A DNA stretch of 49,039 nucleotides from a virus. The notes under the pieces were generated by a model. The model ran no database searches. It saw only the letters and a program-made list of their open reading frames with translations, and was not told where the DNA came from. The stretch's first letter is position 1, and each line of letters starts with the position of its first letter. The position numbers were made by a program, and so were the translations under genes. The DNA is taken from positions 1 to 49,039 of the IMG/VR virus record IMGVR_UViG_3300043429_001224; one strand, given 5' to 3'. Shown here in pieces: positions 1 through 49,039 of the stretch.

Positions 1-1
1 T

Positions 2-259
2 AAATTGTCTGAAGAGGAAGAAGACCTTGTGAAAAAAAACGTAGAAGATTCTGAAGAGGAAGAAGATTCTGAAAAGGAAGAAGATTCTGAAAAGGAAGAA
101 GATTCTGAAGAGGAAGAAGATTCTAAAGAGGAAGAAGATTCTGAAAAGGAAGAAGATTCTGAAGAGGAAGAAGATTCTGAAGAGGAATATTCTAAAAAAG
201 TAAAAAAGAAAAACAAAAAAGAAAAAGAGGTTGAAGATTTGGGATTGGATTCAATCTAA
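2..259 (+). CDS. C-terminal acidic tail of a gene entering from the left (partial)
   Basis: The reading frame is open from the first bases of the window and stops at 257-259, so this is most likely the end of a longer gene, although a TTG at 5 could start a small protein. What is visible is almost entirely Glu, Asp, Ser and Lys: eight D-S-E-(E/K)-E-E hexapeptides followed by a Lys-rich patch and the ending GLDSI. No domain is recognisable. The next gene is topoisomerase subunit gp52, so the missing part could be the large topoisomerase subunit, but only gene order suggests this. A strong terminator hairpin follows. Confidence 0.55.
   Translation, partial: KLSEEEEDLVKKNVEDSEEEEDSEKEEDSEKEEDSEEEEDSKEEEDSEKEEDSEEEEDSEEEYSKKVKKKNKKEKEVEDLGLDSI
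44..187 (+). repeat. Eight tandem 18-nt units coding for an acidic hexapeptide
   Basis: Eight consecutive 18-nt units of the form GAAGATTCTGAAGAGGAA, differing mainly by A/G changes that swap Glu and Lys codons. They lie in frame, so gain or loss of a unit changes only the length of the acidic tail. Confidence 0.9.
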
Positions 260-272
260 ATATATCTCGTCT

Positions 273-305
273 AAACAGAGGAATTTTAAATTCCTCTGTT
301 TTTTT
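273..305 (+). terminator. Rho-independent terminator
   Basis: An 11-bp perfect stem (AAACAGAGGAA with TTCCTCTGTTT, extendable by A-T pairs) around a small AT loop runs directly into a T run. It lies 14 nt after the stop of the acidic-tail gene and separates it from gp52. Confidence 0.85.
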
Positions 306-363
306 GTAAGAACTTTAAAAAATTATTGAATATAAATTTAACAATATTAAACTTATCAATATT

Positions 364-1758
364 TTGAAAACTAAATCATATCCATTAAACATATCAAAGC
401 AAATTGATGTTAATTTTAGAAATTATGCTTTATATGTATTAGAAAATCGAGGAATCCCTTCCTTTTACGACGCTTTAACAAACGTACAACGATTTATCCT
501 AATTAATGCACCTCATAATTATAATAAAACTATATCACTGGTCGGATCTTGTATATCTGATGGATATCACCACGGTGATAAGTCATTAACAGGCGCAATT
601 AATAAATTAGCTCGTCCATTTGGAAATAGCGAACAACTTTTGTTAGGTGATGGTTTTTTTGGTACACCTATTAATCACGAAGCATCCGCTGCGCGTTACA
701 CTTCAATTAAAATCAATCCAAGAATTGCAGAATTAATTCGTAAGAGTGAATTTTTAAATGTTAAAAATGAAGAAGGATCTTGGGATCCTTTATGGTTAGA
801 TATGCCAATCGGTATCACTAATATGATTATTGGTATAGCCGTCGGGTATAAAACAACAGTGTTGCCCAGGGATTTGGAAGATGTTCAAAAATTTCTTGAA
901 GGCAAATCCAAAGAAATTATTCCTAAGTTTAAAAACTTTAAAGGCAAAATCAAGAGGTATAAAGGGATGAACAAAACTTGGTTGATTGAAGGAAGTCTTC
1001 AAGTAAATGAAGACGTAAAATCAATCAGGATTTTAGAATTGCCTCCATTGATGAAGTATAGCAGTTTTTTAAAGAAATTGGAAACAATTCTTGAAAAACA
1101 TTCTGTAAAAATGATTAATAATTCTTCCACAAATATTGATGTTATTTTAAATTTTACGGGTAACAAAGAAGAGTGGCCAGTATTTTTAGAAGCTGTAGAT
1201 AAAAGTGTTAAAATGCTTATCACAGAAACACCCGTCTTTGTTAAAGATGGCTTAGTTATTGAATATGATAGAATTGAAGATTATATCAATGACTATCGTT
1301 ATAGATTAGCGGATTTACGAGTTAAACGGATTCAACATTACAAAAATCTGAATGATGATGAATTATTATTTTTGACATTCAAAGAAAAGTATTTTATCTT
1401 TATGTTAAATAACAAAAATAAAATGCGTTCAGATTCAGAAGTAAATGATTTTTTAACCGAGTTAACAGTTAATCATTCTCATATTAGACGTCGTCTTGAT
1501 TCAATTTTGTTAAAAACATTAACCGAAGAAGAACTTACAAGAACGCGAGAAAGAATTGCATTCCTAAAAGAGGAAATTAAAAAACAAGAAAAAGAATTAT
1601 CTGAAGCAATTAAAGATTTTGAAAAAGCTGAAGACACAGCATTAAGCAGAGCAACAACTAATAGATCAATATCATCAGTAAATTTATTTGAGTCTGAAGA
1701 AGACGAAATTGATGGTATTGAAATATTCCAGCAAAATGAAGAAGAAGACGAACTATGA
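364..1758 (+). CDS. 52: DNA topoisomerase II medium subunit, gp52-like (GyrA/ParC type)
   Basis: This is the DNA-cleaving subunit of a T4-type type II topoisomerase, used in phage replication. The N-terminus (YALYVLENRGIP, then NVQRFIL) follows the gp52/GyrA pattern, and the AARYT motif places the DNA-linking tyrosine at about residue 112. At 464 residues it is close to T4 gp52 (442). The C-terminal ~100 residues are a charged coiled coil ending in an acidic tail. The start is a TTG at 364; no in-frame ATG lies nearby and the homology begins just after it. A TATAAATT box lies about 30 nt upstream. The stop overlaps the next start (ATGA), so it is probably cotranscribed and translationally coupled with the ClpP-like gene. 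Confidence 0.88.
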   Translation: MKTKSYPLNISKQIDVNFRNYALYVLENRGIPSFYDALTNVQRFILINAPHNYNKTISLVGSCISDGYHHGDKSLTGAINKLARPFGNSEQLLLGDGFFGTPINHEASAARYTSIKINPRIAELIRKSEFLNVKNEEGSWDPLWLDMPIGITNMIIGIAVGYKTTVLPRDLEDVQKFLEGKSKEIIPKFKNFKGKIKRYKGMNKTWLIEGSLQVNEDVKSIRILELPPLMKYSSFLKKLETILEKHSVKMINNSSTNIDVILNFTGNKEEWPVFLEAVDKSVKMLITETPVFVKDGLVIEYDRIEDYINDYRYRLADLRVKRIQHYKNLNDDELLFLTFKEKYFIFMLNNKNKMRSDSEVNDFLTELTVNHSHIRRRLDSILLKTLTEEELTRTRERIAFLKEEIKKQEKELSEAIKDFEKAEDTALSRATTNRSISSVNLFESEEDEIDGIEIFQQNEEEDEL

Positions 1759-2372
1759 TTACACAAAACACAAATTTATTAAATTTAAAAAAGAATGATT
1801 ATGATTCAGACTTATCTACGCATCAAGCAGTTTCGGTTATAGGTGACCACGTTTGGTTTTATGGCGGAGTGGATGAATCATCAGCAATGGCTCTTAATCG
1901 CGCCTTGCATGAACTATCAATGAGATTAGCGCCCACCGCATTTTCATCAATGCAAGAAGTAGGATCACCCGCGCCTATATTTTTACATATAAATTCTATG
2001 GGTGGCGAAGTTTTTTCATCATTTGCAATTGCGGATACGATTGAACGCATTTCTTCATTAACGCCAGTTATAACAGTAATTGAAGGAGCTGCAGCATCTG
2101 GTGCAACTATTATATCAACAGCAGGAGCAAAAAGATTAATGAGAAAAAATTCATATATGTTAATTCATGAATTAAGTGATGTACATTGGGGAAAATATAG
2201 TAGACTTAAAGATCAGATGACAAGCAATGATAACATTATGAAAACCATAAAGGAATGGTATACAGCAAAAACAAAAATTCCTGCTAAAGATTTAGATAAA
2301 ATACTTTCACATGATATTTGGTGGAACTCTAAACAATGTTTAAAATACGGATTAATAGATCAGATAATTTAA
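1755..2372 (+). CDS. ClpP-like serine protease
   Basis: A 205-residue ClpP/crotonase-fold protease. The catalytic triad is visible: Ser115 in GAAASGA, His138 in YMLIHEL, and Asp187 in SHDIWW just before the family's YGLID ending. ClpP enzymes form stacked rings that cut unfolded or delivered peptides. Some large phages use ClpP-type enzymes as prohead proteases, while others may redirect host Clp ATPases; nothing here decides between these. The gene sits between topoisomerase and sliding clamp rather than beside the capsid genes, which argues mildly for a replication or host-takeover role. It overlaps gp52 by 4 nt. Confidence 0.85.
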   Translation: MITQNTNLLNLKKNDYDSDLSTHQAVSVIGDHVWFYGGVDESSAMALNRALHELSMRLAPTAFSSMQEVGSPAPIFLHINSMGGEVFSSFAIADTIERISSLTPVITVIEGAAASGATIISTAGAKRLMRKNSYMLIHELSDVHWGKYSRLKDQMTSNDNIMKTIKEWYTAKTKIPAKDLDKILSHDIWWNSKQCLKYGLIDQII

Positions 2373-2416
2373 AACTATATGTTTAAATATGAATAAAATA
2401 ATTAAAATTATACGCA

Positions 2417-3160
2417 ATGAAAAGTACTAAATCTTTACAACTTACTTCAACCGAAGAGCTAACAAATTTCTTAAAAAGATTTTCACCCGTTTCATCAAAC
2501 CTTTTACTTGAAGTTGAAGACGGTTATTTAAAAGCAAAAACGCATACACCTGAAAGATCAGTTGTTAAATCTTCAAAGATACCAATTGGGCGAATGTTTA
2601 GCAATGATGATGCATTTGACGAAGATGTCAAATTTGGTCTATTTTCTGTTGAACGAATGATGAAAGCTTTTTCGCATTTTGGTAACAGCGCAATTAACTT
2701 TGAGCTACACCAAGAATCAACATCAGACGGAAATGTAGGAACAGATATTAATCTTAAAAATGAATCATTGGACATCAACTTTCAATGTGCAAGTTTAAGG
2801 CTTTTTACCTATATCACGGATGAAATGATGGACAAAATTGCCGATTCTTCATCTTCAGAAATTTCATTTGTTCTTACTAAAGAAATTCAATCCAAAATTA
2901 ATAGCTTAGCTGGTATTGATTCCGACCAAAAGCTTTTAACTCTTGGAGTAAAAAAAGGAAATGTAATAGTATCAGGTAAAAGCTTTAATCTTAATATTGG
3001 TCAAATTGAAAATAAATCAGCAGACATATCTGTGTCGGTTTATAAAAACCAATTTGCTTTTTTGGATAAAGAAGATACAATGGTTTATCTTTCCGAGGAC
3101 CGCTTAATTTTTCACTCAATAGAATCTGACACCAAAATGATTATTGGTAAAGCAGAATAA
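2417..3160 (+). CDS. 45: Sliding clamp (gp45-like DNA polymerase processivity factor)
   Basis: A 247-residue protein with the length and alternating strand pattern of T4-type clamps (T4 gp45 is 228). As a ring-shaped trimer it would tether the polymerase to DNA and also act as the mobile co-activator of late transcription together with gp55. The N-terminal LTSTEELTNFLKRFSPV and the later hydrophobic strands fit a clamp fold, but similarity is not strong by eye. Support comes from context: a polymerase fragment follows, and gp44 (clamp loader) and gp55 occur in the same window. A long hairpin follows its stop codon. Confidence 0.7.
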   Translation: MKSTKSLQLTSTEELTNFLKRFSPVSSNLLLEVEDGYLKAKTHTPERSVVKSSKIPIGRMFSNDDAFDEDVKFGLFSVERMMKAFSHFGNSAINFELHQESTSDGNVGTDINLKNESLDINFQCASLRLFTYITDEMMDKIADSSSSEISFVLTKEIQSKINSLAGIDSDQKLLTLGVKKGNVIVSGKSFNLNIGQIENKSADISVSVYKNQFAFLDKEDTMVYLSEDRLIFHSIESDTKMIIGKAE

Positions 3161-3167
3161 TTTAAAC

Positions 3168-3198
3168 AGCGGTTCTTGTCAAATAAACAAGAACCGCT
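3168..3198 (+). terminator. Strong hairpin after the sliding clamp gene
   Basis: A perfect 12-bp GC-containing stem (AGCGGTTCTTGT with ACAAGAACCGCT) around a 7-nt loop, 8 nt after the clamp stop codon. It lacks a clean T run, so it may be a terminator or an mRNA 3' stabiliser. It marks the boundary between the clamp gene and the disturbed polymerase locus. Confidence 0.6.
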
Positions 3199-3219
3199 AA
3201 GTTTATAAAAATTATAAAT

Positions 3220-3339
3220 ATGAAATATTGCCAAATAGATCCTAATAATTCCAGCATTGATGAAATAAAAGCTGAAATATCAAGATTAACCAATTTAATG
3301 AATCTTAAAAAAAATGAGGAGCAGGCGGTAAAGATCTAA
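3220..3339 (+). pseudogene. Truncated second copy of the 5' end of the polymerase fragment gene
   Basis: A 39-codon reading frame (MKYCQIDP to EEQAVKI, then TAA) that matches the first 39 residues of the polymerase gene at 4506 at 27 positions, including the run LMNLKKNEEQ. It ends exactly where the real gene enters motif B (the NSCYG segment). Many differences are synonymous, so it is not a fresh duplication; it looks like a diverged copy brought in or left behind by the homing endonuclease next to it. The last 35 nt are also the antisense end of that endonuclease gene. Whether the 39-residue peptide is made is unknown. Confidence 0.75.
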
Positions 3340-4378
3340 CACACAATTCATCAATTGATTCTATAATAATAGGTTCATTGGCATTTCTACTATTAAAAAT
3401 AAATATATGAAATGTTAATGGGCCTTTTTTTAAATTGTCATATACAAAATTGAGTTTTTCTTTATGCAAATTAAAAGTATATTTGGATTTTACTTCAATT
3501 ACTAAGTTTTTTGATGCAATATAAATATCAGGATAATACCTATGAATTTTATTACCTGATGTATATGTTAAAGGACCTGTGTATTTTTCAATTTGGGCGC
3601 GCCCTATTATGATATCCGATTCTTTATAATATTTAAGTAAATAATTAATAGCAAGATCTTCATATCCTTGTACTTTAATTGTAGTCCCAGACGGTAAAAT
3701 AAAATCTTTATATGAATATATTGGTTTAAGCAAATCTCCATATTTATCCATTTTAGTATCAATCATTTTTTTTACAGTCAACGGATTATGTAAAGGATTT
3801 GTATATCCTGTAAGTTTTTTGTGTGTTTCAGTACATTTATTTAAAATTTTTTCCGATTGGAATGGATAGTAATATCCATGTTTTTCAAATGTTTTATTTT
3901 TTGTGTATTCTGAATTAACTACCCACTCACTGCCATATTTTAATAAATTGGTTTTTTTAATTTTTGATACACGCATTTCTTTATTTTCTTTACTCATATT
4001 TTCGTGCATATATTTTGCTGAACATTTAGTTGAACAGAATAAACGTTCTTTTTTTCTTGGCTTGAATTCATATTCATTATTGCAATTTAAACATTTTTTA
4101 ACTTCTTTGATGTTTGGTTTTTCATAGTTTATCCATTTTTGTTTTAACCCACATGGTTTACAAAATTTTAAATAACCGTTTGCAAAGCCACGAAAAGAAA
4201 CGCTTGAACCACAATTACATTTAGGTCGTTCTGTTAATTCATAATATTGAAAATAAGCAAATTCTTGAAATGAATGGTAGTTTATAATTTCGGTTTTAAT
4301 TAAATCTTTATATTTTTGCTGAAATCCTTTTAGCGTGCCGAATTCTTTTAAGTGATTTGTAATAAGTTCTTTAAACAT
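3305..4378 (-). CDS. PD-(D/E)XK-type homing endonuclease in the polymerase locus
   Basis: The only reverse-strand gene in the window. I chose the ATG at 4378 (MFKELITNH, 357 residues); a TTG at 4426 would add 16 residues. It has an N-terminal region with two Cys clusters (CNCG with CKPC; CLNC with FCSTKC) that look like zinc-binding modules. A middle part holds repeated K-x-G/NP-type DNA-binding segments (KYGSEW, KHGYYYPF, GYTNPLHNPL, DKYGDL). The C-terminal nuclease core has YYPDIYI followed by LVIEVKS, a PD-(D/E)XK signature. Such enzymes cut intron- or HEG-less alleles and spread their own gene. It lies between a broken copy of the polymerase 5' end and the intact fragment, so polymerase is its probable target. 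Confidence 0.8.
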   Translation of the reverse strand: MFKELITNHLKEFGTLKGFQQKYKDLIKTEIINYHSFQEFAYFQYYELTERPKCNCGSSVSFRGFANGYLKFCKPCGLKQKWINYEKPNIKEVKKCLNCNNEYEFKPRKKERLFCSTKCSAKYMHENMSKENKEMRVSKIKKTNLLKYGSEWVVNSEYTKNKTFEKHGYYYPFQSEKILNKCTETHKKLTGYTNPLHNPLTVKKMIDTKMDKYGDLLKPIYSYKDFILPSGTTIKVQGYEDLAINYLLKYYKESDIIIGRAQIEKYTGPLTYTSGNKIHRYYPDIYIASKNLVIEVKSKYTFNLHKEKLNFVYDNLKKGPLTFHIFIFNSRNANEPIIIESIDELCVRSLPPAPHFF

Positions 4379-4505
4379 TTCTATGATATTATTTTTGTTT
4401 ATATATAAAAAACATAAAACACACAAATGAAAAAAACATTAATTTGGTGATATTTTTAAAAAAAACTATTTAATAAATAATGAATATAAATTTAAACAAT
4501 TTTTA

Positions 4506-5684
4506 ATGAAATACTGTAAAATTGATCCTTCTTCTGCAACTAGAGAAGAAATTTTATCGGAAATAGAAAGGTTAACATATTTAATGAATCTTAAAAAAAA
4601 TGAGGAACAATCTGTAAAAATCTTTATTAATAGTTGTTATGGAGCATTAGCATCAACTTATTTTGTTGGTTATAACGTAAAAGTAGCTGAAGCTATTACT
4701 TTACAAGGACAAGAAATGATTAAATTTACAAGCAGAATTATTAATCGTTATTTTTTAGAATTTTGGCATAAAGATAAAAAGCTTCATGAATTACTAGGAT
4801 TAAACACAGTAAACCCGGTAAAAGATGAGGTTGCTGTTTATGGAGACACGGATTCTTGTTATATAACTTTACAAGAAATTGTCAATGGCTGTGATTGGAA
4901 AGAAGATACAAGAAAACTAATTATGATGATTTATGAAAATCGTCTTAAAGAATATCTTGAGAAAAATTTTGAATCTATGGCTAAAAAATCAGGCACAGAA
5001 AATATTCAAGATTTGGAAATGGAAACCCTTTCATATTCAGGAATCTTTTTAAAGAAAAAGAAATATGTATTAGATCTTGCTTGGAAAGGTGGTGCAAATG
5101 GCGGAATTTTTTATAATTCACAACAAAAAATTAAAGCAACAGGCGTGGAGATTGCTCAATCTTCAACACCAGCATTTGCAAGAAAAAAGTTAAAAGAATT
5201 GCTTGAAGTTATCCTAAGAGAACGTAAATCATTAAATTTACGCAAATTTACAGAAATTCTTAAACGGGAAAAAGAAACATTTATGTTGGATAACATTGAA
5301 AATATTTCTATGTCTTCAAGCATAGGAGATTATGAAAAAGGAATTGCTGATGATAGAAAAAAATTAGTAATTAATGACCATTGTCCAATGCACGTTCGTG
5401 CTTCAGGATATCATAATTTTTTAATCAATAATAGTAAATGGAAAAATAAGTATCAATTAATTAAAAGCGGCGACAAGGTTAGATTCTATTATGCAAAAAA
5501 TAATGATGGCGGGGAAAACGTATTTGGATATTTGCCTGGTAATTATCCTGTAGAAATTGCACCACCGGTTGATTATGATGCGCAATTTGCACGATGTATT
5601 ATTGATCCTATTAATCGCTTTATAGTTGCAATGGGTTTACCTGCGCTTTCACCGGAATTAATTGTCAGAACACAATTGTTTTAA
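4506..5684 (+). CDS. 43: DNA polymerase family B, C-terminal fragment (gp43-like, split)
   Basis: 392 residues holding only the second half of a B-family replicative polymerase. Motif B is at residues 38-46 (KIFINSCYG) and motif C at 112-117 (YGDTDS). These are followed by the LKKKKYVLD lysine-rich palm motif, KATGVE and a thumb region. The 3'-5' exonuclease, the N-terminal domain and motif A (the DxxSLYP aspartate) are absent here and from the rest of the window. The protein must therefore pair with a separately encoded N-terminal fragment, as in Aeromonas T4-like phages with gp43A/gp43B genes. No intein remnant is seen at its N-terminus, so association would be non-covalent. The next gene starts in its stop codon (TAATG). 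Confidence 0.9.
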   Translation: MKYCKIDPSSATREEILSEIERLTYLMNLKKNEEQSVKIFINSCYGALASTYFVGYNVKVAEAITLQGQEMIKFTSRIINRYFLEFWHKDKKLHELLGLNTVNPVKDEVAVYGDTDSCYITLQEIVNGCDWKEDTRKLIMMIYENRLKEYLEKNFESMAKKSGTENIQDLEMETLSYSGIFLKKKKYVLDLAWKGGANGGIFYNSQQKIKATGVEIAQSSTPAFARKKLKELLEVILRERKSLNLRKFTEILKREKETFMLDNIENISMSSSIGDYEKGIADDRKKLVINDHCPMHVRASGYHNFLINNSKWKNKYQLIKSGDKVRFYYAKNNDGGENVFGYLPGNYPVEIAPPVDYDAQFARCIIDPINRFIVAMGLPALSPELIVRTQLF

Positions 5685-5947
5685 TGAGAAAAGAAATTCT
5701 TATACACTATGTAAATGTTAATAATCTTTCAAATTATGAATTGGTAAACTATATAGATTTACATTCAAAACCTGATATTTATACCGAGTCCTATATCATA
5801 CCAATTGAAATAGGAGATTCATACATTGAAACTATTAATACCAGCGTTTTACCTGAAAGTGAATATTTATCAATCAAACAAACTTTAACAAGTTCACATA
5901 CAAATCTACAAAAAACATTACAAGAATTTAAAAATACTATAAACTAA
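5684..5947 (+). CDS. Small protein of unknown function
   Basis: 87 residues, acidic, with no signal peptide or membrane segment. The first half is probably a small alpha/beta domain (EILIHYVNVNNL); the last 25 residues look helical. It overlaps the polymerase stop by 1 nt and ends 2 nt before uvsX, so it is embedded in the replication operon. I do not recognise the family. Confidence 0.65.
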   Translation: MRKEILIHYVNVNNLSNYELVNYIDLHSKPDIYTESYIIPIEIGDSYIETINTSVLPESEYLSIKQTLTSSHTNLQKTLQEFKNTIN

Positions 5948-5949
5948 AA

Positions 5950-6234
5950 ATGGCTAAATCATTTTCTTTTTCTGAATTAGATTCAGCGCTGTCAAAAATT
6001 AATCCTAAAGGATCGATCATCACTCACAACACTTTTTCTAAAATTGATGAATATATTCCTACGGGCAATTTTATGTTAAATGCGCAATTAACTGGCTCTC
6101 TCTTTGGAGGCATCCCAAACTCAAGATCAATATGTTTTGCGGGTGAATCAGGATGTTTGCCAAAAAATGAAAAGGTTAAAGTATATATACTGAAAACCCG
6201 CACATTTGATGAAAGGTACACAATCGAAGAGTAA
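5950..6234 (+). CDS. uvsX: UvsX/RecA-like recombinase, N-terminal fragment with short N-intein
   Basis: Residues 1-68 are the start of a T4 UvsX-type recombinase, running to the first half of its Walker A motif (FAGESG). Residue 69 is the catalytic Cys1 of an intein (CLPKNEKVKVYI, block A), and the protein stops after only 26 intein residues. The other half of the P-loop (TGKT) is in the gene at 7359, directly after a C-intein ending in SHN. Trans-splicing would therefore rebuild GESG-TGKT. On its own this 94-residue piece cannot bind ATP. An N-intein this short is the atypical type split between intein blocks A and B, as in AceL-TerL. Confidence 0.9.
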   Translation: MAKSFSFSELDSALSKINPKGSIITHNTFSKIDEYIPTGNFMLNAQLTGSLFGGIPNSRSICFAGESGCLPKNEKVKVYILKTRTFDERYTIEE

Positions 6235-7348
6235 AAATCCGTTGAGCATTTTTAAAAACAAGCTGTCTTACGATGATTATATCAAGTATGTAAGACAGCT
6301 TGTTTCAAATTTTAATTATGATGCAGACACAAACGAATTTGAGAAAATGTATCAACGTTATCTTGATAATTATGTTCAGATCGAAAAAAAACAGGCAAGC
6401 AGAATTTGTTTATCAATGATTGGTTTTTTTTCTGCAACCCAATTAAATATTAATTATTGGATAGACAGAGGATGGAGTAAAGCTCAAGCAATTGAAAAAA
6501 TTAAGAAAAGACAATCAACCTGTACGCCTGAGATTGCTGCAAAAATACAAGCAACGCTTTCCAAAAAAACAAAAGAAGAAAAAGCAGAAATAAACAAAAG
6601 AAAAGGTAATGGTTTAAATGCAGATTGGCTTGTAAAAAATCAGGGTCTAACGCAAGAAGAGGCTAAACAAAAAATTTTTAATAGATGTTCACGCGCAGGT
6701 AAAATAAAAAATACTTTGTATAAAAAACTTGGGAAAGCTGTTTCTGATAGACAGTTAAGTTTTTATTTGGAACGCGGTTTAACACTTGAAGATGCAAAAA
6801 ATGCATTAAAAGAAAGACAAACTACAACATCTCTTCAAGCATATGTAAAAAAATACGGTTATGACGAAGGTATAAAAAGATATGAAAAAAGAATAGACTT
6901 ATTTAAAAAGAATTGGGCAAATAAACCAGATGATGAAAAATTAGAAATAATTTGTAAAAGAATAAAAAGAAACAAATTTTTTTCAACTGAATCATATATT
7001 TTCTTTAAAGAAATAGAAAAAAATTACTTTATAAATCTTAATTGTTTATACGGAAAAAATGAATATTTTTTATATGATAACGTAAATAAAAAGATTTATT
7101 TTTATGACTTTGTCATTCCTGAAAAAAAGATAATTATTGAATATCACGGAAGTTTTTGGCACGCTGATTCTAACAAGTCAAAAGAAAATTGGAAAAATCC
7201 TATTTATACTTATGAAGAATCATTGCAAAAAGATAAAGAAAAAAAACGTATTGCAGAAGAAGCTGGATTTTTATATTTTGTAGTTTGGGATTATCAAAGA
7301 AATAATCAAGAAACTATCAAAAACTTATTGAATATAAATTTAAAATAA
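6209..7348 (+). CDS. Vsr-like (EDxHD/PD-(D/E)XK fold) homing endonuclease
   Basis: About 379 residues; ATG at 6209, with a TTG one codon earlier as alternative. It overlaps the end of the N-intein gene out of frame. The N-terminal two thirds is helical and contains repeated segments of the type W/Y-x-x-x-R-G-x-(S/T)-x-x-x-A (WIDRGWSKAQA, YLERGLTLEDA), probably DNA-binding. The C-terminal ~100 residues are the nuclease: YFYDF, KIIIEYHGSFWHAD, PIYTYEES and a closing FVVWDY, the pattern of Vsr-like homing enzymes found in fractured phage genes. It would cut intein-free uvsX alleles and drive spread of cassette 1. A 16-bp hairpin lies in its early codons. Confidence 0.85.
   Translation: MKGTQSKSKNPLSIFKNKLSYDDYIKYVRQLVSNFNYDADTNEFEKMYQRYLDNYVQIEKKQASRICLSMIGFFSATQLNINYWIDRGWSKAQAIEKIKKRQSTCTPEIAAKIQATLSKKTKEEKAEINKRKGNGLNADWLVKNQGLTQEEAKQKIFNRCSRAGKIKNTLYKKLGKAVSDRQLSFYLERGLTLEDAKNALKERQTTTSLQAYVKKYGYDEGIKRYEKRIDLFKKNWANKPDDEKLEIICKRIKRNKFFSTESYIFFKEIEKNYFINLNCLYGKNEYFLYDNVNKKIYFYDFVIPEKKIIIEYHGSFWHADSNKSKENWKNPIYTYEESLQKDKEKKRIAEEAGFLYFVVWDYQRNNQETIKNLLNINLK
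6256..6305 (+). promoter_or_regulatory. Perfect 16-bp inverted repeat after the uvsX N-fragment
   Basis: The arms (6256-6271 and 6290-6305, AAACAAGCTGTCTTAC and its complement) surround an 18-nt loop. It starts 22 nt after the stop of the UvsX N-fragment and inside the early codons of the endonuclease. A perfect stem of this length within coding sequence is unlikely by chance. It could act as an attenuator between the N-intein gene and the endonuclease, or hinder endonuclease translation. Confidence 0.7.
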
Positions 7349-7358
7349 AATACACTAT

Positions 7359-8564
7359 ATGCAAAATCTTGAAACAGAAAAAGCAATTTATGACCCTGAA
7401 ATTTTACGCGAAGAATTAAAATTTTGTTATCCTAAAGAAAATTTTGATCATTTATCGGATAATGAAATTATACAGAGATTTAATTTACATGCTGAAGAAA
7501 ATTCAATAGAAATTACAGCTGGAGAATTAGTATCTTTAAAAGATTCGGCAATTTTTATTGATACACCAGACGGTTATCAACCTATTGGAAACTTTTATAT
7601 TAAGAAACCAAGAAAAATATACAAATTAGAATTAGAAAATAATTATGTATGCGAATCTTCACAAGATCATCTTTATGAAACATTAAATGGCTGGAAAAAA
7701 GCAGAAGATTTAACAACAAAGGATTCTGTTTTAACTAAAGATGGCTTTTATAATGTAAAAAAATGTTCTGCAACAAGAACAGAAGAAGTATATGACTGGG
7801 AGGTGCTTCATGAAAATCATAGGTATTGGGCCGGCGACGGTATATCTTCACATAACACAGGAAAAACATTCTTAACCTTGAATGCTTGCCGTGAAGCCCA
7901 AAAAATGGGATATCATATTATATACTGTGACTCAGAAGCTGCGGTTGATGAAACTACTATGCGTAACTTTGGAATAGACCCTGAAGGAGTTCGGTATCAA
8001 CCTGTAAGTACATCACTTGAAGTACGACATTTTGTTTCTAATCTTTGTGACCAACTTAAAAAAGCAAAAGATAAAGGAGCAGAATTACCTAAAATTTTAT
8101 TGGTTCTTGATTCTTTAGGAAATCTTGCAACAACCAAAGAAAAAGCAGATGCAGCATCAGGAAGTGAAAAAAAGGATATGACAAAACAACAAGATCTAAG
8201 ATCACTTTTCCGTGTGATTACTACAGATCTTGCAGAATTTAAAATCCCGTTTATATTCACAAATCACACATATGCTTGTGCCTTAGGCGATACAGAAATT
8301 ATGATGGGTAATGGCGAAATTAAACAACTTAATGAAATTAAAATAGGTGATACCGTTATGACTGTTTACGGCGGTAAAGAGGTGTTAAACACTTTTAAAT
8401 ATGATAAAACAAGAACAGTTAAATTATTTTTTGAAGACAATATTGAAATTGAGTGTTCTCCTTTACATAAATTTCTTGTGGATGAAGATCCGAATAAAGA
8501 GACTTCCTGGAAAACTGCAGATGAATTAAATGAAGGTGATTTTATTTTGCAGCAAACTCAATAA
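7359..8564 (+). CDS. uvsX: UvsX middle fragment flanked by C-intein 1 and N-intein 2
   Basis: Three parts in one 401-residue protein. Residues 1-166 are the C-intein of cassette 1 (DTPDGYQPIGN, block B ESSQDHLY, block F/G ending GISSHN). Residues 167-306 are the RecA core: TGKT completing the P-loop, CDSEAAVD, and LLVLDSLGN as Walker B, ending FTNHTYA. Residues 307-401 are the N-intein of a second, different intein: Cys1 in CALGDTEI, IKIGDTVMTV, and block B with ECSPLHKFLV. Both ends must splice, to the protein from 5950 and to the protein from 9628, for UvsX (about 68+140+209 = 417 residues; T4 UvsX has 391) to form. It starts 10 nt after the endonuclease stop. Confidence 0.9.
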   Translation: MQNLETEKAIYDPEILREELKFCYPKENFDHLSDNEIIQRFNLHAEENSIEITAGELVSLKDSAIFIDTPDGYQPIGNFYIKKPRKIYKLELENNYVCESSQDHLYETLNGWKKAEDLTTKDSVLTKDGFYNVKKCSATRTEEVYDWEVLHENHRYWAGDGISSHNTGKTFLTLNACREAQKMGYHIIYCDSEAAVDETTMRNFGIDPEGVRYQPVSTSLEVRHFVSNLCDQLKKAKDKGAELPKILLVLDSLGNLATTKEKADAASGSEKKDMTKQQDLRSLFRVITTDLAEFKIPFIFTNHTYACALGDTEIMMGNGEIKQLNEIKIGDTVMTVYGGKEVLNTFKYDKTRTVKLFFEDNIEIECSPLHKFLVDEDPNKETSWKTADELNEGDFILQQTQ

Positions 8565-8583
8565 AGAAACTAAATGTATGATT

Positions 8584-8631
8584 TGTGAAGTTTCATGGAG
8601 ATATATAAATAAAAACTTATGAAACTTCACA
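8584..8631 (+). promoter_or_regulatory. Hairpin sequestering the start codon of the HNH endonuclease
   Basis: A perfect 13-bp inverted repeat: TGTGAAGTTTCAT at 8584-8596 pairs with 8619-8631. The 3' arm begins exactly at the ATG of the endonuclease gene. The 22-nt loop holds TATAAATA at 8604-8611. A read-through transcript would fold the start codon into the stem, while a transcript starting in the loop would lack the 5' arm. T4 homing genes are known to use this logic. Confidence 0.8.
8604..8611 (+). promoter_or_regulatory. T4-late-type promoter box TATAAATA
   Basis: An exact TATAAATA, the T4 late consensus read by gp55, within ATATATAAATAAAA. The same extended ATATATAAATA context occurs at 17719 and 45848. 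By T4 spacing, transcription would start near 8617, leaving an almost leaderless message for the ATG at 8619; this short leader is a caveat. Confidence 0.6.
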
Positions 8632-9656
8632 TTACAGAAAATAATTGGAAAATTGTATTAGAAAAAAACAAAAATACTTCTAATTTAGGAAATGTTAAAA
8701 AAGAATTATATAAAAGAAAAGATTTACATAATCTAATAATAGAAAATACATCTTTTTGTAATTCTGACACCGATATTAAAATTAGGATAACGTATATTCT
8801 TAATGAATTAACAGAAATGAATATATGTAAAGAATGTAATACTCTGATAAATGACGGCGGGAAAAAAATGTTTTGTAGTCATTCTTGTCGAGCATTTAAT
8901 CAAGCTAAAGATTTAGAAATAAAAAGAAAACGATCTGAATCTTATTCAAATACTTATTCAATGCTTAGCGAGACGGAAAAAAATGAAATTAAAACGAAGC
9001 GAAAAAATACCTTACAAGAAAAATACGGCGTAAATCATAATTTTAAAATAGAAGGATTTAAAGAGTCTAGAGCAAAAACTTGGAAAATAAAGTACGGAAA
9101 TGAAATAGCACAAAAAAGTGACATTGTTAAGGAAAAAGCAAAAAATACATGTAAAGAAAAATACGGTGGTCCAAATCCGCTGTCAGACAAAAATGTTAAA
9201 GAAAAATGGTTATCATCATTTAATCAAAAATATAACACAAGTAATCCTATGCATGTAGACATTTTTAAAAGAAAAATGTTGGCATCCAAACTTGGTATAG
9301 ACATTGAAGATGTTAAATTTATATCTGAAAAACTCATAAATCAAGAAATATTAACTCTTAATGAATATATAAAATTAGTTAGAATATTAACAGAAGAAAC
9401 TTTAATCAACCATGGAAACGCAAAATTTGGCAATAATTGGGAAATAAAAAGAGGAAAAATGATGTATCACATAGATCATAGCTTGTCAATCAGATCTTGT
9501 TTTGAGATGTGTATAGACCCTTTAATAGCTTCCCATATTGCAAATCTTGAATTTATTCCATTCGTGGAAAATTTATCAAAAGGCGCAACTAATTCCATAA
9601 CATATGAAGAATTACAATTAAAAATAAATGAATATGAAAAAACTAAAACTTCTTAA
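8619..9656 (+). CDS. HNH homing endonuclease inside uvsX intein 2
   Basis: 345 residues. In order: a helical N-terminus, a Cys4 zinc-finger-like module (CKECN, then FCSHSC, about residues 70-90), and several repeats of the K-x-KYG and GxxNPLS type. The C-terminal HNH (His-Me finger) core has YHIDHSLSI, then ANLEFIP, then ENLSKG. The zinc module and K-YG/NPL repeats resemble those in the reverse-strand endonuclease at 3305-4378, although that one has a different nuclease core. It should cut intein-2-free uvsX alleles. The gene starts in its own hairpin/late-promoter unit and ends overlapping the start of the UvsX C-fragment by 29 nt. Confidence 0.88.
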   Translation: MKLHITENNWKIVLEKNKNTSNLGNVKKELYKRKDLHNLIIENTSFCNSDTDIKIRITYILNELTEMNICKECNTLINDGGKKMFCSHSCRAFNQAKDLEIKRKRSESYSNTYSMLSETEKNEIKTKRKNTLQEKYGVNHNFKIEGFKESRAKTWKIKYGNEIAQKSDIVKEKAKNTCKEKYGGPNPLSDKNVKEKWLSSFNQKYNTSNPMHVDIFKRKMLASKLGIDIEDVKFISEKLINQEILTLNEYIKLVRILTEETLINHGNAKFGNNWEIKRGKMMYHIDHSLSIRSCFEMCIDPLIASHIANLEFIPFVENLSKGATNSITYEELQLKINEYEKTKTS

Positions 9657-10377
9657 AAAAGAACAAGGCAACTTGAACACAGTATATGATATTGAAGTTG
9701 CAGATGAGCACCATTATATTTCTAAAGAAGGTGTCATTATGCATAATTCAATCGGTTCTTTTATTCCAGGACAAACAATTTCAGGTGGCGGCGGAGCTAT
9801 ATACAATGCATCAATCATAGTTCAATTATCAAAAGCTGGCCTTAAAGAAGGAGCAGTTGGTTCTAACGGTTTTGCCATGAAAACTGGAATTATCGTAACT
9901 TCAAAACCAGCTAAAAATAGATTTGCTCGTCCTTTACCTATTAAATTCCATATTTCCTTTTATAAAGGAATGAATCCTTATGTTGGATTAGAAGAATACA
10001 TAAATTGGGAAAATTGCGGGATTCAAAAAGGTAAACTAATTACACAAAAAGAATTTGAAAAAACGTATGCAAAAGGACATGAGAAAAAAGATATAATTGA
10101 GTCAACAAGATTCGTCAAAACTAACGAAGACGGAACAGAAACAGTTTTTTATTTTGAAGATAAGCCAACGGCACGTACCATTGCAGTCAGACATTTGTGC
10201 GAAGAAATTAAACCACAGGATTTATTTACTTCAAGAGTTATTACTAAAGAAGTATTAGAAGAGCTTGACGAAAAAATTATCAAAAAAATGTTTATGCTTC
10301 CAAATATTGGCGACGTTAATCAAATTGAAGACGACGAAATTATTGGAGATATTTTTGAAGATGAAAATGAAGATTAA
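9628..10377 (+). CDS. uvsX: UvsX C-terminal fragment preceded by C-intein 2
   Basis: Residues 1-40 are the C-intein: YDIEVADEHHYI (block F) and GVIMHN (block G), with Ser41 as the splice acceptor. Residues 41-249 are the end of UvsX: SIGSFIPGQTISGGGG corresponds to the DNA-binding loop region, followed by KTGIIVTSKPAKNRF and an acidic C-terminus (GDIFEDENED), as expected for UvsX-type proteins that contact gp32 and UvsY-like partners. The start used is ATG 9628; ATG 9634 is equally possible. It overlaps the endonuclease upstream and the small gene downstream. Confidence 0.9.
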   Translation: MNMKKLKLLKKEQGNLNTVYDIEVADEHHYISKEGVIMHNSIGSFIPGQTISGGGGAIYNASIIVQLSKAGLKEGAVGSNGFAMKTGIIVTSKPAKNRFARPLPIKFHISFYKGMNPYVGLEEYINWENCGIQKGKLITQKEFEKTYAKGHEKKDIIESTRFVKTNEDGTETVFYFEDKPTARTIAVRHLCEEIKPQDLFTSRVITKEVLEELDEKIIKKMFMLPNIGDVNQIEDDEIIGDIFEDENED

Positions 10378-10690
10378 TCAAAACAAATTACCTATTAAAT
10401 ATTTGTTAAATGTGTATAAAGAGATGGAAAGCTTTCCATCACACACTGATTTAACATATATGCTTCTTAGTAACTTATCAGACAAAGAAGAACTAAATAG
10501 TCCTTTTACACCGTCTCAAGTGTGGCCTTACATGAAAGACGGTGTAGGCACTATTAGTGAGCTTTCAGGATTTTTGGATTATGCAGCTGATCCGGAAGAT
10601 TGCCCAGGCGCTTTTTTACAAAGAATAGGTTTGACGTCAGGTAAAAAACCTGAAATGCAATATCAAGTTATTAATAATCCTTGGTCCTAA
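10361..10690 (+). CDS. Small protein of unknown function between uvsX and helicase
   Basis: 109 residues from ATG 10361 (or 10367), overlapping the end of uvsX out of frame. No motif is recognised; the C-terminal half has PEDCPGAFLQRIG and ends in NNPWS. Its place between recombinase and replicative helicase suggests a replication accessory role such as helicase loading or mediator function, but only position supports this. An upstream in-frame ATG at 10265 lies deep inside uvsX and is less likely. Confidence 0.65.
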   Translation: MKMKINQNKLPIKYLLNVYKEMESFPSHTDLTYMLLSNLSDKEELNSPFTPSQVWPYMKDGVGTISELSGFLDYAADPEDCPGAFLQRIGLTSGKKPEMQYQVINNPWS

Positions 10691-10723
10691 AAACAATTAG
10701 TTATTCAATGTATATAAATTAAT

Positions 10724-12025
10724 ATGGTAGCTGTACATTTAGAAAAAATATTTTTTCATTATCTTCTTTCAAGAAAAGAATTAATATCTGTTGTTAATAA
10801 TAGATTTTTTGAAACTGATGATATTAAAAAAATATATGATATAACCAAAGAATTTACTGAAAAGTATAATTCTATTCCAACTAAGTCTCAAATAGTTGAA
10901 TTAACTAAAGTAAAAGGCATCGACGGAGATTTGGTGCCTTCAAAAATCGAATCTTTATTTGACGTTAATCTTAAAGAATATGATGACGATTGGCTGCAGC
11001 AAACAGCTGAATCGTGGATTGAATATAAAAATCTTGACATTTCCGTTCTTGACTTAATAACATATTTAAAAACAACAAAAGTTTCTGTTGATAATGTCAA
11101 GGATGTTGTGCAAAATGCAAAGAATATTATCACAGAAAGAAATAATATTCAATTTGGATTTGATGAAGGACTTGATTTCTTTAATCCCGATTCACATATT
11201 CAGCCTACATCAGATACTTTTAGTTCTGGGTTTTCATATATTGATCTTGTCCTTGGCGGTGGATTTTATTCAAAAGCGTTATTTTGCTATATCGGTGAAA
11301 TGAAAATCGGAAAATCTATTTGGCTGGCAAATATTGCAGCTAATTGCGTAAGACTTGGATATAACACAGCGGTTCTTTCATTAGAAATGCGTGATCGTAA
11401 ATTGGTTAAACGTCTGGGTGCAAATTTACTGAATGTAAACATGAAGGAATATGCTAAGGCTGCTGAAGACAAAGTTATGATGAAGAAAAAGCTAACACAG
11501 ATAGGTTATGATAGTTTACAAGTTCCTGGTAAATTATACGTAAAAGAATTTCCTACTTCATCGGCTGGCGTTCCTGATATTGAAATGTATCTCCAAAAAA
11601 TGGAAGAAACCAAAGGAATAAAATTTAAAGTAATTGTCCTTGACTATATTAATATCTTAAAGAATTGGAGAAATCCCAATTCAGAAAATATGTATATGAA
11701 AATCAAACAAATTGCTGAAGACTTACGAGCAATGGCAATGCGAAATGATTGGGCAATTATCACAGCAACACAGATTAATAGATCAGGCTTTGGCAGCACT
11801 GATTTAAATGCAACAAACATTTCGGAGTCAGCTGCACTTGGGCATACAGTTGATGCAATGTTTGGTATCATACAAGATGAGATTATGCACGCTAATCGTG
11901 AATACATTTTAAAACTTATTGCAAATCGTGATGATGGATATAAAAATTCACGTAGAAAATTTTTAATTAATTATGACTACATGCGAATTGTAGAAGATCC
12001 AGACTCAACAATAATCACAGAATAA
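10724..12025 (+). CDS. 41: Replicative DNA helicase, gp41/DnaB-like
   Basis: 433 residues (T4 gp41 475). The N-terminal third is the helical collar domain. The RecA-type motor begins near SGFSYIDLVLGGGF, with Walker A GEMKIGKS at about 190-197, CAV/LSLEM (motif H1a), VIVLDYINIL (Walker B/H2), ITATQINRSG (H3) and a basic C-terminus with YKNSRRKF. It would form a hexamer on the lagging strand, paired with a primase not seen in this window. Unlike gp41 genes in many fractured-gene phages, this one is not interrupted by an intein. The stop and the next start share one base. Confidence 0.9.
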   Translation: MVAVHLEKIFFHYLLSRKELISVVNNRFFETDDIKKIYDITKEFTEKYNSIPTKSQIVELTKVKGIDGDLVPSKIESLFDVNLKEYDDDWLQQTAESWIEYKNLDISVLDLITYLKTTKVSVDNVKDVVQNAKNIITERNNIQFGFDEGLDFFNPDSHIQPTSDTFSSGFSYIDLVLGGGFYSKALFCYIGEMKIGKSIWLANIAANCVRLGYNTAVLSLEMRDRKLVKRLGANLLNVNMKEYAKAAEDKVMMKKKLTQIGYDSLQVPGKLYVKEFPTSSAGVPDIEMYLQKMEETKGIKFKVIVLDYINILKNWRNPNSENMYMKIKQIAEDLRAMAMRNDWAIITATQINRSGFGSTDLNATNISESAALGHTVDAMFGIIQDEIMHANREYILKLIANRDDGYKNSRRKFLINYDYMRIVEDPDSTIITE

Positions 12026-12450
12026 TGAAAGAAGATAAAATATTTAATAACCGTTATAATACAGGCGATTTAGAATTTGAACAATTTGGAAAAATTGAAG
12101 TAAATGATATTCATAGGCCTAAAGATTTTTTTGAAGAATACATAGAAAATCAGCTACAAAAAGATTTATACCAAATCTTTATATCTTCTGAATTTTACGA
12201 TGAATATAATAAAAGTAAAAAAGTACCAAGAAGTGAAGTTGCGCAAATTTATTATTATTTTGATGAAAGATTAAAGGAAACCGAAGCAATTACGGCAATT
12301 GAAAGATTTATTAATATTGCGGAATTTATGAGTATATCTTATGATGTTTTATATGATGAGCTATCTCCCGCATATAAAGAAAAACTTTTAAAAGAATTGG
12401 ACCTTAAATACGGAATTTTTAAAAAACGAAAAATTTATAGATTATTTTAA
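12025..12450 (+). CDS. Hypothetical protein in the gp41-gp47 interval
   Basis: 141 residues, strongly charged and mostly helical, with many Tyr and Glu and a basic end (FKKRKIYRLF). No known motif. It starts within the helicase stop codon and ends 1 nt before gp47, so it is translated with replication/recombination proteins. The function is not recognisable. Confidence 0.65.
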   Translation: MKEDKIFNNRYNTGDLEFEQFGKIEVNDIHRPKDFFEEYIENQLQKDLYQIFISSEFYDEYNKSKKVPRSEVAQIYYYFDERLKETEAITAIERFINIAEFMSISYDVLYDELSPAYKEKLLKELDLKYGIFKKRKIYRLF

Positions 12451-12451
12451 T

Positions 12452-13558
12452 ATGATAAAAAAAGACGTAAAACGGATTTTTTTAATATCGGATACGCATT
12501 TAGGTGTTCGTTCAAATTCGCGAGAATGGATGGATATCATAGATGATTATTTTAAAAATTTTTTTATTCCACTTTTACAAAAAGAAGGAAAACCGGGAGA
12601 TGTGGTTGTACATTGTGGAGACGTATTTGATTCGCGGCAGTCAATTAACCTATATGTATTAAACAAAGGTATTTCAATTTTTGAGGATATAGCAAAAATT
12701 ATGCCGGTCTATATGATTATAGGTAACCATGATATTTTTATGAAATACTCAAATGAAATTAATTCATTAAAAGTATTTCGTAATGTTGATAACATAACCG
12801 TAATTGAAAAACCTGAGCATATGATGTTTGGCAAGAAAAAAGTGTTTTTCTTGCCGTGGGTTGAAAAGCATGAAGATATTAAAGAAATAATCCAAAATCC
12901 TGAAAATGCATCAGACATCCTCTTTTGCCATACTGATATTCGCGGTTTATCTTTTAATCGTTTCACAAAAATTGATGAAGGAAACGAAGCCGAAATTTTT
13001 AAATCGTTCAAAAAAGTCTACTCAGGGCATATTCACTACGCGCAAAAAACAAACAACATAAGAATGCTTGGTTGCCCTTATGAACTTACTCGTTCAGATT
13101 CGGGAAACACTAAAAGTATTTGGCTGTATGATTTGGAAAATGATGAAGAAATACAATTCATTAATGATTATTCTCCAAAATTTTTGCGTTACAAACTTGA
13201 ATGGCTCCTTGAACAAACATTAGATGACCTCAGAGGACTTTTTAAAAATAATTTTATTGATATTATGGTAACTCCGCAATGGTCATTAAAATTCCCATTT
13301 GCAGCATTTACAGAAAAATTTAGCGGTTATAGAAAAATTAATCATAATATAGTAACTGAAGAAGAACAAAGAATAGAAGATGGCAATAACACAGAAAATA
13401 TTGAGACGGGTGAAATTAATTTGCCGTTTTTAATCGAAAGACATATAGAAAATTTACAATATTCAGATGTAATCAAAGAAAAATTAATTAAAGTAAGTAA
13501 AAAATTATATTACGATGCGCTTCTTGAATTGGAAGAAAAGCGAAGTAATGAAAACTAA
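12452..13558 (+). CDS. 47: Recombination endonuclease subunit gp47 (SbcD/Mre11-like)
   Basis: A metallophosphoesterase-type nuclease of 368 residues (T4 gp47 339). The five motifs are present in order: DTHLG, GDVFD, GNHD, CHTD and SGHIH. With gp46 it processes double-strand ends for recombination-dependent replication and helps degrade host DNA. The C-terminal ~120 residues are the helical region expected to clamp gp46. It is followed 11 nt later by the gp46 N-fragment, the usual order of this pair. Confidence 0.92.
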   Translation: MIKKDVKRIFLISDTHLGVRSNSREWMDIIDDYFKNFFIPLLQKEGKPGDVVVHCGDVFDSRQSINLYVLNKGISIFEDIAKIMPVYMIIGNHDIFMKYSNEINSLKVFRNVDNITVIEKPEHMMFGKKKVFFLPWVEKHEDIKEIIQNPENASDILFCHTDIRGLSFNRFTKIDEGNEAEIFKSFKKVYSGHIHYAQKTNNIRMLGCPYELTRSDSGNTKSIWLYDLENDEEIQFINDYSPKFLRYKLEWLLEQTLDDLRGLFKNNFIDIMVTPQWSLKFPFAAFTEKFSGYRKINHNIVTEEEQRIEDGNNTENIETGEINLPFLIERHIENLQYSDVIKEKLIKVSKKLYYDALLELEEKRSNEN

Positions 13559-13569
13559 AAATATTAAAT

Positions 13570-13788
13570 ATGAAAATTAAAAGCATTTCCTGGAAAAATT
13601 TTGGTAGTTATGGAAATAATGCACAGCAAATAGTATTTGATGAAAACCAAGGAAATTTTTATATAGTTTTAGGAAGTAATGGAGCAGGTAAATGTTTAGA
13701 TAAAGAAACTAATATAGAAATTTTCTTTGATGATAAAGATAAAGAAGAAAGGTTTAAAAAATTTCTTAAAAATAGAGAACCCGTTTAA
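13570..13788 (+). CDS. 46: gp46 (SbcC/Rad50-like) N-terminal fragment with short N-intein
   Basis: Residues 1-41 are the beginning of the gp46 ATPase: KISISWKNFGSYG-like N-terminus and Walker A up to the lysine (GSNGAGK). Residue 42 is Cys1 of an intein (CLDKETNIEIFF), which ends after 31 residues at a TAA. The serine that should follow the lysine (GAGKST) is found in the gene at 14126, directly after a C-intein ending SHN. The fragment is therefore only a P-loop stub needing trans-splicing. As in uvsX cassette 1, the split is between blocks A and B. Confidence 0.9.
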   Translation: MKIKSISWKNFGSYGNNAQQIVFDENQGNFYIVLGSNGAGKCLDKETNIEIFFDDKDKEERFKKFLKNREPV

Positions 13789-14491
13789 TTGTTAAACAGC
13801 GGAATTTCTGATGATGAAATTTTTTTTGGATATAATGACAAGAGAGAATGGTATATTTGGGCAGAATTAAAAAATAAAATATTTTTTTACGATTTTTGTA
13901 TTAGGTCTAAAAAAATTATAATAGAATTTCAAGGTTCTAAATTTCATTTTAATAAAGAAAAACATAACGATTCTTGGCGATCACTTTATTCCAATCAAAC
14001 TCCTGAAGAATCTATGTTATATGATAATAGTAAAAAAATATTAGCCGAACAAAATGGTTTTATTTTATTATATGTTTGGGATACTGACGATGTTGATGAA
14101 TTTTTAAACAATTTAAAAAATATTTATGAATTGCACGCTAAAAGATTTATACGATTTTATTCATTTTGAAAATGAAAAAATAGAAGGTATTAAAGTTAAA
14201 ACTCGATATGGGAAACGTGATATTAAAGCTATTGATATAACAGCAAGAAATTCTGAAGTTCATTGTGTTAAATTAGTTTCTGGAAAATTTATTAAAACTT
14301 CACCTGATCATTTACTTTGGAAAAATGAATGGGTTAAAGTAAAACATTTAAAAATAGGAGATTATATAGAAACAGAGCATGGATTAGAAGAAATAGTTGC
14401 AAACGATATATTAAATTACAAAGATGATTTGTATGACATAGAAGTTGATACTGTTCATGAATTTTTTGCAAATAATATTGTATCACACAAT
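13693..14491 (+). mobile_element. Split-intein cassette 3 in gp46 (N-intein, endonuclease remnant, C-intein)
   Basis: Inserted immediately after the Walker A lysine of gp46. It comprises a 31-codon N-intein (13693-13785), a 126-codon Vsr-like endonuclease frame abutting it, and a 122-codon C-intein (14126-14491) with block B (KTSPDHLLW), blocks F/G (YDIEVDTVHEFF, then IVSHN) and Ser as +1. At 799 nt it is less than half as long as cassette 1, and its endonuclease lacks most of the N-terminal region, suggesting decay. Confidence 0.9.
13789..14169 (+). CDS. Shortened Vsr-like homing endonuclease (probably degenerate)
   Basis: The frame starts with TTG directly after the N-intein stop (TAA-TTG) and gives 126 residues. 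It matches the C-terminal nuclease domain of the enzyme at 6209: FFYDF, KKIIIEFQGSKFHF, TPEESMLYD, and LLYVWDTDD at the end. It lacks the ~270-residue helical DNA-binding part. The EYHG of the other enzyme is EFQG here, and HAD is HFN, so residues likely to serve in catalysis have changed. I read it as a homing endonuclease that has lost its targeting domain and perhaps activity. It may be translated by coupling, since its end overlaps the next gene by 44 nt. Confidence 0.7.
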   Translation: MLNSGISDDEIFFGYNDKREWYIWAELKNKIFFYDFCIRSKKIIIEFQGSKFHFNKEKHNDSWRSLYSNQTPEESMLYDNSKKILAEQNGFILLYVWDTDDVDEFLNNLKNIYELHAKRFIRFYSF

Positions 14492-16045
14492 TCTACTCTT
14501 TCGGATGTTATTAAATTTGGATTGTACGGAAAAGTTGATGGCAAAAAATTAAAAGAATTACCTAATAGGTTTAATAATGCTTTATATGTTAAAATAGAAG
14601 TAGAAAAAAATTCAAGTACACATGTTGTTATAGAAAGAGGAATTGCACCAAGTATTTTTAAGGTTTATGTTAATGGTATTGAATATGACCAAGCAGGAAA
14701 AAAGAATGTTCAAGATTTTTTAGAAGACGAAATTTTAGGGGTTCCGTACTATGTATTTAATAATATGGTATCTTTGTCCATTAATGATTTTAAGAGTTTT
14801 ATCAGTATGGGTGTACACGATAAACGAATGATTATAGACAGGTTGTTTGGATTAGAGGTTTTAGGAAGTATTAAATGGAAAGTTAAGTATCAAATCAAAA
14901 CAATGAAAGAACAAATAGATTTGATAGACACAGAAATTTCGGTGATAGAACGCAATATAACGGCATCAGTAAATGAACTTGAATTATTAAATCAAAAAAT
15001 TAAAGAAGCAAGCGAAGAAAAGAAAACTATCCTATTAGAGAAAATACAAAAACTAAATGAGTTTATAAAGAATGCCGATGAAAATTTAAAACAAATAAAA
15101 GAAAAGAATAACGATGTAGAAGCAACTTTAAAAGAATGGGAAAATATCATAAATGGTCATAAAACGGAAATTCACATATGTACTGAAAAAATAAGATTAT
15201 ATGAAAATGGTAAATGTCCCACTTGCGAGTCGGATTTAACAACCGAGCATCACAAATTTTTATTGCATGAATATATCAAAAGAGATGAAAGTTCTAGAAA
15301 AATTATAGAGGAAACTCGAGAAAAAATAAAAGAATTATCTGAACGCAAAGAAAAAATTAAATCTGCGTATTCAGAATTAAATAATAAAAAAATAAATGCA
15401 TCATCCCAATTATATTCTTATACCAATGAAATTAATTTATTAAAAGAAAATCATGCAGTTGATGAACAAACGCAATCATTAAAGAATATAATTAATGACA
15501 ATTCAAATAAAAAAAATGAAGCAATACAAAGAAAAACTGTTGATGAAAAAAAGGCAAATTTTTACAAAATTATAGAAGACATCTTTGGAGACAAAGGAGT
15601 AAAAGTATCAGCATTAAAAAGAATTTTACCTGTATTAAATGTTGAGATCAAAAAAGTATTAAATGATTTAAACATGGACTATAGAGTAAGTTTTAATGAA
15701 GAATTTGACGTTGATATTCAACATCTAGGATTTAAAGTTTCAGCGGAACAATTAAGCACAGGTGAACGCAAAAAAGTTGATTTTGCGGTTTTAATTGCTT
15801 TAATACGACTAATGAAAACTAAATTTGCAGGTTTAAACTTAATTTATTTAGATGAAATATTTTCTTCAATAGACTCAGATGGGATATATCACATTTTAAA
15901 AGTTTTACATAAAACATGCAGAGAATTAAATTTAAACATATTTGTAATTAATCACTCACAATTACCTACGGAAATATTTGATTATAAGGTGGATATTATT
16001 AAAAATAACGGTTTTTCCAACTTAAACATAGAAAAGATTGGATGA
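14126..16045 (+). CDS. 46: gp46 C-terminal fragment preceded by C-intein
   Basis: Residues 1-122 are the C-intein (KVKTRYGKRDIKAID, block B KTSPDHLLW, IGDYIETEHG, ending SHN). Ser123 onward is gp46: STLSDVIKFGLYG completes Walker A. Long coiled coils flank a zinc hook (CPTC, about residue 363). The ABC signature LSTGERKK is near residue 543 and Walker B LNLIYLDEIFSSID near 571. The spliced product would have 41+517 = 558 residues, almost the same as T4 gp46 (560). It forms the DNA-end-processing complex with gp47 encoded just upstream. Confidence 0.92.
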   Translation: MNCTLKDLYDFIHFENEKIEGIKVKTRYGKRDIKAIDITARNSEVHCVKLVSGKFIKTSPDHLLWKNEWVKVKHLKIGDYIETEHGLEEIVANDILNYKDDLYDIEVDTVHEFFANNIVSHNSTLSDVIKFGLYGKVDGKKLKELPNRFNNALYVKIEVEKNSSTHVVIERGIAPSIFKVYVNGIEYDQAGKKNVQDFLEDEILGVPYYVFNNMVSLSINDFKSFISMGVHDKRMIIDRLFGLEVLGSIKWKVKYQIKTMKEQIDLIDTEISVIERNITASVNELELLNQKIKEASEEKKTILLEKIQKLNEFIKNADENLKQIKEKNNDVEATLKEWENIINGHKTEIHICTEKIRLYENGKCPTCESDLTTEHHKFLLHEYIKRDESSRKIIEETREKIKELSERKEKIKSAYSELNNKKINASSQLYSYTNEINLLKENHAVDEQTQSLKNIINDNSNKKNEAIQRKTVDEKKANFYKIIEDIFGDKGVKVSALKRILPVLNVEIKKVLNDLNMDYRVSFNEEFDVDIQHLGFKVSAEQLSTGERKKVDFAVLIALIRLMKTKFAGLNLIYLDEIFSSIDSDGIYHILKVLHKTCRELNLNIFVINHSQLPTEIFDYKVDIIKNNGFSNLNIEKIG

Positions 16046-16056
16046 TATATAATTAA

Positions 16057-17682
16057 ATGGGTCAATTTTTACATAAGTACAACACGGATAATGTTCATAC
16101 GAGAGCAGTTATAGTAGGATTAATAAATCTACTTAATTCGCGCATCCAATATGAAAATGTGTTATCGGATACTGTTGCAGAAATTATAGGTGTTCCTTTT
16201 TTGCCTAATATGGGTGGAGATGAAAGATTTTTACAAGATTTTTTTACTCATTGGAATGACTGCAAACACCCAAGAATGGCTGACGGCAATTATGATGTTA
16301 TACCAAGAGGATCTGTTACTCTCAAAAGTAATAGCATTGTCACAACAGCAATGACACATAGATTTGTCCGTGGTACTTATGTAAAAGAGGTTAATGGAAA
16401 ATTGCAAAGATTTAATGCTTTTTTAAATTCTTTGCCTCTTAATTTAGAATTTGAAATAGAAGTTACAACTGATACAGTATTAGATGCATATAAAATACAA
16501 CAAGCAATTTTAGAAACTTTTTATAATACACAAGTTTTTTCTATTTTATTTAAAGGTTTTAGAGTGCCTTGTCAAGCTGGATTTTCTGATGATTTAGGTA
16601 TAGACAAAACTTTTGAATTTTCTTATCAAGATGAAAATAAAGTAAAATTTATTTTTGCCGTTTCTGTTGAAACTTATTATCCTGTTACTGATCCTACTAC
16701 AGAACGTTTAGATTCTAACAGAATGACACAAATTAATCCGCAACCATCCGAAGGCGGAAAACTTATTCTTGGACAAAAATCATTAAATTCTGCGTCAAAC
16801 GGAATTGGTTTAAGAATATATCCAGCAAGAGAAAAAGATAATCCGCCGTATTATTTAGAGTTTACTGCGCCAGCTGCAAAGGATACATTTTTTTCAGCAG
16901 GCACTTTACCATTATCTTGGGTTAATACAGGTTCAATACCTATTGTTAATTTGTATTATAAACTTAGCAATACCGAAGAATGGATTCCTATAGTTACTAA
17001 TCTTAAAAATACAGGTTTTTTTGAATGGGTTTTGCCATATTTTGATGAAAGTGGACAACAAATAGAATCAGATAATTTAGCGGTAAATGTAATATCAGAC
17101 ACTGGCTATGATTCTCGTTTGCGAGCAATCATAGGAGGACTTGGCGAAGTAGAAAATATAATAATATTTAATCCAGGACTTGCTTATATTGGAGAAGATA
17201 ACATAAATGTGTCAATTGTTTCAAAACCTTTTTCCCAACCAATTTTAACTGATGATCCATTAATATCCGCAAATGTAGATGGAAATGGTGGTATAATCGG
17301 ATTTGAAATTATAAATCCAGGCGGAGGTTTTCCTGTGACACCAGAGACTAGAATTTATATTAAAATAGAAGATGCCTTTAATACGTCTGTATATGATGTT
17401 TTATCCAAAAATATAGATTTTATTGGTGATATAGATAACACAACTATTGTCGAGGATACTTACTACATATCTAATATTAACCCAACGGTTTTTGAATTAA
17501 ATATCCAAGGTTATATAAAAATAGGTTTGGGGGTAACAGGATTAGGAATCCCAGATGATACTATTATTGAAGAAATAGATATCGTAAATAATAGATTAAA
17601 ATTAAACAATCAAGTAACATTAAAAAATACAAATATTAAATTTCAACTTTCTCATATAGACGCTGAAATAATTATAAAATAG
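16057..17682 (+). CDS. 15: Tail sheath stabiliser/terminator, gp15-like, with C-terminal extension
   Basis: 541 residues. The first ~220 fit the gp15 family: an N-terminal helix with NSRIQYENV, a threshold-type IPRGSVTLKS strand, LEFEIEVTTDTVLDAYKIQQAIL (the strand-helix segment of tail terminators), PCQAGFSDDLG and VSVETYYPVTDP. The remaining ~320 residues are Asn/Gly-rich beta structure (GGFPVTPETR, TGLGIPDDT), an extension not present in T4 gp15 (272 residues), possibly decorating the neck. Assignment rests on pattern and on neighbours (gp4, gp20). The stop codon is TAG. Confidence 0.55.
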   Translation: MGQFLHKYNTDNVHTRAVIVGLINLLNSRIQYENVLSDTVAEIIGVPFLPNMGGDERFLQDFFTHWNDCKHPRMADGNYDVIPRGSVTLKSNSIVTTAMTHRFVRGTYVKEVNGKLQRFNAFLNSLPLNLEFEIEVTTDTVLDAYKIQQAILETFYNTQVFSILFKGFRVPCQAGFSDDLGIDKTFEFSYQDENKVKFIFAVSVETYYPVTDPTTERLDSNRMTQINPQPSEGGKLILGQKSLNSASNGIGLRIYPAREKDNPPYYLEFTAPAAKDTFFSAGTLPLSWVNTGSIPIVNLYYKLSNTEEWIPIVTNLKNTGFFEWVLPYFDESGQQIESDNLAVNVISDTGYDSRLRAIIGGLGEVENIIIFNPGLAYIGEDNINVSIVSKPFSQPILTDDPLISANVDGNGGIIGFEIINPGGGFPVTPETRIYIKIEDAFNTSVYDVLSKNIDFIGDIDNTTIVEDTYYISNINPTVFELNIQGYIKIGLGVTGLGIPDDTIIEEIDIVNNRLKLNNQVTLKNTNIKFQLSHIDAEIIIK

Positions 17683-17718
17683 CGCCTATGTGAAGGTTTG
17701 CCTAAAAAAGTTGAAATA

Positions 17719-17726
17719 TATAAATA
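17719..17726 (+). promoter_or_regulatory. T4-late-type promoter box TATAAATA
   Basis: An exact TATAAATA in the ATATATAAATA context. T4-like spacing puts the transcription start near 17732, about 18 nt before the ATG at 17750. It fits late expression of the following gene and supports choosing that ATG over the GTG at 17690. Confidence 0.55.
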
Positions 17727-17749
17727 CAGAGAAAAAAATCTTTATAAAC

Positions 17750-19312
17750 ATGTCAAAAAATTTGAAGAAAAGAATAGAAAGCCTAATGGAGCGAACAGAA
17801 TCAACATCTGTGTTAGAGTCCTGCAAGGCAGCAATTAGTAAATTCAATGAATACGCTGCACTTGAATTGCCAGCATCCGTAATGGAAAAAATGGAAAGTG
17901 TTATTGCCGAAGAATTTATTAGTAAACTTAATGATGAAGGCGCTATATTTGAATTTTCAGATATTGCAATTAATAATCTAGGAGTAAGAAATGCAATAGC
18001 TGAATTGGGAAAAATTAATACATCTCAAAATATGCCTTTGCGGTATGTTCTTGAAAAAGTATCTTCATTAGGAAATCAACCCGAATGGCTGGTGTATGAA
18101 CAATTTATTTCTGCATTAAAACCATTTGATTTTGAACCATCTGTTCTTGAATCCATTAACTCAATTAAAACAAATGCAAATAAATATGCGGAAGATATCA
18201 AAATTCATAAATCTATATATGAAGCAAAGATATCCAAGTCAAATTATATTTTACCTACAGTTCAGCCTGAAATAGATGATTATTTGGCAAAAAGAACAGC
18301 TTCAGCAAGATCAGTATTATTAGAAAAGCTAAATAAATATCTTTTTGATCCAACTATTAAAAAACTTTATAATATTATAGTTGAATCAGCAAAAACTTTT
18401 GAAATTAAGGCAACAAGTAATGATGCTGTTGTTAAAAAAGTTTATTCGCCGGTTATTATAACCAACGAATCAGAAATTTTTGCAGTACAAGGAAAAGCTT
18501 TCAGAAAAAGAGGAAATGATATAACTCCTCTTACAGAAAACGAAGTTGCGCATTTACCTGAAGAGTTTATTGGGCTTGCTAATTTCATCAATCAGTCTAA
18601 TGTTGAGGTTAGTGAAAATAACATTAAGATTTTTTCAAAGGACAAAAAATTAGTTATATCCGAATCCGAAACAGGTGATCTTACAATTTCGGTTAATGAG
18701 AAGACTACGTCTCCTGCTGAATTTAGTAAAATTTATTTGACTTCTGGTATGTTTAATTCTGCAGAGATAGGTATTCTTCGTTCTGTCCATGCAATTGTTG
18801 AAAATTGGAATAACATCTTTGAGATTGATTATGTTAAATCAATTTATTCAAAGGCATACCCAAATCGCAGAGCAGATGTGTTTAAGTGTGGCAATACAAT
18901 GCACATAAACACGGTTGATACTTTAATGAACGAAAATCTGTTTCACCCAAACTGCACAGCACACCAATCGCGTAATCATATTCTTGAATTTGTTAATTAT
19001 GATTTATCTTTGACATTTAATGAAATGATGTCGCCCGAAAAAAGACAGCTTTCAGTATTAGAAAACAAGAAGTCTGAATATTCTGAAGCAATTCAATTTT
19101 TAGAAAAACGTAAAAAAATGCTTGAAGGACAAAATGAAAGCATTTTAAGTTCACCTGAGATTAAGGAATTAATAGAAGCAATCGAAGAAGAGATAGATAT
19201 TCTTAAGAAAGAATATTATAATAATCAGTCCAAAATTAATTCTATTACAAAAATATCTGAAGGCGTAGGTTATTCCGTTGGAGATACCGCAGAATATTTA
19301 AAAAAAAAGTAA
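17750..19312 (+). CDS. Virion or head-assembly protein of unknown type, first frame of a frameshifted pair
   Basis: 520 residues from ATG 17750; a GTG at 17690 would add 20 residues but lies upstream of the late promoter box. The protein is helical and charged, with a central beta-rich part (SEIFAVQGKAFRKRG) and a coiled coil near the end (about 430-500). The last residues, GYSVGDTAEYLKKK, read as the start of a small SH3/KOW-like beta domain that continues in the next frame (VTVIG...VTVEDESGRTYDV). The coding stop follows a run of nine A residues, so the full product may be about 730 residues. Position among gp15, gp55 and gp20 suggests a structural or scaffold role. Confidence 0.7.
   Translation: MSKNLKKRIESLMERTESTSVLESCKAAISKFNEYAALELPASVMEKMESVIAEEFISKLNDEGAIFEFSDIAINNLGVRNAIAELGKINTSQNMPLRYVLEKVSSLGNQPEWLVYEQFISALKPFDFEPSVLESINSIKTNANKYAEDIKIHKSIYEAKISKSNYILPTVQPEIDDYLAKRTASARSVLLEKLNKYLFDPTIKKLYNIIVESAKTFEIKATSNDAVVKKVYSPVIITNESEIFAVQGKAFRKRGNDITPLTENEVAHLPEEFIGLANFINQSNVEVSENNIKIFSKDKKLVISESETGDLTISVNEKTTSPAEFSKIYLTSGMFNSAEIGILRSVHAIVENWNNIFEIDYVKSIYSKAYPNRRADVFKCGNTMHINTVDTLMNENLFHPNCTAHQSRNHILEFVNYDLSLTFNEMMSPEKRQLSVLENKKSEYSEAIQFLEKRKKMLEGQNESILSSPEIKELIEAIEEEIDILKKEYYNNQSKINSITKISEGVGYSVGDTAEYLKKK
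19303..19309 (+). other. dnaX-like -1 frameshift heptamer A AAA AAG before a stop
   Basis: The upstream frame reads TTA AAA AAA AAG TAA, so the last two sense codons form the canonical slippery heptamer A_AAA_AAG. A -1 slip joins it to the frame that continues to 19944, and the joined protein sequence is smooth across the junction. An assembly error in the A9 run (19300-19308) would look the same. Confidence 0.6.
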
Positions 19313-19344
19313 CAGTAATTGGAGCAACACAGGCAAATAGAACT

Positions 19345-19944
19345 GTGACAGTTGAAGACGAGTCTGGCAGAACGTATGATGTTAAACCTGCTGATTTAAA
19401 AAATCATAAACCAGCCTCCCAATCCCAACCAGGAAACGATCTTGAAATAACCACTCAAGTTGACGGCGCCTCAGTTGGGATTAGGGAGGCTGATGATTAT
19501 GTAAGAGCTAAAATATTAATTCCCGGGTATGGGGAAGAAGTAAAAATGAAAGCTCTTGATTTTACTAGCCGTGGAGATAATGACGATGTGGAAATAGTTT
19601 ATGGTGCAGGAAAAAAAAAGTTAATTAAAAAGAGCTTTTTACAACCAATTAATATATTAGAGAAAAAGAACCTTTATGAAACTGGAGTATATAATTCTGA
19701 AACGGATGTTAAATCCAATCCAAAAACTTCAGAAAATAAACCTGATAAATCAGGCGCATTACTTGCTGCTGTCGGAGACAAAGCTGGAGAAGTTCTTTTT
19801 TCATTGGAAGAATTAAAAACATTTATTAAAGATAACTCTGATATTTCACATGATTTTATTGATAAATCAATATCAGATTTTAAATCATTTTTATCATCAA
19901 TAGACTCTGAATCCGAAACATTAGCAAGCGGTTCAATAAACTAA
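19345..19944 (+). CDS. Second frame of the split structural gene (continuation of the 17750 gene)
   Basis: 199 residues if started at the GTG at 19345, but the same frame is open back through the A run at 19300. The codons between (VTVIGATQANRT) continue the beta domain begun in the upstream frame, so an independent start is unlikely to be the main route. It contains a second KOW-like stretch (VRAKILIPGYGEEVKMKALDF), an Asn/Lys-rich linker and a helical C-terminus. It ends 6 nt before gp55. Confidence 0.65.
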   Translation: MTVEDESGRTYDVKPADLKNHKPASQSQPGNDLEITTQVDGASVGIREADDYVRAKILIPGYGEEVKMKALDFTSRGDNDDVEIVYGAGKKKLIKKSFLQPINILEKKNLYETGVYNSETDVKSNPKTSENKPDKSGALLAAVGDKAGEVLFSLEELKTFIKDNSDISHDFIDKSISDFKSFLSSIDSESETLASGSIN

Positions 19945-19950
19945 CTAACT

Positions 19951-20295
19951 ATGGCAAATTATGTAGACCCGGAAGAATTTAAAAAAGAAATTCTTTTATC
20001 AAAAGAAAAAGATGAATTAACACCTCGTGCGATTGAAATGCTTCAATTAATGGCAAAAGAGTCGTCCAAAAAATTAAAATACAAAAACGAAGAAGACCGC
20101 AAAGATGTTATTGCGTTTGCTCTTATGGATGTAATTAAATATTGGCGAAGTTTTGACCCAGCTAAATCAAATTATCCTTTTGCTTATTACACTCAAATAA
20201 TTAAAAATGGTTTTGCAAAAGGTTGGAAAAAATTACATCCTATTAGAGACGTTGATAAACTTTCATTAAGTAACGAAAACCTTTATAGTCTATAA
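19951..20295 (+). CDS. 55: Late sigma factor gp55-like
   Basis: 114 residues with the core pattern of T4 gp55, which directs host RNA polymerase to TATAAATA late promoters. It has NYVDPEEFKKEI at the start, a middle MDVIKYWRSFD and the sigma-region-2-like NYPFAYYTQIIKNGFAKGWKK. It is much shorter than T4 gp55 (185). The last residues (NENLYSL) are hydrophobic and could be the sliding-clamp contact that gp55 and gp33 carry at their C-termini. Exact TATAAATA boxes in this window and a gp45-like clamp are consistent with this role. Confidence 0.8.
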   Translation: MANYVDPEEFKKEILLSKEKDELTPRAIEMLQLMAKESSKKLKYKNEEDRKDVIAFALMDVIKYWRSFDPAKSNYPFAYYTQIIKNGFAKGWKKLHPIRDVDKLSLSNENLYSL

Positions 20296-20302
20296 GGCAA
20301 TA

Positions 20303-20791
20303 ATGAGCATTAAAAATAATAAGCCATCAAAAAAAAGTACATATCGTCAAGGTTATTATGTTTTAAATAACCCGGACAAATATATTGGAGACCCCACTAA
20401 AATTATTTACAGGTCATCCTGGGAATATAGATTTTGTAAGTATTGTGATGATAGCGAAAATATTATTAAGTGGTCTTCAGAACCTTTAGGGATTAAATAC
20501 ATTAGTCCAATAGATAACAAAGAGCATACTTATTATATTGATTTTTATGCAAAGGTTAAAAAAGGAGATAAAGAAGAAGATTATTTAGTTGAAGTTAAAC
20601 CTGAAGCAAGTCTTGCTAAACCTGTTATGGAAAGCGGGAGTCAAACAATAAAAAGACTAAAAAATTACAATTATTCTTTACAGACTTGGATAACTAATCG
20701 TGCCAAATTTCAATATGCAAAAAAGTATGCAGAATCAGTGGGGTATAAATTTGTAATAGTAACAGAAAAATTCTTGTTTGAACAACAGTGA
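20303..20791 (+). CDS. 4: Head completion nuclease, gp4-like
   Basis: 162 residues (T4 gp4, also called gp50, has about 150). The family signature is clear: IIYRSSWEYRFCKYCD, WSSEPLGIKYISP, then YYIDFYAKV and YLVEVKPE, the TnsA-type PD-(D/E)XK nuclease core with Asp in YIDF and Glu-x-Lys in VEVKP. The protein is thought to trim packaged DNA and ready the head for neck joining. It overlaps the next gene by 4 nt (GTGA). Confidence 0.88.
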   Translation: MSIKNNKPSKKSTYRQGYYVLNNPDKYIGDPTKIIYRSSWEYRFCKYCDDSENIIKWSSEPLGIKYISPIDNKEHTYYIDFYAKVKKGDKEEDYLVEVKPEASLAKPVMESGSQTIKRLKNYNYSLQTWITNRAKFQYAKKYAESVGYKFVIVTEKFLFEQQ

Positions 20792-21480
20792 TAGAAAACG
20801 ATGAACATATAGATATTAAAAATTTTTATATCTCAAATCAAAAAACTGGTATAAGAAAAGAAGCATTTCAGTTTTTTGAAGACAAGTATGTAAAAAATCC
20901 GTTTGAGAATTATTGGATTATAGAAGAAGAATCTCGATTCATAGCAAGAAAAATTAATTTTTTCTTACCAGGCTCAATTTATACATTTAGATATCCTGAT
21001 CCTATTACAAAGGATGTTTTAAGTTATTATGATACAAGACCAATGCTTTTAGTAATGAATACATTTTTAGCAAAAACAACAAATAGAGTTATTCTTCAAG
21101 GGATTAATCTTAATTTTGTGCCTGAACTTCAAAAAGTTGAATTGCTTGATACATATTATAAAGTTTTTAAAAACAACTTATTGAACGCTGAACGAGATTC
21201 TGATAAAGGATTGATAGGGCAAGCAAAAAATATTGCTCGTTATTTAAGCGATTGGACATTTATGACCAAAGTTTTTGTAAATCAAGGAAAAATTCCATTG
21301 ACATTTATTATTAGAAATTATGATATAACAGGAATTTTAAACCCAGTATTAATTGAAATTGAAGATTGGAGTATGATACCATTTTATGTTCCTCGCGAAA
21401 TAGAAGGAAAAAGTCCTGCTCAAATTTATGCAGATTACACTGTATTTAAAAATCAAACATTAAATAAGAACAAAAAATAA
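20788..21480 (+). CDS. Virion assembly protein of unknown type
   Basis: 230 residues starting at GTG 20788, inside the gp4 stop; there is no nearby in-frame ATG. The central segment (FLPGSIYTFRYPDP, YYDTRPMLLVM, GINLNFVP) is a pattern I associate with proteins of T4-like myoviruses encoded near head-completion genes. I cannot name the T4 counterpart with confidence; a DNA-end protector (gp2) or wedge component are candidates. Position between gp4 and the portal supports a head or connector role. Confidence 0.6.
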   Translation: MIENDEHIDIKNFYISNQKTGIRKEAFQFFEDKYVKNPFENYWIIEEESRFIARKINFFLPGSIYTFRYPDPITKDVLSYYDTRPMLLVMNTFLAKTTNRVILQGINLNFVPELQKVELLDTYYKVFKNNLLNAERDSDKGLIGQAKNIARYLSDWTFMTKVFVNQGKIPLTFIIRNYDITGILNPVLIEIEDWSMIPFYVPREIEGKSPAQIYADYTVFKNQTLNKNKK

Positions 21481-21523
21481 TATTATTTTTTAGAAATAAA
21501 TAAAACAAAACTAAACAAAAAAT

Positions 21524-23137
21524 ATGGCGGGTTTTATAGATCGCGCGGGCGTTAATCCTGTTTTTGGTCAGCTATCAAAAAGTTTAAGAAAATTGGCAAA
21601 TCTTGGTATGCAGTATGACGACATGGTCATTAGGCAATCCAGAGCAATTGGTGTAACAGAAGCTGAATTTGGAAATCAAGGATATTTACCAGAAGAATTT
21701 TTATACTCTCTTGCATTATCTGACGTAGGTCAGAAAAAATTTATTGCCTTTTTTGATAAAGATTATAAATCAAGAAGAGAGTATCTTAGAAAATTTGCAA
21801 TGAATCCTGAAATAGAATTTATTCTTGATACCGTATCAGATGAAGCAATTGTATTTGATTCGGGAAATTATTTTTGCCAACCTGATGTTGCAAAGGTTAA
21901 AGAAATTGTGTCACCTGATAATATGGAAGATATTATTAATGAAATTTGGTCACAGTTTAAAAAAATATATGCACATTTTAATTTTAATCAAGGTCATGAT
22001 TCCTGGTCGTATTTTCGTCAACTTTTAATAGATGGATTCGTTGCATTTGAAATTATATATGATCCTGAAGGAAAAAATATTATAGGCTTTAAAGAACTTG
22101 ACCCAATTTCATTAAGACCAGGCGTTGAAAAAGGTGGAGATGGCTCATATAAAAAAATATGGGTACAGTATGAAGATATCCCTTCAATGAAAAGAGTTTT
22201 GCTTGATTCGCAAATAATTTACATTTCTTACGCAAAAGGAAATTTTGTAAGTAGGGTTTCATATGTGGAAAGAATGGTTCGATCATTTAATCTTTTGCGC
22301 ATAATGGAAAATAGCCGAATTATTTGGAATATAATGAATAGTTCGTTTAGATTAAAAATGGTTATTCCAATTGGCACCAAATCTCCTCAAAAAGCAAAAG
22401 AATCTTTGGCTGAATTAATGTCAATGTACAAAGAGGACATTTCCTTAAATTTTGATTCAGGTGAACTTTCGGTTAATGGACAGCCATCGATGCAATTTTA
22501 TAAAAATTATTTGTTTCCATCAAAAAATGGCGAACAACCTGAAATTGAAACTATCGGCGGAGACGGTTATGATTTAAGTGATACTGATGCTCTCAAGTAT
22601 TTTAAAGATAAATTAATAGAAGATTCTAAAGTTCCAGTGTCTAGATTTGACAAAGGAAATTCAGGCAACGTAAATTTTTCAGCTGATGCAATCGATCGCG
22701 AAGAAATTAGGTTTGGAAGATTTGTTAATAGGTTAAGATCAATTTATCAAGAGATTTTGCTAAAGCCTTTATTTATACAAATGGGTTTATTATATCCTGA
22801 ATTAGCAGAAGATGAGTTATTTAAGTCAGCGCTTGGTATTAAGTTTAACAAAGATAACTTGTTTGAGGAACTTAAAGAAATGGAAATTATGACTAAGAGA
22901 GTTGATTTTGCAAATTCTCTGATGCAAATTATGGATAAGAGAAAAGATGCCACAGGTATGGATGTTGATGTTCCTTATTTTGTTCCTAAATTTATTATTG
23001 AAAAATATATGAAATTAGATAAATCAGATATTGACGAAAATGAAAGACTCAAAAAACAAAAAGATATTGAGGATCTTGAATATATGAAAAAACAACAAGA
23101 TTTACAAAGCCAGGCAGGCGATGATATGGGCTTCTAA
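21524..23137 (+). CDS. 20: Portal protein, gp20-like
   Basis: 537 residues, close to T4 gp20 (524). Characteristic portions include EIEFILDTVSDEAIV, FRQLLIDGFVAFEIIYD, KELDPISLRPG, NSSFRLKMVIPIGT, the LSDTDALKYFKDKL stretch, and VPVSRFDKGNSG with RFGRFVNRLR. The dodecameric portal forms the unique head vertex through which the terminase (gp17) pumps DNA and to which the neck binds. It ends with a Gln/Lys-rich coil and is followed by a clear terminator. Confidence 0.92.
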   Translation: MAGFIDRAGVNPVFGQLSKSLRKLANLGMQYDDMVIRQSRAIGVTEAEFGNQGYLPEEFLYSLALSDVGQKKFIAFFDKDYKSRREYLRKFAMNPEIEFILDTVSDEAIVFDSGNYFCQPDVAKVKEIVSPDNMEDIINEIWSQFKKIYAHFNFNQGHDSWSYFRQLLIDGFVAFEIIYDPEGKNIIGFKELDPISLRPGVEKGGDGSYKKIWVQYEDIPSMKRVLLDSQIIYISYAKGNFVSRVSYVERMVRSFNLLRIMENSRIIWNIMNSSFRLKMVIPIGTKSPQKAKESLAELMSMYKEDISLNFDSGELSVNGQPSMQFYKNYLFPSKNGEQPEIETIGGDGYDLSDTDALKYFKDKLIEDSKVPVSRFDKGNSGNVNFSADAIDREEIRFGRFVNRLRSIYQEILLKPLFIQMGLLYPELAEDELFKSALGIKFNKDNLFEELKEMEIMTKRVDFANSLMQIMDKRKDATGMDVDVPYFVPKFIIEKYMKLDKSDIDENERLKKQKDIEDLEYMKKQQDLQSQAGDDMGF

Positions 23138-23155
23138 TATTAGTTAATTATTAAT

Positions 23156-23192
23156 AAAAAACGTATGGATATAAATTCATACGTTTTTTTTA
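23156..23192 (+). terminator. Rho-independent terminator after the portal gene
   Basis: A 12-bp stem (AAAAAACGTATG with CATACGTTTTTT) around a 10-nt AT loop continues into a T run. It is 19 nt after the portal stop and separates the head genes from the clamp-loader group. Confidence 0.88.
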
Positions 23193-23248
23193 TTCAATAA
23201 GAACTAAGTATACTATTTAGAATATAATTATCAAAAATAAATAAAAAA

Positions 23249-24199
23249 ATGATTGGAGAATTATTCACAGAAAAGTACAGGCCAAAATCATTGGAACAAA
23301 TGATTTTGCCTGCAAGGATTAGAAAATCAATCGGCGATGGAGTTTTACATCAAAACTATTTATTTTACGGATCACCAGGTTTAGGAAAAACGTCTTTGGC
23401 AAAAGTACTAGCCGATAAGTATCCGTATTTATACATTAATGTCTCAGATGAAAGTTCGGTTGACATCATTCGCGAAAAAATTACAAATTGGTGTTCAACT
23501 ATAAGTTTGCTTGATGGCGGAGAATTATACAAAGTTGTGATTCTTGATGAGATGGATGGTGCATCGGATCAATTTTATAAAGCATTGAGAGCAACTATTG
23601 AAAAATTTGCAACAACCGCTCGCTTTATTGGTACTTGTAATTATATTAATAAAGTTCCTGATCCAGTGCAATCCCGTTTTACATGTGTAAATTTTGATTT
23701 TATTTCCAAAGAGGAAGAAAAAGAAGTAATGGTCGAATTTATTAAACGATCATGGACAATTTTTAAATCTTGTGGAATTGAGATTGAAAAGGATGCTATT
23801 GTGGAATTTGTCAAAAGAAATTTTCCTGATATGCGTTCGATTATAAATAAGATACAATCATTTGTAATTCAAGGAGTTAAAAAAATTGAAGTTACTGATG
23901 TTAAAAAATTAAATTACTCTTTCCGTGATGTTTTTGAACTCGTCTGTAAAACAGGTGATCCGCAAGAAAATTATAAATTCTTAATGACAAATTATTCGTC
24001 AAAAGTTGATGATGTCTTGTTTGCTTTAGGAAATGAATTGCCTGATTTTATACGTGATAACCACCCAGGAAAATCTGCAAGAATACCCCAAATTTTAATT
24101 AAAGTTGCTCACTATCAATCACAGCGAGTACATGTCATTGATCCTGCAATTTCTATGCTTGCTGCCGTTTATGAATGTCAAATAATTTTAAACCAATAA
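23249..24199 (+). CDS. 44: Clamp loader large subunit, gp44-like AAA+ ATPase
   Basis: 316 residues (T4 gp44 319). It has the N-terminal EKYRPKSLEQMI, Walker A GSPGLGKT at 41-48, Walker B VVILDE at 96-101, sensor 1 FIGTCNYINK and the SRF arginine finger at 142-144. It opens and loads the gp45 clamp using ATP, with a small subunit that may be the gene at 25939. A terminator precedes it; the A-rich leader has no Shine-Dalgarno. Confidence 0.93.
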   Translation: MIGELFTEKYRPKSLEQMILPARIRKSIGDGVLHQNYLFYGSPGLGKTSLAKVLADKYPYLYINVSDESSVDIIREKITNWCSTISLLDGGELYKVVILDEMDGASDQFYKALRATIEKFATTARFIGTCNYINKVPDPVQSRFTCVNFDFISKEEEKEVMVEFIKRSWTIFKSCGIEIEKDAIVEFVKRNFPDMRSIINKIQSFVIQGVKKIEVTDVKKLNYSFRDVFELVCKTGDPQENYKFLMTNYSSKVDDVLFALGNELPDFIRDNHPGKSARIPQILIKVAHYQSQRVHVIDPAISMLAAVYECQIILNQ

Positions 24200-24204
24200 A
24201 TATT

Positions 24205-24489
24205 ATGCAAAAAGCTGACACTAATGCTATTCCTAATTCAGCTCATTCAACTGAATTTATCAATGGATTTGAAAAATGTACATGGGAATCTTCATTGCTT
24301 AAGACAACCGAATATTCTGAAGAACTTGAAGAATTTATTATAACATTTAGTAATGATGCTCGATATAAATATAAAAAATTTAATAAAGAATTATATTTGG
24401 ATTTTTTAAATTCCGAATCAAAAGGTAATTTTTTCGTGTCAAATATTAGAAACAAATATCCAAAAGGTGAAAATGTCGAAAAATTATGA
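24205..24489 (+). CDS. KTSC-domain small protein
   Basis: 94 residues from ATG 24205; an ATG at 24175, inside gp44, would add 10. The C-terminal half fits the KTSC pattern: TFSNDARYKYKKF, LYLDFLNSESKGNFFV and NIRNKYP. KTSC proteins are small and of unclear function, sometimes fused to nucleases or lysyl-tRNA synthetase-type proteins. The stop overlaps the next start (ATGA). Confidence 0.7.
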   Translation: MQKADTNAIPNSAHSTEFINGFEKCTWESSLLKTTEYSEELEEFIITFSNDARYKYKKFNKELYLDFLNSESKGNFFVSNIRNKYPKGENVEKL

Positions 24490-24728
24490 ATAGAGTATCA
24501 GATGTTAAAAAATACATAACAGAAGTATACCCAGCTCTTTCAAAAAATAAATTTGATATTGCAAAAATAGGCGCAAGAATTTATATTTATTTAGTGGATC
24601 GCAACGGCTCTTTACAAAGAGAACTAATATTTCGAGGTTCTTTGCCTGCAGTAAATGAAATGCCAGTCTTAAAAAAACATCTTGAATCCACAATCAGGAA
24701 TGTTATGAAAAAGTGGAACTATTGTTAA
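24486..24728 (+). CDS. Small protein of unknown function
   Basis: 80 basic residues with a beta-strand core (ARIYIYLVDRNG, ELIFRGS) between helices. It is coupled to the KTSC gene by an ATGA overlap, and its stop lies inside the 60-bp promoter element of the RNase H gene. No family recognised. Confidence 0.6.
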   Translation: MNRVSDVKKYITEVYPALSKNKFDIAKIGARIYIYLVDRNGSLQRELIFRGSLPAVNEMPVLKKHLESTIRNVMKKWNYC

Positions 24729-24780
24729 TAACTTTTTTTGAAAAAATTTTTTTATTTCAATTAAAGTTTGTATATTTGTA
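24721..24780 (+). promoter_or_regulatory. Bacteroidota-type promoter element, copy 1 (before RNase H)
   Basis: A 60-bp element that is identical at 52 positions to one at 41431. It holds GTTAATAAC, an A6-T7 tract and, at 24771-24778, TATATTTG, which fits the TAnnTTTG -7 box of Bacteroidota housekeeping promoters. A clean -33 TTTG box is not evident. The box lies 23 nt before the RNase H start. Confidence 0.72.
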
Positions 24781-24801
24781 ATAATAAAAAAAATATAAAT
24801 A

Positions 24802-25908
24802 ATGGCATTAAATTTAATTATAGACGGAAATTACCTCTTTTATAAAACGCTATTCATATTTGGTGGGTACGCTTCAAAAGGAAAGGTTTTGGAAAGCAAG
24901 AAAGAGCAAGAAATGTTTGTTCGAAAAGTTGCAACTGATTTTTCACACGCTGTTCGTGTTTTTGGTAATCCAAATAAAATAGTTTTTACAATTGATTCAA
25001 AATCTTGGCGTAAGGATATTGAAATTGAAGATGGCGCATATAAAGGACATCGAGAAGAAAAATCTTCATCTATAGATTGGGATGCTTTTTATGGCTGCAT
25101 GAATGAATTTGCAGAAATTCTAAAATCTAAAAATATTATTATTTCCCGAGAAGAACGCGCTGAAGGCGATGATTTAATGTTTTTGTGGGCTAATCATTTT
25201 TTTAACGAAGGATCAGACGCAGTAATTATTACTGGCGATCGGGATTTAACACAATGTGTTAAACATAATGACAAAAATTTTGTGGTTGTGTATAACCCAA
25301 ATTCCAAAAGTCGCAAAATAACTTCATCATTGGGTTTTCAATCCTGGCTGCAATCCGAAGAATATAATCTTTTTGATGCAAACACATATATGAATCGCTC
25401 CAAAGATATCATTTCAGATGCGCTTGGTTCAATGCCACTTGAAGAAATTGATCACAAATACATTATATTTGAAAAGGTTATTACAGGAGATGCTGGTGAT
25501 GCAGTTCCTCCTATTTGGTCTTGGACTAAAGATAACAAAACTTATCGAGTGACTGCATCAAAAGCAAAAAGAATGTATGATATTTTAAATATGTCAAAAA
25601 ATGTTGATGACGTATTTGATTTACCTAATCGTGCAACTGAAGTTGCAAAGGCAATTGAAACTACTTGTAAACATTCAGCTCCTTCTGAAGTTATTAAATC
25701 AAGATTAGTAAGAAATTTACAATTGGTATTTCTTGATGAACGTATAATCCCTTCAGATATTCAAGAAAAATTTAAAATTTCGATAAATCAAGAATATAAA
25801 GATTTGGGTTCACGCTCCTATGATATGAACTCTTTGCTAGAAGGAACACGTTTTGTTAGTAACGGCAAACCTATTGAGGCAGATATCTTTTCCCAATTCA
25901 ATTTTTAA
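24802..25908 (+). CDS. rnh: RNase H / 5'-3' flap nuclease (T4 Rnh-like)
   Basis: 368 residues (T4 RNase H 305). It is a FEN/PIN-type nuclease that removes RNA primers of Okazaki fragments. Acidic metal-binding residues appear in order: Asp8 (IIDGN), FTIDSK, AEGDDL, ITGDRDL and ITGDAGDAV. YKGHREE matches the conserved basic cap residues. The late part (NLQLVFLDERIIPSDI) aligns with the T4 Rnh pattern NLVLIDFDYIPDNI. It is led by a Bacteroidota-type promoter, suggesting early expression by the host polymerase. Confidence 0.9.
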   Translation: MALNLIIDGNYLFYKTLFIFGGYASKGKVLESKKEQEMFVRKVATDFSHAVRVFGNPNKIVFTIDSKSWRKDIEIEDGAYKGHREEKSSSIDWDAFYGCMNEFAEILKSKNIIISREERAEGDDLMFLWANHFFNEGSDAVIITGDRDLTQCVKHNDKNFVVVYNPNSKSRKITSSLGFQSWLQSEEYNLFDANTYMNRSKDIISDALGSMPLEEIDHKYIIFEKVITGDAGDAVPPIWSWTKDNKTYRVTASKAKRMYDILNMSKNVDDVFDLPNRATEVAKAIETTCKHSAPSEVIKSRLVRNLQLVFLDERIIPSDIQEKFKISINQEYKDLGSRSYDMNSLLEGTRFVSNGKPIEADIFSQFNF

Positions 25909-25938
25909 AACCTTTTTAATCAAAAGAATATAATATAC

Positions 25939-26355
25939 ATGAGCGATTTATTTGGATTTATTAATACAATGTTTTCTAAGCCGGCTGAATTTCACAAAAC
26001 CAAATTGAATGATAGGGCCAAACATTTTTTTATGATTAATCGCTTTATGAGTATCAAGTACCCTGTTCAAGCAGGGTACTTTAATCATATTAAAATTAAT
26101 CCTGGACAAACGGTAACTTATTGGCAAGAAAACCTAAGCAAGATTTATAATAAAACTCCTGGCTGGATGTATGTAAAAACTGCAAAGGCTAAAGAAGCAA
26201 AAAAGAAAGCTGAACAACCTATATCCGACCAAGCAATTCAGCTGTATTGTGAATATAATAAAATTTCCCGTAAAGATGTTGATGATGCATTAAAACTTTT
26301 AGGTAATGCATTTGAAGAAGAGCTACGCAATTTTGAAAAAATGGTTACTCAGTAA
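25939..26355 (+). CDS. Hypothetical protein, possible clamp loader small subunit
   Basis: 138 residues with LNDRAKHFFMINRFMS near the start and a helical end (LYCEYNKISRKDVDDALKLL). The size and the C-terminal YxxxxKDVDDA pattern resemble gp62-type clamp loader small subunits, and gp44 lies 1.7 kb upstream, but similarity is weak. It is followed by a hairpin. Confidence 0.6.
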   Translation: MSDLFGFINTMFSKPAEFHKTKLNDRAKHFFMINRFMSIKYPVQAGYFNHIKINPGQTVTYWQENLSKIYNKTPGWMYVKTAKAKEAKKKAEQPISDQAIQLYCEYNKISRKDVDDALKLLGNAFEEELRNFEKMVTQ

Positions 26356-26368
26356 ATTGATTTTCTTT

Positions 26369-26398
26369 ATGGGATATATAGAAAAAATAGTATCCCAT
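26369..26398 (+). terminator. Hairpin between the replication and tail/packaging genes
   Basis: Arms ATGGGATA and TATCCCAT around a 14-nt AT-rich loop, followed by TTTTAAATG. The stem is short, so termination is likely but weak. It falls 14 nt after a stop codon and just before the 26404 start. Confidence 0.45.
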
Positions 26399-26403
26399 TT
26401 TAA

Positions 26404-28395
26404 ATGCAAGCTATACTAACAAGCCCAGGTGATTTTGTTAAATTTACGCAAGACGCACCTTTTTTATATGTTACCAAACTTACAGGATGGTTAGAAGATA
26501 TAGCGGGCAGCGGAACATATAAAAAAGAGGTGCGTTGGGGCACAACAAATAGGGTAAGGTCTTCTTGGGTTGACCTTACCCAAAGTTCTTTAAATAGTAT
26601 TATACTTGATCCTAATGATGATTTGTTTGTTGATTTTAAAATAACATTAATTGCTGGCGGTCCTATAACTATTAATAACATAGAAATTACATACGAACAA
26701 GATCCTATAGCACAAGATCCTTATATAGGATTTGTACCTGTTTATACAGTTTCAGATAAAGGTAACATTAGCAATATCACAAAAATTGAAAATTTTACTT
26801 TTAAACCATATCAAGTTAATCCTCTTGTTATCTTATATAAAGAATTATCTTTTACCATTAATCAATTGTTTGGAATTGATGTAATGTATGCAAGGGCCGT
26901 ACCTATGGAAATAGGTAAAGACATAATTCTTAATGAATGGACGCTCTATGATGTTGATGAACCTAAATGTATTAAAGTAGTTGTTCCGCAAAATGAATTT
27001 CCCGATAGCAAATTAAATTTTAACCCTATGGGCATTGACTTTGAAATGCCATTTGAGGTTCACATTACTAAAAATTATTTTGAGGAATTATTTGGAGTAG
27101 GAACTGCTCCGCAAAAGAGGGATATTATTTATATGCCTCTTGAAAATAGAATATATGAAGTTGATAGTTCATATCTTTATAAAGATTTAATGCGAACAGA
27201 AATTTATTGGAAAGTAAGTTTAACAAAATATCAACCCAAGGCAAACCGCAAAGAAACCCAAAATCTTAGAGAAGAATTTGACGTTCTTACAACAAGTTAT
27301 CAAGAAGAGTTCCAAGAAGAATTAGATTTGCTTGAAATTAAAACAACTGATCCACAGCAATTTGACCCAAAGATAGGTTCAAGAAATTATGACCCAATAA
27401 GAGAAGTGGTAAATAATGATCTTATAATAACACAACAGAAAGTTAATAATTATTCTTTATTATTATCCGAATCACAATATGATTTACGTTCAATTTTTAA
27501 TGTTAACTCTCGAATTGAAGCTGTTAAGTATAGAGCAAATGTGGATTTACCCGAATCCGCTGAAAGGTCTTTTAGTTGTTGGTTTAAAGAAATTAATCCA
27601 AATATAGTTATTCCAAAAGATAATATTAAAGGTGGATTAATATTAGGACAAATTAATAATGATCTACAAGATATTACATTTAAACTTGCTGCAACCAGGA
27701 AATATGTGGCAGGCGATTTAATTAAAATATCAAAATTTAATGGATTATCTTTATATGGGGCATGGAAAAGTACAACCGCTGTTTCTGGTGGATTTAATTA
27801 TACAATTTCCGTCTCAAAAAATATTATTGAATTTTTAAATTTATATTATCCTAATTGGTCAGGACCTTCTGGTAGCGGATATATTGCTGAAAAGACGTTT
27901 GAAAACATTTTGTTTAATGGTTTTAAACAAGAAAATTCAAAAGGAATTAAAATTAGTATTTATGCAAGTAGATATTTGATAGTTCAAAGAAACGAAACAG
28001 CCTCAATGTTTATATTTAAAAACAATTTGGTACAAGATTATTGGTATGGCTTGTTTATAAATATATCTAATTTTTATCGCCAGCTGTCAGTTGATTTATG
28101 GGTTAGAAAATGGAATGAATCAAATCCAAATCCAATACAAACAACAGATTTGGAAAATATATATAGCGCTGTAGAAACAATTAATAAACTTGATGCGTCA
28201 GCTGATATGAATTATAATTTATTAGCGTCAAACTTAGTTATTACCAATGTTAGGTTATATGATAAAATAGAAACTGAGCAAATTAAACAGATAAATATGC
28301 TTAACCAGGCAATTGTACAAGATGCGCAATTCAGCATCATCATAGATAATGCAATTCCTCGATTAAGCTTACCATGGATAGCAAAATCTAAATAA
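26404..28395 (+). CDS. Large virion structural protein, family not recognised
   Basis: 663 residues, mostly beta-strand and rich in Asn, Tyr and Ile, with no signal peptide. Early segments read WLEDIAGSGTYKKEVRWG and DDLFVDFKITLIAGG; the middle has a charged linker (EEFQEELDLLEIK); and a later domain (SFSCWFKEINP, LSVDLWVRKWNE) resembles a lectin/concanavalin-type jelly roll. Location just before the terminase genes suggests a baseplate or tail component. I cannot assign it to a T4 gene. Confidence 0.7.
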   Translation: MQAILTSPGDFVKFTQDAPFLYVTKLTGWLEDIAGSGTYKKEVRWGTTNRVRSSWVDLTQSSLNSIILDPNDDLFVDFKITLIAGGPITINNIEITYEQDPIAQDPYIGFVPVYTVSDKGNISNITKIENFTFKPYQVNPLVILYKELSFTINQLFGIDVMYARAVPMEIGKDIILNEWTLYDVDEPKCIKVVVPQNEFPDSKLNFNPMGIDFEMPFEVHITKNYFEELFGVGTAPQKRDIIYMPLENRIYEVDSSYLYKDLMRTEIYWKVSLTKYQPKANRKETQNLREEFDVLTTSYQEEFQEELDLLEIKTTDPQQFDPKIGSRNYDPIREVVNNDLIITQQKVNNYSLLLSESQYDLRSIFNVNSRIEAVKYRANVDLPESAERSFSCWFKEINPNIVIPKDNIKGGLILGQINNDLQDITFKLAATRKYVAGDLIKISKFNGLSLYGAWKSTTAVSGGFNYTISVSKNIIEFLNLYYPNWSGPSGSGYIAEKTFENILFNGFKQENSKGIKISIYASRYLIVQRNETASMFIFKNNLVQDYWYGLFINISNFYRQLSVDLWVRKWNESNPNPIQTTDLENIYSAVETINKLDASADMNYNLLASNLVITNVRLYDKIETEQIKQINMLNQAIVQDAQFSIIIDNAIPRLSLPWIAKSK

Positions 28396-28396
28396 T

Positions 28397-29074
28397 ATGA
28401 GAAAACCAACAGAAGAACGAAGAAAAGAGCTTGATTTGCGAGATGAATTAGAAAAGTTAGTCAATTCCGATATAAAGGATATGACTAATCTTGTCGATGA
28501 AGCAAGAGGTATTTTACCTGCTCGCGTTACAAACTTTATGAATTATGAAAGTGTAAAAATAGATACGGACACAAAGGCTAATGATATTATAGATTCAATA
28601 GCCGAATTTTATTTGGACAAGTATATTATTAATGAAATCCCATACATTCAGCAAAAAAATGTAGTTGATAAAATTACAGTTTCAAATTTATTATTCCAAA
28701 TGAAAACCGCTGAACATGCAATAACCAAATTGTTAGAGGAAATTGATAATGGGAATTTACATCCAAGAACATTTGAAGTGCTGTCTTCATTACAGAGATC
28801 AAAAATGGAAATTGTTAAACATCTTGCGCAATTTATGGTTATTATGGAAAATAATTATAAAAATCTTAAAGAGGACTATCGCATCAAAAAAGCCGAAGAA
28901 CCTACTTTAATTGATTCTGGCGAAGAAACGCATAATGAAAATAAAAATACATTTCAAATAAGAGGAAGCCGACATTTGATTGAAACATTGCGTGAAGCAA
29001 TACCAGAAAGAAAAGCATCATCAAAACCAAAAGAAAACTTAAAAGATGGCGAAAGGGAAGATATGGAACACTAA
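28397..29074 (+). CDS. 16: Small terminase subunit, gp16-like
   Basis: 225 residues directly before the large terminase and overlapping it by 29 nt, the normal T4 order. The central part (about 85-150) is a long helical hairpin with HPRTFEVLSSLQRSKMEIVKHL, as in gp16 oligomerisation domains. The C-terminal tail is charged and probably disordered. It would recognise phage DNA and stimulate gp17. The name rests on position plus the helical core. Confidence 0.7.
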   Translation: MRKPTEERRKELDLRDELEKLVNSDIKDMTNLVDEARGILPARVTNFMNYESVKIDTDTKANDIIDSIAEFYLDKYIINEIPYIQQKNVVDKITVSNLLFQMKTAEHAITKLLEEIDNGNLHPRTFEVLSSLQRSKMEIVKHLAQFMVIMENNYKNLKEDYRIKKAEEPTLIDSGEETHNENKNTFQIRGSRHLIETLREAIPERKASSKPKENLKDGEREDMEH

Positions 29075-30872
29075 AAGAATTAATGAAGAAATTGAACGTA
29101 TTGAAAACGGTCTAACAGCTGATACGTCTCCTTTTTTTGACGGTAAAATTGATACAAAAGCTGCTGATGTGGTATTTGAGTATACGCGAGAAGAAATGAC
29201 AGAATTAGCAAGATGCGCATCAGATGTGGTTTATTTTGGTAACAAGTATTGTCACTCTATGACCGATGAAGGAATTCGGCAAATTACGTTGCGCCCATAT
29301 CAAGAAGATATGCTTGAATCATTTCAAGATAACCGTTTTGTAATTATGCTTGCCAGCCGACAGATCGGTAAAACCGTTACGTCTTCAATTTTTATTGCCT
29401 GGTATGTAACATTTCACTCTGATAGAAATATATTAGTAGTTGCAAATAAATTGGCAACTACCAATGAGATAGTAGATAAAATTAAAACGATTTTAAAAAA
29501 TCTTCCATATTTTATGAAGCCTGGTGTAGTATCAGGTGGTATAACAGGTATGCGATTTGATAATGGGAATCGTTTATTTTCTCAAGCAACTACCAAAACC
29601 GCGGCGATTGGATTTACAATTCACTTACTGTATGCGGATGAGTTTGCTCATATTCATAGCAATTTCTTATCGCCTTTTTATAGGTCAATTTACCCAACAC
29701 TATCATCTTCACAAGTTTCAAGAATGATCATATCATCAACACCAAATGGTATGAATTTATTTTATGAAATTTATCAATCCGCAATTGAAGGAAATAATAA
29801 CTTTAAGCCTATTAGAGTTGATTGGTGGCAAGTACCTGGGAGAGACGAAGACTGGAAGAAACGCGAAATTGCCAATTTAGGTTCAGAAGAATTATTTAAT
29901 CAAGAATATGGTAATCAATTCTTAGCGTCATCTAGATTATTATTTGATCATAATACTTTGATGTTAATGAAAAAAACATGCAAAGAATATCGGTGGGTGG
30001 AATTAGATGCTTTATTAGATTACCCGGATTTAAGTGCAATGCTTAAATGGCACCCTAACTTTGATCCTGCTGTTGATTTTGATGAACGCGGGGATAAATT
30101 TGTTTTGTCTGTCGATTTAGGAGATGGCGTAGGCAGAGATTACTCAATCATTAATATATTTAAGCTTATTCCTAAATCACCGGCAAAAATTAGAAAAACT
30201 AAAGATTGGGCTGATGAATCTTCGTTTTTTAGACTTTTGCAAGTGGGACTATTTAGATCAAATGCACATTCTGTTGAAGAAGTTGCAAAAGTTTTAGAAA
30301 TTTTAACATTTGAACTATTCCATTATGAAAGTGTAAAGATAATATTGGAAATAAACTTTAAAGGGCATGCAATTATTGATAGGATTGCTAAAAATAAAGA
30401 TTATTACCCAGAAATATTCTTACACACAAAGCAGTCAATGGCAAATGACCAATTAAAAATTGGGATAAAGCTACAAAAAGATAATCGAGAATCTTATTTC
30501 CGAGAAATGAGAAATTATGCAAAAGACAGAAGAATTATTATTAATGAGCCTCGAACTTTTGAAGAACTTTCAGCATTTGGTGTAAATAATGTTGGCAGAT
30601 ATGAATCACAGATAGCGCATGATGATGTTGCGTTATCAGTAGTTAATATGGTTGCATTATTTGATTCTATTGATTATTTTGAAATGGTTGAAGATATGTA
30701 TGATACAATACCGAGTAAAACAATCCAAGCAATAGACCAACGAATGGCGCTAGGTGACAAAGCTGCTGATGATTTCTTAGATGCATTTAGAATAGTTAAA
30801 CAATTCAGCGATGATCCTTTTCAGATGACTCAACAATTAATAAATAATGCATATGAAAAACGAAGAAGATGA
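29046..30872 (+). CDS. 17: Large terminase subunit, gp17-like packaging ATPase/nuclease
   Basis: 608 residues (T4 gp17 610). The N-terminal motor has Walker A MLASRQIGKT near 101-110, Walker B LLYADEFA near 195-202 and the coupling motif IISSTPNG. The C-terminal RNase H-fold nuclease begins with LSVDLGDGVGRDYS near 353, carries ILEINFKGH for the second acidic residue, and ends with HDDVALSVVN. It pumps DNA into the head through the portal. Unlike several known phage terminases, it carries no intein. Confidence 0.95.
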   Translation: MAKGKIWNTKRINEEIERIENGLTADTSPFFDGKIDTKAADVVFEYTREEMTELARCASDVVYFGNKYCHSMTDEGIRQITLRPYQEDMLESFQDNRFVIMLASRQIGKTVTSSIFIAWYVTFHSDRNILVVANKLATTNEIVDKIKTILKNLPYFMKPGVVSGGITGMRFDNGNRLFSQATTKTAAIGFTIHLLYADEFAHIHSNFLSPFYRSIYPTLSSSQVSRMIISSTPNGMNLFYEIYQSAIEGNNNFKPIRVDWWQVPGRDEDWKKREIANLGSEELFNQEYGNQFLASSRLLFDHNTLMLMKKTCKEYRWVELDALLDYPDLSAMLKWHPNFDPAVDFDERGDKFVLSVDLGDGVGRDYSIINIFKLIPKSPAKIRKTKDWADESSFFRLLQVGLFRSNAHSVEEVAKVLEILTFELFHYESVKIILEINFKGHAIIDRIAKNKDYYPEIFLHTKQSMANDQLKIGIKLQKDNRESYFREMRNYAKDRRIIINEPRTFEELSAFGVNNVGRYESQIAHDDVALSVVNMVALFDSIDYFEMVEDMYDTIPSKTIQAIDQRMALGDKAADDFLDAFRIVKQFSDDPFQMTQQLINNAYEKRRR

Positions 30873-30953
30873 AAAAAAGGTGGGTATCTAAAAGATATAT
30901 AGATTAAATTTATTTATGAAAGAAATAAATAGAAAAATAACAAATAAAGCAGA

Positions 30954-33900
30954 ATGGCAAAAATCACGCTTGATCTAAACCAATTTAAGGCATCAGGTGT
31001 TTATACCGTAGAATTTGATGCGTCTGAGAGAATAGTGGTTACGTCACAAACGGTTCGTCTTGTGGTAGGTTTTTCTCGTATAGGACCTTTTAATGCTCCA
31101 GTATTTTTAAGAGACGTTGCAACAGCACGAAGAGTGTTTGGACCAATTGATGCATACTTGGAAAAACGTGGATCATTTTTTCACCGTGCGATTGAAACGT
31201 GCTTACAATCAGCACCAATATTTGCTCTCAATCTTCTTCCGCTTAACAACATTCCAGCAAACGAAGGCGGAGACGCTGTTCAATACAGGTCTTTTTCACT
31301 CGAAGCTGCTGGAGAAAACGGAACAGTAACAGAAGCCCTTCTTTCTTCTTTTTATAATAAAGAAAGATTTTGGTTTGCTGATACAAATTATTTACAGGCA
31401 ACTGTTGATAGCAAACCAGCAAACAGAGGAAGACTGTTTAACCTGGTTAATTTAAGCCAACAAGAAACGAGTATTATTATTCGTAAATCTGTAAATGCTT
31501 CGTTGTATAATATTACAGCACAAGATTATTTTGGAACTGACGATGTTCCAGAATACGTTAATCCAACTGATTACGTATCGGATTATTTTGTTGATGTATT
31601 TGTAGTCAAAGGAAATTGGTCAGATTTACCTTCGCTGTCAAAAGATCCTGTTTGGTCTAAGTATTTTGATGCAAGAGGCATTAAATCAAACCAATTAGAA
31701 AACTTTTTAAGTCTTGACGGCGTAACATTGCTTGGAACTTTTACAGGTTGTGTAATACCAAACTTTATTGATAACAATGGCGTTAATCAATCAATTGATG
31801 TAATTGTTAATCAAGCAACCGCGCTTACTGGATTGTTTTTAAACATTAATGAAAAGGCTCTTGATGACTATGCAAACTCTACTTATAAAGTAGATATGGT
31901 AGGTCACTCATTAATAAATTCAACTGATGAAGTGTTGGATTTTCTTTCATATAATACGCCACTTAAAAACATTCTTTCGTACAATGGACAAGATTCTTTA
32001 GCAGGCGATGAATTAGCTCAACCTTTTGATACTGCAGGTGATTCTGTAGAACCTTATGTAACATCATATCCTTATGGAGGCAATAATGGTAAATTCTTAA
32101 ATCAACTTGTTGTTTATAAACCAGTTCCTACAGATACGGTATTTACTCCTTCCATGTATGACGCTCTTTTGAGAGGATTAAATACAAATTCATTAATTGC
32201 TACTTATGGAACAAATACTTTGTTCAATTCAGCAGCGCCAAGCGATTATGTTAAAGTAGATAACATAATTGATTCAGGAGATTTTTTCATTGCTCCGTTG
32301 AGTAATCCGTTAAATAGCGATGCGTCATATATTGCAAACTATATAGAAGAAGGCGAAGTTTTAACAATTCCAACTATTGCAAATCAGATTAATGTTAACT
32401 TCCCATCTTTTACTCCCGCGGCAGGCGACATTATTTTAATTGAAGCAGCTGGATATGCTAAGTATTTTGAAATTGATGCAGTAACTGGCATAACAGGAGG
32501 GTTTCAACTTACGGTAGCAACAACGTTAACAACAGGCGCTCCTTTTTATCGAGATAAATTTTGTACAGCTGGGTTTGCTGCTGATGAATTTTCTTCATTC
32601 TTGCAGCCATCAGATTTAGCAATTACTTTACTTGACGTCAGCGTTGATGAAGCAGATTTTTTAGTACCTGATCTTGCAACAACCGATGAAATTACATATA
32701 TCCTAAATCCTACATATACTTACAGCAAAATTGACGGTGTATCATTGTTAAATCCTGCTGGAACTGTTGCTGATGATAATGGAAATCTTGTAACCTTGTA
32801 TAACGTAACAACATCAACCGCAATATCTGGTTCTTGGTATTTGAAAGGATGGGAAATCAACACAACAGATGCTGATTTTGGTAAAATACGAGTTGTGGAT
32901 ACAACGACAGGTAATCCTTTTAATGGCGGTACTTTAGGCGATGTTATTGAAGTAACTCTTTTAAATGGAAAGGTAATTACTGGTGAAGTATTGGCTACTT
33001 CAGCAACGGTTGTATCAGGTGCATTTAACTTAGATAATACTAATATTGCTGAGTATGCAATTATTGAAGCATACCCAGGAGCAATTCTTGCTAATAATAT
33101 TAATAATCAATTGGTTATTGACGGCGATAGAATTAAGTACGGATCAGGATCTTCATCATTTAACTATGTAGCTGCTACACCAAATTATAGCAGAATAGTA
33201 GATGCATATAGCGGTATTGCTTATGGCTTAAAAGGAGCATCCGTTAAACAGTTTACAGACAGTTCTCTTTTAACGCCCGCAAATTCTACATTTGCTGATG
33301 TTAATGAAACTTACGTAGATGCAAACATATATGATGATGGCGGATCGTTAAATTATGTTGCTTTTTACTCGTCAATTGCAAAGAACATATCCGAGAACGT
33401 CAAAATTGAAGCGCCGGGTCTTTATGATGGAGGTAAAAAGTTTAAGCTTTCTTCAACAAACGGCGCTAAAATTGAGGTTGGCGATTATTTAGTGGATAAC
33501 ACTGAAACTTTCTTGACACGGATAGTTTCTAAAGTTAAGAAAACCGATCCTGTTACGGGTGTACCTTATTTTGAATATTCTACACTTGTTACGCCAAAAA
33601 CTACGGTAACGAGCGGTTTAACTTATGTTACATGCTATCAATCAATTCAAAAATTTGCTGATCGTTTCCAATTTACTGCATTGTCAGGATTTACGTTAAC
33701 CGACTATCATTTGCCTAATAATACCGACGCGCAACTTGATAAAATATACGGTGTTCTTGAAAACACAAATCTTGCAAAAACGCTTGCATCGGATGATGTA
33801 ATAACATTTAGATATATTGTTGATACTTTCAATCTTGGTCTTCAGCCAAACATGGGGTCTAAACAAATTCTTAGCCGCCTTGCAAAGAATCGTCAGCAAT

Positions 33901-34736
33901 GTTTAGCAATTATTAATGCTCCGTCAATTGCAGAATTTCAAGCAAGTACTGATCCAAGATTTACTGAATTGCCTGACCCACAGGCTGGTAATCCTGCACC
34001 TGTATTAAATACATTTTATATTTCAACAGGAGGAAATCTTTCATTAGGTCCATCTTTTGTTTGGGGTTTACCTGATGAAGAGCAAGGAGCAAAATTTATA
34101 GGCGTATTTACACCAAATCTTATAATTCGTGAGAATGCTAAAAACAAGAGTATTCCACCCGCTGCTGATGTTTCAAATAACTTTGTTCGCAAATTTATTA
34201 ATGGAACTCCTTATGCAATCGTAGCTGGTCCAAGAAGAGGTGTAATTTCTAACCCTAGATTTGTTGGGATGGAATATGATTATCTGTTGTCTGATAGAGA
34301 AAATCTTGAGCCGTTTGGCTTAAACCCAATAACCAACGTCAAAAATGTTGGTCCAATGATTTTTGCAAATCAAACAGCATATCAAAGAACTTTATCAGCA
34401 TTTAATAATTTGCACGTAAGAGACTTGTTAATTACTATCGAAACAGCTGTTATCGAAATTTTACAACAATATTTGTTTGAATTTAATGATGCAACTACTC
34501 GACTTGAAATTAAAACAATCGTTGAAAATTATTTGGATGTAGTCAGAAACGGTGGAGGAATTTTTGCATACTCTGTTATCATGGATGAAACCAATAATAC
34601 TGCAGAAATCATAGACCAAAACTTTGGCGTAATTGATATTGCTATAGAGCCTTCTCGCGGATTACAAAAATTCATTAACAGAATTACTGTACTAAAAACA
34701 GGCGGAATTAGTTCAGGCGGTTTTAGCGCAGCATAA
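30954..34736 (+). CDS. 18: Tail sheath protein, gp18-like, very large
   Basis: 1260 residues, nearly twice T4 gp18 (659). The start (VYTVEFDASERIV, RLVVGFSRIGPFNAPVFLRD) and the end match T4-type sheath protein: KFIGVFTPNLIIRENAKN, IVAGPRRGVISNP, LYSDRENLEPFGLNP-like stretch, IETAVIEILQQYLFEFND and VIDIAIEPSRGLQKFINRITVLKTGG. The extra length is in the middle (about 330-900), rich in Asn, Thr and Gly and probably forming added outward-facing domains. The sheath contracts to drive the tube into the cell. Confidence 0.92.
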   Translation: MAKITLDLNQFKASGVYTVEFDASERIVVTSQTVRLVVGFSRIGPFNAPVFLRDVATARRVFGPIDAYLEKRGSFFHRAIETCLQSAPIFALNLLPLNNIPANEGGDAVQYRSFSLEAAGENGTVTEALLSSFYNKERFWFADTNYLQATVDSKPANRGRLFNLVNLSQQETSIIIRKSVNASLYNITAQDYFGTDDVPEYVNPTDYVSDYFVDVFVVKGNWSDLPSLSKDPVWSKYFDARGIKSNQLENFLSLDGVTLLGTFTGCVIPNFIDNNGVNQSIDVIVNQATALTGLFLNINEKALDDYANSTYKVDMVGHSLINSTDEVLDFLSYNTPLKNILSYNGQDSLAGDELAQPFDTAGDSVEPYVTSYPYGGNNGKFLNQLVVYKPVPTDTVFTPSMYDALLRGLNTNSLIATYGTNTLFNSAAPSDYVKVDNIIDSGDFFIAPLSNPLNSDASYIANYIEEGEVLTIPTIANQINVNFPSFTPAAGDIILIEAAGYAKYFEIDAVTGITGGFQLTVATTLTTGAPFYRDKFCTAGFAADEFSSFLQPSDLAITLLDVSVDEADFLVPDLATTDEITYILNPTYTYSKIDGVSLLNPAGTVADDNGNLVTLYNVTTSTAISGSWYLKGWEINTTDADFGKIRVVDTTTGNPFNGGTLGDVIEVTLLNGKVITGEVLATSATVVSGAFNLDNTNIAEYAIIEAYPGAILANNINNQLVIDGDRIKYGSGSSSFNYVAATPNYSRIVDAYSGIAYGLKGASVKQFTDSSLLTPANSTFADVNETYVDANIYDDGGSLNYVAFYSSIAKNISENVKIEAPGLYDGGKKFKLSSTNGAKIEVGDYLVDNTETFLTRIVSKVKKTDPVTGVPYFEYSTLVTPKTTVTSGLTYVTCYQSIQKFADRFQFTALSGFTLTDYHLPNNTDAQLDKIYGVLENTNLAKTLASDDVITFRYIVDTFNLGLQPNMGSKQILSRLAKNRQQCLAIINAPSIAEFQASTDPRFTELPDPQAGNPAPVLNTFYISTGGNLSLGPSFVWGLPDEEQGAKFIGVFTPNLIIRENAKNKSIPPAADVSNNFVRKFINGTPYAIVAGPRRGVISNPRFVGMEYDYLLSDRENLEPFGLNPITNVKNVGPMIFANQTAYQRTLSAFNNLHVRDLLITIETAVIEILQQYLFEFNDATTRLEIKTIVENYLDVVRNGGGIFAYSVIMDETNNTAEIIDQNFGVIDIAIEPSRGLQKFINRITVLKTGGISSGGFSAA

Positions 34737-34766
34737 TTATAAAAAATAAAAAAATAAAAGTATAAA

Positions 34767-35330
34767 ATGGCAGGATTACCACATTATAGAAATTCGGTTG
34801 CCTCGATGAACAAATTTGAACCTGTGTATCAATCACAGTTTGAAGTTTTGTTAACTCCGCCACCTGCTGTATCGAATTGGCAGCTTGTGATGGAAAATGT
34901 TACAAACATTGGAGGTATTGAGGTAAATAAACTTCCTGGTGTTCAAGAGCAAACATATAAATTTGCAAGAAGATCGTTTGCTGGTGGAGCACCTGATAGC
35001 ACAACTGTTGATATTACTCTTGATTTTGAAGTAAATCTTGACGATGCAAATAGTGCATATGTTTACAAAGCATTGCGGCAATGGTGTGATATTATTTATG
35101 ATCCTCTTACTGGACGTATGGGTCTTAAACGAGATTATTCAGGTGGACCAATGATAATAAATTACTTTAATAAAAATGGTGATATTTATCGTCAATTAAC
35201 ATTCCCAACAGTATTCCCAACAACTGCAATAGCAGGTTTTGGAAATGAAGCAAACTTTACTGAACCAGGTATTTATAAAATTTCTGGATTCACTCTTAGA
35301 GCAGACTACTGGGAAGAAACTATTCTTTAA
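34767..35330 (+). CDS. 19: Tail tube protein, gp19-like
   Basis: 187 residues (T4 gp19 163), directly after the sheath as in T4. Typical pattern: PVYQSQFEVLLTPPP, EVNKLPGVQEQTYKFARRSFAG, VDITLDFEVNLDD, YDPLTGRMGLKRDY and a closing SGFTLRADYWEE. It stacks as hexameric rings to form the inner tube. A strong terminator follows, consistent with high late expression. Confidence 0.92.
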   Translation: MAGLPHYRNSVASMNKFEPVYQSQFEVLLTPPPAVSNWQLVMENVTNIGGIEVNKLPGVQEQTYKFARRSFAGGAPDSTTVDITLDFEVNLDDANSAYVYKALRQWCDIIYDPLTGRMGLKRDYSGGPMIINYFNKNGDIYRQLTFPTVFPTTAIAGFGNEANFTEPGIYKISGFTLRADYWEETIL

Positions 35331-35368
35331 TAAAACAAATTGTATAAAACAAATTGTATTTTTAATAG

Positions 35369-35399
35369 AGGAAAGGCACAAAGGTGCCTTTCCTTTTTT
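35369..35399 (+). terminator. Rho-independent terminator after the tail tube gene
   Basis: An 11-bp GC-containing stem (AGGAAAGGCAC with GTGCCTTTCCT), a 4-nt loop and a T6 run. Just upstream, a 14-nt sequence (AAAACAAATTGTAT) occurs twice in tandem. Confidence 0.92.
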
Positions 35400-35461
35400 G
35401 GTTTAATCTTACTTATAAATGTAACATAGATATATACTATTATTAATAAAATTTTATCAAT

Positions 35462-36463
35462 ATGAACGAAAAAGAATTTATGGACGGTGATGAGCTTCAG
35501 AATAAAATTGAACGAGAAGCTGCATTATTCGCGCAACAAAATGAACAAAATGAAATTGATTTAAATGCAAAAAATCAAGAAAGCCAACAAGAAAAACCAA
35601 CATCTATTGGCAAAGCGCAAAAGTTTTTGCATATTGAAGATGATACATTATTAGCAGCAGAGATTGGTTGGAAAAATATTCCAATGGAATCATTGCCATC
35701 TAAAGGATTATTTTATCAAGACACAACACAAGTAGCTATCCGTGCTGCTAGCGTTGCTGAAATTCGTCATTGGTCAACAATGGATGATAATGACTTGTTA
35801 TCCACCGATGATATGTTAAATTTTATTATTGAAAAATGTTGCAGGATTAAAGTTCCAGGGAAACCAGGCAATTATAGAGATTTATTAGAAATAGATAGAT
35901 TTTATTTAATTTTTGCCATCAGAGACTTTACATTTAAAAATGGAGAAAATAAACTAATGATTAATGTTACGGATAATGACGGTTTTGAAGAAAAAATTGA
36001 AGTAACCAAAGATCTTTTAGATTATTTTAATCCTGATGAGCGATTAATGAATTATTATGATTCTACTGAAAAGTGTTTTAAAATTAGAATGAAAAACGGT
36101 GAATCTTTTAATTTATATTTACCTACATTAGGAACTATGAATTTCATTAAGAGCTATATTAAACAAAAGCAACAAGCAAATAAGAATTTTGATAAAGCAT
36201 TTGTAAAATATGCTCCATTTTTATTTCCTGAATGGAAAACATTAACACAAGCTGCTTACGATAAAGCAATGCAAGATAGCTTGACTTGGAGCATACAAAG
36301 AATTTCTGTTCTTGACAAACTAATTGAGATTTTAACTTCTTATATTAATCCGCAAATAAAATATATTAGCTCGGGGGGAGGCGAAAAGGTTAGTCCTTTG
36401 AACTTTCCAGGAGGATTCAAGTCTATTTTCCTTATTTCAGATATCTTTGGAGAATTGGTTTGA
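35462..36463 (+). CDS. Baseplate hub / tail assembly protein, gp26-like
   Basis: 333 residues. After a disordered Gln/Asn-rich N-terminus, the segment SLPSKGLFYQDTTQVAIRAAS, followed by an acidic stretch and MLNFIIEKCCRI, fits the T4 gp26-type baseplate hub family (LPS-G-x-Y, then short strand and helix). Location between tail tube and tape measure is where tail-assembly chaperones lie. Its last 17 codons overlap a +1-frame gene, an arrangement like the lambda G/GT pair. Confidence 0.6.
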   Translation: MNEKEFMDGDELQNKIEREAALFAQQNEQNEIDLNAKNQESQQEKPTSIGKAQKFLHIEDDTLLAAEIGWKNIPMESLPSKGLFYQDTTQVAIRAASVAEIRHWSTMDDNDLLSTDDMLNFIIEKCCRIKVPGKPGNYRDLLEIDRFYLIFAIRDFTFKNGENKLMINVTDNDGFEEKIEVTKDLLDYFNPDERLMNYYDSTEKCFKIRMKNGESFNLYLPTLGTMNFIKSYIKQKQQANKNFDKAFVKYAPFLFPEWKTLTQAAYDKAMQDSLTWSIQRISVLDKLIEILTSYINPQIKYISSGGGEKVSPLNFPGGFKSIFLISDIFGELV

Positions 36464-36734
36464 GTTGGAATTTCTTCTTCTTAAAATAGTGCGGCTTCAG
36501 CCATCTGAGCTTGAACTAATGGAATTTTATAGAGCAGAATTTTTAATTGAAAATTTGAAAAAACATGCTGAAGATGAAAATAAACAAAGAAAAGCGCAAG
36601 AAGAAGAGTATGATAAAAATATGCCGCAGTCATTCAGCGCTTCAAAAATGATGAATGATGCACAAAGAAGTTTACCTAAAACATCGTTTAAAATGCCTTC
36701 AGGCGGATTGGGAAGTTTAGGTAAATTAATGTAA
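36447..36734 (+). CDS. Small tail-assembly protein overlapping the hub gene (+1 frame)
   Basis: 95 residues if started at TTG 36447; the frame is open from 36402, so a ribosomal frameshift from the upstream gene is an alternative. The N-terminus (WFELEFLLLKIVRLQPSELE) is amphipathic; the middle is a charged helix; the end (MPSGGLGSLGKLM) is flexible. It precedes the tape measure by 15 nt, the typical place of a tape-measure chaperone partner. Confidence 0.6.
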   Translation: MENWFELEFLLLKIVRLQPSELELMEFYRAEFLIENLKKHAEDENKQRKAQEEEYDKNMPQSFSASKMMNDAQRSLPKTSFKMPSGGLGSLGKLM

Positions 36735-36749
36735 AAATAAACTTGTGAA

Positions 36750-39700
36750 ATGTCCGTTGCCATACAAGCAAATAATAAACTAACTCAACTCGTATCTTTA
36801 ACGGCCAAGATTGAAAGTTATTTAAACCCCAATAAAAAAGGTGTTGGCGGCGGACAAGCACAAGTTGAAAGTAACGAAAGCAAAGAAAATGGAAAAGATG
36901 CCGCAGCAGTAGGAGGAATGGCATCGTCACTTTCTACATTAATTAAGCAAACTGAAAAACTTAATCCTAAAGCAGGGGATAAACTTAAAGGATTTGTTAT
37001 TACATTATCCGAAGGGATTAAAGATACAGCAAAAAATATTGAAGGAATTGATACCGATGATTTATCTGCAAAAATGATTAATTTTTATACAGCAATTAGT
37101 CAAAATATTTTACAATTTGTAGGAGCAATGGTATTGGTTGCTGTCACAGCACCTTTATTTGCATTTGGAATATTGGTATTTTCATTAGGAGTCATCACAA
37201 TGTTAAAAATATTATCTAATGCTGTTGCGGTGTCACCTAAAGTATTTCTTGGTGTTGTTTTAATAAACTATTTAGCAAAAAATGTGGCTAAATTTGTATT
37301 AACAATGACATTAGTAGGATTAGTTGCACCTTTATTTGCATTAGGCGTATTGGTATTTGCATTGGGAGTAACAGCATTACTAAAAATACTTTCAAATGCT
37401 GCCAGTGTTAGTGTTAAAACAATGTTAGGTCTTGCTTTATTATCATATGTTTTATCCAATATTAATTCTTTTTCATTAGCAATGGTATTAATTGGAATAA
37501 CCGCTCCTCTATATGCATTAGGAGTTATGGTTTTTATATTATCAATTAATGCTATATTAAAAGTATTGGCTAAAACGGCAACACCTGAAGTTATGATCGG
37601 TGCAAAAGCAATCAGATCGATAAGTTTAACAACAGTTTTATTTTCGTTGACCATGTTATTTATAGGAAGCTTCGCTCCTAAAATTGCATTAGGGGCAATT
37701 ACGGTTTCTTTATCTATACTTGCGGTCGGTGGGGCTTTATATTTAATAGGAAAACTTAATTCCAAAGGAGATATTACCAAAGGAAGCGCTACATTAGCCG
37801 CTTTAATTTTGCCTTTAATAGGTTTTTCTGCTGCATTATTAATATTATCCTTAATTCCTGGTGATCCCATGGACCTTGCATTAAAAATAGCTGTAATCGG
37901 AGCATCTATTGTAGTATTAGGATTAGCTGCATATGCTTTAGGATTAGTTGCGCCTGTTACAGCAATAGGAGCAGGAATTTTAACACTTTTAGCAGGAAGC
38001 TTAGTAATCTTTGCAGGAGCTTTATTTATTTTATTTAAAACTAATTTTACTAAAGAACAAGCAGATAATCTTGCTTATACTATACTTGAATTAGGAAAAT
38101 CGCTTTCTTTATTGGGTTTAATGTCACCTCTTATTGCATTAGGTGCAGCAGCATTAATTCCAGCTACAGTTGCATTAATTCCATTAACAGGATCGCTTGC
38201 GATATTTAAAACAATAGGTTGGACAGAAACGGATGGCGTCTTACTTAAAAATGCCGTTCAAAGTACCGTACAAGCATTTTCAAACGCTTTAGATGGAGTA
38301 GGTATACAAGGAATGCTTAAATTAGTTGCGGCAATTCCTATAATTGGAATGTTAGGTTTTTCATTGTCATCAATCGCAATGGGAATTAAAAGTATGGCTT
38401 CGTTAACATTCACACAAATGGAATGGGATGATTCGCAAAAAAAATTAGTTGCAAAAGGACAAGTTAAATTAACACCTGAAGAAATTAAAGCAGTAGGGCC
38501 AAATGTAGCTTCTATATTAAATGCGCTGATTCAGCCACTAACTGATTTTGGACAAGCAGCTGCGGAAGGTTCAGGATTATTTAAAAATGGATATTTAGAA
38601 AAAGGAATTGATGCATCAGCTAAAGTTGGCAACATAATTGGTTCAATAGCAAAAGGTGTATCCGAGATGGCTAACTTAAGTGTCATAAAATACAAGGTTA
38701 AGAATAATCAACTTGTACCTTATGACATTGTTAAATTATCTTCACCTGATTTTGTAAAAGCGGGCGAAGGTGTTAAATCAGTATTAGAAGCACTTGTGGC
38801 TCCTTTAACAGATTTTGGCAAATCTGCAGCGGAAGGTTCAGGACTATTTAAAAGTGGTTATTTAGAAAAAGGTATTGACGCTTCGGCTAAAGTAGGCGAT
38901 ATTATAGGATCTTTAGCAAAAGGAGTATCAGACATGGCCAATCTAAATGTGGTTATGTATAAAGTTAAAAATAATCAACTTGTACCTTATGATGTTGTTA
39001 AATTAGGGCCAGCTGATTTTGTTAATGCAGGAAATAATGTTAATGCTTTGTTAACAGCATTAACACAACCTCTTGAAATGTTTGGAAAAAGTTGGGCTGA
39101 AGGTGGAGGATGGTTTAGTAAAGGTAATATTGAAAAAGGCATCGAAGGAATTTCAGAAATTACTGATCCAATTTCCAAACTTGCCAAAATGATAACGGAA
39201 TTAGCCGCTGGAAAAGCAACTATTAATGAATTAAGAAACGGTAAGCTTGTTCCTGTAGAAACTATTTCTTTTGCGCAGGCGGTTCCTAAAGCAATAGAAT
39301 CAATTAGCAATTTATTAACAACTTTACCTAATGTTTTAACATCATTTGGAAATTTTTACATAGCGCAAAAAGATATTATTAACGAAAGTATATCAGGTAT
39401 TAAAAATGTTGGGAATGGAATTTTTGAAATAGCTAATATAGGAAAAATGATAACCGAAAGAAAAACCGAATTGGATAACGCGGCAAATGTTGCATCAATG
39501 TTGGTTCCTGCTTCAAATAGCATGATGATGGTTATCAAAAGTTATATTGAAATGCAATCTCTTATCTCTTCTAATGACGGCGGAGGTTTATTTAAAAAAC
39601 AGTATTCATTAACACCGTTATTTACTGATTTAGGCAATTCACTAAACGCTGTACAACCTGGATTAGAAAAACTAAATCCTGCGGACATTCTAAAATTTGA

Positions 39701-40160
39701 AAATTTAACTAAAGTTATTGAAAGATTGACAACAGTTGTATCCCCATTTGAAAAATTCGTAAAGGCGTTTGGAACTTTTTCTAAAGATGTTGGAACTTTT
39801 ACAAAAAATTGGAAAAACTTTACCGAAAAAGATGCGGCATCCTTTAAAATATATGGGGATGTAACGGAAAAAATATCTAAGGTTGACGTAGGAAAATTAA
39901 AAGAAGCGCTTAATGCATTAATAGTATATGAGCAGCAAAAACTTCAAGTAGAAATAGAAAAGGCAAAAATGATTAAAGAAAGTGGAGCTGACGGTTCTTC
40001 AAGTAGCGTATTTGATAAACTTAATAATTTGTTAGATTCATTTGTTGGCGGAGGAGAAACAACATCAGAAGGTTTATCATCTGAAGGGGGAATAATTTCT
40101 ACTCCTAAAATACAGGTTAACGGAAATATATTTGTATCTGGGAATATTGACAAAACCTAA
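36750..40160 (+). CDS. Tail tape measure protein
   Basis: 1136 residues. A Ser/Asn-rich start is followed by a hydrophobic region (about 120-500) built from repeats: a 59-residue unit with APLFALG and LKILSNA recurs three times with exactly 177-nt spacing at 37149, 37326 and 37503. A second repeat family of 89 residues (AEGSGLFK-GYLEKGIDASAKVG, VKNNQLVPYD) follows at about 38500-39100 with 267-nt spacing, plus a weaker third copy. The C-terminus is coiled coil. Membrane-like segments and internal repeats are typical of tape measures, which set tail length and enter the host membrane on injection. Confidence 0.8.
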   Translation: MSVAIQANNKLTQLVSLTAKIESYLNPNKKGVGGGQAQVESNESKENGKDAAAVGGMASSLSTLIKQTEKLNPKAGDKLKGFVITLSEGIKDTAKNIEGIDTDDLSAKMINFYTAISQNILQFVGAMVLVAVTAPLFAFGILVFSLGVITMLKILSNAVAVSPKVFLGVVLINYLAKNVAKFVLTMTLVGLVAPLFALGVLVFALGVTALLKILSNAASVSVKTMLGLALLSYVLSNINSFSLAMVLIGITAPLYALGVMVFILSINAILKVLAKTATPEVMIGAKAIRSISLTTVLFSLTMLFIGSFAPKIALGAITVSLSILAVGGALYLIGKLNSKGDITKGSATLAALILPLIGFSAALLILSLIPGDPMDLALKIAVIGASIVVLGLAAYALGLVAPVTAIGAGILTLLAGSLVIFAGALFILFKTNFTKEQADNLAYTILELGKSLSLLGLMSPLIALGAAALIPATVALIPLTGSLAIFKTIGWTETDGVLLKNAVQSTVQAFSNALDGVGIQGMLKLVAAIPIIGMLGFSLSSIAMGIKSMASLTFTQMEWDDSQKKLVAKGQVKLTPEEIKAVGPNVASILNALIQPLTDFGQAAAEGSGLFKNGYLEKGIDASAKVGNIIGSIAKGVSEMANLSVIKYKVKNNQLVPYDIVKLSSPDFVKAGEGVKSVLEALVAPLTDFGKSAAEGSGLFKSGYLEKGIDASAKVGDIIGSLAKGVSDMANLNVVMYKVKNNQLVPYDVVKLGPADFVNAGNNVNALLTALTQPLEMFGKSWAEGGGWFSKGNIEKGIEGISEITDPISKLAKMITELAAGKATINELRNGKLVPVETISFAQAVPKAIESISNLLTTLPNVLTSFGNFYIAQKDIINESISGIKNVGNGIFEIANIGKMITERKTELDNAANVASMLVPASNSMMMVIKSYIEMQSLISSNDGGGLFKKQYSLTPLFTDLGNSLNAVQPGLEKLNPADILKFENLTKVIERLTTVVSPFEKFVKAFGTFSKDVGTFTKNWKNFTEKDAASFKIYGDVTEKISKVDVGKLKEALNALIVYEQQKLQVEIEKAKMIKESGADGSSSSVFDKLNNLLDSFVGGGETTSEGLSSEGGIISTPKIQVNGNIFVSGNIDKT

Positions 40161-40194
40161 TTATAATATATAAACTATAAAAAAAATATTTGCA

Positions 40195-40515
40195 ATGAGC
40201 AATTTTGTTAAATTCACCGATTGGGAAAAAACCAAATATGAAATTACTGAAAATAAAGAAAAGGCGGAAACAAAATTAGAAAAAGAACCGTCGACGGCGC
40301 AATTAATTGCTGAGCTTGAAGATTTAATAGAATTAAGAAAAAAGGCGGTTAGAGAAAAAAAATCTTATGATGCTCAAATTTTGGAATTAGATATTAAACT
40401 AAAAAAATTAGATATTGAAAAAGCTGAACTTGTTAAAAAGAAACAAGATTTATCAGAAGCTAAAGATATTGCCAAAAAGAAAAATATAGAAGGAATAAGC
40501 CATGACCAAGAATAA
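40195..40515 (+). CDS. Coiled-coil protein of unknown function
   Basis: 106 residues, nearly all Lys/Glu/Leu helix from about 20 to 105, with no other motif. It follows the tape measure and overlaps the next small gene by 14 nt. It could be a tail-assembly factor by position only. Confidence 0.6.
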   Translation: MSNFVKFTDWEKTKYEITENKEKAETKLEKEPSTAQLIAELEDLIELRKKAVREKKSYDAQILELDIKLKKLDIEKAELVKKKQDLSEAKDIAKKKNIEGISHDQE

Positions 40516-40696
40516 AAAAACACAAAAATTTGTTGACTTTGAAGAAGGGTTAACCAGCAACTACGAACCGCCTAAATATGTGGCACAGCCTGCTGAAGGT
40601 GATAAAGGTTTTGAAATGTTTCATAAAGCATTTCAGGATCAAAAAGTATTTTTTACACCGTTTATTCGTAGTACAAACAAGGATTTAGAAGACTGA
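40502..40696 (+). CDS. Small protein of unknown function
   Basis: 64 residues, polar, with aromatic clusters (GFEMFHKAFQDQKVFFTPF) and a Lys-rich start. It overlaps the coiled-coil gene, so translation is probably coupled. No family recognised. Confidence 0.55.
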   Translation: MTKNKKTQKFVDFEEGLTSNYEPPKYVAQPAEGDKGFEMFHKAFQDQKVFFTPFIRSTNKDLED

Positions 40697-40748
40697 TAAT
40701 TTCAAGAACTATTCATCATTTTGTAATATAATATTAAAAATTTAAACA

Positions 40749-41006
40749 ATGCAAAAAACTTTTCAAGTCACTCCAGAATTTAAAGAAAGAATAACGGAAT
40801 TGTTACAAAAATTAAAATACGGCACAATTTTTCCGTATATGAATTTAATTAATCGCGAAGGATTTATTTATACTGAAGATGAATTAAATTCTTTTATTGC
40901 TCTATTATCAGAATTTCCTTACGCAGAAGTAGCCGAATTCTTTGCAACAATTAAACAAAATGTAATAGAAGTTAATGAAGGACAAGAGGTTTCTACAGAA
41001 AATTGA
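40749..41006 (+). CDS. Small helical protein of unknown function
   Basis: 85 residues with repeated amphipathic helices (FKERITELLQKL, NSFIALLSEFPYAEVAEFFATI) and an acidic tail. Its end overlaps the deaminase gene by 32 nt. I do not recognise it. Confidence 0.6.
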   Translation: MQKTFQVTPEFKERITELLQKLKYGTIFPYMNLINREGFIYTEDELNSFIALLSEFPYAEVAEFFATIKQNVIEVNEGQEVSTEN

Positions 41007-41430
41007 ATCATTTAAGGAAATAGTTAATCAGATAGCAAATTTATCTGTTTCTTCTTCCCTTAAAGTAGGAGCCATTGCACTAAAAAAAGATTTTTCTAAA
41101 ATTGGAGCATTTGGATATAATGGAAGTTATTCAAATGCTCCAATTAATCCTGCAACTGGAACAGAGGAAGATAGCCTTGAGCCTGGAAAAAGCGGAATGA
41201 TTCATGCTGAAATTAATTTGGTTGCAAAATTCCGAGAAACTGATCCTGAAAATTACATAATTATAATTTCACATTCTCCATGTAAAATGTGTGCAAAAGT
41301 TTTGGTTAATGCTGGTTTTAAACACATCTATTGGCTTAACGAATACAGAGAAGTTTCCCACCTATCCGAAATTTTTAGTCATGCTGGAATTATCGGATGT
41401 AATATTAATAACCTCGAAAAAAATTTTTAA
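40975..41430 (+). CDS. dCMP/cytidine deaminase-like protein
   Basis: 151 residues with the zinc-dependent deaminase motifs HAE at 77-79 (proton shuttle Glu79) and SPCKMC at 101-106 (zinc Cys103 and Cys106). The N-terminal VGAIALKKDFSKIGAFGYNG is the usual first strand pair. It probably makes dUMP for thymidylate synthesis, in keeping with an AT-rich genome. It lacks the long zinc-binding insert of T4 dCMP deaminase. Start ATG 40975 overlaps the previous gene; no later in-frame Met precedes the fold. A Bacteroidota-type promoter begins 1 nt after its stop. Confidence 0.85.
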   Translation: MKDKRFLQKIESFKEIVNQIANLSVSSSLKVGAIALKKDFSKIGAFGYNGSYSNAPINPATGTEEDSLEPGKSGMIHAEINLVAKFRETDPENYIIIISHSPCKMCAKVLVNAGFKHIYWLNEYREVSHLSEIFSHAGIIGCNINNLEKNF

Positions 41431-41490
41431 ATTGTTAATAACTTTTGTGAAAAAAATTTTTTTATTTCAATAATTAGTTGTATATTTGTA
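41431..41490 (+). promoter_or_regulatory. Bacteroidota-type promoter element, copy 2 (before sigma factor)
   Basis: Same 60-bp element as at 24721 (52 of 60 identical): GTTAATAAC, an A-run/T-run junction, ATTTCAA and the TATATTTG -7-type box at 41481-41488, 28 nt before the sigma factor ATG. It suggests that this sigma gene and RNase H are switched on together by host RNA polymerase. Confidence 0.75.
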
Positions 41491-41516
41491 TTGTAATTAA
41501 TTAAACAACTGATTAT

Positions 41517-42128
41517 ATGAAAAAGGAAAAAGAATTATCATTACAAGAAATGGGTATGTCTTTCTTTAATACTCGCACCGAAATGGATTTTTCTCGAGTG
41601 TATGCAAGACTTAAGCCTAGCATCTCATATTACCTTAGAGAATTGGTACCAAATCAAGATGACCGCAATGAGGTAATTGCTACAACCTTTGCAAAGGTAT
41701 GGAGTAAAATCGAACAATACGATCCTTATTGGAACTTCAGTACATGGGTTTACCGAATTGCTCGAAATGAAGCTCTTTTATTTCACCGTGGCCGTAAACG
41801 GATTTATTCCTACGAAGGTATGGAGGAGCAAGGAATTAATATGGAAAAGAAATCTCCACACCACGAAGATGTTTACGAACAAGAAGAAAATCCAATTGAT
41901 TTATTGTACAGTGAAGCACTTAGTGCTATTGAAGAACTTCCAGATATTTATAAAATCGTATTAACATTAAGAGAAGTTCAAAAGAAAAAGTACGAAGATA
42001 TAGCCGAAGAGCTTGGCTGGAAACATAACACCGTTAGGACTCGTATTCGCAAAGCCCGTGAATTGGTTCGGCAAAATTTAATTCAAAAAAATTCTGATTT
42101 AGTAAAAAGATATCAAGAAACATGTTAA
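41517..42128 (+). CDS. ECF-type RNA polymerase sigma factor
   Basis: 203 residues with both sigma-70 conserved regions. Region 2 contains EVIATTFAKVWSKIEQYDP and FSTWVYRIARNEALLFHRGRKR. Region 4 is ELPDIYKIVLTLREVQKKKYEDIAEELGWKHNTVRTRIRKARE, a helix-turn-helix for the -35 box. It is distinct from the gp55-like protein at 19951. Led by a host-type promoter, it may steer host polymerase to a middle class of phage promoters. It may equally have been acquired from a bacterial ECF factor. Confidence 0.9.
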   Translation: MKKEKELSLQEMGMSFFNTRTEMDFSRVYARLKPSISYYLRELVPNQDDRNEVIATTFAKVWSKIEQYDPYWNFSTWVYRIARNEALLFHRGRKRIYSYEGMEEQGINMEKKSPHHEDVYEQEENPIDLLYSEALSAIEELPDIYKIVLTLREVQKKKYEDIAEELGWKHNTVRTRIRKARELVRQNLIQKNSDLVKRYQETC

Positions 42129-42541
42129 GATTAAAACTTATTTGGTATGACATTAAAGGTTTTCTAATTGCTAGAAACATAATTAAAAAACATAAAAATA
42201 CCGTGGATTTTAATAAACATGGTTTAAGAGTAGATTGGATATGCAGAGTTTATACTGTAATTAATCCATCACCCGAAGATAAAGGAGATTCACCTGAAGT
42301 GTTGCGCATTAAAGCGCAAAACAAAATGTTGCCTATCCATAAGTATATGGATAAAATAGGTCTAAGCGAATTTGTGACGGTTTCAGTGGAGCAAATACCT
42401 GATGCTGAAGATCCTACAAAAATTACTGATTCGTATTTATTAGTTTATTATCCAATTTTCAGAATATTAACAACTTGGATTATAATAGGATTCATAGCAA
42501 GCAGTGCTATTATCTCTTATTTATTTTTTAAATTTTTTTAA
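42122..42541 (+). CDS. Tail-anchored membrane protein of unknown function
   Basis: 139 residues overlapping the sigma factor by 7 nt. The N-terminal ~110 residues look soluble and basic; one hydrophobic helix near the C-terminus (TTWIIIGFIASSAIISYLFF) should anchor it in the inner membrane. No family recognised. It begins a run of genes that includes two more membrane proteins. Confidence 0.65.
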   Translation: MLRLKLIWYDIKGFLIARNIIKKHKNTVDFNKHGLRVDWICRVYTVINPSPEDKGDSPEVLRIKAQNKMLPIHKYMDKIGLSEFVTVSVEQIPDAEDPTKITDSYLLVYYPIFRILTTWIIIGFIASSAIISYLFFKFF

Positions 42542-42572
42542 CTTAAATATATAAATTTATAATTTTAAAAAC

Positions 42573-43142
42573 ATGAGAAAAGAAACAAAAATGAAGGTTG
42601 TATTATCAACCAACAATGAAAAGCAAGAGCATCGTAAGAAACTTGCAGAATTTTTAGAAAACAAATTAAATAAAAAACGCGGAGAGTTGATGGAAAAAAA
42701 GTATGTCATCAGCGGAGGATTAGATACCGCGCGTGCTCTTCATAATTTTTTGAAGAATGAAGCACAATGGAAGTTTAATGAAGCTCTTGGTATTATTGAA
42801 GGTTGCCGAGTTTTAAACGAAGAGATTTTTAAGTTGACATCTGCAACATCTGATCATGAATTGGAATTAGGCCCAGTAACTATTGAAGCACTTTATTATT
42901 TTTTAACCAAAGAAGAAGGAAAAGGTTTAGAAAAAGCGGAATCTTTTATTAATAATTTATTGCGCCCAATTAATGAGGCACTTACTGCATACAAAACTGA
43001 ATGGACTGAAGTTAATCAAATGGAAAGAGACTTAGGAACTCTTCAAGATGCTATTATGAATCGTATTTCATTTGAAGGAGAGGATGAATTTCTAAAAGAA
43101 ATTGAACAAGAACTATCTGAAGAAATTAAAAATAATCAATAA
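42573..43142 (+). CDS. Helical protein of unknown function
   Basis: 189 residues, helical and charged; ATG 42591 is an alternative start. A middle section (LGPVTIEALYYFLTKEEGKG) is less polar. It ends with Glu/Asn-rich residues 3 nt before the next gene. TATAAATT lies upstream. Function unknown. Confidence 0.6.
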   Translation: MRKETKMKVVLSTNNEKQEHRKKLAEFLENKLNKKRGELMEKKYVISGGLDTARALHNFLKNEAQWKFNEALGIIEGCRVLNEEIFKLTSATSDHELELGPVTIEALYYFLTKEEGKGLEKAESFINNLLRPINEALTAYKTEWTEVNQMERDLGTLQDAIMNRISFEGEDEFLKEIEQELSEEIKNNQ

Positions 43143-43145
43143 AAT

Positions 43146-43439
43146 ATGAACAAGTTTAATGAATTTTTAGACAAAAATTTTAAATTGATTTTTTTGGGAT
43201 TCCTATTAGTTATTTTTATTAATACTTGCGGGAATCCAAATAAGACAGTAAATAAAAAACTTATTGTTTTAACAGAAAAAATTGATTCACTAAGTACTGT
43301 AGTAGCAACGCAAAAAGATCTTCAAATCGAAGGATTACGATCAGAAAAACGTATGATTCAATCAACCGACAGACGTTTGTTAGACGTCGACCGTCAATCT
43401 GAAATTGACAAAGAAATTAAAATACTTGAGAATAAATGA
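43146..43439 (+). CDS. Small single-pass membrane protein with coiled coil
   Basis: 97 residues: a hydrophobic N-terminal helix (KLIFLGFLLVIFINTCG) followed by a charged helical domain. The Cys after the hydrophobic stretch is not in a good lipobox. The layout resembles a spanin or other envelope-spanning protein, but the neighbours do not include a recognisable lysin. ATGA overlap with the next gene. Confidence 0.6.
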   Translation: MNKFNEFLDKNFKLIFLGFLLVIFINTCGNPNKTVNKKLIVLTEKIDSLSTVVATQKDLQIEGLRSEKRMIQSTDRRLLDVDRQSEIDKEIKILENK

Positions 43440-44395
43440 GACAAAAACTTCTAAAAGGCTTTATTGTTACGACTTTCATATCGCTTTATTTAGTAGTAAG
43501 TATAATTTCAACTATTCACGTAATTGACTTTTTTAAATTATCCAATCCTGAATGGCTTGCAATTTCTCTTGCCGTTGCTTTTGAAATAGGAGCAACCGCA
43601 TCTTTAGCCTCTATCATAGCAATGGATAAAATGAATAAGACCCTTGTTTGGTTTTTATTTATTATTTTAACTATGATGCAGATGATGGGTAATACGTTTT
43701 ATGCATTTACTCATTTGGAAAATTATCAAAGTTGGGTAGAGCTTTTTGGACTAATTGAAGAAGAGACAATTTATCAAAAAAGAATTTTATCAATCATTAG
43801 TGGAGGTATTTTGCCGGTAGTTGCTTTAGGTTTTATTAAATCATTGGTTGATTATATTCGTCCGGATAAAGATGAAGAGACAAAGATTACCGAATTAACA
43901 ACATCTGAACCAATATCTGATAATTCTCCTGAAGTAAGTCCAAAAAAAACTAAGAAAGCTAAGCGAGGTAAACCCGCTAATAGAAAGTTAAAAAATAAAG
44001 ATAAATCTAAAGACAGTCTTAAACCTACTGAAAATGCTGAAATAATTGAAGAGCCTGTTAAACCTACTTGGAGCGACGTAACTGATTCTATAACTGAAAT
44101 TTCTAAACCTTTAACTCAATCCAACGATTCTGAAAAATCTCAAGTATCTGAAATTATTGAAGATGCTGGCGATTCAAAACTTAAAAATGAAATTAAAATT
44201 GCTGAGGAATCTTTTAATCAAGAACCTGATAATAACAGCAATGTTAACACTTTTGAGGAGCCCGCCCAGCAAAATGCACCCGCAACTCAAGAGTCTCTTA
44301 TAAAAGAAGAGATAAATAATATTGATTTGCAAAGCAATGAATCTAAAAATAAGGCAAGAATGCACCCGCAAATTATGCCCGGAGTTTTAGAATAA
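43436..44395 (+). CDS. Polytopic membrane protein with long disordered tail
   Basis: 319 residues. About four membrane helices occupy the first ~140: FIVTTFISLYLVVSIIST, LAISLAVAFEIGATASLA, LVWFLFIILTMMQMMG and the segment around IISGGILPVVALGFI. The rest is a Lys-, Ser- and Glu-rich disordered region with KKTKKAKRGKPANRK. It is coupled to the preceding membrane protein by a 4-nt overlap, so the two may form one complex. Candidate roles are host membrane remodelling or superinfection exclusion; nothing in the sequence decides. Confidence 0.65.
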   Translation: MRQKLLKGFIVTTFISLYLVVSIISTIHVIDFFKLSNPEWLAISLAVAFEIGATASLASIIAMDKMNKTLVWFLFIILTMMQMMGNTFYAFTHLENYQSWVELFGLIEEETIYQKRILSIISGGILPVVALGFIKSLVDYIRPDKDEETKITELTTSEPISDNSPEVSPKKTKKAKRGKPANRKLKNKDKSKDSLKPTENAEIIEEPVKPTWSDVTDSITEISKPLTQSNDSEKSQVSEIIEDAGDSKLKNEIKIAEESFNQEPDNNSNVNTFEEPAQQNAPATQESLIKEEINNIDLQSNESKNKARMHPQIMPGVLE

Positions 44396-44411
44396 AATTA
44401 CATATATAAAA

Positions 44412-45518
44412 ATGTCTGTTGTACCCAAAATAAAATGTCCACCTGATTATTCAATACGTTGTTTTAGACTGATTGATCCGATGTCCTACGGAATTGTAAA
44501 AGGTGCACAAACAGAAATTGCTATTCCAACAAAAGGAATATGTATTCCTGTGAATAGGTATGACGACAAACGACTAATACTTAGAGCAGGATCAACGCAG
44601 AAAATTGATATTAGCGGGATTGCCGAATATGGTGAACTGTCTGAGCAATATCAATTTTCTGTTGATCTAACTAATACCCCTAATATAATCGGGAATGGAA
44701 CTAAACACAAATATGAATTATATGATGATTCATTAAACTTAATAAGTTCAACCGAATTTACAGTAAACGGTAATTTTTCTTCCTCTCTTTCTTCCGCTGT
44801 AGGTCAAAACTCCGCTCTCTATTCGTTAGTTAATTTTGATACACAAAATATTTCCGTTGGAAGTTTTGTTGTTTCTGCTATTCAAAAAGGTGTTAAATAT
44901 CGGCACATTTTTTATTTTGACATTGATGGATTTGGTGGGTCAGAACCTTTTCCGTATATACACCCTGGTAATTTAATTCAAAAGTATCGCAAGTATATTG
45001 ACGGTGCAGTAAAGATTATACTAATAATACCTGAATTTAACAAAGTAAATACTGATTCATGTGGTTGCGCCGATTCATCAGGAATTATTCTTTCAAATGT
45101 CAAATATTTTCAATACACATCAATTTCTGAATATGAGAAATTTCAAAAAGTTTCTCCTATTTCGATAAATGGTAATGATAATTTATATACTTGGAATGGA
45201 AATAGCAAAGATCATATAGGTTATCATTTTTATACTAATGATTTAGTTAACATATCAACGGATACTTTTAAAAGAGCATTAATTCAATCAATTCAAGGTT
45301 ATCAAATTACAACTGACACTAATATAGGCAATAATACCGAAGGTATTCTTAATCACGTTTGGAGTCCTAGTTCTGTTAAGTGGATTACTGGCGGAGAAAT
45401 GATGCTTATATCAGGCGGGCAAGATGTGACTGAAACAGATAACTTATTTATAGAATCCGTATATTTAAAAAATCCGCATTCATTTGATATTCCTATGCGG
45501 ATATTAATAGGTGTTTAA
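44412..45518 (+). CDS. Probable virion structural protein
   Basis: 368 residues, beta-rich, with no signal peptide. It has a Gly/Ser-rich middle and a Cys pair (SCGCAD). It ends one base before the next structural-looking gene. Adjacent to the collagen-like fibre gene, so it may be a fibre-attachment or baseplate protein. No family recognised. Confidence 0.6.
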   Translation: MSVVPKIKCPPDYSIRCFRLIDPMSYGIVKGAQTEIAIPTKGICIPVNRYDDKRLILRAGSTQKIDISGIAEYGELSEQYQFSVDLTNTPNIIGNGTKHKYELYDDSLNLISSTEFTVNGNFSSSLSSAVGQNSALYSLVNFDTQNISVGSFVVSAIQKGVKYRHIFYFDIDGFGGSEPFPYIHPGNLIQKYRKYIDGAVKIILIIPEFNKVNTDSCGCADSSGIILSNVKYFQYTSISEYEKFQKVSPISINGNDNLYTWNGNSKDHIGYHFYTNDLVNISTDTFKRALIQSIQGYQITTDTNIGNNTEGILNHVWSPSSVKWITGGEMMLISGGQDVTETDNLFIESVYLKNPHSFDIPMRILIGV

Positions 45519-45519
45519 T

Positions 45520-45819
45520 ATGTCTTTTTTCGCAACAAATTATTTTCCGATAACAGCTACGTATTTTTCTGAAAAAAAATCGTATGTTCATAAGCCTGAT
45601 GGACGCCGCCCTATTATAGGTTTGCATATTTTTAAATGGGATCCTAACATATCAGTTTTAAAAGTTAAAACATCAGGAGGATCAGTTGTGACTTTTAGCG
45701 GAAATGCATTAGTTGAAGGCGCCGTATATTGGGTAGGAGTTTCAGAAGTTATTGAAGTAAAAGGCTCACCTGAAAATACTGAAGTACACGGTATAATTTC
45801 CACATTTAAAACTGTTTAA
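45520..45819 (+). CDS. Small beta-rich virion-like protein
   Basis: 99 residues from ATG 45520, placed right after the upstream stop; a GTG at 45511 would add three residues. Strands such as VLKVKTSGGSVVTFSG and AVYWVGVSEVIEVKG suggest a small beta-sandwich. It is probably a fibre or baseplate accessory by position. Confidence 0.6.
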   Translation: MSFFATNYFPITATYFSEKKSYVHKPDGRRPIIGLHIFKWDPNISVLKVKTSGGSVVTFSGNALVEGAVYWVGVSEVIEVKGSPENTEVHGIISTFKTV

Positions 45820-45847
45820 AGAATTTTTTGTCTTTATCTTATTGATA

Positions 45848-45855
45848 TATAAATA
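45848..45855 (+). promoter_or_regulatory. T4-late-type promoter box TATAAATA
   Basis: Exact TATAAATA in the ATATATAAATAAAA context, nearly the same as at 8604. T4 spacing puts the start near 45861, 13 nt before the small gene at 45874. A short inverted repeat (TTGTCT upstream, AGACAA downstream) brackets it. Confidence 0.6.
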
Positions 45856-45873
45856 AAATCAAGAGACAAAGAC

Positions 45874-45960
45874 ATGTGTAATTGTAAAGTTAGATTAATT
45901 AATTTAAAGAATAGAAAAAAAGCCAAATTAATAATTAGAGGTTTAATAATTGAACGGTAA
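45874..45960 (+). CDS. 28-residue basic peptide with Cys-x-Cys start
   Basis: A tiny frame beginning MCNCKVRLINLKNRKK and ending IIER. It has its own late-type promoter box 19 nt upstream and a terminator that begins at its last codons, which supports a real transcript. The sequence is basic, with a CxC that could bind a metal. Function unknown; the transcript itself could be a small RNA instead. Confidence 0.45.
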   Translation: MCNCKVRLINLKNRKKAKLIIRGLIIER

Positions 45961-45987
45961 CATTGTTATCGTTCAATTTGCGTTTTT
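45949..45987 (+). terminator. Rho-independent terminator before the fibre gene
   Basis: Arms ATTGAACGGTAAC and GTTATCGTTCAAT pair over 13 positions with one G-U wobble around a 3-nt loop; a T7 run follows at 45983-45989. It overlaps the end of the 28-codon frame. Confidence 0.8.
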
Positions 45988-46080
45988 TTAAAGCGCATTA
46001 AACATACGCAAACATGCTTTTTTAATATTTTTAAAAATATAAGCTTTGTGATGAAATTAAAAAAAATGAAAATATCTTAG

Positions 46081-49039
46081 GTGGCTACGCAAACTAATTT
46101 GATAACATCATTCGTTAGAAGAATAAGTAAATATTTTCTTTCTGACACAGCTACATGGTACAGACCACGTAGCATTGAACCCGGATTGAATCATATTGAT
46201 GATCCGCTGTCTTTTGACGAAAAGACAATTTATAAAGGAGAAGAAATAATTGACCTAAGTAAAGGTAAATTATTCACACAAGATGGCTCAGAAATAATTG
46301 AATTAAATTCCAATAATTCCATTCTTTCAGGACTTGCTGTTAAAGAGCCGAGTACAGGCATTTCGGGTGGATCTTTATGGATATCTGTTGATTCAGGTGC
46401 AGCAAGAATTGACGGAAGAACTTATTGGCACACTCAATCATCTGCAAGTGGAGATATTCAAATTGCTCCCAACACTAGTTTAATAAATGGAAGGATTGAT
46501 ATTATTACAATATCAGGAAATTACCCTGTGCCAGCCACTGGAGTTACTGGAATGCCTTCTAATGCAACAGAATATGCAGCACAAATAAATTATCATCAAG
46601 GAAATGAAGCTCCTCCAGGGCGCCCTATTTCATTTATAGGAAACGTTACAGGAGGTTCAAATATTATAACTTTTGCAGGAGGAACAGGATCAGTGTACGG
46701 AATAAATCCTGGTGATATTATAGTAGGAAACGGTATTGCATCACAGGCAACCGTAATGTCTGTTTCTGCTTCAGGTATACAAATCAATACAACTTTTGCA
46801 TCATCAGCAACTGATGTATCATTTGCCATTTCTGTAAATTCATTGGGTTTAAATGTTGGTTTATATGCAACTAGTTCAACAGGATCAAACGTTTTAACAA
46901 GAATAGGTGGAGGTGTTGTTAACTCAGGCGATTTAATATATGGATATGGATTTGATTTTGGTACTAAAGTTACAAACGTATCAGGAAACACTATAACCCT
47001 TTCTAATAGTTCAACTGTAGGTGGTAATAATATATTTGGTATAGGTGATGCGGCTGATGAAGCAATTTATAATCAAATTGCAATTCCTTCTAATGAATTA
47101 GTATTAGCGGCTGTTTTTGTTCCAGCAAATTATACTGGCTCAAGTGCTGCAAATAATTTAAGACCTTTTAGTGTAAGTCAAATATGGAAAACATTTGGAA
47201 TAATGTCTCAAAATGTTTCAGACATTTTAGAAACATTACGACAAAGCGTTTCTTATTATTTATCAGACGCTTCTTATGTATCTGACCAAATAATTATAGA
47301 TCGTTTTTCACATAAGATTTATCAGGTAGTTAGAAACCATTATAGTACATCGTTAACCGCGTCGGTTTTAAACGGTGATATGATTCCTATATCAGGTGGT
47401 AATACTGGAAGCGGTGGATCAAGTAGTTCATCAGGTTCAAGCGGCACTTCAGGTACAAGTGGTACAGACGGCACAAGTGGAACTTCAGGTATAGATGGTA
47501 CATCAGGCACTTCAGGTACAAGTGGTACAGACGGCACAAGTGGAACTTCAGGTATAGACGGCACAAGTGGAACTTCAGGTATAGATGGTACATCAGGCAC
47601 TTCAGGTACAAGTGGTACAGACGGCACAAGTGGTATAGATGGCACATCAGGCACAAGTGGTATAGATGGCACATCAGGCACAAGTGGTATAGATGGCACA
47701 TCAGGCACAAGTGGTATAGATGGCACATCAGGCACAAGTGGAACTTCGGGTGTAGACGGTACATCAGGCACAAGTGGTATAGATGGCACATCAGGCACAA
47801 GTGGTATAGATGGCACATCAGGCACAAGTGGTATAGATGGCACATCAGGCACAAGTGGTTCAAGTGGCACAAGTGGCACATCAGGCATAGATGGTACATC
47901 AGGCACAAGTGGAACTTCAGGTGTAGATGGCACAAGTGGCACAAGTGGCACATCAGGCATAGACGGCACAAGTGGTTCAAGCGGTTCAAGTGGCACAAGT
48001 GGCACATCAGGCACATCAGGCATAGACGGCACAAGTGGAACTTCAGGTGTAGATGGCACAAGTGGTACAAGTGGCACATCAGGCATAGACGGCACAAGTG
48101 GAACTTCAGGTGTAGATGGCACAAGTGGCACAAGTGGAACTTCAGGTGTAGATGGCACAAGTGGCACAAGTGGCACATCAGGCATAGACGGCACAAGTGG
48201 TTCAAGCGGTTCAAGTGGTACAAGTGGCACATCAGGCACATCAGGCATAGACGGCACAAGTGGCACATCAGGCATAGACGGCACAAGTGGTTCAAGTGGC
48301 ACAAGTGGTTCATCAGGCACAAGCGGAACTTCTGGCACAAGCGGAGCCAGAGGTACAAGTGGTTCATCAGGAACTTCAGGCATAGACGGTACAAGTGGTT
48401 CAAGTGGTTCAAGTGGATCAAGTGGCACAAGTGGTTCAAGCGGCACATCAGGATCAAGTGGCACAAGTGGTTCAAGCGGCACATCAGGATCAAGTGGCAC
48501 ATCAGGCATAGATGGCACAAGTGGAACTTCAGGCATAGACGGCACAAGTGGTTCAAGCGGGTTATCAGGAATAAATGGCACATCAGGTACATCAGGCATA
48601 GACGGCACAAGTGGTTCAAGCGGCACATCAGGATCAAGTGGCACAAGTGGCTCAAGTGGCACATCAGGATCAAGTGGCACATCAGGATCAAGTGGCACAA
48701 GTGGCTCAAGCGGATCTTCGGGTTCAAGCGGCACAAGTGGCTCAAGCGGATCTTCGGGTTCAAGTGGCTCAAGCGGATCTTCGGGTTCAAGCGGCACAAG
48801 TGGCACAAGTGGCTCAAGCGGATCTTCGGGTTCAAGCGGCACAAGTGGCACAAGTGGCTCAAGCGGATCTTCGGGTTCAAGCGGCACAAGTGGCACAAGC
48901 GGATCTTCGGGTTCAAGCGGCACAAGCGGATCTTCAGGTTCAAGTGGTTCAAGTGGCACAAGTGGCTCAAGCGGATCTTCGGGTTCAAGCGGCACAAGTG
49001 GATCTTCAGGTTCAAGTGGTTCAAGTGGCACAAGTGGTT
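46081..49039 (+). CDS. Giant collagen-like tail fibre protein (3' end beyond window)
   Basis: The frame is open from GTG 46081 to the window end (at least 986 codons). TAG immediately precedes the GTG in frame, fixing the upstream limit. The first ~450 residues form a virion-type head: [10 protein letters not shown], a Gly/Ser/Ile beta region with [17 protein letters not shown], and an amphipathic helix ([16 protein letters not shown]). From about residue 452 the chain is almost pure Gly-X-Y with Ser, Thr, Ile and Asp and no proline. Such triplets form trimeric shafts in phage fibres; the receptor-binding tip should lie downstream. Two long reverse-strand frames across this region are artefacts of the repeat. 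Confidence 0.85.
47434..49039 (+). repeat. Collagen-like Gly-X-Y repeat tract (GTS/GID/GSS)
   Basis: About 535 consecutive Gly-X-Y triplets, more GC-rich than the rest of the window. The proximal half is built of 27-nt GTSGTSGID units (four near-identical copies around 47640-47740), the distal half of GSS/GTS units such as GGCTCAAGCGGATCTTCG. The order of units is irregular, consistent with unequal recombination. There are no spacers of CRISPR type. Confidence 0.95.

What the first reader, a model, noticed from the sequence alone, without database searches (positions are those of the whole stretch)
5950..10377. UvsX recombinase assembled from three genes by two different split inteins
Seen: three reading frames carry consecutive UvsX pieces (68, 140 and 209 residues). 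Junction 1 has Cys1 after GESG and SHN before TGKT. Junction 2 has Cys1 after NHTYA and MHN before SIGSF. The middle protein carries a C-intein at its front and an N-intein at its back. Known: fractured phage genes with a single split intein plus a homing endonuclease have been described in marine metagenomes (gp41, NrdA, IMPDH types). Inferred: two orthogonal trans-splicing reactions on one middle fragment are needed for any active RecA-type recombinase, making recombination depend on two selfish elements at once.
Basis: partly seen in the sequence, partly recalled or inferred. Interest (0 to 1): 0.95.

Follow-up and report, generated by a model that had tools for sequence, protein, structure and literature searches.

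The report
Phage recombinase stitched from three genes
In this uncultured phage the DNA-recombination enzyme UvsX is coded in three separate genes whose protein pieces carry two different pairs of self-splicing tags that should stitch them into one enzyme, and the same twice-broken layout turns up again in several other phages.

Summary
Three frames at 5950-10377 encode consecutive UvsX pieces of 68, 140 and 209 aa flanked by intein halves. Thirteen intact relatives carry the pieces end to end at both junctions.

Intein 1 (GESG|TGKT, Walker A) is atypically split (26 + 166 aa) and kin to VidaL, an intein reported to trans-splice. Intein 2 (NHTYA|SIGSF) is canonically split (95 + 40 aa). Splicing residues are kept, and all four halves show purifying selection against L009. 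A second, 238-kb record of this phage has the identical locus and no other uvsX match.

It is not unique. Ten of 80 IMG/VR loci with a VidaL-type C-intein have uvsX split twice, about eight distinct genes, at sites 1+2 or 1+3. The cultured Pseudomonas phage Paride is split once at site 1; Salicola SCTP-2 has two unsplit inteins.

Best reading: stacked split-intein cassettes, with UvsX made by tandem protein trans-splicing. Splicing itself is inferred. I rate it a new variant of the known 'fractured gene' kind.

The parts
5950..6153 (+). E1: N-terminal UvsX piece (68 aa), ends FAGESG, first half of the Walker A motif
   Evidence: phrog_97 positions 19-84, E 2.9e-8; collinear with intact uvsX in relatives
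6154..6231 (+). N1: N-part of split intein 1 (26 aa, Cys1); first ~17 aa align with other VidaL-type N-parts; stop 6232-6234
   Evidence: pN/pS 0.20 against L009
6209..7348 (+). HEG1: putative homing endonuclease (379 aa from ATG 6209, stop included in the end), Vsr-like C-terminal stretch; overlaps the end of N1
   Evidence: Vsr E 0.0052, below cut-off; phrog_22677 1.1e-9; 33% over 393 columns to the endonuclease of a phoH cassette
7359..7856 (+). C1: C-part of split intein 1 (166 aa): ~48-aa acidic stretch predicted as two helices, then Hint part ending SSHN
   Evidence: VidaL 6vgv E 1.4e-15; best Foldseek match of the predicted model is VidaL, 4.6e-5; models
7857..8276 (+). E2: middle UvsX piece (140 aa), TGKT... 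to NHTYA
   Evidence: phrog_97 7.4e-25; model of the middle protein matches UvsX structures 9gbg, 7z3m, 3io5
8277..8561 (+). N2: N-part of split intein 2 (95 aa, Cys1); stop 8562-8564
   Evidence: Pfam Intein_splicing 1.2e-12 for the middle protein, best stretch 333-397; gp41-1 structures are the best true intein matches
8619..9656 (+). HEG2: DUF7487-type putative homing endonuclease (345 aa)
   Evidence: PF24308 2.6e-15; phrog_3339 homing endonuclease 4.9e-12
9628..9747 (+). C2: C-part of split intein 2 (40 aa) ending VIMHN; overlaps the end of HEG2
   Evidence: Intein_splicing 0.0079 over residues 14-40; 90% identical in L009, 84% in L006
9748..10374 (+). E3: C-terminal UvsX piece (209 aa), SIGSF...; stop 10375-10377
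   Evidence: 71% identical and directly contiguous with E2 in intact L002
13570..13785 (+). Related element in the same window: gp46/SbcC N-piece (ending GAGK) + short N-intein
   Evidence: phrog_77 9.2e-8; sequence
13789..14169 (+). Endonuclease-like gene between the gp46/SbcC intein halves, related to HEG1
   Evidence: 41% over 97 columns to HEG1
14126..16045 (+). gp46/SbcC C-piece led by a C-intein ending IVSHN|ST
   Evidence: phrog_77 7.7e-64 from residue 123; motif

Best explanation
uvsX has been invaded twice by split-intein cassettes. Each cassette is an N-intein, an endonuclease gene and a C-intein, inserted in frame in highly conserved parts of the gene: the Walker A P-loop and the stretch that aligns with the start of RecA's DNA-binding loop L2. 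The gene now makes three proteins: E1-N1, C1-E2-N2 and C2-E3. After translation N1 pairs with C1 (VidaL-type, short N-part) and N2 pairs with C2 (canonical). Each pair splices itself out, leaving one ~417-aa UvsX laid out as in intact relatives. Shown by sequence and homology: piece order, exact empty sites in relatives, intein motifs, VidaL kinship, selection on the halves, no other uvsX match in the 238-kb record, recurrence in other phages. Inferred: that splicing happens in trans in the infected cell, that the pairs do not cross-react, and that the endonucleases home into the empty sites.
For:: pieces and exact collinearity with 13 intact genes; uninterrupted DNA at both sites in relatives; intein 1 is kin to VidaL, whose fast trans-splicing is reported (PMC13014065 passages); intein 2 is a Hint domain. 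Cys1, the block B His and the terminal HN are kept in L009 at both sites and in L006 and L017 at site 2; pN/pS against L009 is 0.20 (N1), 0.50 (C1), 0.40 (N2), 0.09 (C2); 0 of 500 bootstraps reach 1; one uvsX only, locus identical in two records; the same UvsX clade holds empty, one-cassette and two-cassette genes; L033 and L034 have identical E2 proteins with site 2 empty and filled; the twice-split layout recurs. Junction 1 cuts the Walker A motif (GESG|TGKT), so no single piece has a whole P-loop.
Against: No protein data for this phage. pS is close to saturation in the selection test, so the ratios are rough. Structure models are of modest confidence (mean pLDDT 66.5 and 64.1) and the two halves could not be modelled together. 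Cross-reaction of partners is untested. The same phage has polB in two genes ~16 kb apart with no intein halves seen at the break, so this lineage does tolerate a gene in pieces without splicing. 70 of 80 UvsX loci of the first census have all three sites empty, so the inserts are not needed for function.
Confidence: 0.87

Rival explanations
1. The pieces assemble without covalent joining, as may happen with the split nrdA of phage Aeh1 and this phage's own split polB; the intein halves are decaying relics.
For: polB in the same phage is in two genes with no intein halves seen; PMC2988022 says the split nrdA of Aeh1 encodes a fully functional enzyme (passage).
Against: The intein halves keep catalytic residues and are under purifying selection; junction 1 cuts the P-loop; split inteins persist with no endonuclease gene between the halves in L153 (both sites) and L006 (site 2).
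Confidence: 0.07
2. Assembly or frameshift artefact, or a dying pseudogene.
For: Short overlapping frames (N1/HEG1, HEG2/C2) can look like frameshifts.
Against: Identical locus in a second record; relative L009, its UvsX and intein pieces 53-90% identical, has the same three-piece order; further cases L153, L155, L199, L210; purifying selection.
Confidence: 0.02
3. Compatible with the best explanation, not exclusive of it: splicing happens and serves as a switch. UvsX becomes active only when both inteins have been released, for instance on single-stranded DNA, as reported for the P-loop intein of archaeal RadA.
For: The P. horikoshii RadA intein sits in the P-loop and ssDNA accelerates its splicing (PMC5790916 passages); both sites here lie in stretches that align with the ATP site and the DNA-binding loop; L153 stays split at two sites without endonucleases.
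Against: 70 of 80 UvsX loci in the first census have all three sites empty, so the clade does not need such a switch; VidaL itself is reported to splice fast. No regulatory evidence was obtained here.
Confidence: 0.15

Closest known systems
Fractured genes with split inteins and free-standing endonucleases (Dassa et al. 2009; recalled, paper not held)
   Same: Conserved DNA-metabolism enzyme broken by split inteins with an endonuclease gene between the halves, in phages
   Different: Described there, as I recall, as one break per gene; here one gene is broken twice, by two unlike inteins with unlike endonuclease genes
VidaL split intein (PDB 6vgv)
   Same: Homologous C-part (E 1.4e-15), short N-part, split near the N-end
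   Different: N1 is 26 aa against 16 aa given for VidaL; C1 has a ~48-aa acidic stretch that is absent from the Paride C-intein and the SCTP-2 intein
uvsX of Pseudomonas phage Paride (Wroclawvirus; 11 Pseudomonas phage records match C1, among them PA5oct and MIJ3)
   Same: Same site 1, short N-intein (17 aa), an endonuclease-like gene, C-intein (Paride frames; PA5oct has the same gene order by annotation)
   Different: One break only in Paride; the rest of UvsX is contiguous. The other nine records were not opened
Salicola phage SCTP-2 gene 204
   Same: Two inteins in UvsX, one of them at site 1
   Different: Both contiguous; the second is at site 3 (SGG|), not site 2
Yersinia phage TG1 and Pseudomonas phage PspYZU05 uvsX
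   Same: uvsX in two pieces with an endonuclease gene between (annotation); intein halves read in TG1
   Different: One break; in TG1 at the GGG loop (site 3)
Engineered three-segment tandem trans-splicing (PMC12707363 passages)
   Same: One protein made from three segments by two split inteins
   Different: Laboratory construct; the present case is natural

Membership tests
Fractured gene with split intein | Conserved enzyme gene interrupted so that each side carries a complementary intein part | tested here: met
Fractured gene with split intein | Free-standing endonuclease gene between the halves | tested here: met
   HEG2 clear (PF24308 2.6e-15; phrog_3339 homing endonuclease 4.9e-12); HEG1 by weak Vsr and phrog matches and by homology to genes in the same position of other cassettes
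Fractured gene with split intein | Protein trans-splicing restores the enzyme | not testable with these tools
   Needs expression or mass spectrometry
VidaL-type atypically split intein (intein 1) | N-part of 15-37 aa (range from PMC13014065) | tested here: met
   26 aa
VidaL-type atypically split intein (intein 1) | Sequence and fold kinship of the C-part | tested here: met
   1.4e-15; best Foldseek match, modest model. In one search VidaL is rank 14, Z 8.0, below other inteins
Canonical split intein (intein 2) | N-part ~100-130 aa, C-part ~35-50 aa (sizes from PMC13014065), Hint motifs | tested here: met
   95 + 40 aa; Intein_splicing 1.2e-12 and 0.0079. The N-part is slightly shorter than the quoted range
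UvsX recombinase | RecA core with Walker A, collinear with phage UvsX when the pieces are taken in order | tested here: met
   RecA alignment of intact relative L002
EDxHD/Vsr-related homing endonuclease (HEG1; family name recalled) | Significant match to the Vsr fold | tested here: inconclusive
   PF03852 E 0.0052, below the curated cut-off

The most novel reading that the evidence does not exclude
Twice-split UvsX is a recurrent, stable design: a natural two-input assembly in which the recombinase used for homing is itself released only after two trans-splicing events, so that the elements sit on, and may time, the enzyme that spreads them; the acidic extension of C1 would be an added capture domain for the very short, basic N1.
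Probability: 0.2. Interest if true: 0.88.

Novelty: new variant of a known kind. Interest (0 to 1): 0.7.

Why it matters
Split inteins that break one gene twice are a natural version of tandem trans-splicing, which chemists build by hand to join three segments. These loci supply pairs of inteins that coexist on one middle protein, hence are likely orthogonal, and a large set of VidaL-type inteins to test. For evolution, relatives with zero, one or two cassettes, with and without endonuclease genes, show stages in the life of a mobile element. The target is the recombinase that homing uses in the T4 system, so the elements and their own spreading machinery would be tied together.

Tried and rejected
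Artefact, pseudogene and intact-second-copy explanations were tested and set aside. Pfam RecA alone found only the middle piece, at E 2.2e-6 and below its cut-off, so phrog_97 was used. A scan with the C1 pair alignment A2 gave only the window's phage and L009; the wider alignment A7 was needed. A scan with the N2 alignment A3 gave 6 loci, of which L117 was not examined. The single genome-contig scan gave 2 loci, neither followed up. No Rfam match at E <= 0.1 around the TnpB gene in L017. The gp46 C-intein had only weak PDB matches (best 0.0037), so I do not assign it to the VidaL family. The phages collection held one record covering 80% or more of a twice-split middle protein (query L199): SCTP-2, whose inteins are contiguous; no cultured twice-split uvsX was found that way. 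Charge as the sole basis of orthogonality was rejected: C1 and N2 are both acidic.
Full report
Anatomy. The window is a virus record of 49,039 bases. At 5950-10377, three frames encode E1-N1, C1-E2-N2 and C2-E3, with HEG1 and HEG2 in between. E1 and E2 match adjoining parts of the phage UvsX profile (phrog_97, 19-84 then 83-224). Junction 1 cuts the Walker A motif between GESG and TGKT. Junction 2 lies after NHTYA; in the RecA alignments of intact relative L002 this falls after the stretch aligned with RecA NQIRM, which I place, from recall, at the start of loop L2.

Empty sites. Of the 20 loci found with E2, 13 (L002-L005, L008, L010-L016, L018) have E1, E2 and E3 end to end; L008 begins inside E1. 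L006 and L007 have only intein 2; L017 has intein 2 only; L009 and L020 have both; L019 and L021 are more distant, with no insert seen. DNA across the sites is printed (site 1: nine of the 13 and L006; site 2: eight of the 13). L020 is the same phage: window 1-47767 matches its 238-kb record at 99.95% and the differences lie at window ~92-190. That record has two phrog_97 matches, both pieces of this gene.

Intein 1. Its C-part gives VidaL (6vgv) as best sequence match in the PDB (1.4e-15) and as best Foldseek match of a modest model (4.6e-5); VIA-align ranks other inteins above it (VidaL rank 14, Z 8.0). N1 is 26 aa; its first ~17 residues align with the N-parts of the same group. The intein at the same site in Salicola SCTP-2 UvsX matches VidaL at 7.1e-45. 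C1 starts with a ~48-aa acidic stretch (net charge -7 by count) modelled as two helices. The stretch is also present in L009, L153 and L155 and, aligned with gaps, in the PhoH cassette of LR756500, but not in the Paride C-part or the contiguous SCTP-2 intein. Its role is unknown.

Intein 2. The middle protein has a clear Intein_splicing match over N2. In the PDB the profile's best true intein matches are gp41-1 (1.5e-7 and 5.5e-7); two designed repeat proteins rank above them (4.3e-8) with no single stretch passing, which I take as a repeat artefact.

Selection. Against L009, pN/pS is 0.17 (E1), 0.20 (N1), 0.57 (HEG1), 0.50 (C1), 0.16 (E2), 0.40 (N2), 0.09 (C2) and 0.28 (E3), and 0 of 500 bootstraps reach 1 for any of the eight. 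Synonymous sites are near saturation, so the ratios are rough.

Census. With the UvsX alignment A1, 109 relatives were found and the best 80 kept. Site 1 is filled in 2 of 80, site 2 in 5 of 80 and a third site, SGG| further on in the gene, in 5 of 80; L102 ends before sites 2 and 3 and counts as empty. C-halves at site 3 were read only in L084 and L096. With the intein-1 alignment A7, 90 were found and the best 80 kept. By the residues after the splice site, one of these (L152) is PhoH and the other 79 look like UvsX; L205 shows only five residues. In these 80, ten UvsX genes are split at two sites: 4 at sites 1+2 (L148, L149, L153, L155) and 6 at sites 1+3 (L190, L199-L201, L202, L210). Two more (L206, L207) are contiguous at site 1 and split at site 3; the remaining 68 show one insert only (40 split, L152 among them, and 28 contiguous). 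Six of the 80 end inside the gene (L164, L184, L205, L215, L216, L220), so second inserts may be missed. L148 and L149 are the same contigs as L072 and L037 of the first census. L199 and L201 print the same and L200 looks the same; collapsing E2 at 98.5% leaves 8 twice-split genes (which left out L152, L205, L102, L164 and L215). In L190 no E3 piece and in L202 no E1 piece was found before the contig ends; L153, L155, L199, L201 and L210 show all three pieces, L155's E3 by its leading C-intein and first residues. The split or contiguous calls come from pattern rules; ten loci were read by eye. One of these, L177, has a contiguous intein at site 1 and a stop codon just before a site-3 intein; it is not counted as twice split.

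History. A quick tree of E2 (96 rows, 143 columns, weakly resolved) needs 8 changes for the 8 twice-split rows; well-supported branches alone force at least 3 (sites 1+3) and 2 (sites 1+2). The window's gene (L072) groups with intact L030 and L032 (open fork), and L037 (L009) with intact L039 (starred). L033 and L034 have identical E2 with site 2 empty and filled. This fits gains and losses by mobile elements. Endonuclease genes come and go: HEG2 is cut to its first ~82 residues in L009, there is none at site 2 of L006 (38-base gap) or at either site of L153, and L017 carries a TnpB gene between the halves.

Cassette hopping. In LR756500 a relative of intein 1 (52.9% over 104 aa) splits phoH at GKAG|TGKT (gene named by eye), and its endonuclease-like gene is 33% identical to HEG1 over 393 columns. 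The whole cassette appears to have moved between P-loop genes with similar target sequence.

Cultured relatives. Eleven Pseudomonas phage records, among them PA5oct, MIJ3 and Paride, match C1. Two were opened. In Paride the frames show one break at site 1, with a 17-aa N-intein and a 477-aa gene before the C-intein; that gene had no Pfam or phrog match at the limits used. PA5oct has the same gene order by annotation, and its record marks gp274 as seen by ESI-MS/MS. In the MIJ3 paper 'RecA', 'UvsX' and 'recombinase' do not occur in the main text; the passages seen report a split intein in PolB.

Literature. 'split intein' with 'UvsX': 0 papers. 'intein' with 'UvsX': 9 papers, of which I opened one, PMC2988022, by passages. 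Searches aimed at doubly or triply split natural genes showed none by title or abstract start (15 of 28 listed, 1 paper). The library holds open-licence papers only; Dassa 2009 and Burton 2020 were not held, so what I say of them is recalled or from passages that cite them. I cannot exclude that a natural gene split twice by inteins is already described. Two inteins in one protein (M. smegmatis DnaB) are known (PMC6195587, start of abstract).

How it works. Most likely tandem protein trans-splicing as set out under Best explanation. A regulatory role remains open. Homing in T4 depends on host RecA or phage UvsX (PMC2988022 passages), so elements in uvsX sit on a gene that can serve their own spread. 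The P-loop intein of archaeal RadA splices faster with ssDNA (PMC5790916 passages), which makes the same test worth doing here.

Noticed in passing
window 13570-16045: gp46/SbcC is also split by an intein in its Walker A motif (GAGK|ST) with an endonuclease-like gene between the halves.
   Followed up: partly
window 3305-5684; L137, L138 (record G001): PolB is in two genes ~16 kb apart with no intein halves seen; a minus-strand DUF7487 endonuclease-like gene lies just before the C-half.
   Followed up: partly
G001 54570-58240 (locus L127): The same phage has an nrdA-like gene split by a further intein with a gene between the halves (read by eye).
   Followed up: partly
G001 75252-77051 (locus L128): A contiguous mini-intein sits in a 600-aa open frame before a TDGQQ motif, perhaps a nucleotidyltransferase.
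   Followed up: no
L017 6421-8276: A TnpB gene (Cas12f1-like TNB 1.9e-21) lies between the UvsX intein-2 halves, followed by a short frame (IIEVKSKY...) that looks like a remnant of a DUF7487-type endonuclease.
   Followed up: partly
L121 (LR756500) 1599-4861: phoH-like gene split by a relative of intein 1 at GKAG|TGKT with a homologous endonuclease-like gene.
   Followed up: yes
L006 7759-11359; L017 9452-11642; L096 5795-7447: Helicase (gp41-like) genes broken at the P-loop by short-N split inteins (L006, L017) or holding a contiguous VidaL-like intein (L096); read by eye only.
   Followed up: no
L153 3504-5744: Three-piece uvsX with no endonuclease gene in either gap.
   Followed up: yes
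window 46081-49038: Long GTSG repeat frame running off the window, perhaps a tail-fibre-like protein.
   Followed up: no
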